In this document: positions 1-64,000 of the stretch, piece after piece
How positions within the stretch are numbered: the first letter of the stretch is position 1
Layout: each line of letters starts with the position of its first letter
Source: Geoglobus acetivorans
GTDB taxonomy: Archaea > Halobacteriota > Archaeoglobi > Archaeoglobales > Archaeoglobaceae
Assembly (NCBI RefSeq): GCF_000789255.1
Contig: NZ_CP009552.1
Coordinates: 1,116,001-1,180,000 of the forward strand
Direction: 5' to 3'
Length of the DNA stretch: 64,000 nt
The notes under the pieces: generated by a model
Told to the model about the DNA's origin: nothing
What the model saw: only the letters and a program-made list of their open reading frames with translations
Database searches by the model: none
Translations under genes and position numbers: made by a program

Positions 1-48
1 CCCTAAAAACGTGCTTCATTCCACCACCAAAAATATAAAAAATTAAAT

Positions 49-339
49 TTAATGTTCAGCCTTTTCCGGTTCCTTGACAGTTGACAGGCTCTGTACCGCA
101 ACTGCAACCACTGAGATCGCTGTCAGTCCAAGAATACCCACCATTGCAGAGAACATCACTATGGCTCCAAACCAGCCCATGTTACCATACAGCGCATCTA
201 TGAGCAGCACTCCGATTATCGGAAACACCAGAGCCAGCGTGAACACCGCAAGCAGCTCCCACTTCTTCACGTAGGCCAGCAGCAGATTGACAATACCACC
301 AAGAATGCCAACCGTAATTACCAACATAGCTTCGTTCAT
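49..339 (-). CDS. Small three-helix membrane protein, function unknown
   Basis: About 96 residues, nearly all hydrophobic, with three likely transmembrane helices (roughly residues 4-23, 28-50 and 54-80) and a short charged C-terminal tail rich in Lys and Glu. Two in-frame ATG codons exist, at 345 and 339. The ribosome site GGTGA at 348-352 sits about 6 bases before the one at 339, so that start is preferred. A TATA-like TTTAAATA lies at about 373-382. I do not recognise a family; the real limits of the operon lie left of the window. Confidence 0.6.
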   Translation of the reverse strand: MNEAMLVITVGILGGIVNLLLAYVKKWELLAVFTLALVFPIIGVLLIDALYGNMGWFGAIVMFSAMVGILGLTAISVVAVAVQSLSTVKEPEKAEH

Positions 340-607
340 ATCCATTCACCCCCACTATATACTTACATTCGAAAATATTTAAAGGTTTTGAAGTATTGAT
401 GTGTAAAAAGAGGCAGATGAAAAACCGAATCCTTAAATACCGGGATTTCCTTCATTATTTTTAATCATAAATTATTTAGCGCTTATAATTAACATCGTTA
501 AAAATTACAATTTAAGGAGTGCAGATACGGAAAAACACCGCCAGGAACCCGGTAAAACAGTCTGTCAAAACCCGGAGACAGTAATTGCCGCAAATTGCAG
601 GTAAAGT

Positions 608-620
608 AAAGGATATATAG
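608..620 (+). promoter_or_regulatory. TATA-type promoter of mtnA
   Basis: AAAGGATATATAG resembles a BRE plus TATA box. Its centre is about 27 bases before the ATG at 643, so transcription would begin almost at the start codon (leaderless mRNA). The rest of the gene-free stretch 346-630 is AT-rich and I see nothing else convincing in it. Confidence 0.55.
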
Positions 621-642
621 CCAGCATATCATGTGGTTATTC

Positions 643-1677
643 ATGAGGACCATCCTGTGGGAAAATAATGCCATAAAGCTGATTGATCAGAGAAAACTGC
701 CGGATACTTTCGAAGTTCTGGAGTGCAGGAACGTGGTTGAGCTGGGAGAGGCGATCAAAACACTGGCAGTCAGGGGTGCCCCCGCCCTTGAAGCTGCAGG
801 CGGATATGGTGTAGCTCTCGCAGCCTTCGAAAGAGACTTTACGAGCGTTGAGGAGGTTAAAGAGCATATCAAAAAAAGGGCAGAATACCTTGCATCCACA
901 CGACCCACGGCGGTAAACCTCTTTGTCGGTATCGAGAGGGTGCTGAAAGAGGCACTGAAGGGTGAAAGCGTTGAGGAGGTCAGAGAGCTGGCGCTAAAAG
1001 AGGCAGAGAGGATCGCCGATGAAGACGTTGAAAGGAACAAGAAAATGGGCAGAATTGGTGCGGAGCTTTTTGAAGATGGAGACTCCATTCTGACAATATG
1101 CAATACGGGAAGCCTTGCTACCGTTTACTGGGGCACCGCTCTGGGAGTGATAAGAAGTGCAGTCGAGGAGGGAAAGAAAATCAGGGTTTATGCGTGTGAG
1201 ACAAGGCCCCTCAACCAGGGTTCGAGGCTTACGACCTGGGAGCTGATGCAGGACGGAATAGACGTAACCCTGATTACCGACAGCATGGCGGGAATAGTCA
1301 TGCAGAAGGGTATGGTCAACAAGGTTATCGCCGGAGCGGACAGAATCGTCAGAGATGCCGTGTTCAACAAAATTGGAACATACACGCTGGCGGTGCTGGC
1401 AAAACACCATGGCATCCCGTTCTACATCGCAGCGCCAAAAACAACCTTCGACTGGAGCAAGAAAGCAGACGACGTCAAAATAGAAGAGAGAAGTAGAGAT
1501 GAGATCATCTACTGCAACGTCAAATGCGGAAAAACTCTGATGGCTCCTCAAGACGTGAAGGTATACAACCCTGCATTTGATCCAACCCCTCTCGAACTGG
1601 TATCCGCAATAATCACTGAATACGGAATAATACGCCCCCCATATGACAGAAACGTTCCCGAAATTTTAAAACTCTAA
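643..1677 (+). CDS. mtnA: Methylthioribose-1-phosphate isomerase (MtnA family)
   Basis: Protein of 344 residues in the eIF2B-like aldose-ketose isomerase family. The N-terminal RGAPAL block is typical of true MtnA rather than of the archaeal ribose-1,5-bisphosphate isomerase branch. The catalytic Cys (in TICNTGSL, about residue 153) and Asp (in GADRIV, about residue 233) are both present. The expected reaction is isomerisation of 5-methylthioribose 1-phosphate to the ribulose form in methionine salvage. In archaea lacking the rest of the pathway, close relatives may act on other pentose phosphates. An upstream ATG at 631 is possible, but the TATA box spacing favours 643 as a leaderless start. 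Confidence 0.88.
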   Translation: MRTILWENNAIKLIDQRKLPDTFEVLECRNVVELGEAIKTLAVRGAPALEAAGGYGVALAAFERDFTSVEEVKEHIKKRAEYLASTRPTAVNLFVGIERVLKEALKGESVEEVRELALKEAERIADEDVERNKKMGRIGAELFEDGDSILTICNTGSLATVYWGTALGVIRSAVEEGKKIRVYACETRPLNQGSRLTTWELMQDGIDVTLITDSMAGIVMQKGMVNKVIAGADRIVRDAVFNKIGTYTLAVLAKHHGIPFYIAAPKTTFDWSKKADDVKIEERSRDEIIYCNVKCGKTLMAPQDVKVYNPAFDPTPLELVSAIITEYGIIRPPYDRNVPEILKL

Positions 1678-1684
1678 ATATTTT

Positions 1685-3055
1685 TCAGCATCTTCTGCAT
1701 TCCATTGCTTCGCTGACATCCACCGGATACTCGGCAGTCAGGCATGCGAGACACAGTTCGCCTTTTTCCAGCCCAACTGCCTCAATCAACCCGTCAAGGC
1801 TTAAATAGGCAAGTGAATCCGCATTTATCTCCTTTCGTATTTCTTCAACTTCCCTGTTAGAGGCGATAAGCTCCTCCCTTGTTGACATGTCTATGCCAAA
1901 ATAGCACGGAGAAATTATCGGTGGGCTGCCAACTCTGAAGTGCACCTCTCTCGCCCCAGCACTTCGGACCATATCGACGATTTTTCTGCTGGTTGTGCCT
2001 CTAACAATGCTGTCATCAATGAGAACGACCCTCTTTCCCTCAACGTTTTTTCTCACCGCATTCATTTTTATTTTGACAGACAGTTCCCTTGTGCTCTGAT
2101 GTGGAAGGATGAACGTTCTGCCAACGTATCTGTTCTTTATCAGTGCTTCGAGATACTCTATTCCAGACTCCTTGGAAAAGCCTATTGCAGAAGTCGTTCC
2201 GCTGTCAGGAACGGGTGATATCATGTCAGCATCAGCGGGAGATTCCCTGGCGAGTATTTTTCCAATCCTGTGTCTGACTTCATAAACGCTGATACCATCA
2301 ATAACAGAGTCGGGCCTCGCGAAGTAGATGTACTCAAACACACACAGAGCTTTTCTGCTGGATTCCTCTATTTTGACGAATTCAAGCTCGCCATTTTTGA
2401 TGAATACTGCTTCTCCCGGTCTGACCTCCCTTATGATTCTGCCACCAACAGCGTCGATTGCGCAGCTTTCACTTGCTATGATGTATCCGAAGTCGCCTTC
2501 CCCGATAACAAGTGGCTTGAAACCAAGCGAGTCCCTGAAACCTATGAGCGTATCATTCAGAGCCATCACAAGAGTATATGACCCCTTCAACTGTTCCGAA
2601 ACTCTTTTCAAAGCGTCTTCCGGTTCCTTTGTAAGAAGCTCTTTTGCCATCAGCTTGGCAATCACTTCAGTATCTGAGTCGGTGATGAAGACTGCACCCT
2701 CATTTTCGAGCTGGTTTCGTAAGGTCTGATAATTAACGAGGTTTCCATTATGGGCTATGGCAAGAGCCCCGGACTTCGTTTTCACGAGCAGAGGTTGAGC
2801 ATTCTCAATTTTGCTCTCGCCAGTGGTGGAATATCTCACGTGGCCAACAGCAATCCTGCCAACCATCTCGGATAGTTTCTTATCGCTGAAAACGTCATTT
2901 ACGAGCCCCATCCCCTTGTGTATGTGTATATAATCTCCAAAAACAGCAATACCCGCAGATTCCTGACCGCGATGCTGAAGAGAATATAGAGAAAAGAAAG
3001 CGAGTTTTGAGGTCAGAGCCTCATTTTCGGAATAAACGCCGGTTATGCCACACAT
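1685..3055 (-). CDS. purF: Amidophosphoribosyltransferase, Fe-S type
   Basis: 456 residues; first committed step of purine synthesis (PRPP + glutamine to phosphoribosylamine). The N-terminal Ntn glutaminase domain begins MCGI, giving Cys2 as nucleophile after Met removal. The PRPP-binding loop VVLIDDSIVRGTT is at about 343-355. Cys238, Cys384 and the pair Cys435/Cys438 match the four ligands of the [4Fe-4S] cluster in the Bacillus-type enzyme, so this should be the cluster-containing, oxygen-sensitive class. It follows rpl37e with one base between the TGA and the ATG, so translation is probably coupled within the lsm-rpl37e-purF operon. Confidence 0.95.
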   Translation of the reverse strand: MCGITGVYSENEALTSKLAFFSLYSLQHRGQESAGIAVFGDYIHIHKGMGLVNDVFSDKKLSEMVGRIAVGHVRYSTTGESKIENAQPLLVKTKSGALAIAHNGNLVNYQTLRNQLENEGAVFITDSDTEVIAKLMAKELLTKEPEDALKRVSEQLKGSYTLVMALNDTLIGFRDSLGFKPLVIGEGDFGYIIASESCAIDAVGGRIIREVRPGEAVFIKNGELEFVKIEESSRKALCVFEYIYFARPDSVIDGISVYEVRHRIGKILARESPADADMISPVPDSGTTSAIGFSKESGIEYLEALIKNRYVGRTFILPHQSTRELSVKIKMNAVRKNVEGKRVVLIDDSIVRGTTSRKIVDMVRSAGAREVHFRVGSPPIISPCYFGIDMSTREELIASNREVEEIRKEINADSLAYLSLDGLIEAVGLEKGELCLACLTAEYPVDVSEAMECRRC

Positions 3056-3056
3056 C

Positions 3057-3236
3057 TCAGTATCTGGATTTCTTCTTCCTGACCCAGTTATAACCTCTCA
3101 GCCTTTTGCTTCTGCCAAAGCCGCATGCCGCACAGTATCCCTTTCTCCTGTGGAACGAAACCCTACCGCACCTTCTGCATTTGATATGAACTATTTTCCT
3201 GCCCCTCTTACCCATTGAAGCCGTTCCATCCGACAT
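3057..3236 (-). CDS. rpl37e: Large ribosomal subunit protein eL37 (L37e)
   Basis: 59 residues, too short for many gene finders but clear. It begins [12 protein letters not shown], followed by a zinc finger CRRCG...CAACG (two CxxC pairs), then the conserved [13 protein letters not shown] block and a basic tail. This is the archaeal/eukaryotic eL37 layout. The start at 3236 leaves 9 bases to the end of the Sm-like gene. Sm-like protein followed by L37e is a widespread archaeal gene pair. Confidence 0.93.
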
Positions 3237-3245
3237 TGCACCACC

Positions 3246-3467
3246 TCACTGCGATGGTGAGACAAAAACAACAGTGTCTCCCCTAATCACAACACTGCCC
3301 ATTTTTTTGATAACCTCTCCATCCTGTATTTCCTCGGCATTCAGGAGAACAAGATTCATGTGAATATCGTAACCGTCCAGGATTCCCCTGAATTCTCTTC
3401 CACCCTTTAGCCTGACAAGCACGGAAGTGTTCAACGCTCTGTTCAGCACATCAAGCGGCCTTGCCAT
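3246..3467 (-). CDS. Sm-like archaeal protein (LSm/SmAP)
   Basis: 73 residues covering the whole Sm fold: Sm1 motif with [19 protein letters not shown] and Sm2 motif near [11 protein letters not shown]. Archaeal SmAPs form heptameric rings that bind U-rich RNA. First gene of an operon with rpl37e and purF. A TATA-like TTTTTAAATA lies upstream at about 3510-3522 on the minus strand. Confidence 0.95.
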
Positions 3468-3711
3468 TTTTCTTTCCTCCGTTGTTTTTAATCCCCATTG
3501 GTTTGTGTGTATTTAAAAATATCGGAAGACTCAACCAAATTCCTCAGGGCCAACACACATGGAACAAACCTGCTTTTTAAAGGGAAATCAACCAACTCAC
3601 CACCGAACGGGATTTCCGCTTTCATGCAGAGAATCACAAAACCAGAGAGCAACACGAGACGTGAAGCCACAAAGGTGAAAATTTTAAAACCCGTGAAACA
3701 ATTGAAAGACG

Positions 3712-4179
3712 ATGAAGAGGCAGAGATTGAGGAAAAAAGATACCAAAAATATCCTGGGAAAGATTAAAGACGCTTATGGTGTGGAATTATCTGGAGAAAT
3801 CGACAAGGTCGATATAGATGGCAGAACCGTTTTTCTTGTCAATAACGAGCCCCTGCTCATGGAGCATGATGGTAATGTGTACTTCACGGTTTACGGAATA
3901 ATTAAACTCATGCCCGGAAAGGGCAGAGTTGTCGTGGATGAGGGGGCGGTTAAGTTCATAATGAATGGTGCTGACGTGATGAAGCCAGGTATAGTCGAGG
4001 CTGACGAGAGTTTAAAGCAGGGCGATTTCTGCTACATCGTGGTGGAGAAGAAGCTAACTCCACTGGCCGTCGGTGTTGCACTTGTTGATGGAGCGGACAT
4101 GATCGGTGAGAAGGGGAAGGCAATCGAGAACATCCACCATTTAAACGACAAGATATGGAAGTTCTTTTTCAAGAAATAA
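3712..4179 (+). CDS. PUA-domain RNA-binding protein (archaeal MCT-1/Tma20-like)
   Basis: 155 residues. The C-terminal half (about 75-155) is a PUA domain with VDEGAVKFIMNGADVMKPGI and PLAVGVALVDG. The N-terminal half matches the pre-PUA region of the archaeal DUF1947/MCT-1 family. Eukaryotic relatives act in translation initiation and ribosome recycling, so a ribosome-linked role is inferred. The 244-base divergent region 3468-3711 holds AT-rich promoter elements (AATTTTAAAAC at about 3679) and no other convincing gene. Confidence 0.82.
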   Translation: MKRQRLRKKDTKNILGKIKDAYGVELSGEIDKVDIDGRTVFLVNNEPLLMEHDGNVYFTVYGIIKLMPGKGRVVVDEGAVKFIMNGADVMKPGIVEADESLKQGDFCYIVVEKKLTPLAVGVALVDGADMIGEKGKAIENIHHLNDKIWKFFFKK

Positions 4180-4196
4180 ATTGAATTTTACCAGCA

Positions 4197-4251
4197 CCTC
4201 AGAGCCGTGGAGGCTCATCACCCTTCAGCATGTCCAGATTTCATCATCGGC
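4197..4251 (-). ncRNA. C/D box guide sRNA
   Basis: On the minus strand the order is C box ATGATGA (4241-4247), a 12-13 nt guide, D' box CTGA (4225-4228), C' box TGATGA (4215-4220), a 12 nt guide, and D box CTGA (4199-4202). This is the complete dual-guide architecture of archaeal 2'-O-methylation sRNAs. By the box+5 rule the D guide GCCTCCACGGCT would target a G and the D' guide a U in matching RNA. I cannot name the target from sequence alone. A TATA box with correct spacing supports an independent transcript. Confidence 0.85.
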
Positions 4252-4271
4252 AGTATGAATTCACACACAGA

Positions 4272-4280
4272 TTATATAAG
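4272..4280 (-). promoter_or_regulatory. TATA box of the C/D box sRNA
   Basis: Minus-strand CTTATATAAT, centred about 26 bases before position 4250, which is the expected 5' end of the sRNA. It lies between the end of the phosphatase gene and the sRNA, so it cannot serve another gene on that strand. Confidence 0.6.
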
Positions 4281-4293
4281 GTTTTGAGTCAGC

Positions 4294-4959
4294 TCATATC
4301 AGTCCCAGGAACTCGAGTGCCTCAACAACCCCGTCTCCGTTGGGCCGGGAGGTTACAACGTCTGCAATTTCCTTCAGCCTCAGGTCCGCATTCGCCACAG
4401 CAACACCAACTCCCGCTGCTTCAAGCAGATCAATGTCGTTCTCGGAATCTCCTATGGCGAGGAAATCTTCCACACCAATGCCAAGCCTGTCTGCTATGAA
4501 CCTGAGAGCTTTACCCTTGCTCACCTCAGCATCTGCAATATGGTAGGCGAAGCCTGAATCGAGTAATTTCACCCCCATTCTGGCAATGAGTTTTTCAGCC
4601 TCATCTTTCGGGAACGTTCGCCTCAAACAGACCTCAGATTTTCGATAAACATCATCAAGAAGCACGACATCATATTTTTCCCTCAGAACTTCAAGAGCCC
4701 TGTAGCATTTCTCCTTGTTACCGAGCACAGTGTCCTCTCCATCATACTCAAACCTCACAACGCCTCCGTTTTCACAGATTACTATGTCTGAAACCCCGAT
4801 TAGCTTTGCGGCGGTTCGTGCAAAACAGGAAATATTTCCGGTTGCAAGCACAACAGGGATTTTAAGCTTCCTCAGAGCTTCAACAGCCCGGCAGTTGAGC
4901 CTTCTCTTTCTGTCTGTTATGGTACCATCAATGTCTATGGCAACGCCCTTTATCTCCAT
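4294..4959 (-). CDS. pgp: Phosphoglycolate phosphatase, archaeal HAD type
   Basis: 221 residues, HAD superfamily with IIB (Cof-type) cap. HAD motif I DIDGTITD is at residues 8-15, motif II LATGN around 39, and motif III/IV GDSENDIDLLEAAG near 167-180. The family hydrolyses 2-phosphoglycolate. The start shares a 44-bp divergent region with the MtrH-like gene. TATA-like AATATTAATAGC lies about 22 bases upstream, implying a leaderless mRNA. Confidence 0.9.
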   Translation of the reverse strand: MEIKGVAIDIDGTITDRKRRLNCRAVEALRKLKIPVVLATGNISCFARTAAKLIGVSDIVICENGGVVRFEYDGEDTVLGNKEKCYRALEVLREKYDVVLLDDVYRKSEVCLRRTFPKDEAEKLIARMGVKLLDSGFAYHIADAEVSKGKALRFIADRLGIGVEDFLAIGDSENDIDLLEAAGVGVAVANADLRLKEIADVVTSRPNGDGVVEALEFLGLI

Positions 4960-5003
4960 GCAAAATCGAAAAGCTATTAATATTTTTTAATTCTTCCGTT
5001 TTT

Positions 5004-5840
5004 ATGTCCTGGCTCGACTTCAGCAGGGTTGTGCTTATTGGCAGCATATTCTACTCGCGCCACAAGATTGTTGAGAACCACGATAAGGGAATTTTCGACA
5101 AGAATAGAGCCGAAGAACTGATTTTAAAGCAGGAAGAGCTCTCGGACCACTATCAAATTGAGGGCATACTTGATGTTGTCGCCGAGACGAGGGACGCGAT
5201 AGTGAAGTACATAGATTTCGTGGCAAGCGTTACAGAAAGGCCATTCATCCTCGATGGATACCTGGAGGCAAGACTTGAGGGATTGAAATTTGTGAAAGAG
5301 ACTGGTCTTTCAGACCGAGTTATATACAACTCAATCAACCCGATAAACACCAGAGAAGAACTTGAGGCAATAAAGGATGCCGGAATAAAACACGCCATTA
5401 TCTTCGACTACGATCCATCATACACTTCCCCGAGCAGAAGAATACTCCTCCTCTCCGGAGACGGAAGGAAGGAAAGTCTGATTCAGAGAGCCAAACAGCT
5501 CGGAATAAAGAACATGATGATTGATGTTGTGCCAACAGACATCAAAAGCCTCGGGGAGGTCATAGAGACTCTCCTGCTCGTGAAGTCCACATATCCCTAC
5601 CCCGCAGGCTGTGGACCGGCGAACGTGAGCTATTACATGGCTGACTACCTCAAGGAAGAGCTCGATACCGGAATACTCGTGAGCAGTGTTGACAGTGCTG
5701 CTCAGCTTTTCAGCGACTTTCTGCTTTATGGCCCCATTGAAAGAGCCGAAATAGCATTCCAGAGTGCATACATTGTGGAGGAGATCAAAGAGGGTCTGAG
5801 CATGAAACTGCACGAATTCCTGGGTGGTAGCCATGATTGA
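5004..5840 (+). CDS. MtrH-family methyltransferase (tetrahydromethanopterin-linked)
   Basis: 278 residues with the MtrH TIM-barrel signature: LIGSIFYSRHKIV at the start, KGIFDKNRAEELI, RVIYNSINPI mid-protein, and the CGPANVSYYM region. MtrH is the methyl-H4MPT-binding subunit of the methanogen Mtr complex. Stand-alone copies in Archaeoglobales and methylotrophs are thought to pass methyl groups between corrinoid proteins and tetrahydromethanopterin. No corrinoid protein or other Mtr subunit is encoded nearby, so the methyl donor is unknown. Leaderless start from the short divergent promoter; its stop overlaps the next gene's start. Confidence 0.85.
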   Translation: MSWLDFSRVVLIGSIFYSRHKIVENHDKGIFDKNRAEELILKQEELSDHYQIEGILDVVAETRDAIVKYIDFVASVTERPFILDGYLEARLEGLKFVKETGLSDRVIYNSINPINTREELEAIKDAGIKHAIIFDYDPSYTSPSRRILLLSGDGRKESLIQRAKQLGIKNMMIDVVPTDIKSLGEVIETLLLVKSTYPYPAGCGPANVSYYMADYLKEELDTGILVSSVDSAAQLFSDFLLYGPIERAEIAFQSAYIVEEIKEGLSMKLHEFLGGSHD

Positions 5841-7293
5841 GGAGGTTGCAGAAAGCGCTTTAAGGCTCCAGAATGAAGCGGTAAAAGCCATCGACACACA
5901 CAGATTTGACAAATTCAGATTTGAACATGCAGAAGGTTTTGTGACTGCCGTTAGAGAGATGAAAGCCCTCGACAATCAGAGCGATTCAGCATTCCAGCTT
6001 TACAGAAGTTCACTCATCATTCACTTCGAGACACTCACTGCCCTCACAGACTCCATAAAGCCCTTCGAGTCGGCATTTCTCGAATGGATGCAGACCCCAG
6101 TTGCTTTCGAGAGGCTCAAAGAACTGGACAGCTCATTCAGAGAGAGTGTTGAGACTCTTGCAAAAACTGTCGATGAAAGTGATGAAATCATAGGAATAGA
6201 GGCCATGAGACTGGCAAACGGATTCTATGGCGTTACATCTGCGAAAGATTTCGCCGCAATCCCCGGTTCAACCCTGAGTGTTCTTGCGAAAATTGCTGAA
6301 TGGGCGGGGATTGACAGAGAGCATGCAAAAACGATTCTGGCAAGCAAATCATGGGGGTTGCTAACATCATACGTGTTCGGAGACACATTCCTGATGGTTC
6401 TGAAAGAGACTGGAAACATCCAGAAGGCTCTTGATGCTGAAAAGAACGCGATGAAAAGGATGCTTTTGAGTCCGGTGGAGATGCAGATCGCCATAATGAA
6501 ATCGTTCGGTTTTGAGTCATTTGATCCCGCAAAATATTACGATATCTACGTCAAAAAATTCACCCCGTACATAGACCGGGCTTTTGATGAGGGTGTTCAT
6601 CCCGCAAACATTGCAGTCCTGCCAACCCACGTTGGTGATGTTGGCCACCACATAGGGTGGCAGTATTACAGCATCTGCAGGGATGAGATGAACATGGAAA
6701 TTCTCAGGACTCACTACAGGCTGCTTGAAACGAATATACGGAACGCAATTGATGGTGGACATGTAAAGAGCATATTCGACCTCTCGACTCTCTTCACCGG
6801 TGTTTCAGCCGGATTCATATACAGACTGCTCAGCGATGAGGGATTCACGGCAAACATGCTCACAAGGCTGTTCAGTGAAAGGTTTTACCACAGCGTAATG
6901 GGGAACCAGTTTGAGCGATACATAGTGAGGGAGCTTCACGTGAATGATTTCCTTGACTTCGCCACAAGAGGAGAAAAAATCGGAAGAAACGGATGGAAGA
7001 TCAGGAACTACAGAATAGACTTCTCTCCGGTTGAAGAGTCTGACCTGCTCAATTCCGGAGAGCTGTACGCATTTCCTTTATGCAACAGCGCAACCCGGTT
7101 TGCCTCACTCATGAAATTCATCGACATGCCCTGTCTTCTCGCTCCAGAGCCTCCAAGCATAACCGTGATGGTCAATGCAATAGCAATTAACCCTGAAAGA
7201 GCGTTCGCCCCGGTTAACCTGTGCAAGGGTTGCGCCACTGCAGAAATCCAGCCTGCAAGGTGCATGCTCTGCAAGGCCAGGGACGTGATCTGA
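5833..7293 (+). CDS. Unknown archaeal protein with C-terminal CxxC pairs, partner of the MtrH-like gene
   Basis: 487 residues, largely helical, no signal peptide. The C-terminus carries two CxxC pairs (CKGC...CMLC), suggesting a bound metal or cluster. A His/Gly-rich stretch PTHVGDVGHHIGWQY near residue 270 could be a ligand or active site. I tentatively associate it with the uncharacterised archaeal DUF2193-like family, at low certainty. The start at ATG 5833 is preferred over GTG 5824 because GGTGG sits about 6 bases before it. The 8-base overlap with the MtrH-like gene implies co-translation and a joint role in C1 transfer (inference). Confidence 0.6.
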   Translation: MIEEVAESALRLQNEAVKAIDTHRFDKFRFEHAEGFVTAVREMKALDNQSDSAFQLYRSSLIIHFETLTALTDSIKPFESAFLEWMQTPVAFERLKELDSSFRESVETLAKTVDESDEIIGIEAMRLANGFYGVTSAKDFAAIPGSTLSVLAKIAEWAGIDREHAKTILASKSWGLLTSYVFGDTFLMVLKETGNIQKALDAEKNAMKRMLLSPVEMQIAIMKSFGFESFDPAKYYDIYVKKFTPYIDRAFDEGVHPANIAVLPTHVGDVGHHIGWQYYSICRDEMNMEILRTHYRLLETNIRNAIDGGHVKSIFDLSTLFTGVSAGFIYRLLSDEGFTANMLTRLFSERFYHSVMGNQFERYIVRELHVNDFLDFATRGEKIGRNGWKIRNYRIDFSPVEESDLLNSGELYAFPLCNSATRFASLMKFIDMPCLLAPEPPSITVMVNAIAINPERAFAPVNLCKGCATAEIQPARCMLCKARDVI

Positions 7294-7327
7294 AAATCTT
7301 TTAATTTTTTGCGTGCAAATCAGCATC

Positions 7328-7732
7328 ATGGAGAAAGATGAAATACTCGAAATGTTCAATGGGGACTGCAGCGGGAGAATTTTCTGGGTTTCAACCTGCG
7401 GTGACCTGCCACACCTCGCTCCGGTTTGTTTTGTGAAAAACATGGATGGGAAGGTCGTTGTCGCATACAACTTCATAGTTAAGACCACAAGACTTGTGGA
7501 GGAAACCGGAAAAGCGAGTATAGGGTTTGCAGAAAGAGGAAAATCGGGATTCTACGGATATCTCGTAAAGGGCAGAGCATGGATGGATTACGATGGAGAA
7601 TATTTCAGAGAAATCAGGAAGTTCGTCGAGGAAAAAACTGGCGGGAAGAGGAGTCCAAGAGGGGCGCTTGTAATCGAGCCTGAAGAGATATACTCGCTGA
7701 GTCCGGGAAATGAAAGAAAGAAGTTGTTCTAA
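7328..7732 (+). CDS. Flavin-nucleotide-binding split-barrel protein (PNPOx-like)
   Basis: About 134 residues. The pattern GRIFWVSTCGDLPHLAPVCFV followed by KVVVAYNFIVKTTRLVEE and ASIGF is the FMN-binding split beta-barrel of the pyridoxamine 5'-phosphate oxidase-like superfamily. ATG 7328 is chosen over GTG 7313; the AT-rich TTTTAATTTTTTG just upstream suggests a separate, possibly leaderless start. The substrate is unknown. It lies between the MtrH-like pair and a ferredoxin-like gene, hinting at a redox module. Confidence 0.75.
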   Translation: MEKDEILEMFNGDCSGRIFWVSTCGDLPHLAPVCFVKNMDGKVVVAYNFIVKTTRLVEETGKASIGFAERGKSGFYGYLVKGRAWMDYDGEYFREIRKFVEEKTGGKRSPRGALVIEPEEIYSLSPGNERKKLF

Positions 7733-7780
7733 CCTAAAAGCTTAGGGAACAAGCTTATCTCAGCCATGGCAGGACGTTAA

Positions 7781-8350
7781 ATGATGTCAGGTGGAATAGA
7801 AATAACATTCTGCAGACAGTGTAAAAACGCCCTCGCAGACCTGAAAATCATCGAAGCAGAGATCGAAGAAACTGCAAAGAGGGCTGACTGGAAAGTCAGG
7901 AAAAGCCATGAGAAAATAAAAGCAGGTATTTCGGCATGCCCGAACGCGTGTGCAGCCCCACAAATAAAGGATTTCGGAGCTTTGGCATTCATAATTCCTG
8001 AAGTCGACAGAAAGAGATGCACAGCATGTGGAATGTGTGTGCAGGCATGCAGAGAAAACGCCATAGAACTGGAGGAGTACCCTGTTTTCAGCGAAAAATG
8101 CATAGGGTGCGGGGACTGCATGAGAGCCTGTCCTTCGGAAGCCATAAGCGGGCAGGTGAAGTTCAGGATTCTTGCCGGTGGAAAGCTCGGCAGACATCCA
8201 CGGTTTGCAGAAGAAGTGCTGATAGCTGACGATACCAACAGCATAGCTGATGTCTTCAGCCAGATTGTGAAAATCAGCATGGAGAACAAAATGCGCTTCA
8301 GCCATATTCCCGGCTGTGTGGATATTCTGAAGAAAAGGATAAGGGGCTGA
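7781..8350 (+). CDS. Small sirohaem-domain/ferredoxin fusion (sulfite reductase-like Fe-S protein)
   Basis: 189 residues. The N-terminal part has Cys pairs FCRQCK and CPNACAAPQ, the latter typical of the nitrite/sulfite reductase 4Fe-4S half-domain. Two ferredoxin clusters follow, CTACGMCVQAC...C and CIGCGDCMRAC...C (about residues 84-125), and then the second half of the reductase-like domain (AGGKLGRHPRF). It resembles the small assimilatory-type sulfite reductase proteins of methanogens and Archaeoglobales. Actual reductase activity is uncertain because of its length. Confidence 0.78.
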   Translation: MMSGGIEITFCRQCKNALADLKIIEAEIEETAKRADWKVRKSHEKIKAGISACPNACAAPQIKDFGALAFIIPEVDRKRCTACGMCVQACRENAIELEEYPVFSEKCIGCGDCMRACPSEAISGQVKFRILAGGKLGRHPRFAEEVLIADDTNSIADVFSQIVKISMENKMRFSHIPGCVDILKKRIRG

Positions 8351-8381
8351 GTTTTTAAAGCGCAGCTTCCATTTCCAGAGC

Positions 8382-9209
8382 ATGATAATCACCGACAACC
8401 ACATGCACCTGTACAACCACCTAAGACTCAAGGCTCTGAAGCAGTTCAGACAGGTTGGCGGGACTCATGTCCTCCTTGTTTCTCTCCTCAGTCACCATTA
8501 CGGCATTCTCCCATCGAAAGGAGAGGATTTCAGACAGATCTTTGAAGAGCACGTAAGACTGGTCGAAAAAGCAAATGAAATCGTCAGGGCCTATGCTGTC
8601 CTTTCAGTCCACCCTGCAGAGATAACAATCCTCTCAAAGAGGTGGGGGGTGGACAGAGCGGCTGAGATAATGAAGGAAGCTCTTGAGATAGCGGGCGAAT
8701 ACGTCAGTGAGGGAAAAGCCATTGCAATTAAATCGGGCCGTCCACACTACGAGGTGAGCGAGTACGTATGGAAAACGAGCAATGAGGTTCTGCAGCACGC
8801 ATTTGAGGTTGCGAAAGATGTCGGGTGCGTGGTTCAGCTGCACACCGAAAGCTACACGAGAGAGGGCATGGAGGAAATCGCAAAGCTTGCAGACGGGGCT
8901 GGTCTCAGCAGAGAGAGGGTCGTGAAGCACTTTTCTCCGGCAAGAATAGACGAATTCAGGGAACTCGGATTTTTTCCATCTGTGATCGCCATGGGAGACA
9001 ATGTCCTGAAAGCGGCTCAGCAGGGCGACAGGTTTGTTGTAGAGACAGACTACATAGACGATAGAGACAGGCCCGGAAGCGTCCTCGGTCCAAAAACCGT
9101 ACCAAGAAAGATCAGAGAACTCCTGCAAAAGGGTTTTGATGAAGATTTCGTGATGAAAATCTGCAAGGACAACGTTGAGAGAATTTACGGAATCGAAATG
9201 GAAATCTGA
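8382..9209 (+). CDS. TatD-related metal-dependent hydrolase
   Basis: 275 residues of the amidohydrolase/TatD TIM-barrel fold. The metal motif DNHMHLY is at the N-terminus, then a VQLHTES strand-end His, VKHFSP, and a late metal Asp in VVETDYIDD. The family includes DNases and other phosphoesterases; this archaeal branch has no firm function. The promoter TTTTTAAAG lies just upstream. Confidence 0.8.
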   Translation: MIITDNHMHLYNHLRLKALKQFRQVGGTHVLLVSLLSHHYGILPSKGEDFRQIFEEHVRLVEKANEIVRAYAVLSVHPAEITILSKRWGVDRAAEIMKEALEIAGEYVSEGKAIAIKSGRPHYEVSEYVWKTSNEVLQHAFEVAKDVGCVVQLHTESYTREGMEEIAKLADGAGLSRERVVKHFSPARIDEFRELGFFPSVIAMGDNVLKAAQQGDRFVVETDYIDDRDRPGSVLGPKTVPRKIRELLQKGFDEDFVMKICKDNVERIYGIEMEI

Positions 9210-9324
9210 CAAATCTCTTTCATTCCTGCCGGTATCTCCTGACATCAGAGCTTTTCCGGCCTTCCCGGTCAGAGGTCGAAATGCTGAAAATTGAAAATTT
9301 CGGTGAACCGAAAGATTTAAATAA

Positions 9325-9338
9325 TTAGGGAGACCTAA
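9325..9338. promoter_or_regulatory. Candidate DtxR-family operator at the iron permease promoter
   Basis: Perfect inverted repeat TTAGG-GAGA-CCTAA lying between the TATA box TTTAAATA (about 9316-9323) and the expected start of transcription near 9346. TTAGG/CCTAA half-sites are those of DtxR/IdeR-type metal repressors, which Archaeoglobales encode (MDR1). A repressor bound here would block initiation. Confidence 0.6.
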
Positions 9339-9356
9339 ATTTTAACGGTGTTTAGC

Positions 9357-10181
9357 ATGATGGGACAGTTCGTGATCACACTAAGAGAAGGATTTGAGGC
9401 CGTGCTGCTTGTGGCAATACTCGTGGCATACCTGAGGAGGAGCGGCAGAGCGGGCGAGATAAAATTTGCCTACTACGGAGCTTTGGGGGCGATTGTAGCG
9501 GGAGCGATCATTGCAGTTGGAGTTCTAAAGATATACGGAGGTCTGCAGGGAGATGGCAAAGAGCTTTTCGAGGGTCTCGCATCGTACCTTGCGGTTGCCG
9601 TGCTCACGTACATGATCATCTGGATGACCGGTAAGGACGTGAAAAGAGATATAGAGTACAGGGCTGAAAAGAAGTTTGCGTGGGGAATAGCTCTGATCGC
9701 TTTTATATTCGTGGTAAGAGAGGTTATTGAAACAGTGCTGTTTCTGACTCCATTTGCCGCACAGAATTCAGTCGAAACTGTTACCGGCGCAGTTCTCGGA
9801 ATAACGGCTTCACTCGCACTCAGCATCGCAATACTCCGGTTCGAGTACAGGCTGAGCCTTAGAAAGTTCTTCTTCGTTACAGGTGTGCTTCTTGCATTCA
9901 TAGCCTCCGGACTGCTCGGCTACGGCACCCATGAGCTGATAGAGGTCGCAGAGGAGAGCGGGTATGAGTCGTGGCTCTTCGAAAAGGCCTACGATCTCGG
10001 TATCGATGCTTCAAATCTGCTCCACCACAAGGGCGCTGTGGGAAGCATATTTGCAGTGCTGTTCGGATACTCCGCAAGCATGGAATACCTGAGAGTCTTC
10101 CTCCAGTTCGGATACCTGGGACTGACTCTGCTCCTGATCACCCGGAAATTCAGAACTTCCAGCATGCGAAATCAAACATGA
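9357..10181 (+). CDS. FTR1-family iron permease
   Basis: 274 residues with seven likely transmembrane segments. The two REXXE iron-binding motifs that define the FTR1/EfeU family are present: REGFE in helix 1 and REVIE in about helix 4. GTG 9348 and ATG 9360 are alternative starts; the mRNA seems nearly leaderless. Together with the metal-repressor-like palindrome at the promoter this indicates iron uptake across the membrane controlled by iron supply. No ferroxidase or EfeO-like partner is adjacent. Confidence 0.88.
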   Translation: MMGQFVITLREGFEAVLLVAILVAYLRRSGRAGEIKFAYYGALGAIVAGAIIAVGVLKIYGGLQGDGKELFEGLASYLAVAVLTYMIIWMTGKDVKRDIEYRAEKKFAWGIALIAFIFVVREVIETVLFLTPFAAQNSVETVTGAVLGITASLALSIAILRFEYRLSLRKFFFVTGVLLAFIASGLLGYGTHELIEVAEESGYESWLFEKAYDLGIDASNLLHHKGAVGSIFAVLFGYSASMEYLRVFLQFGYLGLTLLLITRKFRTSSMRNQT

Positions 10182-10220
10182 AGCCATAATTTTTTAACAC
10201 TCTGCTCCGATATTCCAGCA

Positions 10221-12446
10221 ATGGAATACATCTCACACCCAATGATAAAACCAAAGACAGTTGAAAGGAGGGGATATCAGCTTTCTCTTGCTGCATCAGC
10301 TCTTCTCAAAAACACGCTGATCGTGCTCCCCACCGGACTCGGCAAAACAGTAGTGGCGCTGCTTGTAATAGCTTCAAGGCTGCTGAACGAGGATGGTAAA
10401 ATCCTCTTTCTCGCACCAACAAAACCGCTGGTTGAGCAGCATGCCAAATTTCTGAAAGCGACCCTGAAAATAGATGAGAACAGCATCGTCTCAGTCAGCG
10501 GTGAGATGCTTCCCGAAAAAAGACCGGATATTTATAAAATTTCAAAAATCGTCGTATCCACACCTCAGGTCATTGAAAACGATATCATAGCTGGAAGACT
10601 GAACCTCGAGGATTTCGTGCTTGCGATATTTGACGAGGCTCATCGTGCGGTTGGGAACTACTCCTACGTCTTCATAGCAAAGGAGTTCAGGAACAGATCA
10701 AGAAAACCACTCATACTTGCAATCACCGCTTCACCCGGTAGCGATTCCGAAAGAGTCAGAGAAGTCATCAGAAACCTGTACATTGAAAATCTCGAGATAA
10801 AAACCGAATACGACCCGGACGTGAGGCCCTACGTTTCCGAAAAAGACATTGAGTGGATCAGGGTGAACATACCTCCCGAGATGGACAGTGTGAGAAAGAG
10901 TTTTGAAAGGGCGCTTGAACTGAGATACAGAAGGTTCGAGCGTCTCGGGCTTGAAATAGATCTGAAGGGACTTACCAAAAAAGAGATACTCGGTTTGCAG
11001 GAAGCTCTTCAAACCCAGGCAGGAGAGAGCGGAGAGCAGGTTTATTTTGAGGCACTGTCGATTCTCGCCGAGATAATGAAAATACAGCACGCCATTGAGC
11101 TGATTGAGACTCAGGGGCTTGAAGCTCTGAAAAAGTATCTGAAAAGACTGTTCAGGGAGGCAAAGGGCAGAGGAAGCAGAGCCTCCAAATCACTTTTCGA
11201 GGACCCTGTCTTCAGAGATGCTATGATCAAAGCCATGAAAATAAACATCGAGCATCCAAAGGTGAAAAAACTGCTTGAAATTCTGAAAAAACAGCTTGAT
11301 AGCAATTCCGAATCCAGAATTATCGTCTTCACCAACTTCAGAGATACTGCAGACAAAATTACAGAGATCCTGAAGGAAAAAGGATTTCGGGCAGAAAAAT
11401 TCATAGGCCAGGCCAACAGAGAGGACGACAGAGGAATGAGTCAGAAAAGACAGATCGAAGTTCTGGACTCTTTCAGAGCAGGTGAAATCAATGTTCTGGT
11501 ATCAACCAGCGTTGGAGAGGAGGGGCTTGACATACCTGCCACAGACCTCGTCATTTTCTACGAGGCCGTTCCTTCAGAGATAAGAGCGATACAGAGAAAG
11601 GGCAGAACGGGCAGAGGAAGAGAGGGAAGAATTGCAGTTCTCATAACCAGGGGGACGAGAGATGAAGCGTATTACTGGGCGAGCGTTAGAAAGGAGAAAA
11701 TGATGTATGACATGCTTTACAGAATAAAAGACGAGCTCGCAGAGAGAAAGAGCGAGGAGAGCTTAGCAAGGTACATTGATTATGAGGAAGATCAGAAAGT
11801 AATCATATTTGCAGACAGCAGGGAGATGAGATCCTCAGTCGTTAAGAAACTGAGAGAAAGGGGAGCAAAAATCGAAATAAAGAGCCTGGAAGTTGCTGAT
11901 TACGTTCTGAGTGAGAGAGTTGCGGTTGAGAGAAAAACTGCAGAAGATTTTGTGAACAGCCTGATTGGAAAGGAAAGGCTGTTTTCCCAGCTGATAAACC
12001 TCAAAAAAAGTTATCAGAGGCCACTTCTGATTATAGAAGGTGAGAACCTCTACGGAAGAAGAATGGTCAGTCCCGCTGCGATAAGGGGGGCAATAGCGAC
12101 CATAACGGTTGATTTTGGCATTCCGGTGATTTTTACAAAAAACGAGGACGAAACTGCTGAGTTTTTAACTGCAATTGCAAAAAGAGAGCAGGAAATTAAG
12201 AAAAGAGAGATCACCCTGCATTCGGATAAAACCAAAAGGAGTCTGAAAGAGGAGCTTGAATACGTGGTCTCAGCCATCCCGGATGTCGGGCCAGTGATTG
12301 CAAAAAATCTGCTCAGCCACTTCAAGACTTTGAGGAATCTGGCCAACGCAGATGTGGAGGAGCTGAAAAAAGTACCGAAGGTGGGAGATAAGACGGCTGA
12401 AAAAATCTGGAGTTTCTTCAATGCAGAATACTATGCAGAAGAGTGA
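10221..12446 (+). CDS. hef: Hef: fork-structure helicase/XPF-family nuclease
   Basis: 741 residues. The N-terminal SF2 helicase has motif I LPTGLGKT (about 37-44), DEAH box FDEAHRA and motif VI QRKGRTGRGR. The C-terminal half is an XPF/Mus81 nuclease with the VERKTAEDF active-site motif (about residue 572), then tandem helix-hairpin-helix repeats IPDVGPVIAKNLL and VPKVGDKTAEKIW. This is the full-length euryarchaeal Hef layout for processing stalled forks. Single-gene unit with promoter ATTTTTTAACAC upstream. Confidence 0.96.
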   Translation: MEYISHPMIKPKTVERRGYQLSLAASALLKNTLIVLPTGLGKTVVALLVIASRLLNEDGKILFLAPTKPLVEQHAKFLKATLKIDENSIVSVSGEMLPEKRPDIYKISKIVVSTPQVIENDIIAGRLNLEDFVLAIFDEAHRAVGNYSYVFIAKEFRNRSRKPLILAITASPGSDSERVREVIRNLYIENLEIKTEYDPDVRPYVSEKDIEWIRVNIPPEMDSVRKSFERALELRYRRFERLGLEIDLKGLTKKEILGLQEALQTQAGESGEQVYFEALSILAEIMKIQHAIELIETQGLEALKKYLKRLFREAKGRGSRASKSLFEDPVFRDAMIKAMKINIEHPKVKKLLEILKKQLDSNSESRIIVFTNFRDTADKITEILKEKGFRAEKFIGQANREDDRGMSQKRQIEVLDSFRAGEINVLVSTSVGEEGLDIPATDLVIFYEAVPSEIRAIQRKGRTGRGREGRIAVLITRGTRDEAYYWASVRKEKMMYDMLYRIKDELAERKSEESLARYIDYEEDQKVIIFADSREMRSSVVKKLRERGAKIEIKSLEVADYVLSERVAVERKTAEDFVNSLIGKERLFSQLINLKKSYQRPLLIIEGENLYGRRMVSPAAIRGAIATITVDFGIPVIFTKNEDETAEFLTAIAKREQEIKKREITLHSDKTKRSLKEELEYVVSAIPDVGPVIAKNLLSHFKTLRNLANADVEELKKVPKVGDKTAEKIWSFFNAEYYAEE

Positions 12447-12532
12447 GACGGGTTTCATCATGCTGCAATAAAGCAAACAGATAAGTTCAATTGTGTTAAA
12501 AAATAAGGTTTGAATTGTTTCCCACTGCCATT

Positions 12533-13108
12533 TCAGCTTTCAATGCCGAATTTGTCCGGGAAAATCTTTTTGTCCTGGTGAATTCTGAGAAAATCAGTCC
12601 CATGGCAGTCCTTGCAGCCCACACCCCTGCTCAGGTGTATCTTCAGCAAATTGCCATTGCTCGGCTCAAAGGGGTCAGGATATGCATGGCAAGAACCACA
12701 GTCCATTTTCTCGAGATCATAATCCACATGGCACTTGGTGCAGTCCGAGTATTTTGAGTGGTGAAGATTGCCCAGCTCTCTGACCACGTCATCACCCTTG
12801 GTATGGCAGTACTGGCAGAATTCTGTACCGTCCAGATGTCCCTCGACCTTGTCCGCCTGCGGAACATACTGTCTCTTGCTGTTCAGATGGCAGTTTTCAC
12901 AGACTGGACCTTCCAGTTCCGGAGCAGTGCTTCCATAGTCTGTACCGGTCTCTGGAGCAGGAGTTGGAGTCACAGACTTCTGAACATCACTGAGGGGAGT
13001 CTGTTCTGGGACAGGAGTTTTCTCTGGGGCTTTTTCATAGCTCTGGGAGCACATTGGTACAACAACTGCGAGCACTATGACAAAAAATAAAAGAGTGGTT
13101 CGTTTCAT
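12533..13108 (-). CDS. Five-haem c-type cytochrome lipoprotein
   Basis: 191 residues. The signal peptide ends with a lipobox-like VVVPMC, so the mature protein is probably lipid-anchored outside the cell. A Pro/Thr-rich linker (about 25-65) precedes five CXXCH haem motifs: CENCH, CQYCH, CTKCH, CGSCH, CKDCH. The haem domain ends GCKDCHGTDFLRIH, parallel to the neighbouring gene, so the two are tandem paralogues. A role in extracellular electron transfer or as partner of a terminal reductase is inferred. No membrane oxidoreductase is adjacent. Confidence 0.88.
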   Translation of the reverse strand: MKRTTLLFFVIVLAVVVPMCSQSYEKAPEKTPVPEQTPLSDVQKSVTPTPAPETGTDYGSTAPELEGPVCENCHLNSKRQYVPQADKVEGHLDGTEFCQYCHTKGDDVVRELGNLHHSKYSDCTKCHVDYDLEKMDCGSCHAYPDPFEPSNGNLLKIHLSRGVGCKDCHGTDFLRIHQDKKIFPDKFGIES

Positions 13109-13124
13109 ACTCTATTCTCTGGGA

Positions 13125-13709
13125 TTACTCCACAAAGGAGTCTGCTGCCGTGTGCAGACCGGAGACATCCGTTCCGTGGCAGACCGTACAGTACTTGCCT
13201 CTTGGCAGGTGGATGTTCACAAGGTTGCCGTAGCTTGGCTTTGTGGCATCAGGATAGGCGTGGCAGTTCTCACAGACAGTTCTGCCCTCTTCGATGGGCT
13301 TGGGTATCTGTATGTTGTCAGGAGGACCGTGACAGACACTGCACTCAAGGTTGATTGTTCCTGGGCCAACGTGGATCGTATGCGGGTTGCTGCCGTGGCA
13401 GTTAGCACAGTACTGGCCACCATTGACATGAGGCTTGTAGTCTGTGGACTTGGTGTGGCAGACCGTACACTCCACCAGTGGTGAGCTTGCCTCGACTTTC
13501 TTGGGTGTCGGCGTTGGAGTCGGTGTGGACTTCTTCTCAGGGGTAGGAGTTGGTTTAGGTGTCTTCTCTTCCTTTGGTTTCGGAGTCGGAGTTTTCTCCA
13601 CAGTTTTTGCTGGAGTTGGAGTTGTCTTTGCTTCCTCCTGCTGGGCACAGCCGAGAACAAGAACGCCCAGCACAAAGAGAGCCAAGAGAATAACAATTCT
13701 TCTCTTCAT
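13125..13709 (-). CDS. Five-haem c-type cytochrome lipoprotein with Pro-Thr linker
   Basis: 194 residues from ATG 13709 (an upstream start at 13742 would place a stray segment before the signal peptide). Lipobox VLVLGCAQQ gives Cys at about 21. A long low-complexity linker of Thr, Pro and Lys (about 26-80) precedes five CXXCH sites: CTVCH, CANCH, CSVCH, CENCH, CTVCH. Same haem order and C-terminal HLPRGKYCTVCHGTD block as the downstream paralogue 16 bases away, so they are one operon. The linker probably carries the haem domain away from the membrane. Confidence 0.88.
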   Translation of the reverse strand: MKRRIVILLALFVLGVLVLGCAQQEEAKTTPTPAKTVEKTPTPKPKEEKTPKPTPTPEKKSTPTPTPTPKKVEASSPLVECTVCHTKSTDYKPHVNGGQYCANCHGSNPHTIHVGPGTINLECSVCHGPPDNIQIPKPIEEGRTVCENCHAYPDATKPSYGNLVNIHLPRGKYCTVCHGTDVSGLHTAADSFVE

Positions 13710-13815
13710 GATGATAACTGTAAGTGAGATATATATTAACATTGCGCTATTTAATCGATGACGGGCTGGATGACCGGTTCCGGAAAACCCTCAGCACCCG
13801 GAATCCCACAGCCCT

Positions 13816-14502
13816 TCAGATCAATTCTGATTCAAGGAATACCTCGATCCCCGATGAAGATATGGCATACGGCCTTGGAATGCGCATGTGTGCCCTTCTC
13901 CTCATCTTCAGAACCTCGATTGCAAGTGTGGCCTCTTCAAGCTCGTTTTCCCTGTATATTCTCATAGAGATCATTCCGTCAGAGACATATTCGAGGATGC
14001 CAAACTTTGACCTGAGGGGGTTATCCTTATCGCACTCAGAAGTGACCACTGCAGTGGCGTTTATCGATTTCAGAAGGCCTCTTAGTTTTGAGAGGAAGGA
14101 GTACCTTCCTGCATCATCAAAGAGTGTTTCCAGAACTGTTATGGAGTCCACGAGTATCCTTGCTGGCATTATCTTTTCGAACATGTGTCTGAGTTCATTT
14201 TCAAAACTTTCAAATCTCTTCTTGACCTCAAGAGGGTCGAGTTTTATAACCTGTATGCTTCCACCGCCCGATGAAAAGTCCATGCCATAGTTTTCTGCTG
14301 TGGCCAGAATGCTCTCCTCATCCTCGTCGAAACTTATGATCAGACAGCTATCACCCTCTGAGAAGCCCTCATTTATAAAATGCAACCCCAGGGTCGTCTT
14401 ACCTGTCCCAAAAAATCCGATTACCGAAACAAAATAGCCTTCGGGGATTCCTCCTCCAAGCATGGCATCCAGTCCCCGTATTCCCGTGGAAAGCAACCTC
14501 AT
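13816..14502 (-). CDS. KaiC-like RecA-superfamily ATPase, active member
   Basis: 228 residues, single KaiC domain. Intact Walker A GFFGTGKTT (Lys at about 35) and Walker B ILVDSITVL. The start at ATG 14502 overlaps the TGA of the upstream gene (ATGA), indicating translational coupling. Archaeal KaiC-like proteins are linked to signal transduction and motility. Here the protein is the only one of three consecutive relatives with a full nucleotide site, so it probably supplies the ATPase of a mixed assembly (inference). Confidence 0.85.
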   Translation of the reverse strand: MRLLSTGIRGLDAMLGGGIPEGYFVSVIGFFGTGKTTLGLHFINEGFSEGDSCLIISFDEDEESILATAENYGMDFSSGGGSIQVIKLDPLEVKKRFESFENELRHMFEKIMPARILVDSITVLETLFDDAGRYSFLSKLRGLLKSINATAVVTSECDKDNPLRSKFGILEYVSDGMISMRIYRENELEEATLAIEVLKMRRRAHMRIPRPYAISSSGIEVFLESELI

Positions 14503-15245
14503 CACAGCACCCTCTCATACTGCGTGACCATGAAGCCCGCCGCAGGATCAAACCTTATCTTCATGCGGGTGATATTTTCTCTCTCGAGATGAGGCAAAAG
14601 ACCGGAAAGCTTTCTGAAATACAGCCACCTTTCCATGCTTCCCTGCTTACCCCACTCAAAAAACATTATTCCATCAGAGATGCTGAGGAAAAGGTTCTGA
14701 TACTGCTCTGAAATGACTCCCTTCGTCATCAAAATCACCACCAGAACGCTCTTTCTCAGGGCGATTTTTCTCAGGCCGTGTATCATGGCAAGAATATCTC
14801 CAACATCATACTTCCCAGGAATTCTGAGAAGGTCCGTAAGTGAATTCAGAACAAGCACAGTATTTTCCTCAATCGCATCAACCTGATTTGCCAGTTCGCT
14901 CAAGAGATCTCCTTCCCCCTTCAAATCCTCCAGATCCGGTTCTTTACCAAGCACCCACCTTACTGGTATGCATGTACCCTTGAAGTAGAACCTGTCAAGA
15001 CTCACGATCTGGAGCTTTTTCGCAATTCTGTTGAAGCTCTCATCCGAAAAGTTCATCTGAAGCTCTTTTAAAATCTCCTCCCCGGATTCAGATATCGAGA
15101 TTATCTTGAGATTCTTGTCGGTGTTTTTCATCAGTAAGTAATATGCAAATTCCTTCCCCCCTGCTCCCGGTTCCTCGATTACATAATTAAGCCCCTCATT
15201 CAGTCCGCCAAATCTATCAATTATCTCTATGCCAGTTCTGAACAA
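14502..15245 (-). CDS. KaiC/RecA-like protein with degenerate P-loop
   Basis: 247 residues. The opening TGIEIIDRFGGLNEGLNYVIEEPGAGGKEF aligns with the KaiC start, but the Walker A is changed: the first Gly is Glu and the final Thr/Ser is Glu. The Walker B Asp is replaced by Asn (VLVLNSLTDLL). It should not hydrolyse ATP normally and may be a regulatory or structural partner. Middle gene of the three-gene operon, ends overlapping its neighbours. Confidence 0.75.
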   Translation of the reverse strand: MFRTGIEIIDRFGGLNEGLNYVIEEPGAGGKEFAYYLLMKNTDKNLKIISISESGEEILKELQMNFSDESFNRIAKKLQIVSLDRFYFKGTCIPVRWVLGKEPDLEDLKGEGDLLSELANQVDAIEENTVLVLNSLTDLLRIPGKYDVGDILAMIHGLRKIALRKSVLVVILMTKGVISEQYQNLFLSISDGIMFFEWGKQGSMERWLYFRKLSGLLPHLERENITRMKIRFDPAAGFMVTQYERVL

Positions 15246-15821
15246 TTACCTCACCTCTATCAGCGAATCACACAGAAGAGAGAGCTGGGAGAGATGCTGG
15301 GGATCGATCTCATTCTCCAGAACAGTAATGACACAGAACGTTCCGTGGATTCTTGTCTTCCCGGTAAGCTGCCTCAGAAACTTAACCAGCGATTCCTGAG
15401 ACTTGTACAAAGTAAATGTCGAAAGGGAATCTATGTACACGAACTTAAAATCCGAATTCAGCTCTCTGAGAAGTCTGTCAACCGTCACTATAACCTGAAC
15501 AGGGTTTGGGGATTCCAGAAAAACATACCTCGGGTCTTCCAGCTCGTGGCCTCCAAACTGCCTTGTATTGCAATCAACATACCTGATATTCTCAGTGAAA
15601 ATCCCGGCTTTCCTGAGCTGTTTATCCAGAGAGGCACAGGGTTTATTGAGAGCAATATATATTCCCTCTCCTGCCGCCGTTAAGAGCCTCATGACCTCGT
15701 TTAAAGCTTTGAAGTATAGAGACGGCGCTACATTCAGCAGAACAACTTCTTTTTCAGACTTGATATTGCTGAAAAGCTTATTTCCGAGGGCTTTGACAGA
15801 GTTCACGGACAGCTCAGACAT
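15246..15821 (-). CDS. RecA-like protein lacking a P-loop, first gene of the KaiC-like operon
   Basis: 191 residues from ATG 15821, preceded by GTTGAGGGT as ribosome site. The sequence keeps a Walker-B-like strand FVYIDSLSTF near residue 135 and the overall RecA/KaiC order, but where Walker A is expected it reads LLNVAPSLYFKA with no GK[ST]. It resembles the degenerate RecA-like proteins that accompany archaeal signalling ATPases. It directly abuts the next gene. Confidence 0.65.
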   Translation of the reverse strand: MSELSVNSVKALGNKLFSNIKSEKEVVLLNVAPSLYFKALNEVMRLLTAAGEGIYIALNKPCASLDKQLRKAGIFTENIRYVDCNTRQFGGHELEDPRYVFLESPNPVQVIVTVDRLLRELNSDFKFVYIDSLSTFTLYKSQESLVKFLRQLTGKTRIHGTFCVITVLENEIDPQHLSQLSLLCDSLIEVR

Positions 15822-16023
15822 ACCCTCAACCCCATGCTGAGAGGTAGCGGGCACGATTGCCCTGCATGACCCTCACATTTGACTTGTTACCAGCGGTATT
15901 TGCTCCGTGTCGTGTTATAGCATGAACCATCGCTAAAAAATTTATACTGTAGTATTTAAAATAATCGGCAAAAATACACCAAACGTAGATTATATAAACC
16001 CAGTTCAGCTTGAACTTCAGCAG

Positions 16024-16097
16024 GGGGCCGTAGGGTAGCCTGGTTATCCTTCCATCTTGGGGGGGTGGAGACCCGAGTTCAAGTCTCGGCGGCCCCA
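16024..16097 (+). tRNA. tRNA-Pro (anticodon GGG)
   Basis: Acceptor GGGGCCG pairs with CGGCCCC, discriminator A; T-arm GAGTTCAAGTCTC; anticodon loop TTGGGGG between CCATC and GGTGG. CCA is not encoded. TATA ATTATATAAA lies about 26 bases before the expected 5' end of the precursor (about 16020). Confidence 0.95.
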
Positions 16098-16289
16098 TCC
16101 TTCCAACAACTTTTTCACTGGGTTATATTCAAGCGATAGGAATTCCATAAGCATCTTCTGGCGAAAAAATTTCATTTTTGCTGAATTTCGGCAAAATAAT
16201 TTCTCAGAGCAACCGGAAATTTTGCAATATCAGATAATTTTACTGAATCTGAAAAAGTTTATATAATTCCAGATACTACTATTTTCAAT

Positions 16290-17228
16290 ATGAAAACACT
16301 TCATTTCACAATTGCTGTGACCCTCCTTGCCATCATTTCAGCAATCATAGCTGCCCTCCCGATGGAAGACGAAAAATCATCATACGCATACATAACAGAC
16401 GTAGAAACCAGGGCAGGGAACATCAACTCAACCCATGCAGAACTGATTTTTTCCGTAAAAATGACAAAATCAAAGGACATTGAGGGGCTGTATTTAAGAA
16501 TAAAGTTCTTTGACGCCTCAACCAACCTACTCCTCAATGAATTTTCCAGAAAAATACCCGAAAAAACAGAAGAGTATCATTCAGAGAACCTGACATGCAC
16601 CATCGCAAAGAATCACGACTACAGGGTAAAAATCAGCCTTGAAAAGGATGGACGAATCTATTCGACCCGTGAAATCAGCATATTCGGGCTGTCCACAATA
16701 CCACCGGACGACGAAAAACTGGAGATTGTGATAAAGGGTGCTGACTTCACGGTTACCGGGAAGTCAGATGACAGAGTGAACATAACAGCGACATATTACA
16801 TTGAAAGCATTGAGACCTACGAAAAGGTCAGATTCAGGATCAAGGCAGTGCAGCTCGAATCAAACCTCCTTGCAGATGAGTTCTGGGCCGAGAGAAAAGT
16901 GGAATCCGGGAAGACCAACCTCATCAAATTCAACCTCACATTACCTGACAAATACAACTACAGGATTGTTCTCGAAGTGTGGAGCAAAAATTACGTCACG
17001 GGGAAAAGAGAAAACGTTGTGAAGCTCAATCCTGAAACTTTCAAGGAGGGAAGTTCGAAAGAAGATACATTCAGGGTGGAGGATTTCATTAGGGAGCAGG
17101 AACTGAGAAGACCTGTTCCAACCCCCCCACCATACATGCCCAGAGCGGCTCCGGGTTTTGAGCTGGTAACCGCGATTGTATCGGGAGGTGCAGTCCTATG
17201 GCTGAGGAAAAGGATTATGGGAGACTGA
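16290..17228 (+). CDS. Secreted surface protein with PGF-CTERM-like sorting signal
   Basis: 312 residues. Signal peptide at 1-23; then two similar beta-rich repeats (about 30-135 and 145-245), both containing patterns like RIKFFDASTNLLLNEF and RIKAVQLESNLLADEF; then a Pro-rich linker. The C-terminal APGFELVTAIVSGGAVLWLRKR has PGF, one hydrophobic helix and a basic tail, the layout of archaeosortase A substrates. It is likely exported and lipid-attached. No archaeosortase gene is in the window. Function unknown. Confidence 0.72.
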   Translation: MKTLHFTIAVTLLAIISAIIAALPMEDEKSSYAYITDVETRAGNINSTHAELIFSVKMTKSKDIEGLYLRIKFFDASTNLLLNEFSRKIPEKTEEYHSENLTCTIAKNHDYRVKISLEKDGRIYSTREISIFGLSTIPPDDEKLEIVIKGADFTVTGKSDDRVNITATYYIESIETYEKVRFRIKAVQLESNLLADEFWAERKVESGKTNLIKFNLTLPDKYNYRIVLEVWSKNYVTGKRENVVKLNPETFKEGSSKEDTFRVEDFIREQELRRPVPTPPPYMPRAAPGFELVTAIVSGGAVLWLRKRIMGD

Positions 17229-17401
17229 TTCAAATAATTGCAGGAATACTTGCATTTGTCGGCATAGTGGGGCTTTACTTCAACATCAATTCGGCAATCG
17301 GTATGTTCTTTGACTACAGAAAGGCAACACTTATCAGAATAATTCTGGATGTGGGTCTGATCATAACCGCAGTATTTCTGCTGGGAAAAATAAGGAGGTG
17401 A
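17198..17401 (+). CDS. Small two-helix membrane protein
   Basis: 67 residues with two hydrophobic helices (about 9-29 and 43-62). Strong ribosome site GGAGGTG at 17184-17190 sits inside the end of the preceding surface-protein gene, which it overlaps by 31 bases, so the two are co-transcribed. No family recognised. Confidence 0.65.
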   Translation: MAEEKDYGRLIQIIAGILAFVGIVGLYFNINSAIGMFFDYRKATLIRIILDVGLIITAVFLLGKIRR

Positions 17402-18682
17402 TCATGCAAGTTTGCCCTCCATGAAGTCCTGGTAAGCCTTCAAATCAAAGTGTCCATGACCGCTGAGATTGAACACTATTGTTTTTTCCTCGCCGGTTTT
17501 CTTTGCCTTCAACGCCTCATCTATTACGACCTTAATTGCATGTGTTGACTCTGGTGCAGGAGGAACACCCTCGGTCTCTGCAAAAATCTTTCCGGCCCTG
17601 AACGTGTCCACCTGGGGGACTGCCCTTGCATCCACAATTCCGGACTTCACGAGCAGGCTGAGAGTTGGAGCGTCCCCGTGATACCTCAGCCCTCCGGCGT
17701 GTATCGGTGGCGGGATGAAATCTTTTCCGAGAGTGTACATCTTGAGCAGAGGTGTGAAGCCTGCAATATCTCCGAAGTCGTATCTGTATTCACCCTTGGT
17801 CAGTGTGGGACATGATTCCGGTTCAACTGCTATGAACTCCATGCCACCGTCCTTTATGAAGGGAAACACGAGACCCGCAAAGTTGCTCCCTCCTCCCACA
17901 CAGCCCACCATTATGTCCGGGCTTTCTTCAGCAATCTCAAGCTGCTTTTTCACCTCGAGACCTATGATGGTCTGGTGGAGCATAACGTGGTTGAGGACGC
18001 TTCCCAGACTGTAATTCGTGCCATCATCCTTCACCGCATCCTCCACAGCCTCGCTAATTGCTATCCCGAGACTTCCGGGGCTGTCTGGGTCGTTTTCAAG
18101 AATCTTCCTGCCGCTATCCGTCAGATTTGATGGACTCGGTATGACCTCTGCGTTCCATAACTCCATCAAAACCCTGCGGTACGGTTTCTGGTAATAGCTC
18201 GCCTTCACCATGTAAACTCTGCATCCCATATCAAACAGGTTTGCTGCGAATGCGAGAGCTGAACCCCACTGCCCTGCACCCGTCTCTGTGGTCAGTCGCT
18301 CCACACCCTCTTTCGCATTGTAATATGCCTGAGCAACGGCCGTATTTGGTTTGTGGCTGCCAGGAGGTGAGACACCCTCATACTTGTAATAGATCCTCGC
18401 AGGGGTTTTCAGATACCTTTCAAGCCTTGTCGCCCTGATCAGAGGAGTGGGTCTCCACAACCTGTAGATTTCGAGGATCGCTTCAGGTATTTTTATGTAC
18501 CTTTCATCACTCATTTCCTGCCGTATCAGTTCCTTTGGAAATATTGCCCCGAGCTTTTCCGGTTTAACCGGCTCATTCGTCTCAGGATCGAGCGGTGGAG
18601 GTAACGGCTCCGGCAGATCCGGAAGAATGTTGTACCAGCGATCGGGCATTTCATTTTCATCCAGGTGTATTTTTCTGTCCAT
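17402..18682 (-). CDS. trpB2: Tryptophan synthase beta chain, TrpB2 type
   Basis: 426 residues; the PLP-binding Lys lies in GSHKPNTA (about residue 110), phosphate-binding GGGSN near 260, and the N-terminal extension with repeated Pro is typical of TrpB2. TrpB2 makes tryptophan from indole and serine, often independently of TrpA, and no trp genes are adjacent. Promoter TTATATACTT about 22 bases upstream suggests a near-leaderless mRNA. The gene is convergent and immediately adjacent to the small membrane protein gene. Confidence 0.93.
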
Positions 18683-18781
18683 ACCTCAACTTTCAAATCC
18701 AAGTATATAAGCTTTTGCCCATATTATGAGAATATTCCCAAAATAAAGGAACAAAAATTGGTGTAGGAGAAGTACCTCAAA

Positions 18782-18810
18782 TTTTACCGGAAATGGAACT
18801 GGCGGTAAAA
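18782..18810. promoter_or_regulatory. Inverted repeat upstream of thiC, candidate operator
   Basis: TTTTACCG at 18782-18789 and CGGTAAAA at 18803-18810, perfect arms with centres 21 bases apart (two helical turns), ending about 10 bases before the thiC TATA-like TTTTTATTA. The layout suits a dimeric activator or repressor. I see no TPP riboswitch in this 168-base region. Confidence 0.5.
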
Positions 18811-18850
18811 CACACAATGTTTTTATTACTGACTTATCAAATCAAATTTC

Positions 18851-20131
18851 ATGGAAACACTCATGGAAATGGCCAGAAGAGGAGAATATCCTGAATGGTT
18901 AAAAGATGTGGAAAAACACGAGGGCATAACGCTTGAAAAAATAATAAAGCTGATCTCTGAAGGCAAAATCGTAATTCCAAAAAACATTCTCAAAAATGAC
19001 GATACTTTCAGGCCGAGAGCGATAGGAAAATACATGTCCACGAAGATAAATGCAAACATCGGCACATCCGCAGATTATGTCAATCTTGAAGAAGAAATAG
19101 AAAAGGCAATCATCGCTCAGAAATTTGGAGCGGATGCAATAATGGATCTCAGCAGTGGGGGCGATCTCGACCATATAAGAAAAAAGATAATGGATGTCGT
19201 TGAGGTTCCTTTCGGTACCGTGCCAGTGTATCAGCTTGCAAGAGAGAAAAACATTCTCGATGCCGACGAAGACGATTTTTTCGGGGTCGTTGAAAAACAT
19301 GCAAAAGATGGCGTGGATTTCATGACAATTCACGCTGGAGTGAACTGGGTATCCATCGAGAGGCTGGAAAAAAGCAACAGGCTGCTCGGAGTTGTGAGCC
19401 GGGGCGGTTCTCTGACCATTGCCTGGATGAAACAGAACGATTCCGAGAACCCATATTACAAAAACTTCGACTACCTTCTCGAGCTGCTCAAAGAATATGA
19501 CGTTACCATAAGTCTTGGAGATGCGTTCAGACCAGGATGCATCCACGATGCAGGCGACAGAGTGAAATTCACCGAGTTTATAATCCTCGGAGAGCTTGTC
19601 GAGGTTTGCAGGCAAAGCGGTGTTCAGGCAATGGTCGAAGGCCCCGGACATGTTCCAATGGACCAGATTGAGACCAGCGTCAAGGCCATGAAATACGCCA
19701 CGAGAGATGCCCCACTCTACCTGCTCGGCCCGCTTGTGACGGATGCTGCTGCAGGTTATGACCACATCGCCGCTGCAATCGGTGCGGGAATAGCAGGCAT
19801 GCATGGGGCAGATTTTATATGCTACGTCACACCCGCCGAGCATCTCGGGCTGCCCACAATAGAAGACGTGAAAGAAGGGGTTATTGCGGCAAAAATCGCA
19901 GCCCATGCAATTGATCTCGTGAAGGAAGGTCAGAAAGAGAGAGCAATGAAGAGAGACTACGAAATGAGCGTGGCAAGAAGGGATTTCGACTGGGAAAAAC
20001 AATTCATGCTCTCACCGGACCCCGAAAAAGCAATGGAAATCCACACGAGAGTCAAGCCATCGAGCGAAACGTGCAGCATGTGCGGCGATTTGTGCGCTAT
20101 AAAGACAGTTAAGGAAGCTCTGAAAAAATAA
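18851..20131 (+). CDS. thiC: Phosphomethylpyrimidine synthase (ThiC)
   Basis: 426 residues; radical-SAM enzyme converting aminoimidazole ribotide to hydroxymethylpyrimidine phosphate for thiamine. Hallmarks: ANIGTSAD near 58, GADAIMDLSSGGD, EGPGHVP, and the C-terminal CSMCGDLC (about 411-418) that binds the [4Fe-4S] cluster. The TATA-like element about 26 bases upstream indicates a leaderless mRNA starting at ATG 18851. Stand-alone gene. Confidence 0.95.
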   Translation: METLMEMARRGEYPEWLKDVEKHEGITLEKIIKLISEGKIVIPKNILKNDDTFRPRAIGKYMSTKINANIGTSADYVNLEEEIEKAIIAQKFGADAIMDLSSGGDLDHIRKKIMDVVEVPFGTVPVYQLAREKNILDADEDDFFGVVEKHAKDGVDFMTIHAGVNWVSIERLEKSNRLLGVVSRGGSLTIAWMKQNDSENPYYKNFDYLLELLKEYDVTISLGDAFRPGCIHDAGDRVKFTEFIILGELVEVCRQSGVQAMVEGPGHVPMDQIETSVKAMKYATRDAPLYLLGPLVTDAAAGYDHIAAAIGAGIAGMHGADFICYVTPAEHLGLPTIEDVKEGVIAAKIAAHAIDLVKEGQKERAMKRDYEMSVARRDFDWEKQFMLSPDPEKAMEIHTRVKPSSETCSMCGDLCAIKTVKEALKK

Positions 20132-20172
20132 CCATAAATTAAATAAACACAATTTTTAAAAAGCCTTTTTGA

Positions 20173-20257
20173 GCGGGGGTTGCCGAGCCAGGCCAAAGGC
20201 GGTGGACTCAAGATCCACTCCCGGAGGGGTTCGTGGGTTCAAATCCCACCCCCCGCA
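20173..20257 (+). tRNA. tRNA-Leu (anticodon CAA)
   Basis: 85 nt with long variable arm. Acceptor GCGGGGG/CCCCCGC, discriminator A; anticodon stem GTGGA/TCCAC with loop CTCAAGA; T-arm GGGTTCAAATCCC. No intron. Confidence 0.95.
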
Positions 20258-20675
20258 TCTGCGAATCTAAAAAGAGACCAAAGACTTCATAAAAAGCACA
20301 GCCAATACAGTTGCTGTAACAATATCTCGGCACAAGCACTGACCACAGGAATATAAAGGGCAGGTAATAGCCAAGAGCCAGATAAAGATCAATGAATGGG
20401 TCTGAACGGAGAAGGACCCCTGACTTCTGCCCAACCACAGACACATTTCCGGCAGAGGTTATTTAAAACCTAATCAAGACATTGAGACCAAGTGCATGAA
20501 AATTTCCGAACACCATTCTATTTTACACCATTTAAGAGCTCCACGAACGCCTATCACCGGGGCTCCGTGAGAACAGCAGAAATAATCTCCATCTGTCTTT
20601 TCTCCTGACATTTTTCCGCCCCTCTCAGAATGCCAGAAAAATGAATTCAGAAAGTAGTTAGGAATAAATAATGAG
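20258..20675. other. Gene-free stretch between tRNA-Leu and tRNA-Arg
   Basis: About 420 bases. A minus-strand frame of 78 codons (20208-20444) has one hydrophobic segment and a CYSNCIGC stretch, but it starts at GTG without a ribosome site and runs through the tRNA-Leu gene, so I do not call it. AT-rich TTATTTAAAACC at about 20459 could be a promoter. The GC-rich part 20535-20575 can fold but matches no RNA class I recognise. Confidence 0.5.
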
Positions 20676-20750
20676 CGGACCCGCCGGGATTTGAACCCGG
20701 GATCTACGGCTTAGAAGGCCGTCGCTCTATCCATGCTGAGCCACGGGCCC
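20676..20750 (-). tRNA. tRNA-Arg (anticodon TCT)
   Basis: Minus strand; acceptor GGGCCCG/CGGGTCC with one G-T pair, discriminator G; anticodon stem ACGGC/GCCGT with loop CTTCTAA; T-arm GGGTTCAAATCCC. No intron. Confidence 0.95.
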
Positions 20751-20918
20751 TCCTGCATTAACCCACTTTATCGATTTATAAAACTATTGGCAAAACCAAG
20801 ATAGAGTCAGGATTAATTCTGGATGTATGAATACAACCTCTCAGGCCCAGGTTGATTCAGGAAAATTGAAGCGATAGCTGAAGAAATAAATAAAAAACTA
20901 ACTGCACCAGTTTACAGA

Positions 20919-22277
20919 TCAGCCGAGATATTTTCCTGCTACTTCTCTGGCCTTCTCGACCACACGAGCGATCTTTGAAAGAGAAGTCCCAAGATAATTC
21001 TCAGGTTTCAGCAGTTCCTCAATCTCTTCCTCTGTCAGATAAATTCTCAATTCCTCATCCTCAATCAAAAGCTCCATAAGGCTTTTACCTGTCTGATACG
21101 CTTTCATCGAGTTCCTTCTCAGTAATTCATGAGCAACCTGTCTTGATACGCCTTTTTTCGTCAGGGCAATCATCACTGCCTCACTCTGGTTTATTCCCCT
21201 CCATCTTTCAAGATTATCTCTCGCCCTCTGTTCATCGATCTGAAGATTTCTCAGCAACCTTATCGTTTTCGTGAGGATGTGATCCACCAGAATCGTTGCC
21301 TCCACAAGAATTATTCTCTCAGCAGAAGAATTGGAAAGGTCTCTCTCTTCCCACAGCAGGGCAGACTGGTGCTGTGGTTCAACAAACCCCCTCACAATTC
21401 TGGCAAGCCCACATATCTGTTCGCTGTCAATGGGATTTCTTTTGTGTGGCATCGTGGAGCTTCCAACCTGCTTTTCGGTATCAAAGCTTTCAAAAACCTC
21501 CTGAGTTTCGCTTCTCTGCCACAGTCTGATGTTAAGGGCAATTTTTTCGAGAGTTGTTGAGAGATTTGCAAGCCACTCCACATACTCGCAGTAAATGTCT
21601 CTCGGAATAATCTGAGCGGAGATTTCCGCGGGAGTAAGATTCAGATAACCCATGACTCTTTCCTCAATCTCAATTCCGTCATCCCCAAAGGCCGCCTGAG
21701 TGCCCACTGCTCCGCTCAGCTGACCAACGAGAAGTCTCTTCTTCAGTTCTTCCATCCTCTCAAGATGTCTTATCAATTCAGAAGTCCAGATGGCGAACCT
21801 GAATCCATAGGTCACGGGAAGTGCCGGCTGTCCGTGTGTTCTGCCAAGACAGATAGTTTTTTTATGCTCTTCGGCCTTACCGGCCAGAATGCTGATCAGC
21901 CTGGCGAGCCTAACCTCGAAAATCTTTATGCTGTCCCTCAACTGGGTTGCAACAGCAGTATCTATGATGTCGTTGGATGTCGCACCGAAGTGAATCCACC
22001 TGCTTGCATTGCCTGCAACTTCCGATACAGCCCTGACCAGACTCATAACATCATGCTTTATCTCTGCCTCAATCTCCTTAACCCGCTCTGGAGATACCTC
22101 ACGGGAGTTTCTTTTCGCCACTTCATAATCCTGATGGCTGAGAAAGCCCTTATCAGCAAGTGCTTTCAGAAGCGCAAGCTCAACCCAGATCATCCTTCGT
22201 ATGCGGCTCTCCTCGCTCCAGATTCTTTTCATTTCCGGTGTTCCATACCGGTAGTCAATGGGATGAACAATGTGCAT
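20919..22277 (-). CDS. purB: Adenylosuccinate lyase
   Basis: 452 residues, fumarase/aspartase superfamily. Signature GSSTMPHKRNP near residue 270, TSND-type HFGATSNDIIDT at about 95, and GRTHGQPALPVT near 145. Acts twice in purine synthesis (SAICAR and adenylosuccinate cleavage). The promoter AAATATTTATATCC lies upstream. A small Cys-containing gene starts 40 bases before it on the same strand. Confidence 0.95.
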   Translation of the reverse strand: MHIVHPIDYRYGTPEMKRIWSEESRIRRMIWVELALLKALADKGFLSHQDYEVAKRNSREVSPERVKEIEAEIKHDVMSLVRAVSEVAGNASRWIHFGATSNDIIDTAVATQLRDSIKIFEVRLARLISILAGKAEEHKKTICLGRTHGQPALPVTYGFRFAIWTSELIRHLERMEELKKRLLVGQLSGAVGTQAAFGDDGIEIEERVMGYLNLTPAEISAQIIPRDIYCEYVEWLANLSTTLEKIALNIRLWQRSETQEVFESFDTEKQVGSSTMPHKRNPIDSEQICGLARIVRGFVEPQHQSALLWEERDLSNSSAERIILVEATILVDHILTKTIRLLRNLQIDEQRARDNLERWRGINQSEAVMIALTKKGVSRQVAHELLRRNSMKAYQTGKSLMELLIEDEELRIYLTEEEIEELLKPENYLGTSLSKIARVVEKAREVAGKYLG

Positions 22278-22317
22278 GGTTGAACCTGAAGGTCAGGAGG
22301 ATATAAATATTTGGAAT

Positions 22318-22497
22318 TCAGAATAGCAGACGGTTGTCAAAGTCTTTTACGGCATCCTTAACGCAGTAGAATTCTCTGCCTATTTTTTTCAGATATTTAC
22401 ACTTTTTTCCGGTGTATCCTGAGATGCAGAGCTGGCAGTCTTCAGGATAAACCTTCTTTATACCGATACCCAGTTTCTCAATTCTTGAGCCTAACAT
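22318..22497 (-). CDS. Small Cys-containing protein upstream of purB
   Basis: 59 residues, Lys-rich, with four cysteines in the order CQLC, KKC, FYC, which suggests a small metal site. ATG 22497 is preceded by GGTGATGGCTC, a good archaeal ribosome site, which supports real translation. Family not recognised. Confidence 0.55.
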   Translation of the reverse strand: MLGSRIEKLGIGIKKVYPEDCQLCISGYTGKKCKYLKKIGREFYCVKDAVKDFDNRLLF

Positions 22498-22573
22498 GAG
22501 CCATCACCATAAATTAATAGTGCTTTCCATCATAAAATTCTTATTCCCAAGCTCATTCACACACCTTGCTGAT

Positions 22574-22646
22574 GGGTCCGTGGTCTAGTGGTTATGACGC
22601 TGCCCTTACGAGGCAGTGATCGCCGGTTCGAATCCGGCCGGACCCA
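22574..22646 (+). tRNA. tRNA-Val (anticodon TAC), occupied by an integrated element
   Basis: Acceptor GGGTCCG/CGGACCC, discriminator A; anticodon stem CTGCC/GGCAG with loop CTTACGA; T-arm GCCGG-TTCGAAT-CCGGC. The part from the anticodon loop to the 3' end is repeated at 30907-30950, so it is the attachment site of the element to its right and was probably supplied by that element. Confidence 0.96.
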
Positions 22647-22807
22647 CTGTAATTTCCTGCCAGAGGATGATTTACCCACCTTAGAAACTCCAGAAGACGG
22701 TCCTCAAGAAACTGGGACAGGTTAGGGATGTATTCCCTTGAAGCTTCCAGGACATCCTTCCGAACAGTCAGGCTGACACGAACCTTCCCAAGGTTTGGAC
22801 GAGGCAT
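22592..22807 (-). CDS. Integrase N-terminal fragment, int(N)
   Basis: Starts ATG 22807 (MPRPNLGKVRVSL), then a helical segment with REYIPNLSQFLEDRLLEFL and NHPLAGNYSG, after which it reads antisense through the tRNA-Val 3' half (SGRIRTGDHCLVR) and stops in the tRNA 5' half. Residues 1-68 would join int(C) in the circular form, giving an integrase of about 396 residues. In the integrated state it lacks the catalytic domain. Confidence 0.85.
   Translation of the reverse strand: MPRPNLGKVRVSLTVRKDVLEASREYIPNLSQFLEDRLLEFLRWVNHPLAGNYSGSGRIRTGDHCLVRAAS
22603..22672 (+). repeat. Left attachment site (attL)
   Basis: Starts CCCTTACGAGGC in the tRNA-Val anticodon loop and extends 26 bases past the tRNA end. 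Compared with attR it differs at five of 70 positions. Two of these are the first pair of the T-stem (G-C here, C-G there), so tRNA pairing is kept in both copies. Confidence 0.9.
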
Positions 22808-22947
22808 AATGAAATAACATACGCATAAAATGATAAAGTTAGCGGGAGCTGTAATAAAATAAAAAATAAGAGTTTAGAGTAAAAAAGAGTTTATTATTAT
22901 ATTCCCCAGTGAGGGTGTTCTCTTACTCTTTTACTCTTCTCTTCTAA

Positions 22948-23241
22948 TTGGACATATTGGACACATTGGACACGGGACATGACACCCTTCAACTTGGACA
23001 CGTTGGACACATTGGACACAGGGTTCGACACACCTTAACCTCACAAAATTATATGTTTGTTTACTGTGTCCAATATGTCCAAGTGAAATCTGAGGAATCT
23101 GACAGGAGTTTCAACCGAGAACAGAATGAAAAGTATTGGACATGGGACTATACTCCTCCTTCAACTGGGGTTATCTCTTAAACTCCCAACTCATCCCTTA
23201 GATTGTCTTCTCATCATGACTGTTTTTGGACATATTGGACA
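22948..23241. repeat. Nine-base iterons, probable replication origin of the element
   Basis: Eleven copies of TTGGACA: direct at 22948, 22957, 22966, 22994, 23003, 23012, 23136, 23226 and 23235, and inverted (TGTCCAA) at 23067 and 23076. Within clusters the period is exactly 9 bases (TTGGACAYA). Iterons next to a replication initiator gene are typical origins in plasmids. Apart from these repeats, the 620 bases between int(N) and the regulator (22808-23428) hold no convincing gene. Confidence 0.7.
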
Positions 23242-23428
23242 TCCACAGGAAATGGTGGTGTTAGCATGTGGCATAGTATGTTGTTATTGAAAACATTAGA
23301 ACTTTTGACTAACGCCCCCGACCTTTTCAAGCTTTATATTTGCAATAAATTCCAAATGTACTATGGAGATTGACGTCAAGAAAGATAAGATCAATCAGAT
23401 ACTATTCATCGGAAGACAAGATAAGATT

Positions 23429-24151
23429 TCAATCAAGAAGCTGAGATAGTTGCTCCTTGTACTTCTCTTTCCTGATCTCTGAAAATTTCAGAAACTCCTC
23501 CTTCACGTTCTCTGGGATTACATCAAGGATTTTCTCACCTGTAATTAAAAGCAAGGCATATAATTTTGAAAGGGTGTCCTTTAGTTCATCATCAATTTTG
23601 ATCTGCTCTGTTCCAGTGTGGATCACCCTATAATGCTGAAGCTGCACTGTTGGAAGCCACTCAAACACGATTTTCCACCCTTTATCAGTGAGTACTAACC
23701 TGTTGTCCTCAAATTTAACCCAACCAGCTGAAACCATATTTAGCACTAAATCAGATAGTCTCTCATCGACATCAATATCTAAAGCAATGAAGTTCAATAA
23801 CAAATCTAGGGCTCGATAAAGTTCGTGATTAATTTTTTCTTCTTCAAATTCTTTGTCATAATTTTCAGATTCCAAAATCGTTATGAGTTTGTTGAGTTCC
23901 TCTTTCCTTATTCTGCCAAGTTCTTTCAATTTTTCGAAGTTTAGCGTATAGATTTTCTTTCTTCTGTCTTCTCTGTCGATTTTTTCTTCGATTAACCCTA
24001 TTTTTAGGAGATCTTTTAGATGTTTTGCCAAAACAGGATCAGAAAGTTTTGTTTTCATTTTCAACTCCGCCCATGTTTTCTCCCCACTCGCTAAAAGTTG
24101 TAAGATTTTCCTCTTGCTATCACTCAGTACTTTTAACCCTGTATATTTCAT
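23429..24151 (-). CDS. Winged-helix transcriptional regulator of the element
   Basis: 240 residues. The N-terminal ArsR-like winged helix (about 5-75) has SDSKRKILQLLASG, a recognition helix around LSDPVLAKHLKDL, and a basic wing DREDRRKKIY. A helical C-terminal domain of unknown role follows. ATG 24151 is preferred over GTG 24160. Its promoter region contains four ACTAAGT half-sites, so it probably represses itself and the divergent gene (inference). Confidence 0.75.
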   Translation of the reverse strand: MKYTGLKVLSDSKRKILQLLASGEKTWAELKMKTKLSDPVLAKHLKDLLKIGLIEEKIDREDRRKKIYTLNFEKLKELGRIRKEELNKLITILESENYDKEFEEEKINHELYRALDLLLNFIALDIDVDERLSDLVLNMVSAGWVKFEDNRLVLTDKGWKIVFEWLPTVQLQHYRVIHTGTEQIKIDDELKDTLSKLYALLLITGEKILDVIPENVKEEFLKFSEIRKEKYKEQLSQLLD

Positions 24152-24158
24152 ACCAACC

Positions 24159-24224
24159 ACTAAGTAACTAAGTGTTACCGAAACATTTAAATTTTTTGAG
24201 TTCTTTACTTAGTATGTACTAAGT
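24159..24224. promoter_or_regulatory. Operator cluster between the divergent regulators
   Basis: A perfect 18-base palindrome ACTTAGTA-TG-TACTAAGT spans 24207-24224, and two direct ACTAAGT half-sites lie at 24159-24165 and 24168-24174, just before the minus-strand gene. Between them is AT-rich ATTTAAATTTTTTG usable as TATA in both directions. The arrangement covers both promoters. Confidence 0.7.
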
Positions 24225-24241
24225 GATTGAGGTGATAATTA

Positions 24242-24433
24242 GTGGTGGGAACGCTAAGGGATTACGGGATGATCCAGCTTAACATAACTGTATATCCAGA
24301 ACACGCTAAAATCATTGATAAAATTCTGAAAAAGCAGTATTCAAAACCTATTGCCCACAAATCTGCTTCTGAAATTGTAAGACGGGCAATTGAGCATTAT
24401 GCAGAGTTTCTCGGGGTAAGATTAGATGCTTAA
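24242..24433 (+). CDS. Ribbon-helix-helix (CopG/Arc-like) DNA-binding protein
   Basis: 63 residues. A beta strand IQLNITVYP is followed by two helices (HAKIIDKILKK and SASEIVRRAIEHYAEFLG), the CopG/RHH pattern. GTG 24242 follows a GAGGTGAT ribosome site; ATG 24269 is an alternative. It sits directly before the replication gene and may control copy number (inference). Confidence 0.65.
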   Translation: MVGTLRDYGMIQLNITVYPEHAKIIDKILKKQYSKPIAHKSASEIVRRAIEHYAEFLGVRLDA

Positions 24434-24454
24434 AAATTAGAAAGGGAGGGGCAC

Positions 24455-27430
24455 ATGCTGGTCGGAACTTCAGAAAATGGAGGGTCCAAGGGATATTTAA
24501 ACGGTGGGGTTCGAGGTTTCCTGGATTTCATAGTCTCACCAAGCAGAAACAGACTCCTCGAAATTCGACTAATCGAGAAGGGAAAAGCCAGATCCCACTT
24601 CTTCTCCTCAACTGGTGAAGCTCTCTCATTCCTCTCCTCCCGCAGCTTCAACGGTTCAAACGTTTATTACGGCGTTCTCCCTAGGAAAGATAGGGCTGGG
24701 AACAAGGAGGCTGTGGTTGATAAAGCTGATGTCTGCTGGGTGGATCTGGATGTTCTAAGCCTTGAGGAGTGTAAAGATCTGGACCCAGAGGAGATCTGGA
24801 GAAGGTGTTTTGACGTTCACTATCGGGCCTGCGAAAAACTCTCAGGGCATGGCATAACTCCCACTTTTGCGGTCTTCACAGGTCATGGTGTTCAGATCCT
24901 GTTCAAGCTGAGCCGTGAGGTTCCGAAGGAGGAGATTGAGAAGCTGAATTCCATCCTCATCTCTTTCCTGAGCGAATTCAGGGCTGACAACAAGGCCAAA
25001 GACTGTGCAAGGGTGTTAAGACTTCCCGGTTTCTACAACTTCAAGGATCCGGAGAAGCCCATCAAGGCCGAGATCATAGAGTTCAGCCCAACATCCAGCG
25101 TTGATCCAGAGCTCATCCTCTCCCTGCCGGTCGAAAGGCCCTTTGAATCCTCCCACACTGGGGAAAACTCACCCTCTCCCACTCTTCCTCCCACCTCTCA
25201 AAAAGTAATCTGGAAGAGGCTGGACAGAGAAACCAAGGAGAAGATAATCACCCAGATCTCTGAAGTTTACAGGAAGGGCCACAGGCAGAGCCTGGTCTTC
25301 CACCTGTCAGGTTATCTGGCCAAGTCTGAGATACATCCCTCTGACTGTGCTGAAGTTGTCCACAGAATCGTTCTCTCAAAGTCTGATGAGGAAGCTGAGG
25401 AGAGGTTTGAGGCTGTAGCCTGGAGTTATGGAAGGGTTTCAGCTGATGAGGATGTAATTAATTCGATTTACGAGTTTGCCAGACTGCACAAAATTGAGAG
25501 GGAGAAGATATCCAGCTGGGTTAAGTCTGCAAGTAAAGGAGATTCGGGGAAGCTTAGGGGGAGTTACAACCAGCTGAGGGATGAGATCAGGGAGATTCTT
25601 AAGGAGGATGGAAAGAATGAGGATGAGGCCTCAACCATAGCCATTGATTTCGTTTCAAGACTTGAGGATCTTGTTGGCCAGCCTGTTGAGAAATCGGTTA
25701 TTGGAGTTCCCGTTAAGATCAGTAAATCTGGAAAAGGGTTCAGGGTTTCATTTGTCAACAATCCGGATAAGGGGATTGCTAAGGTAAAATACCCACTGGA
25801 CGGCTGGGAGGTTCTTGAATACGACTACATAACTTCGTTCTGCATTGAGAGGGTTAAGGTTCTGGCCGATCCTTCAACTGGAGACAGGGAATATATCATT
25901 ACGATAAGGTATCCTGGTAAAGGGATCGAGAGAACTTCCCCACCTCTGAAAGTTGAGGAATTAATTGAATGGTTCAAGGAGCAGGAAGGAATAAGGAAAC
26001 TCCAGATTTTGAGGGATGCTGTCAGCTCATTACTGGATGCTTTTGAAACAAGGGGAAGGGCTGAGATTAAGCATACCTCTTTAGCCACTGGGTTTGTCGA
26101 GGTTGATGGAAGGCTGGAATTCTTCAATTACGAAAGCTCACCTGTCAGAATTCCTGAGCCTTCAAAGGAAGGACTGAGAAGAGCTTTAACAATCCTTGAT
26201 GAGCTGGCCAGGAAATACAATCATGCGGATGGTTTTGTTGCAGGAGTTCTTTTCGGAATTATCCAGCCTCTTGGATACGTTAAGAGACAGAACCACGTCA
26301 GGAGTTTTCATTTAATGCTCACAGGAGAGCCCAAGACTGGGAAGAGCACAATTGGAGATATAATTCTCGCAATGTGGGGATGTCCGAAGAAAAAGCCGTT
26401 CTATGTTTCCGGACAATCAATTAAATCTGTTGCGAGACTGGGTTCTTTTCTGGATTCAACCTCTCTTGTTATCTCAATCAACGAGGTGAGAGACTCCATC
26501 ACCATTCCTGAAGTTTCTGACATGCTGAAGAATGCAAGATCAGAGCTAACGATTAGAGACAGGTATGAGGGAAAGAACAGGATAAGAACGTTCCACTCCA
26601 GGGCCTCAGTTTTCATGACCACCAATTACCTGCCAATGCTGAAGGATAAGGGCCTGATTGAGTCTTTCATGATCTTCGAGTTCACAGTTAAGCAGAAGCC
26701 GGGCAAGGAGGAGAGGGATGAGTTTGCCAGATGGTTCTCTGAGATTGAAAAGGATCTGGCATATATCGGTGCATGGCTGGTAAAATTCTACACTGAGAAC
26801 TGGGAGAAAGTCAAGCCCCACATAATGAAAGAGGACTTTATCGAGCCGGGAAGGAAGGTTTTAAGGTATCTGTATGCTGAGGCCGGGCTTGAGGTTCCTG
26901 AGTGGGTGGATAAGCCGTTAACTCCTGCAGAGATTGAGGAGGAGATTGATGAGCTGGATCTTATTGTTTCAACGATTAAGAAAGACATTCTGCAGGCTGT
27001 CAAGGATGTCGGTGTTTCTCTGCATGCTGAGGGAATGGAGAGCTGGGCTGGAAGGATTGAGGAGCTGAAAAGACTGGATGCTCTGCCTGAATATTTAAAA
27101 GCTAAAAAAGACTTGTCCAAGATTTACATTAAACCTGAAATTGTCGAATCTGTCCGGAGAAGAACCGGATACGAGATTGCAGGAGGATTAAGAAATATTG
27201 CCGATAAATACGGTTTCAAATACGATAAAACACCTGACGGAAGAGGTAGGGCTATAGTCCTCTATTATGACGAATTTCTAAGACTTCTCGGAGAATCGGA
27301 TGAATCGGAGAAAGAAGCGGACTCTTCTGGGGTAGTCAATGAGGTGGAGTTTGACATGACTGAATTGATGGATGATGACTGGAAACATGAGCTTTTGATG
27401 GAAGAACTTGAGAGAGGTGGGAATGAATGA
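24455..27430 (+). CDS. Primase-polymerase/helicase replication protein of the element
   Basis: 991 residues. The N-terminal part (about 70-215) fits the archaeo-eukaryotic primase (PrimPol) fold: acidic VDLD at about 96-99, GHGVQIL around 144, and LRLPGFYNFK around 188. The C-terminal part has an AAA+/SF3-like helicase core with Walker A GEPKTGKST at about 623-631, a Walker-B-like SLVISINEV, and a sensor FMTTNYLP, followed by helical and Lys/Glu-rich tail regions. ATG 24455 follows GGAGGGG. This is the likely initiator acting at the iterons. The exact family is not identified. Confidence 0.75.
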   Translation: MLVGTSENGGSKGYLNGGVRGFLDFIVSPSRNRLLEIRLIEKGKARSHFFSSTGEALSFLSSRSFNGSNVYYGVLPRKDRAGNKEAVVDKADVCWVDLDVLSLEECKDLDPEEIWRRCFDVHYRACEKLSGHGITPTFAVFTGHGVQILFKLSREVPKEEIEKLNSILISFLSEFRADNKAKDCARVLRLPGFYNFKDPEKPIKAEIIEFSPTSSVDPELILSLPVERPFESSHTGENSPSPTLPPTSQKVIWKRLDRETKEKIITQISEVYRKGHRQSLVFHLSGYLAKSEIHPSDCAEVVHRIVLSKSDEEAEERFEAVAWSYGRVSADEDVINSIYEFARLHKIEREKISSWVKSASKGDSGKLRGSYNQLRDEIREILKEDGKNEDEASTIAIDFVSRLEDLVGQPVEKSVIGVPVKISKSGKGFRVSFVNNPDKGIAKVKYPLDGWEVLEYDYITSFCIERVKVLADPSTGDREYIITIRYPGKGIERTSPPLKVEELIEWFKEQEGIRKLQILRDAVSSLLDAFETRGRAEIKHTSLATGFVEVDGRLEFFNYESSPVRIPEPSKEGLRRALTILDELARKYNHADGFVAGVLFGIIQPLGYVKRQNHVRSFHLMLTGEPKTGKSTIGDIILAMWGCPKKKPFYVSGQSIKSVARLGSFLDSTSLVISINEVRDSITIPEVSDMLKNARSELTIRDRYEGKNRIRTFHSRASVFMTTNYLPMLKDKGLIESFMIFEFTVKQKPGKEERDEFARWFSEIEKDLAYIGAWLVKFYTENWEKVKPHIMKEDFIEPGRKVLRYLYAEAGLEVPEWVDKPLTPAEIEEEIDELDLIVSTIKKDILQAVKDVGVSLHAEGMESWAGRIEELKRLDALPEYLKAKKDLSKIYIKPEIVESVRRRTGYEIAGGLRNIADKYGFKYDKTPDGRGRAIVLYYDEFLRLLGESDESEKEADSSGVVNEVEFDMTELMDDDWKHELLMEELERGGNE

Positions 27431-27621
27431 AGTATAAAACCATCAGAATAACCAGTTTCCTTGAAGCTGACAGAATAATGGGAGTTGACGGGAGAATTTA
27501 CAGGGTCGGTTATGGAATGATAGTCACTCTTCCAGAGCTGAATGCTGATGTTTTCCTGAAAAGGGGAGTAGCTGAGCCTGCTGACGAGGCGGATCTGTTT
27601 CTGGAGGAGGCGATACTGTGA
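27427..27621 (+). CDS. Small protein resembling the GINS B-domain
   Basis: 64 residues, start overlapping the stop of the primase-helicase (ATGA). The pattern ITSFLEADRIMGVDGRIYRV...VTLPELNADVFLKRGVAEPAD resembles the C-terminal B-domain of archaeal GINS51/GINS23 (FLED...F-GIDGR-YG...LPEENA-LLI-RGVAE). A free-standing B-domain could link the element's helicase to the host replisome. The similarity is from memory of the motif, so moderate confidence. Confidence 0.55.
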   Translation: MKYKTIRITSFLEADRIMGVDGRIYRVGYGMIVTLPELNADVFLKRGVAEPADEADLFLEEAIL

Positions 27622-28046
27622 GGTGTCCCCACTGCGGAAACTATATTGAAAATACGATTTGGGAGGCCCTGAAGCCGTACAGAGGAGTAACTGACAGGGT
27701 AGTTATCACCAACATAGACACGATCCTTGATGTCGGGCCAAGAATCAGGGCAATTTTCGAGGAGAAGAACGGAAAGCTGAAGATCAGAGGTTATCAGGCC
27801 GTTACTCTCAAAAAGGTTGCCAGGGCTTTAAGAGTCCCCCTTTACTACATCGAGAGAATTGATGATAGAGTCAGACTTTTCGAGTTCGACAGGTATCAGA
27901 GAGTGAATTCTGGAGAGTTCTTGAGAGCTGATCATCTAATTCCAGTCTTTTCCGGGAGTGTTGAGGAATTTGGAGACTGGATTTATAGGAAATACATCCT
28001 TCATACTCCTCCCTCATCAAAGGGGAGGAAGAAGTGGTGGAGGTGA
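27618..28046 (+). CDS. Unknown element protein with N-terminal CxxC
   Basis: 142 residues beginning MRCPHCGNYI at a GTG that overlaps the previous stop. The middle segment VTLKKVARALRVPLYYIERID looks like a helix-turn-helix, and the C-terminus is basic (KGRKKWWR). Possibly a DNA-binding partner of the replication protein. No family recognised. Confidence 0.55.
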   Translation: MRCPHCGNYIENTIWEALKPYRGVTDRVVITNIDTILDVGPRIRAIFEEKNGKLKIRGYQAVTLKKVARALRVPLYYIERIDDRVRLFEFDRYQRVNSGEFLRADHLIPVFSGSVEEFGDWIYRKYILHTPPSSKGRKKWWR

Positions 28047-28054
28047 GGAGAGGT

Positions 28055-28180
28055 ATGGACGTGCAGTCGAGATGTAGGAATGTATGGGGTCGTAGAGTAT
28101 CGGGATTTTGTAACACGTTGGAGGGCACACTGAGGGAAATTTTGGGCAGGTCTGGAGGTGGTTGTGTTGCCCCAGCATAA
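28055..28180 (+). CDS. Possible 41-residue element peptide
   Basis: Short frame from ATG 28055 just behind a GAGGTGAGGAGAGG ribosome-like stretch; Arg/Gly/Cys-rich. It overlaps the start of the next gene. No other support. Confidence 0.25.
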   Translation: MDVQSRCRNVWGRRVSGFCNTLEGTLREILGRSGGGCVAPA

Positions 28181-28403
28181 GCAGAACGCGGGCAAAAAGT
28201 ACCTTGCAGGAATGGTGGATTTTGGAATACTTGGCAGGAGAGAGGCATACCTCTTCAAGAACGAAAAAAGAGAGAAAGACACTCAACCGGCCTTCAGACT
28301 GGTTATCAGGGAAGGAGACACATGGAAGGAAGTTGGCGCTTTCTGGGTCAGAGAGGTCAAGCAGAAAGAGCCTGAGGAGGAAGTTTTCGACATGACGGGG
28401 TGA
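28164..28403 (+). CDS. Unknown small element protein
   Basis: About 79 residues, charged, with a beta-rich segment KKYLAGMVDFGILGRREAY followed by FRLVIREGDTWKEVGAFWV. GGAGGTG at 28154-28160 points to GTG 28164 or TTG 28167 as start. Same strand and tight spacing as its neighbours, so it is probably co-transcribed. Function unknown; the two-strand pattern recalls small nucleic-acid-binding folds. Confidence 0.5.
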   Translation: MLPQHKQNAGKKYLAGMVDFGILGRREAYLFKNEKREKDTQPAFRLVIREGDTWKEVGAFWVREVKQKEPEEEVFDMTG

Positions 28404-28408
28404 TTTAG

Positions 28409-28777
28409 ATGGCAGAGCAGAAAAAAGACCACTGTATCGCTCACTTTGAAATGCGAGGAGAGAGTGAAGAAGGGTGCCGCATGATAATGAAATACTCAAT
28501 GGCTTTTCGTGGAACAGAGCTCGGCATTTCACGGACTGGTGAGATGGTCGAATATAGGTTTGGCAAATTCCTGAGCGTAAAAATTCCAAGAGACAGATTA
28601 TTGGAGGTTGCAGTGGACACTTTCACAATGATGCCTCTCAAACATAAGATGGAGTTCCTTAATCAGGCCTTTGAGATTCTCAATGACTCTTTGCTCACAC
28701 CCGAGCTGGCCACATGGGATGAAGAGAACCCACAGATGGGAGAGTATGAAGCTAAAGAAGAGAAGATTCATGCCTGA
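28409..28777 (+). CDS. Unknown acidic element protein
   Basis: 122 residues preceded by GGGGTGATTTAG. Contains MIMKYSMAFRGTELGISRTGEMVEYRF and a helix IPRDRLLEVAVDTFTMM; acidic C-terminus. No family recognised. Confidence 0.5.
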   Translation: MAEQKKDHCIAHFEMRGESEEGCRMIMKYSMAFRGTELGISRTGEMVEYRFGKFLSVKIPRDRLLEVAVDTFTMMPLKHKMEFLNQAFEILNDSLLTPELATWDEENPQMGEYEAKEEKIHA

Positions 28778-28827
28778 GATCCCCTTGGGTGAAAACGGCA
28801 AAATCAGTAATCTGGAGGTAGGTAATA

Positions 28828-29163
28828 TTGAAAGCCAGTAATTTTGAGAGATTTCAAACAAAAACTGAATTTTTTAAATTTGGAAGATTTTGGTGGAACG
28901 AAAGAAGACCAGAGAAGATTCTCGTGGATATTCCTTACACTCTGAAAAAACTTATTCGAGCAGGGGAGAGACTGAAAGTAACCATATATTTAAGAGATGC
29001 TACAATTGTTAAAAGCGTTTATGTGTGGAATCAAAAGACCATCCAGATTTACATTCCATCTGCATGGGATTTAAACGGGGATGAAGCTGTTGTGGCGAGA
29101 TTTGAAGCCACTTCTGAAAGTACATTCAAGGTCCTAATCTTAATTGGGGAGATGGAATTATGA
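28828..29163 (+). CDS. Unknown element protein, TTG start
   Basis: 111 residues. No ATG is available at the 5' end, but GGAGGTAGG sits about 8 bases before TTG 28828. Beta-rich middle (ILVDIPYTLKKLI, LKVTIYLRD, IQIYIPSAW). Overlaps the next gene by four bases (ATGA), so they are co-translated. Function unknown. Confidence 0.5.
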   Translation: MKASNFERFQTKTEFFKFGRFWWNERRPEKILVDIPYTLKKLIRAGERLKVTIYLRDATIVKSVYVWNQKTIQIYIPSAWDLNGDEAVVARFEATSESTFKVLILIGEMEL

Positions 29164-29513
29164 CAAGAGCTGATGTAAATATGAAATACTGGAAACGGAA
29201 GCTTGTAATCGAATTTACTCCGCTAGTCCTCTTTTTAGTAATGAACAACCTTTATACCTTCAGATACTCAGACCTCACAGGATTATTCAATTACAGATAC
29301 GTCCATAGATTCGTTTTGAAAGGGAAAGCTTTTGGAATTATCGAAAGAGTAGGTCAAAAAACCTATAGAATCTCTGAAAATTTCTTTGAGACTGTGGTAA
29401 TCACTAGAAACGGATATTACGATGACAACGCAGAGAACATACTGATAAAAGGTGGTTGGACATTCATATTTAACCCAAAATCTGTGAAAAGTGAATATAA
29501 TGAGGTTCTTTGA
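29160..29513 (+). CDS. Unknown element protein, possible winged helix
   Basis: 117 residues starting in the stop of the previous gene. The segment YRYVHRFVLKGKAFGIIERVGQKTYRIS resembles the last helix and wing of a winged-helix domain. Last gene of the plus-strand run in the element. Family not recognised. Confidence 0.45.
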   Translation: MTRADVNMKYWKRKLVIEFTPLVLFLVMNNLYTFRYSDLTGLFNYRYVHRFVLKGKAFGIIERVGQKTYRISENFFETVVITRNGYYDDNAENILIKGGWTFIFNPKSVKSEYNEVL

Positions 29514-29700
29514 CTTTCATAGGTCTGGCAAGAATACATATAAACACAAAACTGTGCATAGCCTCTAACTAAAAAACAATACCAAGTATGCTTATATTTG
29601 TGAAACTCAGGAAATTACGGGCCTCTACTCTTATTAGCCCCCTACAACGTTCAGTTTGTTCTACAGTGGTGAATTTTGTAGTCACCCCCCAAATTACTTT

Positions 29701-29747
29701 CTCGCCAAACGTCCCTTTTCCCGCTTATGCGGATGGAGTTTGGCGAG
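29701..29747. repeat. Long hairpin in the element's gene-free right part
   Basis: Perfect 10-bp outer stem CTCGCCAAAC/GTTTGGCGAG, TCC/GGA continuing after a one-base bulge, and inner hairpin CCGC-TTAT-GCGG. It lies in the 407-base stretch 29514-29920 between converging gene sets, which otherwise holds no convincing gene but has three GAGTTAA repeats near 29881-29925. Could be a terminator, a single-strand origin or a protein site. Confidence 0.6.
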
Positions 29748-29920
29748 AGAGGCGCTTGATTTTATTAAAATAGCTCCTTTAAGATTGCTATTTAAAATGT
29801 GAGCTTAAAATACATTGAACAAGACAATCATTGCATGAGATCACACACCAAAACCTCAGCATGTTCCGAGGTGATAACTGGGAGTTAACGGGTGGAAGAG
29901 AGTGAGTTAAAGGGAGAGAG

Positions 29921-31012
29921 TTAATCCCCAGTGTGGGGGAGCATGGAAACCAGCTTCTCCAACTTAACCCCCGGTGGTACAAGGTTAACCTTTCCCCACT
30001 TCTCCATGTATTGCCGATAGATCTCGGACGGGAGTTTCCCATCATAGCTCTGAACGTCCAGACTGCCTGTATTGTGTGCCATGATGTAATCTCTCAGTCC
30101 AGGGTGGACCATCAGAACGTTGTTGCACATCTGCTCGAAGAACTTCCTGAAGTGGGATGGCTGAATCCTCATTCCTGTATGATGGGCTTTAATGTCCAAG
30201 TCGATCAGCACAATTCTAAGGGAGTTGTAGGGGAAGACTGGAACACTGTCCTTGGCATTAATGAGGTGTCTGAATTCGATCACAGGTTTAATCCATTCAA
30301 CAACAACAGGGTGAAGAGGGACCCAGTGAGGGAAGGACTCTTTATCCTTCTCCTCAGGTATCCAGAGCATAGGAGGATTTCTTTTCAGTGCTTTTTCAAA
30401 ATCCTCAAAGGTTAGCCTGTCAGTTGTGGACTGAGGCCTCTGTCCTGTGTAGGCCAAAAACAGGGTGTTTGCTATGTGCTTAATCCTGAAGTATGCATAC
30501 TTCCAGGGTGGATCATAGGGAGATTTTGGAGTGTTGTAAATCCCTTTTATCACATTCTCCACATCAACAGGTCTGATGATGATTTTGTTCAGTTTCTTTG
30601 ATTGTCTTTGCGGTCTGTCAAGGACTTCTTTTAGCTCTCTGAAGGTCAAATCACCAGTTTCCTTATAAAGATATTCAAGGAAAGCCCTAGTGTTGTCATA
30701 AAACTTTTTCTGGGACTCATACCCGAAATTACGCATATACCAGGACTGAAACCTAAGGAGGGATTCTCTTGTGATTTTTCCACCTGTATGTTCGAGAAGT
30801 TTCTTCAGCGTTTTCTCTATCCAGATCTTTGACCGCTCAGATTTCACCTTAGAGAACCTGAATTCAAGATATCTCTGTGCTACGGATTCTAAATCAGAAA
30901 AATAACCCCTTACGAGGCAGTGATCCCCGGTTCGAATCCGGGCGGACCCACTGTAATTTACTGCCGGAGGGTGATTAGCGAATTCTGAGGACTCCAAAAA
31001 TTTCTTCTCCAC
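29921..31012 (-). CDS. Tyrosine recombinase catalytic part, int(C), fused in frame to an older int(N) fragment
   Basis: Residues after the att core (positions 29921-30906) form the core-binding and catalytic domains of an SSV-type integrase. Box I Arg is in AYTGQRPQST, the second-box HxxR in SHFRKFF, then a late His in MAHNTGSLD and a candidate Tyr nucleophile in IYRQYMEKW. Because the DNA right of att is another int(N) remnant in the same frame, an open frame of 363 codons exists from GTG 31012, though it lacks most of the N-terminal domain. Whether this chimera is made is unknown. Confidence 0.8.
   Translation of the reverse strand: MEKKFLESSEFANHPPAVNYSGSARIRTGDHCLVRGYFSDLESVAQRYLEFRFSKVKSERSKIWIEKTLKKLLEHTGGKITRESLLRFQSWYMRNFGYESQKKFYDNTRAFLEYLYKETGDLTFRELKEVLDRPQRQSKKLNKIIIRPVDVENVIKGIYNTPKSPYDPPWKYAYFRIKHIANTLFLAYTGQRPQSTTDRLTFEDFEKALKRNPPMLWIPEEKDKESFPHWVPLHPVVVEWIKPVIEFRHLINAKDSVPVFPYNSLRIVLIDLDIKAHHTGMRIQPSHFRKFFEQMCNNVLMVHPGLRDYIMAHNTGSLDVQSYDGKLPSEIYRQYMEKWGKVNLVPPGVKLEKLVSMLPHTGD
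30907..30976 (+). repeat. Right attachment site (attR)
   Basis: Copy of the tRNA-Val 3' part beginning CCCTTACGAGGC, with T-stem CCCGG/CCGGG instead of GCCGG/CCGGC and three more changes outside the tRNA. It is followed to the right by the degraded second int(N), not by unique chromosomal sequence. Confidence 0.88.
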
Positions 31013-31109
31013 GAAATCGGACAGATTTGGAAAGCATTGGCGGACGGCGCTGAGAAATTTTTGCTTATGGTTGCGGTCAACTTGGCTTTTTTGAGGTATC
31101 GGGAGCCAT
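30907..31109 (-). pseudogene. Degraded int(N) of an older element
   Basis: Reading leftward from ATG 31109 (MAPDTSK), the frame must shift twice, at a run of six A and a run of five A, to give a sequence that follows int(N): a KAKLTATISK stretch, then FLSAVRQCFPNLSDFVEKKFLESSEFANHPP and NYSG into the att core. The alignment with int(N) at 22807 is clear over about 60 residues (PNLS, NHP, NYSGS shared). Confidence 0.75.
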
Positions 31110-31190
31110 GAAATAATTCTATGTGTGTAAAATGTTAAACCTTTGTCTCAAAACATGAATTAAGTCAGTCACCTGTATTCCCCCTTTTCT

Positions 31191-31440
31191 CTACTTCAAA
31201 AGCACATAATCTTCCCCTTCAACGAAGGTCTTGGCCTGTAATCTCCAACCCTCTGCGGTAGATGTTACTGTGGCCTCAGGTTTGACAAAATCAGCCTTCC
31301 GTTCTCCTCAAAAATCTTCAGCTTGTCCGGAATTCCGGTCTTTTCTTGGGAGTTTGCCCATTTCCTTGAAAATCTCTTTTCGAATTTCAGATTTCGGACT
31401 GTCCCATAAAATCTACAGACCTGCAGCCATGACCTCCAAT
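31191..31440 (-). pseudogene. Frameshifted gene remnant next to the older int(N)
   Basis: Three successive minus-strand frames give coding-like pieces that join into one protein end: EIRKEIFKEMGKLPRKD, then PDKLKIFEENGRLILS, then KPEATVTSTAEGW and AKTFVEGEDYVLLK ending at TAG 31191-31193. At least two frameshifts separate them. No family recognised. It lies in the gene-free stretch 31110-31528 and fits decay of an older element or its host flank. Confidence 0.5.
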
Positions 31441-31528
31441 AACCTCAAATACGCTCGAGAAAGGAAAAAGCATACGCCCTCAGTCGACCAACCTAAAGAT
31501 GCAATCAGGATAGGAACCGGAAGTGAAA

Positions 31529-31602
31529 GGGCCCGGACCGGGATTCGAACCCGGCTCCTGGGATCCACAGTCCCAGAGGATGACCACTACCCTATCCGGG
31601 CC
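31529..31602 (-). tRNA. tRNA-His (anticodon GTG)
   Basis: Acceptor GGCCCGG/CCGGGCC, discriminator C as expected for His; anticodon stem CTGGG/CCCAG with loop ACTGTGGAT region giving GTG; T-arm CCGGG-TTCGAAT-CCCGG. The base before the acceptor is T, so the essential G at -1 is not encoded and must be added after transcription. Confidence 0.94.
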
Positions 31603-31650
31603 ATCCGCTGTATGCTGTCTGACATGCTCGGTATATATCTCTTTTTCTAC

Positions 31651-32505
31651 TCAGATATCCATTTCATAAAGTTCCCTTCTTCTTGCTTCAAGCAGGTTCT
31701 CTCTCAAACCTGCAAACTCAGCGGCGGACAATACCTTCACCCCATAATCTCTGGCTTTATCAAAGACCTCAGACACGTTGTCTCTCCATTTCAGGTCTCT
31801 TGTGAGATGATGGTCAATCACAAGCACTTTCAGATTTCCCTGCATGAGTCTTTCCAGATTCTCAATGCTCCTGTTCAGGCTTTCATGCGAGTACCTGTAG
31901 CCGAGCATGTAGGTCATGGGACCATCCATTACGACAATTTCAGCATCCTTTTTGAGAAGCCAGTTTATCTGCTCTTCAAGACTTGCGCCCTCAACGTCGC
32001 TTGTGTGTACAAAGGTTCCTGACCCATCGTCTACGAAAACCATTGTTACATAACCGAGCTTTGAGTCAGTTCCGTGAGGCACAGCATTTGAGAATTCAAT
32101 GATTGTGTTTCCCTCCACAATTCTGGCTCCATCCGAGGTACCAACACTGTTCCGATCAAGAAGAGACAGGAAGTATCTCGCTCTCCTCTTCTGGCTGAAA
32201 TTTATATTCTTCTCAGGATGTTTTAAAAGTATTCGCCTTGTTTTCAGAATTTCCGGCTCCTTAGGGTTGTGATGGTCGTAATGGTAGTGGGTTACAGCAA
32301 CAATGTCTGACTTTTCCACGTGGCTTTTTACTGTTTCCCACAGCACATCCATCTGCTGAATTTCTAAAGGATGCGGGGGCAGACCGTACCGTCTTGGACC
32401 CAGAGCAACTCCGGGATCAATCGTTATGGAGACATCCTTGGTTTCCACGAAAGTCGCCATGCTTCTGACACCCATCGAATCAAATGCCAGCGGAACAATC
32501 TTCAC
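31651..32505 (-). CDS. UPF0282-type metallo-beta-lactamase-fold hydrolase
   Basis: 284 residues. Metal motif THYHYDHHNP near residue 73 (HxHxDH), later His and Asp in AVPHGTD, HTSDVEG and VIDHHLTRD. Matches the archaeal UPF0282 family of metallo-beta-lactamase-fold proteins with no assigned substrate. Divergent from the CBS-domain gene with about 50 bases between. Confidence 0.85.
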   Translation of the reverse strand: MKIVPLAFDSMGVRSMATFVETKDVSITIDPGVALGPRRYGLPPHPLEIQQMDVLWETVKSHVEKSDIVAVTHYHYDHHNPKEPEILKTRRILLKHPEKNINFSQKRRARYFLSLLDRNSVGTSDGARIVEGNTIIEFSNAVPHGTDSKLGYVTMVFVDDGSGTFVHTSDVEGASLEEQINWLLKKDAEIVVMDGPMTYMLGYRYSHESLNRSIENLERLMQGNLKVLVIDHHLTRDLKWRDNVSEVFDKARDYGVKVLSAAEFAGLRENLLEARRRELYEMDI

Positions 32506-32556
32506 ACATGAAATAGAAGGGGAAGAAATATATCTTTTTCACAGCAATTAACAATT

Positions 32557-32925
32557 ATGAAAATTGGAGAATTCATGCAAAAGAATGTGGTGATGGTCGA
32601 CGAAAAAACCAGGGTGCGTGAGGTGGCCAGAATCATGGGAGAAAAAAGGATAGGAAGCGTAATCGTTACAAAAGACGGTAAGCCGTACGGGATTTTTACG
32701 GAGCGTGATTTCTTTTCCAAGGCCGTGCTGAACGAGGGACTCGAAAATCCTGTATCAAACTTTGTGTCGTCCCCCCTCATAACGGTAAACCCGGAATACA
32801 CCATTCACGAAGCCTCAAAAATAATGGCTGATATGAAGATAAGGCGACTGGTTGTTGCCGAAGGGGAAAAAATAGTCGGGATTTTCACCGCAAGCGACCT
32901 TGTAAGGGCAATTTCCGGCAGGTGA
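32557..32925 (+). CDS. Two-CBS-domain protein
   Basis: 122 residues made only of two CBS motifs: MQKNVVMVDEKTRVREVARIM...IGSVIVTKDGKPYGIFTERDF and SPLITVNPEYTIHEASKIM...RRLVVAEGEKIVGIFTASDL. Such stand-alone pairs bind adenosine nucleotides or AdoMet and sense energy state. First gene of a long run leading to the tRNA-modification genes. Confidence 0.92.
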   Translation: MKIGEFMQKNVVMVDEKTRVREVARIMGEKRIGSVIVTKDGKPYGIFTERDFFSKAVLNEGLENPVSNFVSSPLITVNPEYTIHEASKIMADMKIRRLVVAEGEKIVGIFTASDLVRAISGR

Positions 32926-32930
32926 TTGTG

Positions 32931-33152
32931 ATGCTGAAGTGCAAAACATGCGGAAAGGAACTTAAAGAAAATGAAGAGGGCATAACCTGGAGAAAATGCA
33001 GCATATGCAAGGAACCCGTTTGTTTTGACGATATACACTACATAGGCACCTGGATGAGGGGCCTTTACAAGGATTACGTTACTGTAATTCCAGTATGCGA
33101 AGATGAGCTTCCCCGAAAAAGATTAAAAAAGGAACTCGAACAGAGGCTTTGA
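32931..33152 (+). CDS. Small zinc-ribbon protein
   Basis: 73 residues with CKTCGKE and CSICKEPVC as zinc ligands. ATG 32931 follows GGTGATTGTG; the alternative GTG 32922 lies in that site. Ends overlapping trmY by one base. Function unknown; the position before trmY-pus10 hints at RNA metabolism. Confidence 0.65.
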   Translation: MLKCKTCGKELKENEEGITWRKCSICKEPVCFDDIHYIGTWMRGLYKDYVTVIPVCEDELPRKRLKKELEQRL

Positions 33153-33748
33153 TGGACAGAGTCTTTGTTCTGATCGCCAACAGGGCTGTAACTGCCCCGT
33201 TCAATCTCAACGACCTCCCCGGATCGGCAGGAAGAATGGACATAGTGTGCAGATTTATTTCTCAGTCCCTCTTTGTTTCCCACGGCATCAGAAAAAATGT
33301 GACCGCATACATCATTTTAAAGGGCCCACCAGACCCTGTAAAGAGCATTCGGGTGGAGGGTTCTCAGGTAAGGTATCTGGCTCCCGACGAAAGAAACATT
33401 GCGGGAATGATAAACAAAGCCCTTAAAACAGATGTCGGAGAAGGGTGGACAAGGGTGTCTCCCGGAATATTCATATCATCAAAAGGGCTTGACGATGTGC
33501 TGAAGGAGTTATCCGGCAGAAACATCTACTATCTCAAAGAAACCGGTAAGGACATTGAGAATGTGGAGGTAAGCAGACCCGTATTCGTAATTGGAGACCA
33601 TCTCGGCGTTTCGGAAGAAGATGAAAAATCGATACTGGAAATATCAGAAGAAGTGATATCCCTGGAAGAAACAGCCTATCAGGCCGATCAGTGTGTAACC
33701 ATCCTTAACTACATTCTGGACAGGAGGGAACATGATAGAGGTATGTGA
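33152..33748 (+). CDS. trmY: tRNA (pseudouridine54-N1)-methyltransferase TrmY
   Basis: 198 residues, SPOUT-fold family. Features: N-terminal FVLIANRAVTAPFNLNDLPGSAGRMD, VTAYIILKGPPDP, and the C-terminal knot FVIGDHLGVSEED with LEETAYQADQCVTILNYILD. It methylates pseudouridine 54 of archaeal tRNA to m1-pseudouridine. The next gene encodes the enzyme that makes that pseudouridine, and the two overlap by 17 bases. Confidence 0.93.
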   Translation: MDRVFVLIANRAVTAPFNLNDLPGSAGRMDIVCRFISQSLFVSHGIRKNVTAYIILKGPPDPVKSIRVEGSQVRYLAPDERNIAGMINKALKTDVGEGWTRVSPGIFISSKGLDDVLKELSGRNIYYLKETGKDIENVEVSRPVFVIGDHLGVSEEDEKSILEISEEVISLEETAYQADQCVTILNYILDRREHDRGM

Positions 33749-34853
33749 TCAATGCAAAAGAAGGATTGGCTTCGGCAGAGAGGGCAAATGCACGGTATGC
33801 TGCAACGCATTTGATCGGATCGAAAGCTTAGCCAGGAAAATCCTCAGTGAACTTGAAGAATATGAATTCGATACGTTTGATGCGGGTATCAGGCTCTATG
33901 GAAGTTCTAAAGCTATGCAGGACTTTCTAAGAGAAAAATTTGGAATAGAGGATACGCTGAAAGAACATTTCAGAACAGAATTTATAAGGAGATTCTCCGA
34001 AATTTCTGGCAGGAAAAGAAAGGTTGGCGGAGACATAAACATAATCGTGAATCTTGAAAATCTGAACTACAGCATAGAAATATCTCCAGTTTTTATTTAT
34101 GGACGATACAAGAAACGGGTCAGATTCCTTTCCCAGACAAGATGGCTGTGCGGAGATTGTGGGGGCAAGGGCTGTGAAAGGTGCAACTACACCGGCAGAA
34201 AATACCTCAGCGTTGAAGATCTGATTATTCAACCTGCACTCGAGCTTTTTAAAGGGAAAAATGCATTTCTCCACGGATCAGGAAGAGAGGATGTCGACGC
34301 CAGAATGCTCGGAACTGGCAGACCATTCATTCTTGAAATAGAGGCTCCAAAAAAAAGAAAAGTCAATCTAAATGAGCTTGAAACTGCAATCAATGAAAAT
34401 GCTGGCGGAAAAATCGAGGTGGAGTTTTTCTTCTACTCGGATAGAAAAGCCGTTGAGAGAATAAAGAAAGCAGCTTACTCGAAAACCTACAGAGCGATAA
34501 TAAGTCTGGAGGAAGATGTGGATTCTGAACAGCTCGAGAAAGCGCTCAAAAAGCTGGAAGGGCATGAAATATCTCAGAGAACTCCCCAGAGGGTGGAACA
34601 CAGAAGGGCTGATAAGGTCAGAAAAAGAAAAGTGTACTCCATCAGGCTCCTTCTGAAAAAAGGAAGGAAGGCTGTAGTAACAATTCATGCCGAAAGCGGA
34701 CTGTACATTAAGGAGCTTATAAGCGGTGATGGAGGAAGGACAACTCCAAGCCTGAGCGAACTTCTTGGCATGGATTGCAGGGTCGAAAAACTTGATGTGT
34801 TATCAATAAATGGTGGGCTTGAGGACGGAAATCTTAAATACAATCCCGCATAG
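33732..34853 (+). CDS. pus10: tRNA pseudouridine synthase Pus10
   Basis: 373 residues. N-terminal zinc-binding part CDQCKRRIGFG...CTVC, a THUMP-like region, and a C-terminal synthase domain with the catalytic Asp in REDVDARMLGTGRPF (about residue 185). Also CGDCGGKGCERCNYTG as a second Cys-rich insertion. Archaeal Pus10 makes pseudouridine at tRNA 54 and 55. ATG preceded by GGAGGGAAC within trmY. Confidence 0.94.
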   Translation: MIEVCDQCKRRIGFGREGKCTVCCNAFDRIESLARKILSELEEYEFDTFDAGIRLYGSSKAMQDFLREKFGIEDTLKEHFRTEFIRRFSEISGRKRKVGGDINIIVNLENLNYSIEISPVFIYGRYKKRVRFLSQTRWLCGDCGGKGCERCNYTGRKYLSVEDLIIQPALELFKGKNAFLHGSGREDVDARMLGTGRPFILEIEAPKKRKVNLNELETAINENAGGKIEVEFFFYSDRKAVERIKKAAYSKTYRAIISLEEDVDSEQLEKALKKLEGHEISQRTPQRVEHRRADKVRKRKVYSIRLLLKKGRKAVVTIHAESGLYIKELISGDGGRTTPSLSELLGMDCRVEKLDVLSINGGLEDGNLKYNPA

Positions 34854-34876
34854 TCAGGCTGAGAGGGTGATTCGTC

Positions 34877-35173
34877 ATGGGATATAGCAAATCACACGGG
34901 TTCAGATTCAAGTCGGGTAGGAAGCTCAGAAAAAGAGTTAGAGAGAGGGGCATTAAAATAAGAAAAGTGCTTCAGACGTTTGAAGTCGGCCAGACCGTCC
35001 ACATTGACATCGAACCAGCATCACACAGAGGGATGCCCCACCCGAGATTTCAGGGAAGAACCGGAAAGATAGTTGGAATCAGGGGGAGAGCTTACCTCGT
35101 AGAAATAACGGACGGAGGTAAGAAAAAGGTCATCTTCGCACGGCCAGAACATCTGAAGCCTCAGGGGGCCTGA
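34877..35173 (+). CDS. rpl21e: Large ribosomal subunit protein eL21
   Basis: 98 residues, basic, with GFRFKSGRKLRKRVRERG at the start and RTGKIVGIRGRAYLVEI as the KOW-like core. Ribosome site GGGTGATTCGTC. First of the classic archaeal run eL21-Rpo4-DUF655-KsgA. Confidence 0.95.
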   Translation: MGYSKSHGFRFKSGRKLRKRVRERGIKIRKVLQTFEVGQTVHIDIEPASHRGMPHPRFQGRTGKIVGIRGRAYLVEITDGGKKKVIFARPEHLKPQGA

Positions 35174-35174
35174 G

Positions 35175-35525
35175 ATGACATTCAAAGAAGTTCTTGATTT
35201 TCAATATCTCACCTTGGCTGAAGCAAAGGAGAGACTCTCGGAAATAGTTGAGAAAAGGAAGGAAGTTGCTGAGCTCAGCTTTGAAACTCGAAAAACCCTC
35301 AACTATCTGAATGCCGTCACAAAACTTGATGCCGAAACCTCGAGAAAACTTGTTGAAGAACTTGAGAAACTTCCACATGTTTCGACCGAAATAGCGATAA
35401 AAATTGCAGATATCCTTCCAGACATTCCAGACGAAATTAGAGTTATTTACGCAAAAGAAAGAATAACTCTGACCCCCGAACAGATCCAGGAGATTCTTGA
35501 TATAGTCGCCAAATATAAACATTGA
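35175..35525 (+). CDS. rpoF: RNA polymerase subunit Rpo4 (RpoF)
   Basis: 116 residues, helical. HRDC-like region with SFETRKTLNYLNAVTKLD and IADILPDIPDEIRVIYAKER. Pairs with Rpo7 in the polymerase stalk. Position between eL21 and DUF655 is conserved across euryarchaea. Confidence 0.93.
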   Translation: MTFKEVLDFQYLTLAEAKERLSEIVEKRKEVAELSFETRKTLNYLNAVTKLDAETSRKLVEELEKLPHVSTEIAIKIADILPDIPDEIRVIYAKERITLTPEQIQEILDIVAKYKH

Positions 35526-35569
35526 GAAAAAATTATATACTTCTCTTTTTAAAATAAGGAGTGATTACC

Positions 35570-36136
35570 ATGACAGCAGATAGAAAAAAGTTAGAGGATT
35601 ATGCCTACGTGCTGGACTTCATGCCATACGGCCATCCTGACAGCAAGGCGCCCATCCACAAAAGGGAGCCTCTGGCCCAGGTAATAGGGGAAAATTACTT
35701 CACACTTCTGGAAGTTAGCATCAGACGGGATAAAAACCCGCTTATTGGAGACAAGGTGTATATAGGAAAAGAGGGAAGAGATGTCGTGAACAAAATAAAG
35801 AGAAGACTCAGATACGAGGACCTCACCCCTACAGCAAAATCCGAGCTGCCTTTCGTTCTGGAAAAGATTGTCAAAGAGCAGGAAAAGAGGTTTGTGGATT
35901 TCTTCAACAATGCCGGGCCGATTACCACCAGACTTCACCAGCTTGAGCTTCTGCCAGGCATAGGGAAAAAGCTGATGTGGAATATACTTGAAGAGAGGAA
36001 AAAAGAGCCTTTCAAAAGCTTCGAAGACCTTGCCAGCAGAGTGAAGGGACTGGCACATCCTGAAAAGACCATCGTTTCAAGAATAATAGACGAGCTTAAA
36101 GACCCCAGAATAAAATACAGACTTTTTACAGCATAA
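35570..36136 (+). CDS. DUF655 RNA/DNA-binding protein with helix-hairpin-helix
   Basis: 188 residues. OB-like N-terminal part with YAYVLDFMPYGHP, then a HhH motif LELLPGIGKKLMWNILEER near residue 130. ATG 35570 is chosen because GGAGTGAT lies before it; GTG 35561 is in that site. Own promoter possible: AATTATATACTTC just upstream. Function unknown but always beside rpo4 and ksgA. Confidence 0.9.
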   Translation: MTADRKKLEDYAYVLDFMPYGHPDSKAPIHKREPLAQVIGENYFTLLEVSIRRDKNPLIGDKVYIGKEGRDVVNKIKRRLRYEDLTPTAKSELPFVLEKIVKEQEKRFVDFFNNAGPITTRLHQLELLPGIGKKLMWNILEERKKEPFKSFEDLASRVKGLAHPEKTIVSRIIDELKDPRIKYRLFTA

Positions 36137-36143
36137 ATTTTTT

Positions 36144-36875
36144 ATGAAATTCTCCAAAAAGCTCGGTCAGCATATTCTGATAGACAGAGGAGTTGTTTCG
36201 AGAATTTCAAGATATGCAGACCTCAAACGAACAGATACAGTTCTCGAAATCGGTTGCGGAACAGGTATTCTAACAGAACAGCTTCTCAAACATGCTGGCA
36301 AGGTCTATGGGATAGAAAAAGACAGGAGATTCGTCAAACTTCTCGAGAACAAATTTCTGAATGAGATTAACGAGGGGAAGTTTGTACTGATTGAAGGAGA
36401 CGCTCTCAAAGTTGAATGGCCTGAATTTAACAAATTCGTATCCAATATACCATATCAGATCTCCTCCGAGCTTACATTCAGACTGCTGAAAAGAAGATAC
36501 GAACTTGCAGTGGTTATGTATCAAAAAGAATTTGCAGAGAGGCTCGTTGCAAGAAGCGGAAAAAAATACGGAAGGCTGAGCGTGGTTGCCCGGGCCTATG
36601 CCACCATAAAAATCCTTGAACACGTGAAGGCTGAAGCTTTCAGGCCCAGACCGAAGGTTGATTCTTCCATCGTCATCATAAAGCCCATCCCGGAAATAAA
36701 CGTAAAAAACATGGAAAATTTCGAGAGACTTGTCAGAGAGGCATTTTCCAGCAGAAGAAAGAAGTTTGGAAAAATTGCAGAAAAACTCGGAATAGATATT
36801 CCGGAGGACCTGAAAAATGAGAGGCCTGAAAGAATTCCACCGGAAGTTTTCGCAAAACTGTCAGAACGTTTATGA
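36144..36875 (+). CDS. ksgA: 16S rRNA dimethyladenosine transferase KsgA/Dim1
   Basis: 243 residues. AdoMet site LEIGCGTGILTEQLL near residue 34, motif IV NIPYQISS near 100, and C-terminal SSRRKKFGKIAEKLGI. It dimethylates two adjacent adenines near the 16S 3' end during 30S assembly. Overlaps the next gene by 59 bases. Confidence 0.95.
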   Translation: MKFSKKLGQHILIDRGVVSRISRYADLKRTDTVLEIGCGTGILTEQLLKHAGKVYGIEKDRRFVKLLENKFLNEINEGKFVLIEGDALKVEWPEFNKFVSNIPYQISSELTFRLLKRRYELAVVMYQKEFAERLVARSGKKYGRLSVVARAYATIKILEHVKAEAFRPRPKVDSSIVIIKPIPEINVKNMENFERLVREAFSSRRKKFGKIAEKLGIDIPEDLKNERPERIPPEVFAKLSERL

Positions 36876-37398
36876 ACCGGCAGAGGATTCCGAGCTGCTT
36901 CTTGAGGCAGCTCTTGTCGAGATTAACGAAGACGATGTTGTGCTTGAAGTTGGTGGGGGGAGCGGGTATGTCTCGTACTTCCTGAAGGACAGATGCAGGT
37001 ACCTGCTATCCACAGACCTCAATCCACACGCAGTAAAATGCATGAAGAAACTGGGAATAGAGAGCATCAGGACCTACCTCGCCAGAGGCATAAGGGCCAG
37101 ATTTTCCCTCATCCTGTTCAATCCACCCTACCTGGAACTTGAGGAGTGGGAAAAAAAGGGAGACTGGCTTGAAATAGCAATTGATGGCGGGAAAAAGGGT
37201 ACAGAAATATCTGAAAAGTTCCTCGAAGAGATTAGATACAACCTATCCGAAAACGGAAGGATAATACTCATATCATCATCCCACACACATGCCACTCTGG
37301 AGGATTATCTCGAGAGATCAGAATACATGTGGGAAATCATCAAAAGAAAGAAGCTGTTTTTTGAGGAACTCTATGCACTGAAATTAAAGCTGAGATAA
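36817..37398 (+). CDS. HemK/Mtq2-type methyltransferase (release-factor glutamine methylase)
   Basis: 193 residues. VYEPAEDSELLLEAAL opens the domain, AdoMet loop LEVGGGSGYVSYFL, and catalytic NPPY (FNPPYLEL), the signature of glutamine/amino N-methylases. The archaeal/eukaryotic branch modifies aRF1/eRF1. No alternative start is available downstream, so the long overlap with ksgA appears real. Confidence 0.88.
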   Translation: MRGLKEFHRKFSQNCQNVYEPAEDSELLLEAALVEINEDDVVLEVGGGSGYVSYFLKDRCRYLLSTDLNPHAVKCMKKLGIESIRTYLARGIRARFSLILFNPPYLELEEWEKKGDWLEIAIDGGKKGTEISEKFLEEIRYNLSENGRIILISSSHTHATLEDYLERSEYMWEIIKRKKLFFEELYALKLKLR

Positions 37399-37644
37399 AA
37401 CCTCATCAATCTTCGAGATTATCCTCTGATTCGCTTCCTTGAGAACTTCAAGTGGGTCCTTTCCAGAGGTCCTTATCATCAGTTCGGCCTCATCCCTCAG
37501 GGGGTGAGTTATGTTGTATTTCGCAAGCACAACACCATCATCATTCACAAGCTCATGCTGAAGAAGATTCAGAAATGTGTGATCTTCACCCTTAACCATC
37601 AGCCTTACATAGTTCTCAGCCAGTTCCACGATCTTTACTTCCAT
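37384..37644 (-). CDS. rpoL: RNA polymerase subunit Rpo11 (RpoL)
   Basis: 86 residues with the dimerisation-type fold: HTFLNLLQHELVNDDGVVLAKYNITHPL. Pairs with Rpo3 in polymerase assembly. Convergent with the HemK-like gene, ends overlapping by 15 bases, and 3 bases after csl4. Confidence 0.94.
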   Translation of the reverse strand: MEVKIVELAENYVRLMVKGEDHTFLNLLQHELVNDDGVVLAKYNITHPLRDEAELMIRTSGKDPLEVLKEANQRIISKIDEVLSQL

Positions 37645-37647
37645 CGT

Positions 37648-38184
37648 TCACCACTCTCCTTTGCCATAGTTTGCAGAAACTTTTCTTTTTTCGACATTAC
37701 CACATTCCGGACATTTAAGTTTATCCTTCTCAACCTCAAGTCTTGAACCACATTTACTGCAGATTGCCCTCACCACTCCAAGGTCTTTTTCCTTTATGGA
37801 AAGCCTCAGGCTGTTGTCTATCACCCTTGCAACCACAATATCCCAGTATTTAACGGCATCATCCACGTTTTTCATGTAATCCTTGCTCATGTTGGAGATG
37901 TGAAGCAACGCCCTGTCATAATGCCTCAAAGCCCTCTCACTCCCTCTTTTCCTCGCAATTTCCACCATTGCAAAGCTGTTCCTCGTATCCACAACCCTGC
38001 CTATGACAACATCATCCTTTCCCAGCTCAGGTATCTCCTTCACAGTTTCCACGCTTATGGTCTTCTCTTCTATTCTGACTTTTCCGGCTGTTGCCGCGAA
38101 AAGCTTTCCATCCTCTTCATAAACACCTTTCCCAGGCATATACTCCTCCGCATATCCCAAGAAATCTCCTGGTAACACAAACAT
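37648..38184 (-). CDS. csl4: Exosome subunit Csl4
   Basis: 178 residues: N-terminal domain FVLPGDFLGYAEEYMPGKGVY, central S1 domain (about 55-130), C-terminal zinc ribbon CSKCGSRL...CPECG. RNA-binding cap of the archaeal exosome. Confidence 0.94.
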   Translation of the reverse strand: MFVLPGDFLGYAEEYMPGKGVYEEDGKLFAATAGKVRIEEKTISVETVKEIPELGKDDVVIGRVVDTRNSFAMVEIARKRGSERALRHYDRALLHISNMSKDYMKNVDDAVKYWDIVVARVIDNSLRLSIKEKDLGVVRAICSKCGSRLEVEKDKLKCPECGNVEKRKVSANYGKGEW

Positions 38185-38778
38185 CTAAATCCTCTCCATT
38201 CTGAATACCTCTACGTTTATCAATTTATATGGTTTTTCATGAAACCAGTAAAGCCGCTTAAGGGGTATGCTGTATTTCCAGCAATGAGTGATGCCAAATC
38301 CATTATCTCCGGCATTTTTCTCCACGAATTTTTCAGACCCGGCTGAATGCACGGAGTACACAACTTCCCCGATCTCAAAAGCTTTTTCGAGAAAAATCCT
38401 GTCCGCATTTCTCCTCTGAATTCCAAACGGGGGATTCATGACCACTCCTGTTCGTTCTTTGATTTCAAGAAATCTGACATCCTGGTGAACAAAATCAACA
38501 AAGACTCCAGCTTTTTCACTGTTGGATCTTGCAAGAAGCAGAGCTTCCCTATCCTTGTCCACACCAAGAACCTCAAAACCTACAAGGGAAAAAGCAATGG
38601 AGAGTATCCCCGTCCCGCATCCGAGGTCAACAAACCTGCTCACATGAGAATCGAGCAGGTTGGCTGTGACCGCAAGCTCCGCTGCCAGGCCAGACGGCGT
38701 TGGATACTGTTCAAGCTGTATTTTTGGATTCCTGAAAACATCAAGTTTTTCAAGAATGATCGCAAGCTCCTTTTTCAT
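38185..38778 (-). CDS. METTL5-like RNA N6-adenine methyltransferase
   Basis: 197 residues from ATG 38778 (the longer open frame into rpl12 is low-complexity antisense and rejected). AdoMet site VDLGCGTGILSIAF, catalytic NPPFG at about residue 110 (VVMNPPFGIQ), and LEQYPTPSGLAAELA at the start. Family members methylate rRNA adenines. It abuts csl4. Confidence 0.87.
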   Translation of the reverse strand: MKKELAIILEKLDVFRNPKIQLEQYPTPSGLAAELAVTANLLDSHVSRFVDLGCGTGILSIAFSLVGFEVLGVDKDREALLLARSNSEKAGVFVDFVHQDVRFLEIKERTGVVMNPPFGIQRRNADRIFLEKAFEIGEVVYSVHSAGSEKFVEKNAGDNGFGITHCWKYSIPLKRLYWFHEKPYKLINVEVFRMERI

Positions 38779-38800
38779 AAAAAGAAGAAAAAATTGTTGT

Positions 38801-39118
38801 TCAGCCAAAGAGTGCCCCGAGTCCCTCGAGGGCTTCCTCTTCCTTGGCCTCTTCCTCTTCTTCCTCTTCCTTCTTCTCCTCTGCTTCTGCTGCTCCCTCG
38901 GCAGGAGCTGCAGCCGGTGCGGCTGCGACGGCAGGAGCAGCAAATGCGGCCTTGCTCACTGCCTCCTCAATGTCAACACCCTCAAGAGCAGCAACCAGTG
39001 CCTTAACTCTCGCCTCGTTGACCTCGATTCCAGCAGCTTCAAGCACTGCCTTTACATTCTCCTCTGTTATTTCCTTTCCAGCAGCATGTAGCAACAACGC
39101 AGCATACACATACTCCAT
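38801..39118 (-). CDS. rpl12: Ribosomal stalk protein P1/L12
   Basis: 105 residues: helical dimerisation domain [22 protein letters not shown], Ala/Pro hinge, poly-Glu/Lys stretch, and the conserved tail [11 protein letters not shown] that contacts elongation factors. ATG 39118 is favoured by GAGGTGATG just upstream. The same 11-residue tail ends P0. Confidence 0.96.
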
Positions 39119-39134
39119 TTTCATCACCTCTCAA

Positions 39135-40148
39135 TTAACCGAATAACGCACCCAAACCTTCGAGAGCCTCCTCCTCTTTGGGCTCTTCTTCCTCCTCTTC
39201 CTCTTCTTCCTTCGCCTCTTCAACCTGCTCCGCAGCAGGTTGCTGAACGGCGACACTCAAACCGCTAAGCCTCTCCTTCAGATCTTCATCAAGAGCCTCA
39301 TCACCCAGCAGATTTGCAACCGCAAGCATCTCTGAGTATGCCTTTGCAAGTATATCCGGCATGACTTCCTTCTCGAATACCGCGGCATTTATTGCAAGGT
39401 TCTTTGCGTCAAGGAATGCCTTCTGGATGAGTATCTCAGCCGTCTCCTCCGTAACGTATGCTGAATTAACTGCCAGATTGAGTGCCTTCCTTGCAGCCTC
39501 AATGAAGTCCTCAAAGACCTGCGCCTCATCAATTGCGAGATCCACAGGAGTGAAAACTATTCCATTCTCCATCAGAGCCTTTGTGTCAAGCCCTATTTTG
39601 ATTGGCTTAACTTCAAGAAGGTTGAGTGCCCTTGCAACTTCAGGCTTAACAACCTCTCCAGCCTTGACAACTGTAACCGTGTTCTTCACGACAATCTTAC
39701 CCTTCTCAATCGCTGCAGGAATTCCCGCAGCCTGAATTTCTCCGAGAATTGGGCCGGGAGGGAAATTGGTTGGTCCAGCTTCAACAACAACGTCAACAGG
39801 TGAAACCTGATTTGGCTTCAATGGTGACGGAGTTTTCGTATTTTCAAGCTTCTTGAAGAGCTTGAAGGGATTCAGCCTGGATGCAACGATAGCTACCTGA
39901 TCCTCAATGTAATCTTCAAGCTTCTTGTAATCTCCGCCAAGAGACTCAAGAGCAAGCTTGAGCAGAGTGTTCTTCACAACCCTTATCGCGACCTCATCTC
40001 TGAGGTCCCTTCTCACACTCTGAAACTGAGAGGAGGGCACCCCCCTGAATCCCGCTATACCAACAACAGGGTATTCCCTGAAGAGCCTCTTAATTTCCTC
40101 AACAGCATCCACTTTCCATTGTGGAACCTTTCCCCTTACTGCGGACAT
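39135..40148 (-). CDS. rplP0: Ribosomal stalk protein P0 (uL10)
   Basis: 337 residues: rRNA-binding L10 domain (about 1-105), archaeal insertion, helical spine that carries P1 dimers, Glu-rich hinge and tail [11 protein letters not shown] identical to P1. One base after rpl1. Confidence 0.96.
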   Translation of the reverse strand: MSAVRGKVPQWKVDAVEEIKRLFREYPVVGIAGFRGVPSSQFQSVRRDLRDEVAIRVVKNTLLKLALESLGGDYKKLEDYIEDQVAIVASRLNPFKLFKKLENTKTPSPLKPNQVSPVDVVVEAGPTNFPPGPILGEIQAAGIPAAIEKGKIVVKNTVTVVKAGEVVKPEVARALNLLEVKPIKIGLDTKALMENGIVFTPVDLAIDEAQVFEDFIEAARKALNLAVNSAYVTEETAEILIQKAFLDAKNLAINAAVFEKEVMPDILAKAYSEMLAVANLLGDEALDEDLKERLSGLSVAVQQPAAEQVEEAKEEEEEEEEEPKEEEALEGLGALFG

Positions 40149-40149
40149 T

Positions 40150-40797
40150 TCAGATCACCCTCACTGCAGGACCCATTGTTGTCTTAACATATACAGACTT
40201 AACAATCTGCTGTGCATTATCATATTTGTTCTCAACAACCTTAAGGATTTCCATCGCATTCTCAGCAATATCTGCAGCATCCATGTCTCTTGTCCCTATG
40301 GGCGCATGGAATGTGAGCTTGTCTCTCGTCCTTACCCTCACAGAATTTCTGAGCCTCTCGATAAGCGGCGTGGGGTCTGCTCCGGGAGGCAGTGGCTGAG
40401 GCATCTTACCCCTCGGACCGAGAACCTGACCGAGTTTCTTACCAATTTCAGGCATCAGAGGAGCCTCAGCTATGAAAAAATCCACCTTATTCGCAAGCTT
40501 TCTTGCTTCCCTCTTGTTCTTGGCAAGCTCGTCAATCTCTTCCGGAGAAACGAGCACATCAGCTCCAGCTTCCTTAGCTTTAAGCGCAGTTTCACCCCTC
40601 GCAAAAACACCAATCCTTCTCGGCTTTCCAAGACCTTTTGGCAGCAGCACAAGAGAGTCAAGTCTGTTTTCCGGTTTCTTCATGTCAAGATTTCTCAGAT
40701 TCACTGCCATTTCCACGGTTTCTGTGAATTTCCTTGGCTTTGCACCATTTATTGCTTCTCCGATTTTCTCCTCAAGCAAACTTTTCTCAACCAGCAT
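40150..40797 (-). CDS. rpl1: Ribosomal protein uL1
   Basis: 215 residues; ARKFTETVEMAVNLRNLD at the start, LGPRGKMPQPLPPGAD and signature region near DKLTFHAPIGTRDM. Forms the L1 stalk. First gene of the L1-P0-P1 operon. Family members often repress their own mRNA; see the leader entry. Confidence 0.96.
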   Translation of the reverse strand: MLVEKSLLEEKIGEAINGAKPRKFTETVEMAVNLRNLDMKKPENRLDSLVLLPKGLGKPRRIGVFARGETALKAKEAGADVLVSPEEIDELAKNKREARKLANKVDFFIAEAPLMPEIGKKLGQVLGPRGKMPQPLPPGADPTPLIERLRNSVRVRTRDKLTFHAPIGTRDMDAADIAENAMEILKVVENKYDNAQQIVKSVYVKTTMGPAVRVI

Positions 40798-40852
40798 TTT
40801 ATCACCCCGTAGTGCAGCGGCTTGCGCCTCCTACGGATTCCTCCGTAGACTA
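40798..40852 (-). promoter_or_regulatory. Structured 5' leader of the L1-P0-L12 operon
   Basis: From a TATA-like TATTTTAAA (about 40874-40882) the transcript should begin near 40852. Its leader folds into CTACGG-AGGAAT-CCGTAG (40831-40848) and GGC-GCAA-GCC (40819-40828), followed by CTACGGGGTGAT before the ATG. The third CTACGG could compete with the first hairpin and mask the ribosome site. Likely site for L1 autoregulation (inference). Confidence 0.5.
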
Positions 40853-41212
40853 TCAGCCTTGACTTTAAAAGTGGGTTTAAAATATTTTTGATGTCCCGAT
40901 CCTGATATCTCTCAATATGCAATTATTCGTATGCACAGATATTAAGGCTGATTGATTGAAAAACAAAAAAACCGGAAATTTTTGGAATTAACCAGAAATG
41001 GCAAATAAATTCCTGAATAAACCTAAATTGGCCTATAATTTCCTTTTTGTTTTAGAAATGGAGTTTGATATTCCCCACATTTTGCGAAAACTTTAAAAAT
41101 CAATTTGTATTACCAGCGATTCAATATTAGAATGGTCTGAAACTTCAAAAAATCCCGATTTCCAGTAGTTTAGAGGTGTTTACGATGCCAGAAATGGGAG
41201 AAGGTGATGAAG
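40853..41212. other. Divergent intergenic region between rpl1 and speH
   Basis: About 360 AT-rich bases. Holds the rpl1 promoter near 40878 and a likely speH promoter (AACTTTAAAAATC near 41090). An ATG at 41184 opens a 30-codon frame out of phase with speH; I see no support for it. No RNA gene recognised. Confidence 0.5.
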
Positions 41213-41551
41213 ATGATCGTAGGCAAACATATAATTGCAGAATTGTATGGTGTAGCCGAGGAGTTGATATCCCATGAGGGCAGGGTAAGAGATATTGTCG
41301 AAAGTGTTGTTGAGGAGGCTGGGCTTACAAAAATCAGTTCTCATTACAAGCAATTTGAGCCATACGGCGTTACTGGTGTTGTGCTAATAGCCGAAAGCCA
41401 CATTTCGATACACACCTGGCCCGAACACGGGCTTGTGAATCTCGACATTTTCACTTGTGGAGATACGAGAAAGACCGACAAAGCTTTTGAGCTGTTTTTG
41501 GAGAAGTTCAGACCTGAATCCTACAGACACTACGTCCTTGATCGTGGTTAG
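41213..41551 (+). CDS. speH: S-adenosylmethionine decarboxylase proenzyme (SpeH type)
   Basis: 112 residues. Self-cleaving site in ESHISIHTWPEHG, where the Ser after the Glu-Ser-His motif yields the pyruvoyl group. Conserved CGDT near the end. ATG 41213 follows GGTGATGAAG. It supplies decarboxylated AdoMet as aminopropyl donor for the polyamine synthase 43 bases downstream. Confidence 0.93.
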   Translation: MIVGKHIIAELYGVAEELISHEGRVRDIVESVVEEAGLTKISSHYKQFEPYGVTGVVLIAESHISIHTWPEHGLVNLDIFTCGDTRKTDKAFELFLEKFRPESYRHYVLDRG

Positions 41552-41594
41552 CACATAAAAAATTTTAAATAAATTTTCCGCCGAGAACCAAAAC

Positions 41595-42620
41595 ATGATG
41601 AGGAGAATACGGAATCAGATACTCCAGGCTCTTTCTTCAGGCCCTGTTTCCGTTTACAGGCTTATAGATATGCAGGACGCCAGCCTGCCAGAGTTTTTCC
41701 AGCTGATAGACGAACTTGTTGACGAGGGCATAATCCAGATTGAGAATGGAAATGTAATCCCGACAGAGAAGGCAAGGAGACTGATAAACGAACTCGGAGC
41801 AATAAACATTGATACAAGGTGTAAGAGCTGCGAAGGTACGGGATACGTGATATCCAAGGACTTTGAAGAGATTCTGAAAAAGTACAAGGAAATAGCAGAG
41901 AAACGACCCGAAACGGTCGAAGTTTTTGACCAGGGATTCATAAGCCCGGAAGGAGTCATAAGAAGGGTTGAATTCATCTATGAAAGAGGAGACCTCCTGA
42001 GGTCGAGGATTTTTGTCGTTGGCGATGATGACCTGCTCAGCATAGCAGCAGCCCTTACTGGAATGCCCGAAAAAATAAGCGTGATTGACGCAGATGAAAG
42101 GCTCATAGATTTCATAAACAGAACTGCCGACGAATACGGCCTCAGTGTAGAGGCAGAAACCTGCGATGTTCAGAATGAACTACCAGACAAGTTCAGAGGG
42201 AAATACGACGTGTTTGTTACCGATCCTGTCGAAACCATCCCCGGTCTGAAACTCTTTCTCAGCAGAGGGGTTTCGGCATTAAAGGGCGAGGGATGCTCCG
42301 GATACTTCGGAATAACAACCCTCGAAGCATCAAGGAAAAAGTGGTACGAGATTCAGAAAATGATCTACGATATGGGTTTCGTCATCACGGACCTGAGAAG
42401 GAAATTCAACGTATATCCTGATGAGGAAAAGAACTTTTTCAGATTTCAGGACAAGCTACCGGTCGTTCAAAAATTTGGAGCGAGAATTGACCACAACTTC
42501 TACACATCAACACTCTTCAGAATTGAGGCAGTTAAAAAACCTGAGCCACTTGTAAAGGGAAGAATGATAATAAACGAGGCCGTCTACAAGGATGACGAGA
42601 GCTGGATGACCCCCTACTGA
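41595..42620 (+). CDS. bpsA: Branched-chain polyamine synthase (BpsA-like)
   Basis: 341 residues. N-terminal winged helix (about 1-65), CKSCEGTG pair, then an aminopropyltransferase domain with FVVGDDDLLSIAAAL, VTDPVETIPGL, and a C-terminal region with DHNFYTSTLFRIE. The GDDD motif is that of BpsA, which makes N4-bis(aminopropyl)spermidine in hyperthermophiles. Pairing with speH supports the call. A mRNA with short leader starts from ATTTTAAATAAAT. Confidence 0.86.
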   Translation: MMRRIRNQILQALSSGPVSVYRLIDMQDASLPEFFQLIDELVDEGIIQIENGNVIPTEKARRLINELGAINIDTRCKSCEGTGYVISKDFEEILKKYKEIAEKRPETVEVFDQGFISPEGVIRRVEFIYERGDLLRSRIFVVGDDDLLSIAAALTGMPEKISVIDADERLIDFINRTADEYGLSVEAETCDVQNELPDKFRGKYDVFVTDPVETIPGLKLFLSRGVSALKGEGCSGYFGITTLEASRKKWYEIQKMIYDMGFVITDLRRKFNVYPDEEKNFFRFQDKLPVVQKFGARIDHNFYTSTLFRIEAVKKPEPLVKGRMIINEAVYKDDESWMTPY

Positions 42621-42638
42621 AACCCGGCCAACATATTT

Positions 42639-44092
42639 TTATTTCTGCCGTCCGGCAACCACTTTTCGTAAATATTGCACATCCTCTTTTCCAATGCCCC
42701 TTACCAAAAACAGAATGCCGAAATACAGCATGGCTCCGCCAGCAACCTTCAAAACAGCATCCAAAAGTGATGTGAACTCCGTCAGACTGAGCATGAGAAC
42801 CATAACCGCAGAAGAAATGAACGGCTTCACCAGATCCCTGTAATCAAAGAATATGCCGAGAAGTCTTCTGGATGCGACCGCCATCGCAACCCAGGTGATA
42901 GCATTCGATACCACCGTGGCAATGGCTGCACCCACAATCCCGTAAGCCAGAATGAAAAAATAATTCAGAACAACATTGATCAGCATGCCTGCAAACGATA
43001 TATATACTGGGTATTCCGGCATCTCCTTGAAGTTGAAGAGAACCGCCCAGAAGCCGAGTGCTGAGCGGAATATCAATAAAGAAAGCACCATCATTGGCAG
43101 AGCAGCCTGAAGGTAATCAGGACCGTAAACAAACCTGATGACCTGCTTACTAAGAAGGGCAAGACCCGCCACTGCGGGGAAGGCTATGATCGAAGAAAAG
43201 CGAAACGCTCTGCTGAAAGCATTGTTCAAATCCCTTCCCTCGAGCTGAACAAAAACCGGAAAAAGAACCGCAGGAATGGAGACCAGACCGCTTACAGCCC
43301 CGATTATGTTGTAGGCTGCCCTGTAGAATCCAACATCTTCAGCAGGCAGGAATACACCGATCATTATCGAATCAATGTATGCATAAACGACCCATGTAAC
43401 CGACCCAATGGTGAGATAACCCGTAAATCTCAAAACCTTGTTCCACCTGACTTTTTCAGCGTACCCTCGTATGAGAGAACCATAATTCCTGATGAGAAGA
43501 TAAAGCAGTGAAAAACAGGATGCAAAACTCGCCAGAACGAAAGCAGAGACCGCCCCTAAAACCGAAAGGCCTGCCCCCACAAGAACGAAGATTGAAATCA
43601 GCCTTACGGCTTCATATACTATCGACCTGACCAAATTCGCTTTAAAATCGTTCAGTGAATTGAATATGCCGTTAAAATATCCTGAAAACGCCCAGAAAAA
43701 ATATAGCCGGAAATTATTTTCAGTGGGGTGGAAAGGGCAGGTTTACCGAAAACCTTGATCGAAACAACATCCGAAAAAACAAACAACCCGGTGGAAACAG
43801 CAAGAGTTAAAGCAATCTTTAGCTTTCCAATACTATACACGTACCCTCTGAACAGCGCATAGTCCCCCTTCCCAACCGCATGGGCGCCATACCTGACGAC
43901 GGTCGCATTTATTCCCAGATCGGTAAACGTGAGCAGGAAAAAGGCAACAGATATTGCAAGAGAATAAATTCCAAAAAGCTCCGGTTTCAGGGCTCTTGCA
44001 AGATAAATGGTAATCACAAGGCCGGAAATATTGCCCACAAGTACGGACATGCTGTTGTAAACTGAGTTCCTCAGAACTTTTCTGGCAAGCAC
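42639..44092 (-). pseudogene. Polysaccharide flippase (Wzx/MATE-like), interrupted by one frameshift
   Basis: Two frames, 43652-44092 (N-terminal 146 codons) and 42639 to about 43700, together make a protein of about 480 residues with 12-14 transmembrane helices, opening MLARKVLRNSVYNSMSVLVGNISG like lipid-linked oligosaccharide flippases. The break is at six T (minus strand, about 43696-43701): one extra T restores GYIFFWAFSGYFNGIFNSL and continuous reading. Next to aglB, it may flip N-glycan precursors. Either a real mutation, slippage site or sequencing error. Confidence 0.82.
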
Positions 44093-44173
44093 AGTATCCG
44101 GGATTGTCTTATAGATTTAAAATATTAACCTCTCATGAAAAGCTTTTTATCCTGACCGAAAAACAAAAAGGCG

Positions 44174-46708
44174 ATGACGGAAAAAATCGAAAAGTACTGG
44201 CATGTTCCATTCCTCGTCCTTGCAATTATCACAGGCCTTTACCTGAGAATTGTAAACCCCTGGAATGCCGTATTTGTATCATGGATGGAGGGGGCAAGAC
44301 TGAGCGGAAATGATCCGTGGTACTACTTCAGGCTCGTTGACAACCTGATTCACAACTTCCCCAGCAGAATCTGGTTCGATGCGTTCACGTACTTCCCGCA
44401 TGGGACACACACGCATTTCGGACCTTTTCTAACATACCTCAGCGCTTTCGTTGCCATGCTTTCTGGAGCCTCCACTCCTGCAGAAATCAGAACCGCAATA
44501 GCATTTATCCCGGCATTCGGGGGGGCTTTGCTTGCATTACCAGTTTACCTGCTGGTAAGGGAGATATTCGGGAGAAATGCAGGAGTTATTTCAGCATTCA
44601 TCGTCGTACTGATACCTGGACAGCTGATGGCAAGGAGCGTTCTGAGCTTTAACGACCACCATATATGGGAGGTTTTCTGGCAGGTTTCGTCCCTCGGAGC
44701 ATTTATTCTTGCATACAATAGATGGAAAGGAAAGAATTACAGAGAAAGCATCAGAGAACCCGGAATGCTGAAGTATCCTGTTTTCGCCGGTGTGTGTATT
44801 GGTCTGTACCTCCTGGCATGGGGACCTGGATTCATCTCCGCCCTGCTGATACTCACATTCATTTTTGCCGCATACCTTCTGAAGGATTTTCTCAGGATTG
44901 ACACATCCAGCCTTTCAGCAGTTGCGATGATTTCGTTCGGTGTTGCTGCGATAATCTACCTGCCATTTGCATTCAAAGCACCTGGTTTCAGTACTACATT
45001 CTACACGGTGTTCCAGCTTATAATTCTCGCAGGTGCCGCAGTCATAGCAGCAGTATTCCATGTAATCGAGAGAATCACCAGCCGGTGGGCCGATGCAAAG
45101 GGAGTCGATAACAGATACATGTTTCCGGCAGCCATTCTCACCCTCTCAGCAATCCTTGCATTAATCATCTTCGCAGTCGCTCCCGACTTTGCAAGAAACA
45201 TCAAGCAGATAATTGGAGTTGTCCAGCCCAAAGGCGGTGCCTTAACCATAGCAGAAGTCCAGCCGTTCTTCAGTCTCGGAGGGAAATTCAGCTTTGAGCC
45301 AGCATGGCAGAACTTCAGCATTACATTCTTCTTTGCCATTCCCGCAATGTTCTACTATGCATTCAGAGCATTCAGGGACAAAAGCGAAAGATATCTGTAC
45401 ATATCCATCTGGGCATTTGCGATGCTCATAGCCCTTACTGGACAGAACCGCTTCGCCTACTACTTTGGAGTTGTTTCAGCAGTGTTTGCATCTGCAATCG
45501 TGAGTGAGATTCTTGGCAGAGTGAGATTCTACGAATACCTCGAAGCAGCAATAAGCAATAACCAGAAGAAAATGAAAAAAATCGGCGTCAAGGCTGTGAT
45601 TGCCGGTGTGCTTCTGCTTCTCGTACTCATATATCCAACATTTTCCCAGGCCAACTTCTACAGCAAGTGGTCTGCAGGGGGAATAAACAAGCAGTGGTAC
45701 GATACGCTTGAGTGGATGAAAGAAAACACTCCCGGCAAAGAAGTTTACGACGAATTTTACTACCAGCTTTACAAACCACCGGAGAGTTCCGGGGAAAGAT
45801 ATCCATACTACCCGGACGGGGTTTACAGCATAATAAGCTGGTGGGATTACGGCCACTGGATCACGGCAATTGCACACCGCATTCCCGTTGCCAATCCATT
45901 CCAGCAGGGCATAGGCAATAAATACAACGATGTGCCCGGAGCTGCTCCGTTCTTCACGGCGTTCAATGAGAGCTACGCGGACAGGATTGCCGAAAAACTG
46001 GGTGTAAAGTACGTTGTCAGCGATGTGGAGATGGCTACAGGCAAATTCTACGCGATGGCAGTGTGGGCAGAGGGCGAGCTTGGTAAAGCCGAGAGAACAT
46101 ACTATGCCGGTGGAGGGATAGTGTATGTTGATGCCAACGGAAATCTCGGACTCTCGCTTACTGGGCAGATACCTGCAGGAGGGAGAGTCATCACCCATGT
46201 GAGCATTCCCCGTGAAGATTACTACAGAACCATGGAGGCAAAGTTCCATATATTCGATGGAAGCGGTCTGAAGCACTACAGAATGGTTTACGAGAGTGGT
46301 TTCAGCACGAACACGCTGTCCGGGCTCAATGAACTCGTGTACAAGAACATTTACAATTCGATGTATGCAAACAAATTCGATTACGGCAGGATTCCGACAG
46401 CATACTCGGGTTACGTCAAGGTTTTCGAGTTTGTTGAGGGTGCAAAAGTTACGGGCAAGGCCAGTGGAGATTTTGTCATTGCAAAGGTCACCGTTAAAAC
46501 AAATCAGGGCAGAACCTTCGACTACATTCAGAAGGTGCCTGTTGTAAATGGAGAATACGAGCTTGTACTGCCGTATGCCCAGGATACCAACTACCCGGTC
46601 AAACCGGTAACGGCATACACAATTGAGAGCGGTGGAGTAGTGAAGACACTTGAACTTACTGAAAATCAAGTAGAGAACGGAGAATCTATTGTTCTGGACC
46701 TTGTTTAA
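44174..46708 (+). CDS. aglB: Oligosaccharyltransferase AglB
   Basis: 844 residues, STT3 family. N-terminal half with about 13 membrane helices and the metal motif GNDPWYYFRLVDN near residue 45; the catalytic WWDYGHW is at about 556-562 in the external domain. Transfers lipid-linked glycans to Asn of exported proteins. A long soluble C-terminal domain with beta repeats. Lone AglB gene with a flippase divergent to it. Confidence 0.95.
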   Translation: MTEKIEKYWHVPFLVLAIITGLYLRIVNPWNAVFVSWMEGARLSGNDPWYYFRLVDNLIHNFPSRIWFDAFTYFPHGTHTHFGPFLTYLSAFVAMLSGASTPAEIRTAIAFIPAFGGALLALPVYLLVREIFGRNAGVISAFIVVLIPGQLMARSVLSFNDHHIWEVFWQVSSLGAFILAYNRWKGKNYRESIREPGMLKYPVFAGVCIGLYLLAWGPGFISALLILTFIFAAYLLKDFLRIDTSSLSAVAMISFGVAAIIYLPFAFKAPGFSTTFYTVFQLIILAGAAVIAAVFHVIERITSRWADAKGVDNRYMFPAAILTLSAILALIIFAVAPDFARNIKQIIGVVQPKGGALTIAEVQPFFSLGGKFSFEPAWQNFSITFFFAIPAMFYYAFRAFRDKSERYLYISIWAFAMLIALTGQNRFAYYFGVVSAVFASAIVSEILGRVRFYEYLEAAISNNQKKMKKIGVKAVIAGVLLLLVLIYPTFSQANFYSKWSAGGINKQWYDTLEWMKENTPGKEVYDEFYYQLYKPPESSGERYPYYPDGVYSIISWWDYGHWITAIAHRIPVANPFQQGIGNKYNDVPGAAPFFTAFNESYADRIAEKLGVKYVVSDVEMATGKFYAMAVWAEGELGKAERTYYAGGGIVYVDANGNLGLSLTGQIPAGGRVITHVSIPREDYYRTMEAKFHIFDGSGLKHYRMVYESGFSTNTLSGLNELVYKNIYNSMYANKFDYGRIPTAYSGYVKVFEFVEGAKVTGKASGDFVIAKVTVKTNQGRTFDYIQKVPVVNGEYELVLPYAQDTNYPVKPVTAYTIESGGVVKTLELTENQVENGESIVLDLV

Positions 46709-46838
46709 CAGTTTTTCAAAAATTTTTATTTTGAATTTATCCATCAGGGTGTGAATAAAACCCGGGGATAGTCCTCCAGACCGTGAATCGGATTGACACA
46801 GGGAAAAATTTATATTTTTGCCCGGAAGGGTGATTGCA

Positions 46839-47084
46839 ATGAAGCTCATAGCATGTCCGTCCTGCGGAGAAGAAATCGAAATCAGGGACCTATTCGAGGG
46901 TGTTGAAATCGAGTGCGATCTCTGCGGTGCAGTTTTACTGTACGAAAACGGAAAGTTCATACTCCTCGACACAAATGAAGAGTTCGAACCCGAAGACCTT
47001 GAAAAAGAGTACGAAGACGAGAGCAATTTTGACGACGAAGAGGAGTTTGAGGACGACGAGTATTTTGGAGACTTTGAAGAATAG
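46839..47084 (+). CDS. Acidic zinc-ribbon protein (LysW-like)
   Basis: 81 residues from ATG 46839 (GGGTGAT before it). Two CxxC pairs, CPSCGEE and CDLCGAV, followed by an extremely acidic tail with over 20 Asp/Glu. It recalls LysW, the acidic carrier of lysine/ornithine synthesis, but lacks the usual LysW C-terminal motif and has no lys genes beside it. Could instead be a small nucleic-acid-mimic or chaperone. Promoter AAATTTATATTTTTG upstream. Confidence 0.55.
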   Translation: MKLIACPSCGEEIEIRDLFEGVEIECDLCGAVLLYENGKFILLDTNEEFEPEDLEKEYEDESNFDDEEEFEDDEYFGDFEE

Positions 47085-47133
47085 AACAATAAATAGAAAT
47101 ACTTATTAAATTTAATTACCGAGCGAAATAACG

Positions 47134-47901
47134 ATGAAAATTCTTGCGCTTACGGGAACCAAAAGGAAGGGCAACAGCATTCTCGCTGCAAGGTATATCG
47201 CGAAAAAGCTTGATGCTGAGCTTGATATCCTGAACGTTACTGAACTCAACATTGAGCCATGCAAGGCCTGCTATGCCTGCCTGTTCGGCCAGGAGTGCAT
47301 GATAGAGGACGACGTTAACCTCGTATTAAACAGGCTTTTAGATGCAGATTTTGTCCTGATATCGTCTGCAATTTACTGGCTTGACGCAACCGGGATGATG
47401 AAAGCCCTTCTGGACAGAATGTTCATGGCACTCCCGTACATGAAAGAGCTGAGCAAGAAAAAGGGAGCCGCGATCTACTTCTACGGCTTTGAAGAGCTCA
47501 GGGGATGGGGTGCCAACACGTACAACATTCTGCTGAGAGTTCTGGGCATAGAGCCTCTTGCCATTCTGCCCATCCACGCCGCTCTGCCCGGAGAGACACT
47601 CACAGAGGAAAACGTGAAAAAACTCGACCTGCTTGTGGAGGCAATTCAGAAAGACGAAAGACTGACGTTGGATGGACAGTGCCCTGTCTGCCTTTCGGAG
47701 GTTTTCAGGGTTAAAGAAGGCAATCTGGAATGCACAGTGTGCAGATCAAAGCTGACAGAGGACCTTCAGGTCGTGGAGACAGGAGGTGTTTTATCATACG
47801 ACTGGATGGTAGAGCACTACGGCGTGCTTAGAGGGTTCAAGGAAAAATTTATTGAACAGAGAGAGTCACTTGCAAGGTTAAGGGAGAAGTATGGAGTTTG
47901 A
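47134..47901 (+). CDS. Iron-sulfur flavoprotein (Isf-like NADPH-FMN reductase) with C-terminal zinc ribbon
   Basis: 255 residues. Flavodoxin-like FMN site LTGTKRKGNS at the start; cluster motif CKACYACLFGQEC at about 48-60, as in Methanosarcina Isf; YWLDATGMMKALLDR for FMN. An added C-terminal CPVC...CTVC ribbon (about 186-205) is unusual for the family. Isf proteins reduce oxygen or peroxide or relay electrons. Promoter ACTTATTAAATTT upstream. Confidence 0.85.
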   Translation: MKILALTGTKRKGNSILAARYIAKKLDAELDILNVTELNIEPCKACYACLFGQECMIEDDVNLVLNRLLDADFVLISSAIYWLDATGMMKALLDRMFMALPYMKELSKKKGAAIYFYGFEELRGWGANTYNILLRVLGIEPLAILPIHAALPGETLTEENVKKLDLLVEAIQKDERLTLDGQCPVCLSEVFRVKEGNLECTVCRSKLTEDLQVVETGGVLSYDWMVEHYGVLRGFKEKFIEQRESLARLREKYGV

Positions 47902-48601
47902 AGAAGAGATACGGGAGATATTCGACGAGGATTTTGTAAAAAGGGCTGTAAAACTGAAAAAAACCGGAAACATCTTCAATCCCGTATTCTACATACTGTT
48001 TACAAGGCTTGTTGAAATGTCAAGCCTGATAAACGACATCGTTCTCCCCAACAGAGCTGAGATAGAAGAGATGTTCAGAACGAGGGTTGAGTTTCTACAG
48101 CTCGACATGAAAACGATAAACGAGGTTCTGAGGAGGGTGTGGATTTTCGAAATCAAACGGGATGAGGAGTACAAATTCAGCAAGGGAATTGAGGACCTGA
48201 TGTATATTGTTTACAGAATGAAAGACATACAGAAAAAAATCGATGATGTTCTGCTGAAGCACGTTTCAAAATGGAAAAAAGAGGACATACTGGAGCTTTA
48301 CTTCATTCTCGTCAAAGTTCTGCTTGAACTCGAGGAGAGGACTGTAGACATAGCTTCAAAAGAGGCAAGAACTGCCTGGCTAACCTGGCTTATGGAGAAT
48401 ATGGGTATAAATGGAAACAGAGTTTCAGAAGTGTATGAATACCTGAGCAAAACGAGGAACCCTCTTGCAGTAATAAGGCTGGCTGAAAGCGGAGATTACA
48501 GCGAGATACAGGACTTCGAAGCGCTCCTGAAGGACCTCGATGAGTCCACAAGGAACATACTGCTTAACGGAATGAAGGTAGTATTCAGAGACATTACCTG
48601 A
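47891..48601 (+). CDS. Unknown helical protein
   Basis: 236 residues, almost all helix, charged, no membrane segment or Cys motif. Overlaps the iron-sulfur flavoprotein gene by 11 bases, so probably co-translated with it. Family not recognised. Confidence 0.6.
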   Translation: MEFEEEIREIFDEDFVKRAVKLKKTGNIFNPVFYILFTRLVEMSSLINDIVLPNRAEIEEMFRTRVEFLQLDMKTINEVLRRVWIFEIKRDEEYKFSKGIEDLMYIVYRMKDIQKKIDDVLLKHVSKWKKEDILELYFILVKVLLELEERTVDIASKEARTAWLTWLMENMGINGNRVSEVYEYLSKTRNPLAVIRLAESGDYSEIQDFEALLKDLDESTRNILLNGMKVVFRDIT

Positions 48602-49556
48602 ATGCCCTCTCAGGGTCAGCAAATTCCCTGATGTCAACCAGAATATCATTTACCATCAATTCGCCAGGTATGCCATTTTCAAACAGCGGTGCAAGATAAT
48701 TCAGACCAGCGAGGATGGTCATGCTGGCTTTCATGCCGAAAAAGGGAAAACCGTTTTTGTCCTCAGATAGCTCAACCACACCCCGGATATCCTTGGACTC
48801 AGCCATTTCGATTTCCATTCTGGCAATATCCACTGCGTGCTTGCTGAAACTTCTGATGGCAACAATGAGATAGCCCTCTCCATCGAGAGCATCCCATACC
48901 CTTGTCATGCCTGCCCTCAGAAAAAGCCATCCGGGGCTCAGCGTTGTTCCCCTGTAGCTGATGATCTCACTGACGCCTCTCGACCCATCCTTCCAGTAGA
49001 GCAATCCGGCAAATTCCGGGTACAGATTGATGCCTGCATTTCTCATTATTACATCGAAAAGAGTGTTTGAAATCACCACAAGAGCAAAATTCCCCTCCGG
49101 AACTTCATATTCTCCGAGGGTCTCCCCCTCATCCCGCAAAACGATAAGGTTCGAGATCAGGAAAGGAGCTTCAGCCATTTTCAGAATTATCTCCCTTGTA
49201 TTTTCATACCACTTTTTGTCGATCACCGCAATATCGGTTGGCACAGTTCCCCTCATTTCAAGCAGGTTAAAGGTGCAGTTATAAACATTGAACTCTATTT
49301 TCTCAGAAAACTCTCCCAGCCTGCCAAATACATTGTGTCTCTTCAGAGCCTCAATACCTTTTTCGGTTATCGAAGCTCCCCGGTCATGCTTTCTAACGAG
49401 ACCATCTCTGGCAAGCTTTTCAATATGGTATCGTATTGTCCGGGCATCATGATGGATTCCCTTTGCCTTCAAAGCCTCGGCTATCTTGTATGAGCTTGCA
49501 ATTCCACTTTCAGAAAGAATCTCAAGAATTAAAAAATGAATTCTGTTGAGTGTCAT
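48594..49556 (-). CDS. NrpR-like transcriptional regulator (winged helix + one DUF128 domain)
   Basis: 320 residues. N-terminal winged helix IHFLILEILSESGIASSYKIAEAL to KHDRGASITEKG, then a single NrpR regulatory domain with RGTVPTDIAVI and SYRGTTLSPGWLFLRAGM, which in NrpR binds 2-oxoglutarate. Methanogen NrpR represses nitrogen genes; here the partner genes are catabolic. It abuts the CoA-transferase gene of the operon upstream. Confidence 0.82.
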   Translation of the reverse strand: MTLNRIHFLILEILSESGIASSYKIAEALKAKGIHHDARTIRYHIEKLARDGLVRKHDRGASITEKGIEALKRHNVFGRLGEFSEKIEFNVYNCTFNLLEMRGTVPTDIAVIDKKWYENTREIILKMAEAPFLISNLIVLRDEGETLGEYEVPEGNFALVVISNTLFDVIMRNAGINLYPEFAGLLYWKDGSRGVSEIISYRGTTLSPGWLFLRAGMTRVWDALDGEGYLIVAIRSFSKHAVDIARMEIEMAESKDIRGVVELSEDKNGFPFFGMKASMTILAGLNYLAPLFENGIPGELMVNDILVDIREFADPERAFR

Positions 49557-50747
49557 TTACACCGTTCCACTTTCTCTCAGCCTGGCAATGTCCTCACTAT
49601 CATAACCGAGCCTCCTCAGAATTTCCTCAGTGTGCTCTCCAAGCTTCGGAGGTCTGCTCACATCAATTTCAAACCCTGAAAACTTCACGGGATTGTTGAA
49701 GAGCTTTATCTTCCCGAGCCCGGGGTACTCCACATCCACTATCACATTCCTCTCTCTTGTCTGGGGATGATTCACGACCTCCTCAATCGTATTCACCGCA
49801 CCACATGGCACCCCCGCCTCGAGCAGTATTTCAATCCACTCATCCCTGCTTTTTTCCTTAAGCTTTTCAACAATTATCTTCTCCAGTTCCTCTCTGTGCC
49901 TCAGCCGGTCCTGATTCGTCCTGAACCTTGGATCATCCATTATGTGTTCAAGCCCCACAGCCCTGCAAAATGCCTGCCAGTGCCACTCCGTTGCAACAAC
50001 TATATTAACGAGTCTGCCATCTCCAGCAGGATACGGCTCGTAAGGCGTTGCAAGGAAGTACTTTGAACCCATTCTAAGCTCCTCATCCTTCATACCCTCC
50101 ACAAGCACCATGTTCATCAGATTCATCATCAACGTTACGGCACAGTCGAAAAGGGAGACATCAATTTCCATCCCCTTTCCTGTTTTTTCCCGATGATAGA
50201 GGGCAGCGAGAACTGCGTAAACACCATACATGGCGGCCAGCAGGTCAGTTATGGGAACGTTAACTTTGGATGGGTTGTCCCGTGTCCCGGTATAGCTGAT
50301 TATCCCCGTTTCTCCCTGAAGAACCTGATCAAATGCAGGTCGATCCTTATAAGGCCCTGTCTGACCGAATCCCGAAACGTGCAGGTAGATTATATCTGGA
50401 TTCACCTTCTTAATGCTTTCGTAATCCACGCCCAGCCTTTTCACTACCCCTGGAACAAAGTTCTCTATGATTACGTCGGCTTCTTCAGCAAGCTTCATGA
50501 AAATCTCTCTGCCCGCATCCTTTTTCAAGTCAAGCGTCATGGACTTCTTGTTCCTGTTGGTTACCGCAAAATAAAAGCTGAGATCCCCACGTATCGGAAT
50601 CCAGTGCCTTGCCAAGTCCCCCACCTTTGGCCTCTCAATGTGAATTACCTCTGCTCCAAGATCTGCCAGAAGCGTGCCGATATACGGTCCAGCAACAGCC
50701 TGCCCAAGCTCAAGCACCTTTATACCTTCAAGCGGAAATCCGGACAT
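49557..50747 (-). CDS. Type III CoA-transferase (CaiB/BaiF family)
   Basis: 396 residues. Start LEGIKVLELGQAVAGPYIGTLLADLGAEVIHIERP, the family hallmark; catalytic Asp in IDVSLFDCAV at about residue 180; SGFGQTGPYKDRPAFD. Moves CoA between carboxylic acids. In this operon with a Liv-type importer and glutaryl-CoA dehydrogenase, activation of glutarate or a related dicarboxylate from succinyl-CoA or acetyl-CoA is plausible (inference). Confidence 0.9.
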   Translation of the reverse strand: MSGFPLEGIKVLELGQAVAGPYIGTLLADLGAEVIHIERPKVGDLARHWIPIRGDLSFYFAVTNRNKKSMTLDLKKDAGREIFMKLAEEADVIIENFVPGVVKRLGVDYESIKKVNPDIIYLHVSGFGQTGPYKDRPAFDQVLQGETGIISYTGTRDNPSKVNVPITDLLAAMYGVYAVLAALYHREKTGKGMEIDVSLFDCAVTLMMNLMNMVLVEGMKDEELRMGSKYFLATPYEPYPAGDGRLVNIVVATEWHWQAFCRAVGLEHIMDDPRFRTNQDRLRHREELEKIIVEKLKEKSRDEWIEILLEAGVPCGAVNTIEEVVNHPQTRERNVIVDVEYPGLGKIKLFNNPVKFSGFEIDVSRPPKLGEHTEEILRRLGYDSEDIARLRESGTV

Positions 50748-50756
50748 GCGACCACC

Positions 50757-51146
50757 TCATTTTATACATATCACAGGAATCTCTGCGTGCAGTATCACCT
50801 GCTGCGCAACACTTCCGAACAGCAGTTTACCGGCGGGAGTTCTTTTTTTCACCCCGATAACGACAAGTTTTGCATTTACCTCCTCGCAGAAGAGAAGAAT
50901 GTCCTTTGCGGGATCATTCCCCCTCAGGAGAAAGTGCGTTTCCACATCAATGCCGTACTCTCCCGCTATTTTCTCTGCATCGGCAAGAAGTTTTTCCCCG
51001 AATTCCACCTCTTCCAAATCGGTTTTATCCCCGCCCGGACTGGAATGGATTATGTGTAGTTTCATTCCCCTGAACTTCGCCTCCTCTGCCGCAAATCTGA
51101 CAAGCTTCTCCATCCTCCGGTAATCATCAACCGCACACACAATCAT
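50757..51146 (-). CDS. Universal stress protein (UspA family)
   Basis: About 129 residues from ATG 51146. MIVCAVDDYR start, and the ATP-binding VVIGVKKRTPAGKLLFGSVAQQVILHAEIPVI near the C-terminus. Lies inside the transporter/catabolic operon and overlaps the livF stop region, so likely co-regulated with substrate use. Confidence 0.88.
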   Translation of the reverse strand: MIVCAVDDYRRMEKLVRFAAEEAKFRGMKLHIIHSSPGGDKTDLEEVEFGEKLLADAEKIAGEYGIDVETHFLLRGNDPAKDILLFCEEVNAKLVVIGVKKRTPAGKLLFGSVAQQVILHAEIPVICIK

Positions 51147-51147
51147 A

Positions 51148-51852
51148 TCAAACACCCACGTAAACCCTCTTAATTTCATCAGAATCCTTTATTTCATCGA
51201 CAGTGCCCTCAGTAACAACTCTACCCTCCCCAAGAACGTATGCGTAGTCCGCTATGTCCAGAGAGGCAAATACATTCTGCTCAACAAGAAGGATTGTAAG
51301 TCCCTCATCCCTCAGCTTTGAAATCGTCTCAAAAACTTCTGCAACAAGCTTGGGTGCCAGACCCTGGCTCGGCTCATCCAGCAGAATCATTTTCGGGGCG
51401 GTCATCAGCGCTCTCGCAATGGCAAGCATTTGCTGCTCTCCGCCGCTCATCGTCCCTGCCTTCTGTTTTTTTCTCTCCTTGAGTCTTGGAAAGAGTGTGA
51501 AAACCAGCTCAAGTGAGTCATCAAATCGCTCTTCAGCTCTTTTCGTGTATGCCCCCAGTTCCAGATTTTCCTCCACTGTCATTCCGGGAAAGAGATGCCT
51601 GCCCTCGAGGACCATCGTCAGTCCCTTCTCAACCTTTCTGTGCGGGGGCAGAAACGTTACATCCTCACCGTCGAATTCCACGTTTCCATTCCAGGGACTG
51701 TTGAGTCCAAAAATGGCTCTAAGTGTGGTTGTTTTACCGGCACCATTGGGTCCAAGAATTGCTGTTATCGTCCCCTTCCTCACTTTCAGATTTACGCCCC
51801 AGAGAACCTGCATCTCCCCGTAACCAGCCTCAAGTTCCCTTACCGTGAGCAT
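51148..51852 (-). CDS. livF: Branched-chain amino acid-type ABC transporter ATPase LivF
   Basis: 234 residues; Walker A GPNGAGKTT near 34, signature MSGGEQQMLAIARAL, Walker B MILLDEPSQG. Pairs with the LivG-like ATPase. Confidence 0.93.
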   Translation of the reverse strand: MLTVRELEAGYGEMQVLWGVNLKVRKGTITAILGPNGAGKTTTLRAIFGLNSPWNGNVEFDGEDVTFLPPHRKVEKGLTMVLEGRHLFPGMTVEENLELGAYTKRAEERFDDSLELVFTLFPRLKERKKQKAGTMSGGEQQMLAIARALMTAPKMILLDEPSQGLAPKLVAEVFETISKLRDEGLTILLVEQNVFASLDIADYAYVLGEGRVVTEGTVDEIKDSDEIKRVYVGV

Positions 51853-52581
51853 TCAAACCACCTTCTTTCCAAGATAGACTTCTATAACCTCTGGATGGCT
51901 CAACACCTCGTACGTCTCACCATCAATCAGCTTCTTGCCCTGGTGCATCACAACCACTCTCTCAGCAAACCTGGTTATGGCATGCATGAGATGCTCCACC
52001 ATCGAGACCACGGCCACCTTTTCCTCCTTCCGTATCCTGTCCAGAAGGTCCAGTATCCGGTTAATGTCCGAAGGATTCATTCCGGCCATGACCTCATCCA
52101 GAAGGAGCATCTTAGGTTTCATCGCAAGAGCCCTTGCAAGCTCCATTAACCTCTTCTCAAGGGGCGTGAGGAGTTTTGCCTCCTTATCTCTCAGATGGTC
52201 AATTCCCACAAGCTCCAGCATTTCATCAGCCGCTCTAAGGGCCGAATCAACATCCATTCCCGCCCCAAACATGGCACCAATCGCCACATTTTCTATCACC
52301 GTTGCCGAGCCAAATGGTCTCGGGATCTGAAATGTTCTTGCAAGCCCCAGGGGTGTTCTCCTGTGCGGCGGAAGTTTTGTGATATCCTCCCCATTGAAAA
52401 TTATCCTGCCCTCATCCGGGTAATACACTCCGCTTATGAGGTTATAGAGCGTGGTTTTACCGCTCCCGTTCGGTCCAACAATTCCGAGTGCTTCACCCTC
52501 TTCAACCTCAAGGCTTATTGAGTCGACAGCAACAAGACCTCCAAACCTCTTTGTAACGTTTTCAAGCTTTAAGAGTGCCAT
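51853..52581 (-). CDS. livG: Branched-chain amino acid-type ABC transporter ATPase LivG
   Basis: 242 residues; Walker A GPNGSGKTTL near 36, Walker B MLLLDEVMAGM. The ABC signature is atypical: LLTPLEKRLMELARALA replaces the usual [L]S-GQ motif. LivF has a normal one, so the pair may have one standard and one weakened catalytic site. Confidence 0.92.
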   Translation of the reverse strand: MALLKLENVTKRFGGLVAVDSISLEVEEGEALGIVGPNGSGKTTLYNLISGVYYPDEGRIIFNGEDITKLPPHRRTPLGLARTFQIPRPFGSATVIENVAIGAMFGAGMDVDSALRAADEMLELVGIDHLRDKEAKLLTPLEKRLMELARALAMKPKMLLLDEVMAGMNPSDINRILDLLDRIRKEEKVAVVSMVEHLMHAITRFAERVVVMHQGKKLIDGETYEVLSHPEVIEVYLGKKVV

Positions 52582-52585
52582 TTTA

Positions 52586-53572
52586 TCACCTCAAATACTC
52601 TGCAAGCCTGGAGTTTCTTGTTCTCTTAATCAGATATCCTGCAACTCCCTCCGGGAAGGCCACAATGGTTATGATAAGAAGAGGTGCAAGAATCAGCAGC
52701 TGCACTCCAGGAAATATCACCGATAGATAATACTTGAGTATGCCATAGATTAAACCACCAATCATCGGACCAATGAGGGTCCCGGCACCTCCAAGCATCA
52801 CGATAACAATCGCCTCAACTGTGTAGTGTATGTTAAAGACGTCTTCGGGGAACACATAGGTCAACTTCAGAGTCCAGGCTATCGCCCCAATCAGCCCTGC
52901 AAACGCCGCACTGGTTATGAACGCCATTATCTTGTATTTTGTTACGTTTATCCCCATCACCCTGGCAGCATCCTCATCCTCCCTCAGAGCGAGCAGAGCA
53001 TAACCCATTTTCCTGTTTAGGATCACAACTGTCGTGAGAGCTGCAAGAAAAGCTACCAGGAATAACAGCAGGTCTGAAACGAAGGTGGAAAGATAGTTTG
53101 CAATTTCTCGTCCAAACGCCTTCCTCATGAAACCTGAAAGCACGATGCCTTCTGAGCCGCCCCAGAGTTTTGTTCCAACAAGCAAAAACCTGAAACCTTC
53201 ATTCACGCCTATTGTGGCAATGGCAAAATATGCTCCCCTCAACCTCAGAGCCACCGCTCCAACAGCCATGGAGAGCAGTACAGACATGATAACTGCAAGC
53301 ACAATGCCTATGGGAATTGCAATGAGTCCGAGATGTGCGAAGCTCTGGAGGGCGATTGCCATCCCGTACGCTCCAAGCCCGAGAAATGCCACGTATCCAA
53401 AGTCAACATACCCTGTAAGCCCGAGGAATATGTTAAATGCCTGGCCGAGAGCCACGTAAAACATGAAGTAAACCACAGGCTGCCACATTCCCGGAACAGT
53501 CAATCCGATGACGAGCAGTATGACATAGACGATTACCATTGGAGTGAGGGCCTTGAGTTTGCCAATCTGCAT
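52586..53572 (-). CDS. livM: ABC transporter permease LivM
   Basis: 328 residues, about 9 membrane helices. GLTGYVDFGYVAFLGLGAYGMA and the EAA-like loop ALREDEDAARVMGINVTKYK are typical of LivM. Confidence 0.92.
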   Translation of the reverse strand: MQIGKLKALTPMVIVYVILLVIGLTVPGMWQPVVYFMFYVALGQAFNIFLGLTGYVDFGYVAFLGLGAYGMAIALQSFAHLGLIAIPIGIVLAVIMSVLLSMAVGAVALRLRGAYFAIATIGVNEGFRFLLVGTKLWGGSEGIVLSGFMRKAFGREIANYLSTFVSDLLLFLVAFLAALTTVVILNRKMGYALLALREDEDAARVMGINVTKYKIMAFITSAAFAGLIGAIAWTLKLTYVFPEDVFNIHYTVEAIVIVMLGGAGTLIGPMIGGLIYGILKYYLSVIFPGVQLLILAPLLIITIVAFPEGVAGYLIKRTRNSRLAEYLR

Positions 53573-54463
53573 TCACTCTTCACCTCCAAAGAGACCGGTT
53601 GGTTTGACAAGCAGAATCACAAGCAGGAACACGAATGCCACGAATCTCGTCAGGGCAAACGGCTCAACTCCTGGAATCATGCCAAGCAGCGTGTAAGAGC
53701 CATTTTCGAAAAGCCCGAAAAGGAATCCCGCAATAAACGCACCCCATGGCGACCCCAGACCGCCGAGAACAGCAATAACGAAAGCCCTGAGTGTGTAATC
53801 CGCACCCATGTACACGTTGATTCCAACAGGAACAAAGAGCGTTACCAGAACTCCACTCATGACAGTAACTCCAATCCCGAGAGCGAAGCTGAGAGTGAAA
53901 ATCCTGTTTACATCGATTCCACAAACCGCTGCACCATCCCTGTCCTCAACAACAGCTTTTATTGCTTTTCCAAGCTTTGTTTTTGTGAACCACAGGTAGA
54001 GCAACCCCGCAATTATTGTCGAGGCCACAAATGCAAGAATCTTGGTGTACGGGACGGTTATCGACCCGAGATACAGTGTTCCAATGTCCCAGCTGAAACC
54101 AACGTAGTCAGATCCCCAGATGAATTTTGCAGACTCCTCGATAAACACACCTATGGCAAAGGTGGCAAGCAGGGTGGAGAGTTCTGGGGCATCAACCAGC
54201 TTTTTCATCACGGCCCGAAATATGACAAAACCAAGGGCAATACCAAAAATAAGAGCAACAGGTATGGATAAAATCGGAGCGATCGAATAAAGCGTAAAAA
54301 GCCAGAAAGCTGTAAATGCCCCAACCATAACAAAAGAACCGTGACCAACATTAACAATTCTCAAAACTCCAAATATCATGCTCAGACCCATTGTTGCAAC
54401 ACCATAAACGCTGCCAAGCAACGCCCCATAGAACAGATTCGAAATTAAGTGGTCACCTACCAT
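53573..54463 (-). CDS. livH: ABC transporter permease LivH
   Basis: 296 residues, about 8 helices. GVATMGLSMIFGVLRIVNVGHGSFVMVGAF and AVVEDRDGAAVCGIDVNRI are the LivH signatures. One base separates it from livM. Confidence 0.92.
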   Translation of the reverse strand: MVGDHLISNLFYGALLGSVYGVATMGLSMIFGVLRIVNVGHGSFVMVGAFTAFWLFTLYSIAPILSIPVALIFGIALGFVIFRAVMKKLVDAPELSTLLATFAIGVFIEESAKFIWGSDYVGFSWDIGTLYLGSITVPYTKILAFVASTIIAGLLYLWFTKTKLGKAIKAVVEDRDGAAVCGIDVNRIFTLSFALGIGVTVMSGVLVTLFVPVGINVYMGADYTLRAFVIAVLGGLGSPWGAFIAGFLFGLFENGSYTLLGMIPGVEPFALTRFVAFVFLLVILLVKPTGLFGGEE

Positions 54464-54491
54464 TCCATCACCTCAAAAAAATAGATATGGA

Positions 54492-55793
54492 TTATTTGGT
54501 AGCAAGCTTGCCCTGCTCCTTTTCTTCCCACGTGGGCATTGGATAGTACGGATCTGCATTCGCAGCTTCTGGAGGCCATATAATCTTCTTTGTGCCTCCC
54601 TGCCACTGAATTATGACCATCTCATGTCCTATCTGCTTTCCAGTCTCTGGATCAATCTTCCACACTCCGTAAACGCTCATGAACTCAATGCTGTTCATGG
54701 CCTCTCTGACATCATCCGGATTTGTGCTCTGTGCCTTTTCGATTGCGTAGGCGTAAGAGAGTACTGCAGCTGCAGCCTCTGCAGCGTGGTAGCTTGGAGG
54801 TTCATCGGTTCCCGAAACTTCCTTGAACATCTTCAGGAACTCATCCTGTGTTGGACCATAGTAATCGATGCCAAGCTTCTTAGCTGCTTCAGGCCCATAG
54901 CTGACTCCAATCTCCCACTGAGCCGGGCCGCAAACGCCCTCCGCCTTGGTACCGAGAGCATCATAGAATGCCGGGAGAGCAGGTGCGACAAGTATCGAAA
55001 CCGCCTTTACATTGATCTTCATATCTGCAAGCTGGCTGACAAGGAGCTGACCATCTGCAAAATGGCCTCCACCGATTATCACATCGGGCTTAGCTGCAGC
55101 AAGTTCATTGAGCAGCGGAGACAGGTCCTGAACACCTTTTGGATAGGTCTTGTCAAATACGATCTCAAAGCCAAGCTGTTTTGCATACTCGCCAGCAGCC
55201 TTGAAAACAGCCCTTGAGAATTCATTGTCCTCATATATCATCGCGACTCTCTTTGCCTCCGGATCAACCGATTTAACCATGTCGAGGAAGCCGGTCTGGT
55301 ACTTGCTCGCAGGGCTGAGAGTCTGGACGACATAATGGTAGCCCTGCTCGAATATGTAATCGCTCGCGCCTCCATGGCTATTCATCAACACACCTCTCTG
55401 ATCAGCAATTGGTGCCGCTGCCAGAGTCAGGCCAGAGCTGTACGGGGCGAGGATGAATTTGACACCATCCTGGTCTGCAAGCTTTTGAATCAGACTCTGA
55501 ACAACCTCTTTGTTGGACTGGTCATCATAATATTTCAGTTCGACCTTGTAGACCTTGTCACCAACCTTAAGCCCACCATGTACCTCGTTTATCCACTTTA
55601 TAGCTACCTGCATACCCCACAGAGACATCTGGCCTTCCTTGGAGTATTTTCCTGAAAGACTCAGTGGTGCCCCAAAATAGAGGACCTCTGCCTTGGGTGT
55701 TTCCTCAGATTTCTGTTCTTGCTGGGCACATCCTGCAAAAAGCAGGGCCAGCGCCAGCAAACCAAACACAAACAGCGCTGCAGTTTTTTTCAT
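54492..55793 (-). CDS. livK: ABC transporter substrate-binding lipoprotein LivK
   Basis: 433 residues from ATG 55793. Lipobox LLFAGCAQQ, then a type I periplasmic-binding fold with FGAPLSLSGKYSKEGQ and YYDDQSNKEVVQSLIQKL. First gene of the importer. The ligand cannot be read from the sequence; Liv-type importers also carry aromatic and dicarboxylic acids. Confidence 0.92.
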   Translation of the reverse strand: MKKTAALFVFGLLALALLFAGCAQQEQKSEETPKAEVLYFGAPLSLSGKYSKEGQMSLWGMQVAIKWINEVHGGLKVGDKVYKVELKYYDDQSNKEVVQSLIQKLADQDGVKFILAPYSSGLTLAAAPIADQRGVLMNSHGGASDYIFEQGYHYVVQTLSPASKYQTGFLDMVKSVDPEAKRVAMIYEDNEFSRAVFKAAGEYAKQLGFEIVFDKTYPKGVQDLSPLLNELAAAKPDVIIGGGHFADGQLLVSQLADMKINVKAVSILVAPALPAFYDALGTKAEGVCGPAQWEIGVSYGPEAAKKLGIDYYGPTQDEFLKMFKEVSGTDEPPSYHAAEAAAAVLSYAYAIEKAQSTNPDDVREAMNSIEFMSVYGVWKIDPETGKQIGHEMVIIQWQGGTKKIIWPPEAANADPYYPMPTWEEKEQGKLATK

Positions 55794-55838
55794 GCATAAC
55801 ACCTCAGTAGATTTTAAATAATTAATCTTTAAAAATTT

Positions 55839-57044
55839 TTACTTTTCAAGCCTCAGCTCCCTTCTGAAGGCCTGGATTCCGGTTATGGCTCTTCCCAGGA
55901 TGAGGGTGTGGATGTCGTCTGTGCCTTCGTAGGTGTAGACTGACTCGATGTTTGCCATGTGTCTTATCGGGGAGTAGTCCAGGCTTATGCCGTTGGCTCC
56001 GAGCATTTCTCTTGCGAGTCTTGCTATGTCCCTTGCGATTTTGACGTTGTTCTTTTTGGCTAAGGAGATCTGTTCTGTTGTTGCCCTGCCTTCATCCATT
56101 AGTCTGCCCAGCCTCCATGCGACGAGCTGGGCCTTGGTGATTTCAATAAGCATGTAGGCGAGCTTTTCCTGGACGAGCTGGAATGATGCAAGAGGTGCTC
56201 CAAACTGCTTTCTCTCCTTCACGTAGTTGAGGACGGTCTCAAAGCAGTCCAGGGCTATGCCAACTGCACCCCAGGAGATGCCGAATCTTGCCTGGTTGAG
56301 GCAGCTCAGGGGGGCGCCGAGGCCCAGCGCTTCAGGCAGTCTCTGTTCATCTGAGACCCTGCAGTTAACAAGCGAGAACTCCCCTACGCCACCTGCTCTC
56401 ATCGAGCCCTTCTTTGTCAGCGCGCTCTGGTGGAATCCCTTGGTTCCCTTTTCCACTATGAATCCCTTCACCCTGCCGTCATCAACGTCTCTCGCCCAGA
56501 AGATTGCTATGTCTGCTATGTCGGCTTCAGTAATCCAGGTTTTTGTTCCGTTGAGTATCCACTCGTCTCCGTCTTTTTTGCATCTCGCCTCCATGCTTGC
56601 GGGGTCGCTGCCGTGGTTTGGTTCGGTGAGGCCGAAGCAGCCTATTATCTCTCCGCTCGCAAGTTTGGGAAGGTACTTTTTCTTCTGCTCCTCACTCCCG
56701 TATCTCCATATTGGATACATGACGAGGCCGGATGTTACAGCAACAAAACTCCTCAGGGCGCTGTCTATCCTTTCGACCTCCTGGCAGACCAATCCGAATG
56801 TGGTGTAGTTCATCCCCGGACAGCCGTATTCCTCGGGGATGAATGCCCCGAGCATGCCGAGTTCTCCAAACTTCTTTCCGAGTTCCCTGAAGTTGAGGGG
56901 CTTTTCCTCATGCCAGGCATCTATTACAAGAGGCCTGACTTCCTTTTCCAGGAACTCCCTGACTGAGCTTCTGACGAGCTTTTCCTCATCTGTTAGAAGT
57001 TCATCGATGTTGTAGAAGTCTGCTGGTCTGGACACGTTTATCAC
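55839..57044 (-). CDS. gcdH: Glutaryl-CoA dehydrogenase-type acyl-CoA dehydrogenase
   Basis: 401 residues. FAD/substrate motifs GCFGLTEPNHGSDP and ILNGTKTWITEADIADI. Catalytic base Glu373 in TYEGTDDIH. By alignment with human GCDH, residues corresponding to Glu87 and Arg94 (Glu91, Arg98 in VERIDSALRS) and Tyr369 (Tyr372) are kept; the non-decarboxylating bacterial form changes the first and last of these. The product should therefore be crotonyl-CoA plus CO2. Start of the catabolic operon, promoter region shared divergently with porG. Confidence 0.9.
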   Translation of the reverse strand: MINVSRPADFYNIDELLTDEEKLVRSSVREFLEKEVRPLVIDAWHEEKPLNFRELGKKFGELGMLGAFIPEEYGCPGMNYTTFGLVCQEVERIDSALRSFVAVTSGLVMYPIWRYGSEEQKKKYLPKLASGEIIGCFGLTEPNHGSDPASMEARCKKDGDEWILNGTKTWITEADIADIAIFWARDVDDGRVKGFIVEKGTKGFHQSALTKKGSMRAGGVGEFSLVNCRVSDEQRLPEALGLGAPLSCLNQARFGISWGAVGIALDCFETVLNYVKERKQFGAPLASFQLVQEKLAYMLIEITKAQLVAWRLGRLMDEGRATTEQISLAKKNNVKIARDIARLAREMLGANGISLDYSPIRHMANIESVYTYEGTDDIHTLILGRAITGIQAFRRELRLEK

Positions 57045-57207
57045 CTTTTAAAATTTTAATTATTTTTCTTTATTAATTTTTCGGAATTTGTTTTCCTAAA
57101 ATAAAAATGATTAGAAACATGAGAAAACAGAGCAGACAATATTCCGGATACCACAAACTTATTATATCCTTAAAATTGCCATTCTATGACACAGATTTCA
57201 GGAGGGG

Positions 57208-57777
57208 ATGGATATTCTAAAAGAAGTTAGGTTTCACGGTAGAGGTGGTCAGGGAGCAGTTACAGCAGCAGACATCCTGGCAGTTGCAGGATTTAAGGAT
57301 GGTTATTACACACTGTCATTTCCCATGTTTGGCGCCGAAAAGAGAGGTACTCCGGTTGTCTCTTTCCTGAGAATCTCTGACGAGCCGATTGTAATCAGAG
57401 ACGAAGTTAAAAACCCCGATTTCGTTGTTGTGATGGATCCGTCTCTCGTGGATGTTGTAGATGTCCTTGCAGGAATTAAAGACGGCGGTATTGCAATAAT
57501 AAATTACCCGAAGGGCAGTGAGGACCTCAAGCAAAAACTCGATACGGATGTTGAAATCCATGCGATCAATGCCACAAAAATGGCAATGGAAATCCTGGGG
57601 CGGCCGATCACAAATACCGCAATGGTTGGAGCTTTTGTTGGAGCAACAGGGATTGTAAAAATCGAAAGTGTGGAAGAGACGATTATGGAATGGTTTGGAA
57701 ACAAGGATATTGCCGAAAAGAATGTTAGGCTTGTTAGGGAGGCTTATGATCACATGAAGGAGGTATGCGGATGGTAA
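57208..57777 (+). CDS. porG: Pyruvate-type 2-oxoacid:ferredoxin oxidoreductase gamma subunit
   Basis: 189 residues; VRFHGRGGQGAVTAADILA start and FGAEKRGTPVVSFLRIS are diagnostic of the gamma subunit. First of gamma-delta-alpha-beta genes, the order found for archaeal pyruvate oxidoreductases. GGAGGGG precedes the start. Confidence 0.93.
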   Translation: MDILKEVRFHGRGGQGAVTAADILAVAGFKDGYYTLSFPMFGAEKRGTPVVSFLRISDEPIVIRDEVKNPDFVVVMDPSLVDVVDVLAGIKDGGIAIINYPKGSEDLKQKLDTDVEIHAINATKMAMEILGRPITNTAMVGAFVGATGIVKIESVEETIMEWFGNKDIAEKNVRLVREAYDHMKEVCGW

Positions 57778-58064
57778 AAATCAAGCTTTATATCGGTGCG
57801 AGCAATCCCCCATTGAGCACCTCAATGAAGACGGGGGACTGGGGGACAGAGTGGGCAATTGTTGATGAAGAAAAATGCATTGGATGCGGGCAGTGCGTTA
57901 CATTCTGCCCCGAACCTGCCGTTGAGCTTGTGGAAAAAGACGAGAAGAAGGTAGCTGTTGTGGACCACGACTACTGCAAGGGTTGCTGGGTATGCTATAC
58001 CGTCTGTCCCGTCAATGCAATAGAAATGGAAACAAAGGATATTTACAAGATAGAGGTGTGCTGA
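57771..58064 (+). CDS. porD: 2-oxoacid:ferredoxin oxidoreductase delta subunit (ferredoxin-like)
   Basis: About 97 residues. Two [4Fe-4S] motifs CIGCGQCVTFCPEP and CKGCWVCYTVCPVN. ATG 57771 is preferred because GGAGGT (57759-57764) is at the right distance, whereas ATG 57765 touches it. Overlaps porG by 7 bases. Confidence 0.93.
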   Translation: MVKIKLYIGASNPPLSTSMKTGDWGTEWAIVDEEKCIGCGQCVTFCPEPAVELVEKDEKKVAVVDHDYCKGCWVCYTVCPVNAIEMETKDIYKIEVC

Positions 58065-58065
58065 A

Positions 58066-59241
58066 ATGAGGAAAGTTGTGAGAGGCTTTTACGCCATAGC
58101 ATATGCAGTAAAGCTCTCAAAGCCAAACGTGATTGCCGCTTACCCAATAACTCCCCAGACTGAGATTGTTGAGAATCTCGCGCAGATGTACGCTAACGGA
58201 GACCTTGGTGATACGGAATACATAACAGCAGAATCCGAGTTCGGAGCCGCTTCAATGGTTCTCGGTGCTTCAGCAGCAGGAGCAAGAGTGTTTACGGCCA
58301 CAAGCTCACAGGGACTGCTTCTAATGACCGAGGTTCTCTACAACGCAGCAGGAATGAGGCTGCCAGTCGTGCTTGTCGTGGCAAACAGGTCAATCTCAGC
58401 CCCACTGAGCATCTGGAACGATATTCAGGACAGCATATCCATTAGAGATGCAGGTATAATTCAGCTCTATGCCGAAAACAATCAGGAAGCCCACGACATG
58501 GTGCCTCTCGCCTTCAAGGTTGCAGAAAACAGAGATGTCCTTCTCCCATTCATGGTATGTGTTGACGGGTTCAAGCTGACACACGCATACGAGCCCATTG
58601 ATCTGCTCGATCAGGATGCAGTTGACAGGTTCCTTCCACCATACAAACCTCCGGTCAAGCTTGATGTAAACAATCCGGTCGCAATGGGATGCTATGCACC
58701 GCCACCATACTACATGGAATTCAGGGTGGCGATGGAATATGCAATGGACAGAGCAAAGGAAATCATGCTCGAGGAATTCGAAAAGTGGTACGAAATCACG
58801 GGCAGAAACTGGGGTGGACATGTCGTTGCTGAATCCTGTGAGGATGCTGAAATCGTCGTTGTCGCAATGGGCTCCATCGTAAGCCTTGTCAGAGAGGCTG
58901 TAAAACATCTCAGACAGAAGGGACTGAAGGTAGGTTTGCTCAAAATAAGAACATATCGTCCATTCCCTGCTGAGGACGTCAGAGAAAGCCTCAAGAATGC
59001 CCAGAAGGTTATTGTTCTCGACAGAGCCTTGTCTGTAGGTGCCGAACCACCGGTCACAGCAGACGTCAAATCCGCCCTCTTCGGGCTGGACCTGAAAGTG
59101 TATCCGGTGGTGGTGGGCCTTGGAGGCAGAGACATACCGAGAGAGCTCATCGAGGATATTGTAAAAAACGTTGCAGAGGAAAAAATCACCCCCGAAAAGA
59201 GGTATGAAGGTCTAAACGAGTTCGAAGAGGTGATACCATGA
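58066..59241 (+). CDS. porA: 2-oxoacid:ferredoxin oxidoreductase alpha subunit
   Basis: 391 residues; AAYPITPQTEIVENLA, ESEFGAASMVLGASAAGARVFTATSSQGL, and SAPLSIWNDIQDSISIRDAGIIQL, the last closest to PorA. Pyruvate is the likely substrate, but 2-oxoisovalerate type cannot be excluded. Confidence 0.92.
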   Translation: MRKVVRGFYAIAYAVKLSKPNVIAAYPITPQTEIVENLAQMYANGDLGDTEYITAESEFGAASMVLGASAAGARVFTATSSQGLLLMTEVLYNAAGMRLPVVLVVANRSISAPLSIWNDIQDSISIRDAGIIQLYAENNQEAHDMVPLAFKVAENRDVLLPFMVCVDGFKLTHAYEPIDLLDQDAVDRFLPPYKPPVKLDVNNPVAMGCYAPPPYYMEFRVAMEYAMDRAKEIMLEEFEKWYEITGRNWGGHVVAESCEDAEIVVVAMGSIVSLVREAVKHLRQKGLKVGLLKIRTYRPFPAEDVRESLKNAQKVIVLDRALSVGAEPPVTADVKSALFGLDLKVYPVVVGLGGRDIPRELIEDIVKNVAEEKITPEKRYEGLNEFEEVIP

Positions 59242-60113
59242 ACCTTTTTGGTCCCGGACATGGAGCCTGCCCCGGATGCGGCTTTCCGATAGCGGTGAGG
59301 GGCGCTCTGGAAGCTCTCGATGGCAAGGCCATCGTTGTCAACTCAACAGGCTGCCTCGAAATTGTGAGCTCAATGTACAACAGGAACACATGGGGAGTGC
59401 CTTACGTTCATTCACTCTTCGAGAATGCTGGAGCAGTTGCAGCAGGTGTTGAAGCGGCACTTAGAGCATTAAAAAGAGAAGATGAGGCCCATGTTGTGGT
59501 TTTCGCAGGAGATGGTGCAACCTTCGACATAGGTTTCGGCACCCTGTCTGGAATGATGGACAGAAATCACAACGTAATCTACATCTGCTATGACAACGAA
59601 GCTTACCAGAACACCGGAAATCAGCAGAGCATGGCAACCCCGACGGGAGCGGCAACAACCACCACACCGGTCGGAAACATACTCCCGGGAAAGGTCGGAA
59701 GGAAGAAAGACATGATCGGTATTGCAGTTGCCCATGGCATCCCATACGTGGCATCGGCAAGCATAGCGTATCCAAAGGACTTTCAGAGAAAGGTCAGACG
59801 GGCAGCGGAATTTAAGGGAGCCAAATACATCCAGGTCCACTCCCCATGTGTAACGGGATGGGGAATAGACGGCAAGCTCACGGTGGAGGTGGCAAAGCTC
59901 GCGGTGGAGACCGGACTGTACCCGCTTGTGGAATACGAGAACGGGCAGCTTGTCAGAGTGAGAAAAATCAAGGAAAGAAAACCTGTAACCGAATACCTCA
60001 AGCTGCAGAGAAGGTTCAGACACCTGTTCAGCCATCCGAAAGGGCAGGAAATTATAGAAGAGCTTCAGAGAGTTGCTGATGAAAACGCAAAGAAATACGG
60101 GCTTGACGCCTGA
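59238..60113 (+). CDS. porB: 2-oxoacid:ferredoxin oxidoreductase beta subunit
   Basis: 291 residues; CPGCGFPI cluster ligands at the N-terminus, thiamine diphosphate site GDGATFDIGFGTLSGMM...YICYDNEAYQNTGNQ, and TPTGAATTTTPVG as in PorB. Overlaps porA (ATGA). Confidence 0.94.
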   Translation: MNLFGPGHGACPGCGFPIAVRGALEALDGKAIVVNSTGCLEIVSSMYNRNTWGVPYVHSLFENAGAVAAGVEAALRALKREDEAHVVVFAGDGATFDIGFGTLSGMMDRNHNVIYICYDNEAYQNTGNQQSMATPTGAATTTTPVGNILPGKVGRKKDMIGIAVAHGIPYVASASIAYPKDFQRKVRRAAEFKGAKYIQVHSPCVTGWGIDGKLTVEVAKLAVETGLYPLVEYENGQLVRVRKIKERKPVTEYLKLQRRFRHLFSHPKGQEIIEELQRVADENAKKYGLDA

Positions 60114-60140
60114 ATTCTTCCATTTTTTGAACAGGTTTTT

Positions 60141-60908
60141 ATGACCCCGAAAGAAGCTCTTGAGATTTCAAGGAGCGTTGCTGAAGAAATAGAAAGGGAG
60201 GTAAAAAAGCTTTCAGGCACTTCTGAAGCCGGAGTAACGGTTGGTATCGGAAAGGACGGGACGCCCAGCAAGAAAATAGATGTCATGGCGGAGGAAATAG
60301 CCATTGAACACCTCCTGCAGCACGATGTGAGGGTGGTCAGTGAAGAAGCGGGTGTGGTTGGTGAAGGAGACATATACGTTGCACTCGACCCAATTGACGG
60401 GACATTCAATGCGGTGAATGGTATTCCATTTTATTCTGTCACGCTGTGCTTTTCATCCTCCAGAGAACTTGGAGACACATTTTTCAGCTATGTGAAAAAC
60501 TTTGCAACCGGTGATGAATACCACTCAGACGGAATCTCTTACAAGAACGGAAAGAAGATAAAAGCCAGCGAAACGGAGAGGCTGGACTGCAACGCAATAG
60601 TGTATTATCCTGAAAGAAGATATCCGTTCAGAAGGATGAGGATATTCGGCAGTGCCTCTCTGGAAATATGCATGGTTGCCGAAGGATCCTTCGACTGCTT
60701 CATTGATCTGAGAAAATCAGAAAACGGGAAGGGGTATCTCAGGGTGTACGATATAGCCGCATCACTTTTCATCGCCAAAAATGCAGGCGCAGAAATCACG
60801 GATCTGGATGGCATCAACATCTGGAAAAAAGAGATTTCCATGGAAGAGAGGTTCAGGGTTGTGGTTTCCGGAAAAACCCTTCACAAAAAACTGCTCGAGC
60901 TGGTATGA
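60141..60908 (+). CDS. suhB: Inositol monophosphatase/fructose-1,6-bisphosphatase family enzyme
   Basis: 255 residues. Metal ligands in VVSEEAGV and LDPIDGTFN (about 90), C-terminal YDIAASLFIAKNAGAEITD. Archaeal members hydrolyse both inositol 1-phosphate and fructose 1,6-bisphosphate. First of suhB-nadK-aroE with ATGA overlaps. Confidence 0.9.
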   Translation: MTPKEALEISRSVAEEIEREVKKLSGTSEAGVTVGIGKDGTPSKKIDVMAEEIAIEHLLQHDVRVVSEEAGVVGEGDIYVALDPIDGTFNAVNGIPFYSVTLCFSSSRELGDTFFSYVKNFATGDEYHSDGISYKNGKKIKASETERLDCNAIVYYPERRYPFRRMRIFGSASLEICMVAEGSFDCFIDLRKSENGKGYLRVYDIAASLFIAKNAGAEITDLDGINIWKKEISMEERFRVVVSGKTLHKKLLELV

Positions 60909-61681
60909 AAATCGGAATAGTTTACAAGTTTGACTCGGTGGAAATAGCCAGAGAAGTCGCAGAATTTCTCGAAAAATACGGATATCAGGCAGAACTGCAC
61001 CACATACCATCATGCGCACTCGAAGACTGCGGCATGATCGTTACGGTAGGGGGAGATGGCACAATTCTCAGAACACTGCAGGAACTGAAAAACCCGCCCC
61101 CAATATTCGGCATCAATACGGGCAGGATGGGAATTCTGACTCATGCATCTCCGGAAAACTATGGTGAAGAGCTGCTCAGAGCGGCAGAGGGTAAACTCAG
61201 AATAGAGGAGTTCATGAGGATCGAGGCATCACACAGGGACGTGAGAGTTACAGCCCTGAATGAGGTTGCCGTTGTCTCCTCGATCCAGGCGAGACTGATA
61301 GAGTTCGAAGTGTATGCGGATGGGGAGCTTATCGAATCCATGAGGGCTGACGGAGCAATATTTTCCACGCCCACAGGCTCAACCGCCTACTCGCTTTCAG
61401 CGGGCGGGCCGATTATCGACCCCTACACAGAGGCTATCTGCTTCACACCGATATCACCATTCAGAATCGGGTGGAGGCCCTGGGTGCTGTCACCAGAAAG
61501 AGAGGTAAAGATAAGAGTTTCGGCACTCAGAGATGCGCTGGCAATAGCGGATGGAAACAAGTCCATGGAGGTCGGAGCAGGAGAAGAGGTTATAATCAAA
61601 AAGTCAGAAAATCCGGCCAGATTCTTTGAAAAACCCTCGAGAATAACAGATATGGTGGCAAAAATGAGGTCAATGAAATGA
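60905..61681 (+). CDS. nadK: NAD kinase
   Basis: 258 residues. GGDGTILRTLQ near residue 50, GINTGRMGILTHA, NEVAVV, and DGAIFSTPTGSTAYSLSAGGPI are the NAD kinase motifs. Beside a phosphatase of the same partner set often seen in archaea. Overlaps both neighbours by 4 bases. Confidence 0.95.
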   Translation: MKIGIVYKFDSVEIAREVAEFLEKYGYQAELHHIPSCALEDCGMIVTVGGDGTILRTLQELKNPPPIFGINTGRMGILTHASPENYGEELLRAAEGKLRIEEFMRIEASHRDVRVTALNEVAVVSSIQARLIEFEVYADGELIESMRADGAIFSTPTGSTAYSLSAGGPIIDPYTEAICFTPISPFRIGWRPWVLSPEREVKIRVSALRDALAIADGNKSMEVGAGEEVIIKKSENPARFFEKPSRITDMVAKMRSMK

Positions 61682-62481
61682 CCGGCGTTTTCGGTGTCAT
61701 AGGATTCCCGATTAAACACTCCCTCTCACCTGTGATGCACAACGCTGCGCTGAGGCACCTGAATTACGATGGGGTTTACGTTCCCTTCGAGGTTAAACCT
61801 GAAGAACTCGAAATAGCGGTTGCAGGCATGAAATCACTGAACATCAGGGGCATAAATGTTACAATCCCCCATAAAGAGAGAATCATCGAATTTTTCAATC
61901 CGGAAAAAGAAGTCCAGGAGATAGGGGCCGCAAATACAGTGGACCTGAAAAGCGGGAAGTGCTACAACACAGATGTTTATGGAATACTTGAAGCCATTAA
62001 TGCAGCGGAAATTGAAGTCAATGGGCTGAAGGTGCTGATTATCGGAGCCGGTGGGGCTGCCAAAGCGTGTATCTACGCCCTTAGAGATTCCAGCAGAGTT
62101 TACATAACCAACAGAACTGAAGCAAAGGGCAGAGCGGTTGCCGGAAAATTCGGTGCTGAGTTCGTTCCCCTACATGCTCTGGAAAACCACAAATTCGATT
62201 TAATAGTCAACGCAACCCCACTGGGCATGAAGGGCTTTGAAAGCATCATGCCCGTACCGCTGAACCTGATCAAAAAGGCCCATGCCGTGTTTGATATGGT
62301 TTACAACCCCCCATCAACGCCACTGGTTTCGGCAGGCAGAAAATTTGGCTGCAGGATCGTCAGCGGGATCGACATGCTCGTTTATCAGGGTGCGAGGGCG
62401 TTCGAGATATTTACCGGGCAGAAGGCTCCCGTTGAAGTGATGAAAAAAGCCGTGATGTCAGAGATCGAGAATATCAGATAG
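61678..62481 (+). CDS. aroE: Shikimate dehydrogenase
   Basis: 267 residues. GFPIKHSLSPVMHNAAL at the start, catalytic Lys in VTIPHKERI, NADP loop IGAGGAAKACIYAL, NATPLGM. Converts 3-dehydroshikimate to shikimate. Its 3' end overlaps the convergent HD gene by 24 bases. Confidence 0.95.
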   Translation: MTGVFGVIGFPIKHSLSPVMHNAALRHLNYDGVYVPFEVKPEELEIAVAGMKSLNIRGINVTIPHKERIIEFFNPEKEVQEIGAANTVDLKSGKCYNTDVYGILEAINAAEIEVNGLKVLIIGAGGAAKACIYALRDSSRVYITNRTEAKGRAVAGKFGAEFVPLHALENHKFDLIVNATPLGMKGFESIMPVPLNLIKKAHAVFDMVYNPPSTPLVSAGRKFGCRIVSGIDMLVYQGARAFEIFTGQKAPVEVMKKAVMSEIENIR

Positions 62482-63624
62482 CTTCCGCTGTGTTGACGTA
62501 TTTATATCGAAATATTCCACGGAAACTTTTCTCACGGAGTCTACATGTTCTGCAGGGCAGTACACACCCATTCTCCAGTTCTGCATGTGTGCATTTTTCA
62601 GCGCCCTCACGAGAGGAGATATCTCCTCAACGGACACGAATTCCCCATTCACATACACGGGAATGTCATAATCCTCACTTCTGTATTCCGGTACATCCAC
62701 TATGACCTCCTGCTCATCCAGTCCGGCAATTTCGGCAATTTCTCTCTCCGCCCTTTTTGTGTCAATCTTCTCTATGTTAACACCAACATCCTGTTTTGGA
62801 GCATATACTGCCCTCTTGTACAGCCTTCTGGTGTCAAGTCTCGAAACCATCTCCTTGGGAAATCCGCACGAGTTTCTCATTGCTGAGACTACATCGTGAT
62901 CATCCATTTCAACGAGTTTTTTGGGATCGATCTCATTTTCCGAGATCATCCATTCCACGGCTTTCTCAAACATTTTTTTGGCAATTCTGCAAACATGGTG
63001 ATGATACACGGCAGAATACATGAGATAACGGGAGATCAGCAGGCTTTCAATCGCCCTCACACCCTTTATGCTGACATAAACGTTTTCGCCGTCAAATTCC
63101 AGTGTTTTAATGAGCCTGTCAAAATCCACTATCCCGTAAGCAACTCCAGTATAGTGCGAATCCCTCATCAGGTAATCTATCCTGTCAACATCAATTACAC
63201 TCGAAACCGGGGGTTTCAAAATACCTTTTGCGACATTCTTCCAGTCCATCCCGTTCTTTTCAAGAATTTCTCTTATTCTGGAACCTTTCAGAATGTCCAC
63301 AACATCCTCATGTTCCTTCCCGAGGTATTTCCTCACGATGCCTTCTCCGGAGTGGCTGAAAGGGGTGTGTCCGATGTCGTGGAGGAGGGCAGAAGCAAGG
63401 ATCTCAGCATCATCTGTGAGCATTTTTGCAACGTGCAGCGTTCCTATGCTATGCTCGAATCGGGTGTGGTTGGCTCCGGGATAGACGAGGTCTGCAAAGC
63501 CAAGCTGCTTGATCCTCCTTAGCCTCTGAAATTCGGGAGTGTCTATAACCTCAACCATCCAGTCCTCAAGCCTGATGGTACCGTGGATGGAGTCGTGAAT
63601 GTTCTTCACAACCCAATCTCGCAC
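62458..63624 (-). CDS. HD-domain phosphohydrolase (dNTPase-like)
   Basis: 388 residues. HD motifs TRFEHSIGTLHVAK (about 53), LLHDIGHTPFSHSGE (about 84) and DRIDYLMRDSHYTGVAYG. Matches the widespread archaeal/bacterial family related to SAMHD1 and dGTPases. Substrate unknown. Confidence 0.9.
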   Translation of the reverse strand: MRDWVVKNIHDSIHGTIRLEDWMVEVIDTPEFQRLRRIKQLGFADLVYPGANHTRFEHSIGTLHVAKMLTDDAEILASALLHDIGHTPFSHSGEGIVRKYLGKEHEDVVDILKGSRIREILEKNGMDWKNVAKGILKPPVSSVIDVDRIDYLMRDSHYTGVAYGIVDFDRLIKTLEFDGENVYVSIKGVRAIESLLISRYLMYSAVYHHHVCRIAKKMFEKAVEWMISENEIDPKKLVEMDDHDVVSAMRNSCGFPKEMVSRLDTRRLYKRAVYAPKQDVGVNIEKIDTKRAEREIAEIAGLDEQEVIVDVPEYRSEDYDIPVYVNGEFVSVEEISPLVRALKNAHMQNWRMGVYCPAEHVDSVRKVSVEYFDINTSTQRKLSDILDL

Positions 63625-63683
63625 AGAAAATAGATTAAACTATCGCAGAATTTTTAAACCCATTCGGTAAGGCCTGAAAGGAA

Positions 63684-63757
63684 GGGGCCGTAGGGTAGCC
63701 TGGTTATCCTTCGGGCTTTGGGAGCCCGTGACCCGAGTTCAAATCTCGGCGGCCCCA
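63684..63757 (+). tRNA. tRNA-Pro (anticodon TGG)
   Basis: Acceptor GGGGCCG/CGGCCCC, discriminator A; anticodon stem CGGGC/GCCCG with loop TTTGGGA; T-arm GAGTTCAAATCTC. Near-identical to the tRNA-Pro(GGG) at 16024 apart from the anticodon arm. Confidence 0.96.
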
Positions 63758-63841
63758 TTGCTCAATTCGTTTTGGTTTGAGGAAGATTATCTGACCATTT
63801 GTCAATTTTCCACGCAAGACTTCGAGAAGGTTGTCCTGCTG

Positions 63842-64000
63842 AATAGAATTAACAGACGTGATGACAAGAAAAATCAGGAGAGAGACGTGCTGAACGCAGT
63901 CAGGGAGTACATCCCCAACCTATCCGATTTCGTTGAAAAGAAGCTTCTGGAGTTTCTAAGCTACGTAAACCACCCTCTCGGAGTGGAATGGAGTAGCCCC
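63842..64000 (+). pseudogene. Third int(N) fragment, cut by the window edge
   Basis: Plus-strand frame with VLNAVREYIPNLSDFVEKK and LLEFLSYVNHPLGVEWS, clearly related to int(N) at 22807 and to the degraded copy at 31109. No ATG start is visible upstream; the frame is open back into the tRNA-Pro gene, and GTG 63887 is the only likely start. Its att end points right, so the target site lies beyond the window. Confidence 0.65.

Follow-up and report, generated by a model that had tools for sequence, protein, structure and literature searches.

KaiC-like proteins are abundant in archaea, and the function of most of them is obscure. One of the better placed for comparison with the locus described here is ArlH, a KaiC-like hexamer which binds ArlI while unphosphorylated and leaves it once autophosphorylated, according to the accessible part of PMC8978795. 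Archaeal type IV pilus loci have several KaiC families associated with them, according to the accessible part of PMC4858521, which also raises possible co-transcription of arCOG01172 and arCOG01173 with VirB11/TadC genes in Methanomicrobia. Inactivated forms are described as well: DUF835 is presented, in the portion of PMC5847659 at hand, as an inactivated KaiC output domain of response regulators.

The locus lies in a 64-kb window (the whole stretch of DNA analysed) of the Geoglobus acetivorans genome, which is a single contig of 1,860,815 bases. It consists of three consecutive minus-strand ORFs, here called C, B and A (Table 1). An earlier note made from this DNA had described three consecutive RecA/KaiC-like genes, one with intact Walker A and B motifs, one with both altered and one with a Walker-B-like strand only, and both the arrangement and the motifs are as it described. 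It also had the genes overlapping, which holds for B and A; C and B abut with no overlap. We favor a reading in which an active KaiC (A) and a pseudo-ATPase (B) form an ArlH-like switch on a type IV pilus motor, and in which C and a fourth gene, D, would serve Archaeoglobi as input modules. We give this reading a probability of roughly 45%.

Table 1. Features of the C-B-A locus and its borders, in positions of the window.
Feature	Position	Strand	Description	Basis
Cytochrome pair	12533..13742	-	two tandem pentaheme lipoprotein-like cytochromes downstream of A, 5 CxxCH motifs each	PF14522
Gene A	13816..14505	-	KaiC-like ATPase (KaiC_arch_3 type), 229 aa, intact ATP site	PF06745, TIGR03880, 19-row family alignment
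KMR motif of A	13900..13908	-	residues 200-202, invariant	19 rows
Walker B strand of A	14128..14160	-	RILVDSITVLE, residues 116-126; R116, D120, E126 invariant	19 rows
Walker A of A	14395..14418	-	GFFGTGKT, residues 30-37; G30, G35, K36, T37 invariant	19 rows
B stop/A start overlap	14502..14505	-	4 nt, GTGA	sequence
Gene B	14502..15245	-	predicted inactive KaiC-fold protein (pseudo-ATPase), 247 aa	fold, phylum-wide family
Walker-B-like strand of B	14829..14858	-	VLVLNSLTDL, residues 130-139	alignment
Altered P-loop of B	15147..15176	-	EEPGAGGKEF, residues 24-33; GAGxxEF conserved in Archaeoglobi, in methanogens and in other families	
Gene C	15246..15821	-	predicted inactive KaiC-fold protein of DUF7504 type, 191 aa, without P-loop	PF24336, fold, DUF835
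Walker-B-like strand of C	15399..15443	-	FVYIDSLSTFTLYKS, residues 127-141; D131, S132, L133, S134, T135, Y139, K140, S141 invariant	14 rows
tRNA-Pro(ggg)	16024..16097	+	upstream boundary of the gene set	

The start of C could also be placed at an open GTG at 15854, and the family alignment favors the ATG used in the table. The immediate neighbors of the set are the cytochromes and the tRNA, and arlI/arlJ are not adjacent. In each of the five Geoglobus loci read, the set is bounded upstream by this tRNA (for example L033:7168-7241). A scan of bacterial type for promoters and terminators, unsuited to an archaeon, returned matches at the level of shuffled sequence only.

Gene A scores 158.1 bits against PF06745 (Pfam cut-off 26.6) and 237.9 bits against TIGR03880 (KaiC_arch_3), slightly below that model's cut-off of 249.45; two methanogen relatives lie above it, at 343 and 357.7 bits. 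Its match to Elp4 (PAXNEB, PF05625), at 24.4 bits, falls under the gathering score of 28. It holds a single KaiC domain and so differs from the circadian KaiABC type, which has two in tandem. The KMR motif of A aligns with that of KaiC, where the motif presumably acts in trans. Judged by motifs, A is the only one of the three proteins predicted to keep a working ATP site.

Gene B has no Pfam match above cut-off. Its AlphaFold model, built from the family alignment, has a pLDDT of 90 and the KaiC/RecA fold, with a best Z of 22.1 to KaiC 7s65 (rmsd 2.5, 203 aligned) and 21.5 to FlaH 4yds (rmsd 3.1, 214 aligned). The P-loop Lys and Thr/Ser expected of a KaiC-like ATPase are not provided by its GAGGKEF. 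Eighteen B proteins, taken from Archaeoglobi, methanogens and other families, align with GAGxxEF in place of GxGKT[TS]; they share a YFxxSxVPxxW motif and, on the Walker-B strand, DSLTDL, whose Asp in most relatives is Asn in the window genome. Just the Lys of the KMR motif is kept. At E <= 1e-5 the B profile has hits in 234 of 392 genomes from the phylum; the weakest hits, at about 1e-6 to 1e-10, probably represent other paralogues of KaiC. Compared profile to profile, B and A align moderately (probability 81). Sequence comparison thus indicates that B is an ancient, separate, phylum-wide family with GAGxxEF as its P-loop. A scan with the window's B, a weak test, found no viral relatives.

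Gene C has no P-loop and retains YIDSLST. It matches DUF7504 (PF24336) at 33.1 bits, above the gathering score of 27, and a limited literature search found no publication on DUF7504. Against DUF835 (PF05763) the window's C reaches 19.5 bits, below the gathering score of 33.1, and all 14 aligned members of the C family match DUF835, weakly, at E <= 0.01. Elp4 (PF05625) is matched at 16 bits, under its gathering score of 28. The AlphaFold model, again from the family alignment, has a pLDDT of 88 and the KaiC/RecA fold (best Z 14.1 to 2dr3, rmsd 2.9, 170 aligned), and the best structural matches include the Elp456 subcomplex (4ejs, Z 13.1, rmsd 2.9, 160 aligned). The chain stops before the KMR hairpin. 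The fold comparisons bear on a test the earlier note had set itself, that family searches might place the second and third proteins outside the RecA fold; both fall inside it, by the Z scores of 22.1 and 14.1.

In the class Archaeoglobi the cassette often has a fourth member and reads D-C-B-A; D, encoded just upstream of C, is another KaiC whose P-loop is intact. Strong matches (E <= 1e-35) to B were found in 37 of the 59 class genomes, C is strong in 30 and D in 22. Their presence is nested, since all genomes with D have C and all with C have B, and A adjoins B in the fetched Archaeoglobi loci with strong B. Two genera of the class have B-A without C and D. The nesting and these two genera together suggest that B-A is the core and that C and D are additions. 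Among the five Geoglobus loci D stands between the tRNA and C in one (genome G026), and it is absent from the window genome. The window's triplet is therefore a reduced form of the four-gene set, from which this species lost D. The triplet, whose conservation the earlier note had asked about, is conserved in Archaeoglobi, by the same counts for B and C. One further genome, G021, carries a broken copy of B, with stops within the contig (L059:895-1615) and an intact A adjoining it.

The picture of how the set arose also changes. The earlier note had seen a graded loss of the nucleotide site, with two partners evolved from the enzyme. The loss is not a local gradient, and a local origin from the enzyme is not supported: B is an old family found across the phylum and separate from A, and C belongs with DUF7504/DUF835 and has relatives in methanogens. 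Local duplication of A into B and C was considered and is unsupported, since B is phylum-wide and the C profile gives no significant alignment to the profiles of A, D or B.

Loss of an ATP site can also mean decay. On that account B and C would be functionless paralogues on their way out, and their lost P-loops and the broken B of G021 beside an intact A could be read so. We consider this close to nil, because all three genes are under strong purifying selection. Measured by the Nei-Gojobori method against a close Geoglobus genome (G025), dN/dS is 0.011 for A, 0.060 for B and 0.017 for C, and both B and C have invariant positions outside the ATP site. The selection test refutes the decay account of the lost ATP sites.

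The closest association in the set is that of A with B. Among 167 genomes, 69 (from 35 genera) have both, none has A only, two have B only and 96 have neither (Fisher p about 3e-45, a statistic that ignores shared descent). One genome, G188, has 179 bits to the A profile and no strong B; it was counted as A-negative because its score is intermediate, and a looser cut would make it a case of A without B. The two genomes with B only, G173 and G195, belong to a genus that includes G277, where a divergent A comes right after B. Gene order agrees with the counts. B is followed by A in 15 of the 20 fetched loci outside the class. A search with B alone gave 69 named Methanomicrobiales loci. Of the 67 that have at least 0.9 kb of downstream sequence, 66 show A following B on that strand, usually by 3 bp; the sole miss is L187, and L230 has too little of B to score. 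The two genes also co-occur where they are not neighbors, as 9 of the 37 A copies with a checked distance lie more than 120 kb from B or on other contigs. Genomes that are probably haloarchaeal, by their families and GC content, keep both A and B, unlinked. In some of these the place after B is taken not by A but by a gene for a coiled-coil protein, about 290-314 aa long (L123:7717-8589, L127:7129-8073). Two genomes, G080 and G129, have two B-A pairs each, one with an adjacent PilB and one without.

Because A and B co-occur across the phylum, they are very probably dedicated partners. The earlier note had proposed a dedicated complex of all three proteins, and this co-occurrence supports it for A and B.

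The form of such a complex is a separate matter. The earlier note had a mixed ring in view, for which RAD51-paralogue and Elp456 rings offer a model in which A, B and C would alternate in one hexamer, the dead subunits setting the geometry of the active ones. The three proteins share a fold, C has Elp456 among its best structural matches, and the C/B and B/A junctions are translationally close, all of which suits a mixed ring. Against it, A alone has all the catalytic parts, little of the trans KMR motif is left in B, and the chain of C stops short of the hairpin that would carry it, which makes a mixed catalytic ring less likely; C is moreover missing from the 20 B loci read outside the class and from two genera inside it. 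We regard the mixed ring as improbable, and prefer a ring made of A to which B attaches.

A candidate output for the A-B pair is seen in methanogens. A T2SSE-family ATPase and a T2SSF-family membrane protein are divergent from B in 11 of the 20 fetched loci outside the class, and in NCBIfam these neighbors match best to the archaellum motor FlaI and to ArlJ/FlaJ, with scores short of the equivalog cut-offs. A FlaI/PilB-like ATPase lies divergently upstream of B in all 55 Methanomicrobiales loci with at least 2.5 kb of upstream sequence. More widely, of 111 B places listed from outside the class, 64 have PilB within 5 kb, on the opposite strand in all 64; these places span 10 families and 26 genera. 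When PilBs were ranked by similarity to a seed set, 61 of the first 63 were adjacent to B and 3 of the next 54 typed; this ranking is partly circular, as the seed set was itself B-linked, and the synteny is not. B is present in 51 of 114 PilB-positive genomes outside the class and in 1 of 25 PilB-negative ones, counts that carry no correction for descent. Genomes G015 and G035 keep PilBs without a strong B, so B is not needed for every PilB. Taken together, the linkage makes a pilus output in methanogens a reasonably likely role for the pair.

For the window's species the case is thinner. A search of 41 loci, from Archaeoglobi and the window, found neither PilB nor TadC near the set. Away from the set, the window genome encodes five ATPases of PilB/FlaI type, including one that adjoins its ArlH. 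A tree of PilBs places every Archaeoglobi sequence outside the main B-linked clade, and we accordingly assign the window no cognate PilB. That clade also excludes the B-linked PilBs of three other families, found in G066, G080 and G387. A PilB partner in Archaeoglobi was thus sought by neighborhood and by tree, and none was found. In G001 a PilB lies about 10 kb from the set, which is not so in G000, G014, G020 and G023, and this was given no weight. A pilus output in the window's own species is accordingly a tentative proposal, somewhat under even odds.

Another possibility is that A and B, with C and D, form a general KaiC signaling hub for gene expression or cell state, comparable to CirA, in which case the pilus linkage in methanogens would be one output among others or a historical neighborhood. 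In Haloferax volcanii the KaiC homologue CirA alters motility, transcription and the shape of the cell, as stated in the accessible part of PMC13286277, and no PilB was found near A in the eight loci where A is unlinked from B (L297-L304, probably haloarchaeal). The strict divergent linkage to PilB/TadC weighs against a hub, as 10 families, 26 genera and 55 of 55 Methanomicrobiales loci go beyond a chance neighborhood. We hold the hub unlikely, yet the most substantial of the alternatives, and continue with the pilus switch. At the eight unlinked loci a universal-stress-like gene recurs, several have a HerA-like gene, and the A protein of several is extended at its N terminus by a long acidic stretch.

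Clues to the input come from relatives of C. At E <= 1e-16, and with Archaeoglobi counted, 59 of 294 genomes have distant relatives, in methanogens often as several copies. We read 20 loci of such relatives for the same-strand gene just upstream. In five of them it encodes a protein of one PAS cluster (three of the five were scanned with Pfam), and in another five a membrane-like protein of a single cluster (one scanned, with no family found). In four (L280, L281, L282 and L290; one scanned) the C relative ends a run of STAS, STAS, HATPase and HATPase/SpoIIE-like genes. The remaining six have none of the three. The STAS/HATPase run ending in a C-type gene resembles a partner-switching module, seen in methanogens. 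Since relatives of C adjoin sensor genes and DUF835 is an inactivated KaiC output domain, C may receive signals, and its role as an input adaptor is put at just short of an even chance. The earlier note had left both input and output blank. Each is now narrowed, the output to a type IV pilus ATPase/TadC pair by the methanogen linkage and the inputs to the PAS or STAS/HATPase modules beside the relatives of C.

The cytochromes downstream of A suggest a more local role. In all five Geoglobus loci read a same-strand cytochrome pair follows A, with gaps of 66-100 and 6-18 bp (73 and 16 bp in the window), and the set could on this basis serve iron respiration in Geoglobus together with the pentaheme pair. 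The same cytochrome family is unlinked to B in other Archaeoglobi genera, where it is often also a tandem pair, and it is present in G029, which has no strong B. A cytochrome link as a requirement for the gene set is thereby ruled out, and a role in iron respiration is very improbable. The pair is treated as a positional feature of Geoglobus and was not judged part of the switch.

The switch we propose would work as follows. A is a single-domain KaiC ATPase which probably forms its own hexamer. B would bind A, as their obligate co-occurrence and gene coupling suggest, and would act as its dedicated pseudo-ATPase partner, either an adaptor or a brake of the complex. The ATPase part and the docking or gating part would then be separate proteins. 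The nucleotide or phosphorylation state of A-B would decide whether the FlaI/PilB-like ATPase and the TadC/FlaJ platform assemble a filament. This action on a pilus motor is visible as gene linkage in methanogens; for the window we infer it, as we do contact between A and B, contact with PilB and any regulation through them. Archaeoglobi would have added C upstream, likely as a receiver of signals from sensors encoded elsewhere, and D, with its intact P-loop, which was later lost in the window's species. A bolder version, which we think doubtful as a whole, would make the obligate pair of A and the GAGxxEF pseudo-KaiC an ancient switch of the phylum that directly gates the type IV pilus motor, and would see in the Archaeoglobales set a four-gene, all-KaiC stack (two ATP sites intact, two not) in which C is connected to sensors and a single fold provides the input, the clock-like ATPase and the output.

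An enzyme and pseudo-enzyme pair that is kept or lost together across a phylum, and that stands beside a pilus motor in methanogens, offers a concrete partner and output for testing. The pair is accessible to study through Haloferax genetics and cultured methanogens. B also poses the question of how a RecA-fold protein works with no ATP site and a fixed, altered loop.

Links of KaiC proteins to pili and inactivated KaiC domains are known already. The pseudo-P-loop family, the co-occurrence of A and B and the D-C-B-A set were not found in a limited literature search, and part of this may already be described. The accessible text of PMC4858521, within that search, has no mention of the lost P-loop of B, of the A-B co-occurrence or of the four-gene set. 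As a separate observation, the window's own genome has another KaiC-like gene followed by a partner gene of about 155 aa (L070:7059-8392; G000:C1 about 1,338,060-1,339,390), and pairs of this type occur in 10 loci, divergent from conserved genes. A RadB identity for this paralogue was set aside, as NCBIfam shows none among the matches at E <= 1e-10.

Among the known systems, CirA of Haloferax volcanii is described in the accessible part of PMC13286277 as a KaiC homologue affecting motility and pilin genes. The iKaiC domains of archaeal response regulators (DUF835, MEDS; available portion of PMC5847659) are, like C, inactivated KaiC-like domains, there tied to sensors, whereas C and B are each a separate protein, encoded in one operon together with an active KaiC. 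The pilus-linked families such as arCOG01172 and arCOG01173 may include A or B; unlike the arrangement given in the accessible part of PMC4858521, B-A is divergent from PilB rather than co-directional with it. ArlH (FlaH) is the nearest comparison. The three proteins are distinct from it by family, as A and C reach 21.2 bits each against the ArlH model NF052589 (equivalog score 215) and B has no match, and an archaellum gene set is ruled out for this locus, the genome's own ArlH lying beside ArlI elsewhere (G000:C1:562864-565429). Like B, ArlH is a single-domain KaiC fold and is among the closest solved structures to it, and it acts beside a FlaI-type ATPase and a TadC/FlaJ-type platform, genes of the kind that B-A adjoins in methanogens. 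Where ArlH is one protein, the work here appears to be split between an active protein, A, and an inactive one, B.

Follow-up and report, generated by a model that had tools for sequence, protein, structure and literature searches.

The 64-kb window of the Geoglobus acetivorans chromosome (1.86 Mb in total) that was analyzed here, to whose coordinates all feature positions refer, contains an element of 8304 bp within a tRNA-Val(UAC) gene, with the N-terminal part of an integrase gene, int(N), on the tRNA side and the C-terminal part, int(C), at the opposite end. The tRNA gene (22574-22647, + strand; called as tRNA-Val(TAC) by ARAGORN) is chimeric, joining a chromosomal 5' part to an element-derived 3' part. 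Two direct repeats of 70 nt, attL (22603-22672) and attR (30907-30976), both read on the + strand, are identical at 65 positions and lie exactly 8304 bp apart. The original prediction of an SSV-type element of this size in tRNA-Val(UAC) was borne out by the tRNA call, the repeat spacing and the split int gene. Its 70-bp repeat and the start of that repeat in the anticodon loop (tRNA nucleotide 30) also held, but the true common att core comprises just ∼45 bp of the tRNA 3' half (42–50 bp in other elements of the region). The final 25 bp, which belong to int(N) in attL, represent homology between two int(N) sequences, the second of which is frameshifted and located immediately beyond the right end.

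The direction of integration could be read from the T-stem. The pair 22622/22638 is G-C in the left tRNA and C-G in the right copy, and the C-G version is also present in tRNA-Val(UAC) of five other Geoglobus genomes and of G057, which represents another Archaeoglobi lineage. The right copy matches the tRNA 3' half of these relatives at 44 of 44 nt, whereas the left copy differs. Since the right repeat has the T-stem of the relatives and the rebuilt tRNA has the other, compensated pair, the direction is fixed: attR carries the original 3' half of the host tRNA gene. It should be noted that the T-stem difference could alternatively have arisen by gene conversion, with tRNA-Val genes within this genome that bear the G-C version as donors. 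The left flank up to the end of tRNA-Val and the right flank from tRNA-His onward are syntenic with the closest relative, G001 (89–93%). This genome was ruled out as a clean empty site because unrelated DNA sits between its tRNA-Val and tRNA-His genes.

On the tRNA side, int(N) (22592-22807, − strand; ORF of 71 aa) encodes an RHH-like N-terminal integrase module together with the translated att core, and int(C) (29921-30951, − strand) encodes the catalytic part of a tyrosine recombinase. Each part is intact and in frame, and their fusion across the core yields a single protein of 396 aa. This joined integrase was identical to the product of an unsplit integrase gene of G057 at 234 of 399 positions (59%, E = 2e-174), in an alignment that ran end to end over the 399 columns, att core included. 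Thus, the predicted arrangement of int(N) at the left and int(C) at the right, in the same frame across att, agrees with both the ORFs and the unsplit homolog, and the two parts do align to a single integrase. The AlphaFold2 model of int(C) had a pLDDT of 83 and matched tyrosine recombinases in Foldseek (E = 1e-6). Judged from this predicted fold and the conserved catalytic R, K, R, H and Y positions, the integrase is a tyrosine recombinase.

Between the two int parts lie replication and regulatory genes. An iteron cluster, TTGGACA(C/T), with 11 copies partly spaced by 9 bp (22948-23243), is a putative replication origin; no 7-mer exceeded four copies in 95% of shuffles, and all 14 copies of the iteron 7-mer in the window fall inside the element. 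Repeated 7-mers occupy the equivalent slot in six relatives, pTI1 among them. A winged-helix (ArsR-like) regulator gene (23429-24160, − strand; Pfam HTH_5, 1e-7) is divergent from the replication operon, and its homologs in the relatives are found at the same place. Directly upstream of the primase–helicase gene is that of an RHH (CopG-like) regulator (24242-24433, + strand; weak RHH_1 match; 58–81% to the pre-primase RHH proteins of relatives). The primase–helicase itself (24455-27430, + strand; 991 aa) is a PrimPol of the RepB-like AEP type fused to an SF3/P4-type helicase, with matches to RepB_primase (1.6e-4), DUF5906 and TIGR01613 primase_Cterm (2.9e-4). It is followed by a stand-alone domain of 64 aa (27427-27621, + strand) that resembles the C-terminal (B) domain of Gins51 (z = 14 against the C-terminus of host Gins51, 0 of 500 shuffles) and the N-terminus of the Rep protein of GacPV1 (E = 1.5e-9). 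From this sequence likeness, it may act as an adaptor tethering the plasmid replisome to the host replisome. The same domain stands alone here and is fused elsewhere to other kinds of replication proteins, which suggests a shared way of docking archaeal plasmids and viruses on the host replisome.

The remaining genes, all on the + strand, include a conserved core protein of 142 aa with an N-terminal CxxC (27618-28046; 35–77% identity in eight related elements; pLDDT of the predicted structure 50) and a small DUF736-like protein (28158-28403; Pfam DUF736, 2.7e-5; 57–80% in relatives). They are followed by three unknown proteins of 122 aa (28409-28777), 111 aa (28828-29163) and 117 aa (29160-29513), of which the second has a homolog in an element of G041 (31%, 8e-7) and the other two are without a family match. 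No transfer functions are visible among these genes.

Comparison with other genomes revealed that the element is a member of an unnamed, iteron-bearing plasmid family that is widespread in tRNA genes of Archaeoglobaceae. The family layout within a tRNA gene, int(N), iterons, winged-helix regulator, RHH regulator, primase–helicase, 142-aa protein, DUF736-like protein, variable genes and int(C), fits the element, and elements in tRNA-Arg, -Pro and -Lys genes have matching layout and conserved genes. This bears on the possibility that the left int(N) and the right int(C) are remnants of two different lost elements that never formed one 8304-bp circle. Such a history might be suspected from the repeated use of the site, as indicated by the second int(N), and from the richness of the genome in stray int(N) fragments. 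However, the gene set in the interval is orderly and agrees in both content and order with that of intact elements found elsewhere, the relatives likewise have int(N) by the iterons and the divergent winged-helix gene with int(C) at the opposite end, and the two parts, both intact and in frame, correspond to a single unsplit gene. We therefore regard two unrelated remnants as very improbable. To our knowledge, few plasmids or viruses of Archaeoglobales have been described, and this family is a source of small replicons for the order.

The original prediction of a primase–helicase and regulators but no recognizable virion gene stood up to Pfam and PHROGs searches, the latter giving no structural match. 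The element could nonetheless be a provirus whose virion genes have diverged too far to be recognized, or a satellite that borrows the particles of a helper virus. Elements of G001 and G051 with related replication genes do encode a possible virion protein, a membrane protein with two hydrophobic segments, and the host also harbors the pleomorphic virus GacPV1, just past the end of the window. On the other hand, in addition to the lack of PHROGs structural matches, none of the element ORFs shows a clear transmembrane segment (best Kyte–Doolittle 19-mer 1.52), and scans of IMG/VR, which reach close relatives only, gave no relative by primase, integrase profile or 142-aa protein. A provirus or satellite thus appears unlikely to us. 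Assignment to a named plasmid or virus family, which the original prediction had not been able to make, was rejected: the integrase had no match among phage or plasmid collections, and the IMG/VR scans for close relatives gave nothing. Neither the VP1/VP3 capsid genes of Fuselloviridae nor the VP3/VP4 morphogenetic genes of Thalassapleoviridae (GacPV1, AvPV1) were found, and the Gins51-like domain was the sole tblastn match of all element proteins to GacPV1 and AvPV1. Among the core genes shared by the pT26-2 family, just the primase–helicase had a counterpart (26.5% over 34%).

On these grounds, the element is very probably an integrated small plasmid that split its own integrase gene on entering tRNA-Val. 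The free form would be a circle of 8304 bp with an iteron origin, its own PrimPol–helicase and the Gins51-like adaptor as a helper, carrying one intact suicidal tyrosine integrase of 396 aa with attP inside the gene. As the sequence shows, crossover took place between nucleotides 22603 and 22621 (anticodon loop and stem) and joined the tRNA 3' half of the element to the chromosomal 5' half. The tRNA was thereby kept whole, whereas the integrase gene was split, with int(N) left next to the tRNA and int(C) at the other end of the element.

The closest free relative by replication gene was pTI1 of Thermococcus indicus (NZ_CP040847, 7674 bp), which has the same order of RHH and primase–helicase genes (32% over 67% of the protein), a similar size and iteron-like repeats in an intergenic region. 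It differs in having no annotated integrase, another primase N-terminus and no further shared genes at E = 1e-3. GacPV1 (Geoglobus acetivorans pleomorphic virus 1, BK065156; PMC10919331) shares the host, and its Rep starts with the same Gins51-like domain. Its identity with the element was rejected on size (13.4 kb), genes (rolling-circle Rep, VP3/VP4 virion genes and a classical PF00589 integrase) and location, as it begins at ∼63994 of the window, outside the element. ArcVen-P3 of Archaeoglobus veneficus (Archaeoglobales; PMC4158269) is likewise an SSV-like split-integrase element in a tRNA gene (9.5 kb), but is set apart by its description, with a tRNA-Ser site and capsid and packaging genes. 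SSV1 and other suicidal elements with PF16795 (SSV, pTN3, pT26-2) have in common with the element attP within the integrase gene, a tRNA target and the int(N)/int(C) split. They differ in the catalytic domain, and the element has no SSV virion genes; t26-22p of pT26-2 is distantly like the helicase part of the element protein only (27% over 34%).

The difference in catalytic domain qualifies the term SSV-type. PF16795 (Phage_integr_3) had no match in the element integrase or in any of 13 homologs (hhalign probability 5%), whereas the integrases of SSV1, pT26-2 and the tRNA-Asp element described below matched it at 1e-46 to 1e-61. The element is therefore SSV-type by mechanism, with the tRNA 3' half duplicated and int split in frame by att, but not by descent of its catalytic domain; its integrase is a member of a non-PF16795 catalytic family whose N-terminal RHH/att module is of the same kind. 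At tRNA genes of five other genomes, the ORF of a PF16795-less integrase likewise contains the tRNA att. Pairwise alignment of int(N) with the integrase N-termini of pT26-2 and SSV1 gave no likeness above shuffles, and the N-terminus of the pT26-2 integrase had just a weak CcdA/RHH match. Suicidal integrases have been tied to a single domain, PF16795, and to a single origin (2021 archaeal integrase review, PMC8371274), and a non-PF16795 integrase with att in its own ORF runs against this view. Elsewhere in this genome (G000:C1:952310-960517), an 8.2-kb element in tRNA-Asp(GTC) also encodes a winged-helix regulator, an RHH protein, a primase–helicase with a Gins51-like end, a homolog of the 142-aa protein and an int(N) that is 65% identical, but its int(C) belongs to PF16795 (1.3e-46) and its replication protein is a different one (DUF3987). 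Thus, two elements of one genome combine similar int(N) with catalytic domains that are unrelated. Together with the PF16795-less, att-bearing integrases, this makes the persistence and target change of suicidal integrases directly testable.

The second int(N) (30977-31112, − strand) is diverged and frameshifted; it scored 55 against a shuffle mean of 18.2 (s.d. 3.8; 0 of 2000 shuffles). It adjoins a region (31105-31393, − strand) that is also found together with an int(N) after tRNA-Lys in G003 and after tRNA-Ile in G002. A likeness of this region to RelE/ParE, noted by eye, was dropped because Pfam gave no match. Since the second int(N) shares its reading frame with int(C) and is a homolog of the left one, it might be a chimeric right end left by tandem copies of this plasmid that were later partly deleted. 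This appears quite unlikely: the two int(N) are only ∼54% identical over 61 aa, so that the second is not a recent copy of the left one, and the adjoining region matches a unit that other genomes carry next to different tRNA genes, and nothing within the element. The second int(N) is instead what remains of an element that previously occupied this tRNA-Val. As that element left its int(N) behind, the int(C) ORF now extends across the att core as far as a GTG at position 31012 (29921-31012, − strand), forming a chimeric ORF of 363 aa with a foreign, damaged int(N). We consider it conceivable, if somewhat short of probable, that self-splitting integrases arose more than once and that the RHH int(N) module with its att site is passed from one tyrosine-recombinase catalytic domain to another, unrelated one, because successive integrations into a single tRNA bring each incoming int(C) into frame with the int(N) of a predecessor. 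The stray int(N) found beside tRNA genes would then be a standing reservoir from which chimeric integrases of novel tRNA specificity are put together. The second int(N), the non-PF16795 domain, the family membership, the iterons and the Gins51-like protein all go beyond the original prediction. About nine int(N) fragments adjoin tRNA genes in the G. acetivorans genome, and dN/dS among int(N) copies was mostly 0.1–0.35.

The window represents positions 1116001-1180000 of one contig of 1,860,815 bp. Its tRNA-Val(TAC) gene (22574-22647) is overlapped by the left of two direct repeat copies (22603-22672 and 30907-30976), which are 70 nt long, 65/70 identical and spaced 8304 bp apart, and which start at tRNA nucleotide 30. 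Both int(N) (22592-22807) and int(C) (29921-31012), the N-terminal and catalytic C-terminal parts of the integrase, lie on the minus strand, and a single reading frame runs through the att core and joins them. The original prediction that the two parts align to one integrase across the att core was borne out, because the joined protein of 396 aa could be aligned over its full length, att core included, with an unsplit integrase gene in genome G057 (234/399 identical, E = 2e-174).

The T-stem partners 22622 and 22638 are G-C in the left repeat copy and C-G in the right one. The C-G form is found in the tRNA-Val(UAC) genes of G001, G002, G003, G004, G006 and G057, all of which agree with the right copy; this argues that the right copy is the old 3' half of the host gene and that the present tRNA-Val carries the 3' half brought by the element. 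The crossover falls within the 19 identical bases at 22603-22621. The host genome has other tRNA-Val genes with the G-C form, and gene conversion by them could also have produced the T-stem difference; it keeps a small probability beside replacement by the element.

The tRNA part of the 70-nt repeat is only ∼45 bp. Other elements of the region have a shared core of 42-50 bp, which stops where the tRNA stops. The last 25 bp of the repeat are common to both copies because a second int(N) begins there. Minus-strand translation of 30977-31112 gives QVDRNHKQKFLSAVRQCFPNLSDFVEKKFLESSEFANHP, and a frameshift stands between it and an ATG near 31112. Outside the repeat, this relic aligned with the left int(N) with a score of 55 (shuffles 18.2, s.d. 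3.8; 0/2000 as high). Relic int(N) and int(C) share the same frame, and thus a chimeric ORF of 363 aa can begin at the GTG at 31012. The DNA adjoining the relic matches a unit behind tRNA-Lys in G003 and tRNA-Ile in G002, in both cases directly after an int(N). The simplest reading of these sequences is that the relic would be the remnant of an older, mostly lost element at the same tRNA-Val. In the tRNA-Lys element of G016 (locus L077, 4927-5080), the int(C) ORF continues beyond att, and the sequence that it enters, NANISDLLETKIIELI, is possibly int(N)-like, with weak similarity (6/1000 shuffles equally good); this is perhaps another site used twice.

Suicidal integrases were reported to carry PF16795 and to derive from a single event (PMC8371274). 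Neither the integrase of the element nor any of 13 homologues matched PF16795, and five of these proteins weakly matched PF00589 (best 3e-4). An AlphaFold2 model (pLDDT 83) and Foldseek group the protein with the tyrosine recombinases, with matches to that of phage Brujita (1e-6) and to those of lambda, XerD and XerA; the match to the SSV1 catalytic domain reached an E-value of 0.2 only. The Pfam result is firm evidence for a position outside PF16795. By hhalign, the integrase matched the PF16795 group with a probability of 5% and a PF00589-dominated group with one of 83% (E = 8.5e-6), and the two groups matched each other at 98.6%. These figures are supporting only, as the alignments were small and the third member of the PF00589-dominated group, the AvPV1 integrase, proved to be PF16795. 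Homologues were found in Archaeoglobi and Methanoregula-like methanogens, and an att duplication inside an ORF of this integrase type could be identified at G001 tRNA-Arg, G010 tRNA-Pro, G036 tRNA-Val(GAC), G009 tRNA-Val(TAC) and G128 tRNA-Val(CAC), with int(N) recognised next to the tRNA in G001 and G010. In the second SSV-type element of the host, at tRNA-Asp(GTC), int(N) shares 65% identity over 51 aa with that of the tRNA-Val element, and the catalytic part is PF16795 (1.3e-46). This evidence favours a second catalytic lineage with an N-terminal module of the same kind, and we infer an exchange of modules.

A profile search of the host genome detected nine int(N) copies at E below 1e-3. 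Copies adjoin tRNA-Val (two), -Asp, -Gly, -Ala, -Lys (two) and -Asn, one is near tRNA-Pro, and a weak one is found at tRNA-Ile. These int(N)-like fragments, about nine in number (contig positions 960364, 1418983, 1225559, 1466804, 1465475, 1093574 and 440474, and 63881-63982 inside the window), stand antisense beside tRNA genes. They far outnumber the few matching int(C) parts (that of the tRNA-Val element, a PF16795 part at tRNA-Asp, and remnants), and for most fragments no partner att was detectable within ∼19 kb. The dN/dS of int(N) was low (0.1-0.35 in most pairs where computable), which shows int(N) to be evolving under coding constraint; the low values may come from life on free plasmids and are no proof of a role for the stray copies. 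GacPV1, a provirus reported from G. acetivorans SBH6 (PMC10919331), was matched at 100% identity just beyond the window end, which assigns the host to this species or to a strain very near it. The provirus begins at ∼63994, with tRNA-Pro(TGG) (63684-63757) and a fragment resembling int(N) beside it. In the host tRNA-Lys region (L151, 17476-18990), two tRNA-Lys att copies enclose a mini-element of 1.3 kb. It has a VapBC-like RHH-PIN pair and the decayed end of an integrase, and int(N) is present at each att copy. A C-terminal remnant of the tRNA-Val element's integrase type lies at ∼222430 of the contig (L155, 5930-6118), ∼5 kb from tRNA-Ser(CGA), and G001 has a similar remnant near the same tRNA.

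Using the proteins of the element in tblastn searches, we found conserved genes in kept order in elements of seven genomes: G001 (tRNA-Arg), G016 (tRNA-Lys), G005 and G010 (both tRNA-Pro), G041, G051 and G024. The G010 element differs in its replication protein, which is DnaG-like. The att duplications give integrated lengths of 9802 bp in G001 and 9936 bp in G010. The tRNA-Asp element (contig positions 952310-960517; L148, 10811-19017), 8.2 kb and apparently complete, is a second family member in the host genome. The free circular Thermococcus indicus plasmid pTI1 is related to the element in the RHH-primase part. A literature search covering few subscription papers found no published name for this plasmid family.

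Eleven copies of the iteron TTGGACA(C/T), partly with 9-bp spacing, are clustered at 22948-23243 between int(N) and a divergent wHTH gene, and all 14 copies of TTGGACA in the window lie inside the element. Different repeated 7-mers (5-9 copies) fill this slot in six relatives, including pTI1; none clearly above chance was found in that of the tRNA-Asp element. Downstream follow an RHH gene, a 991-aa primase-helicase and small proteins. The 991-aa protein combines a RepB-type primase domain with an SF3/P4-type helicase (TIGR01613). Its helicase half is 27-32% identical to relatives, but its primase half has no match in them except in G029, which alone is clearly similar at the N-terminus (38-49%); the G001 relative has a Prim-Pol domain (PF09250). 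This pattern suggests a swap of the primase domain within the family. Among the proteins of the element, we detected no structural phage family, no clear transmembrane stretch and no defence family except generic winged helices. Possible virion or surface genes are present in the related G001 element (L067, 5954-8401), namely those for two membrane proteins, one of them with two hydrophobic stretches, and for a proline-rich protein of 543 aa.

A 64-aa protein (27427-27621) resembles the C-terminal domain of host Gins51 (z = 14, 0/500 shuffles), the C-termini of replication proteins in the tRNA-Asp and A. veneficus elements (in the former, a DUF3987 protein with a Gins51-like domain at its end) and the N-terminus of GacPV1 Rep. 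Pfam backing for this likeness was weak (PF22090, E = 0.009 for the 64-aa protein; PSF1_C, 0.014 for the tRNA-Asp Rep). Because Gins51 of Thermococcus binds both GAN, a Cdc45-like nuclease, and the PolD subunit DP1 (PMC7776575), docking on the host replisome would be a reasonable role for the 64-aa protein.
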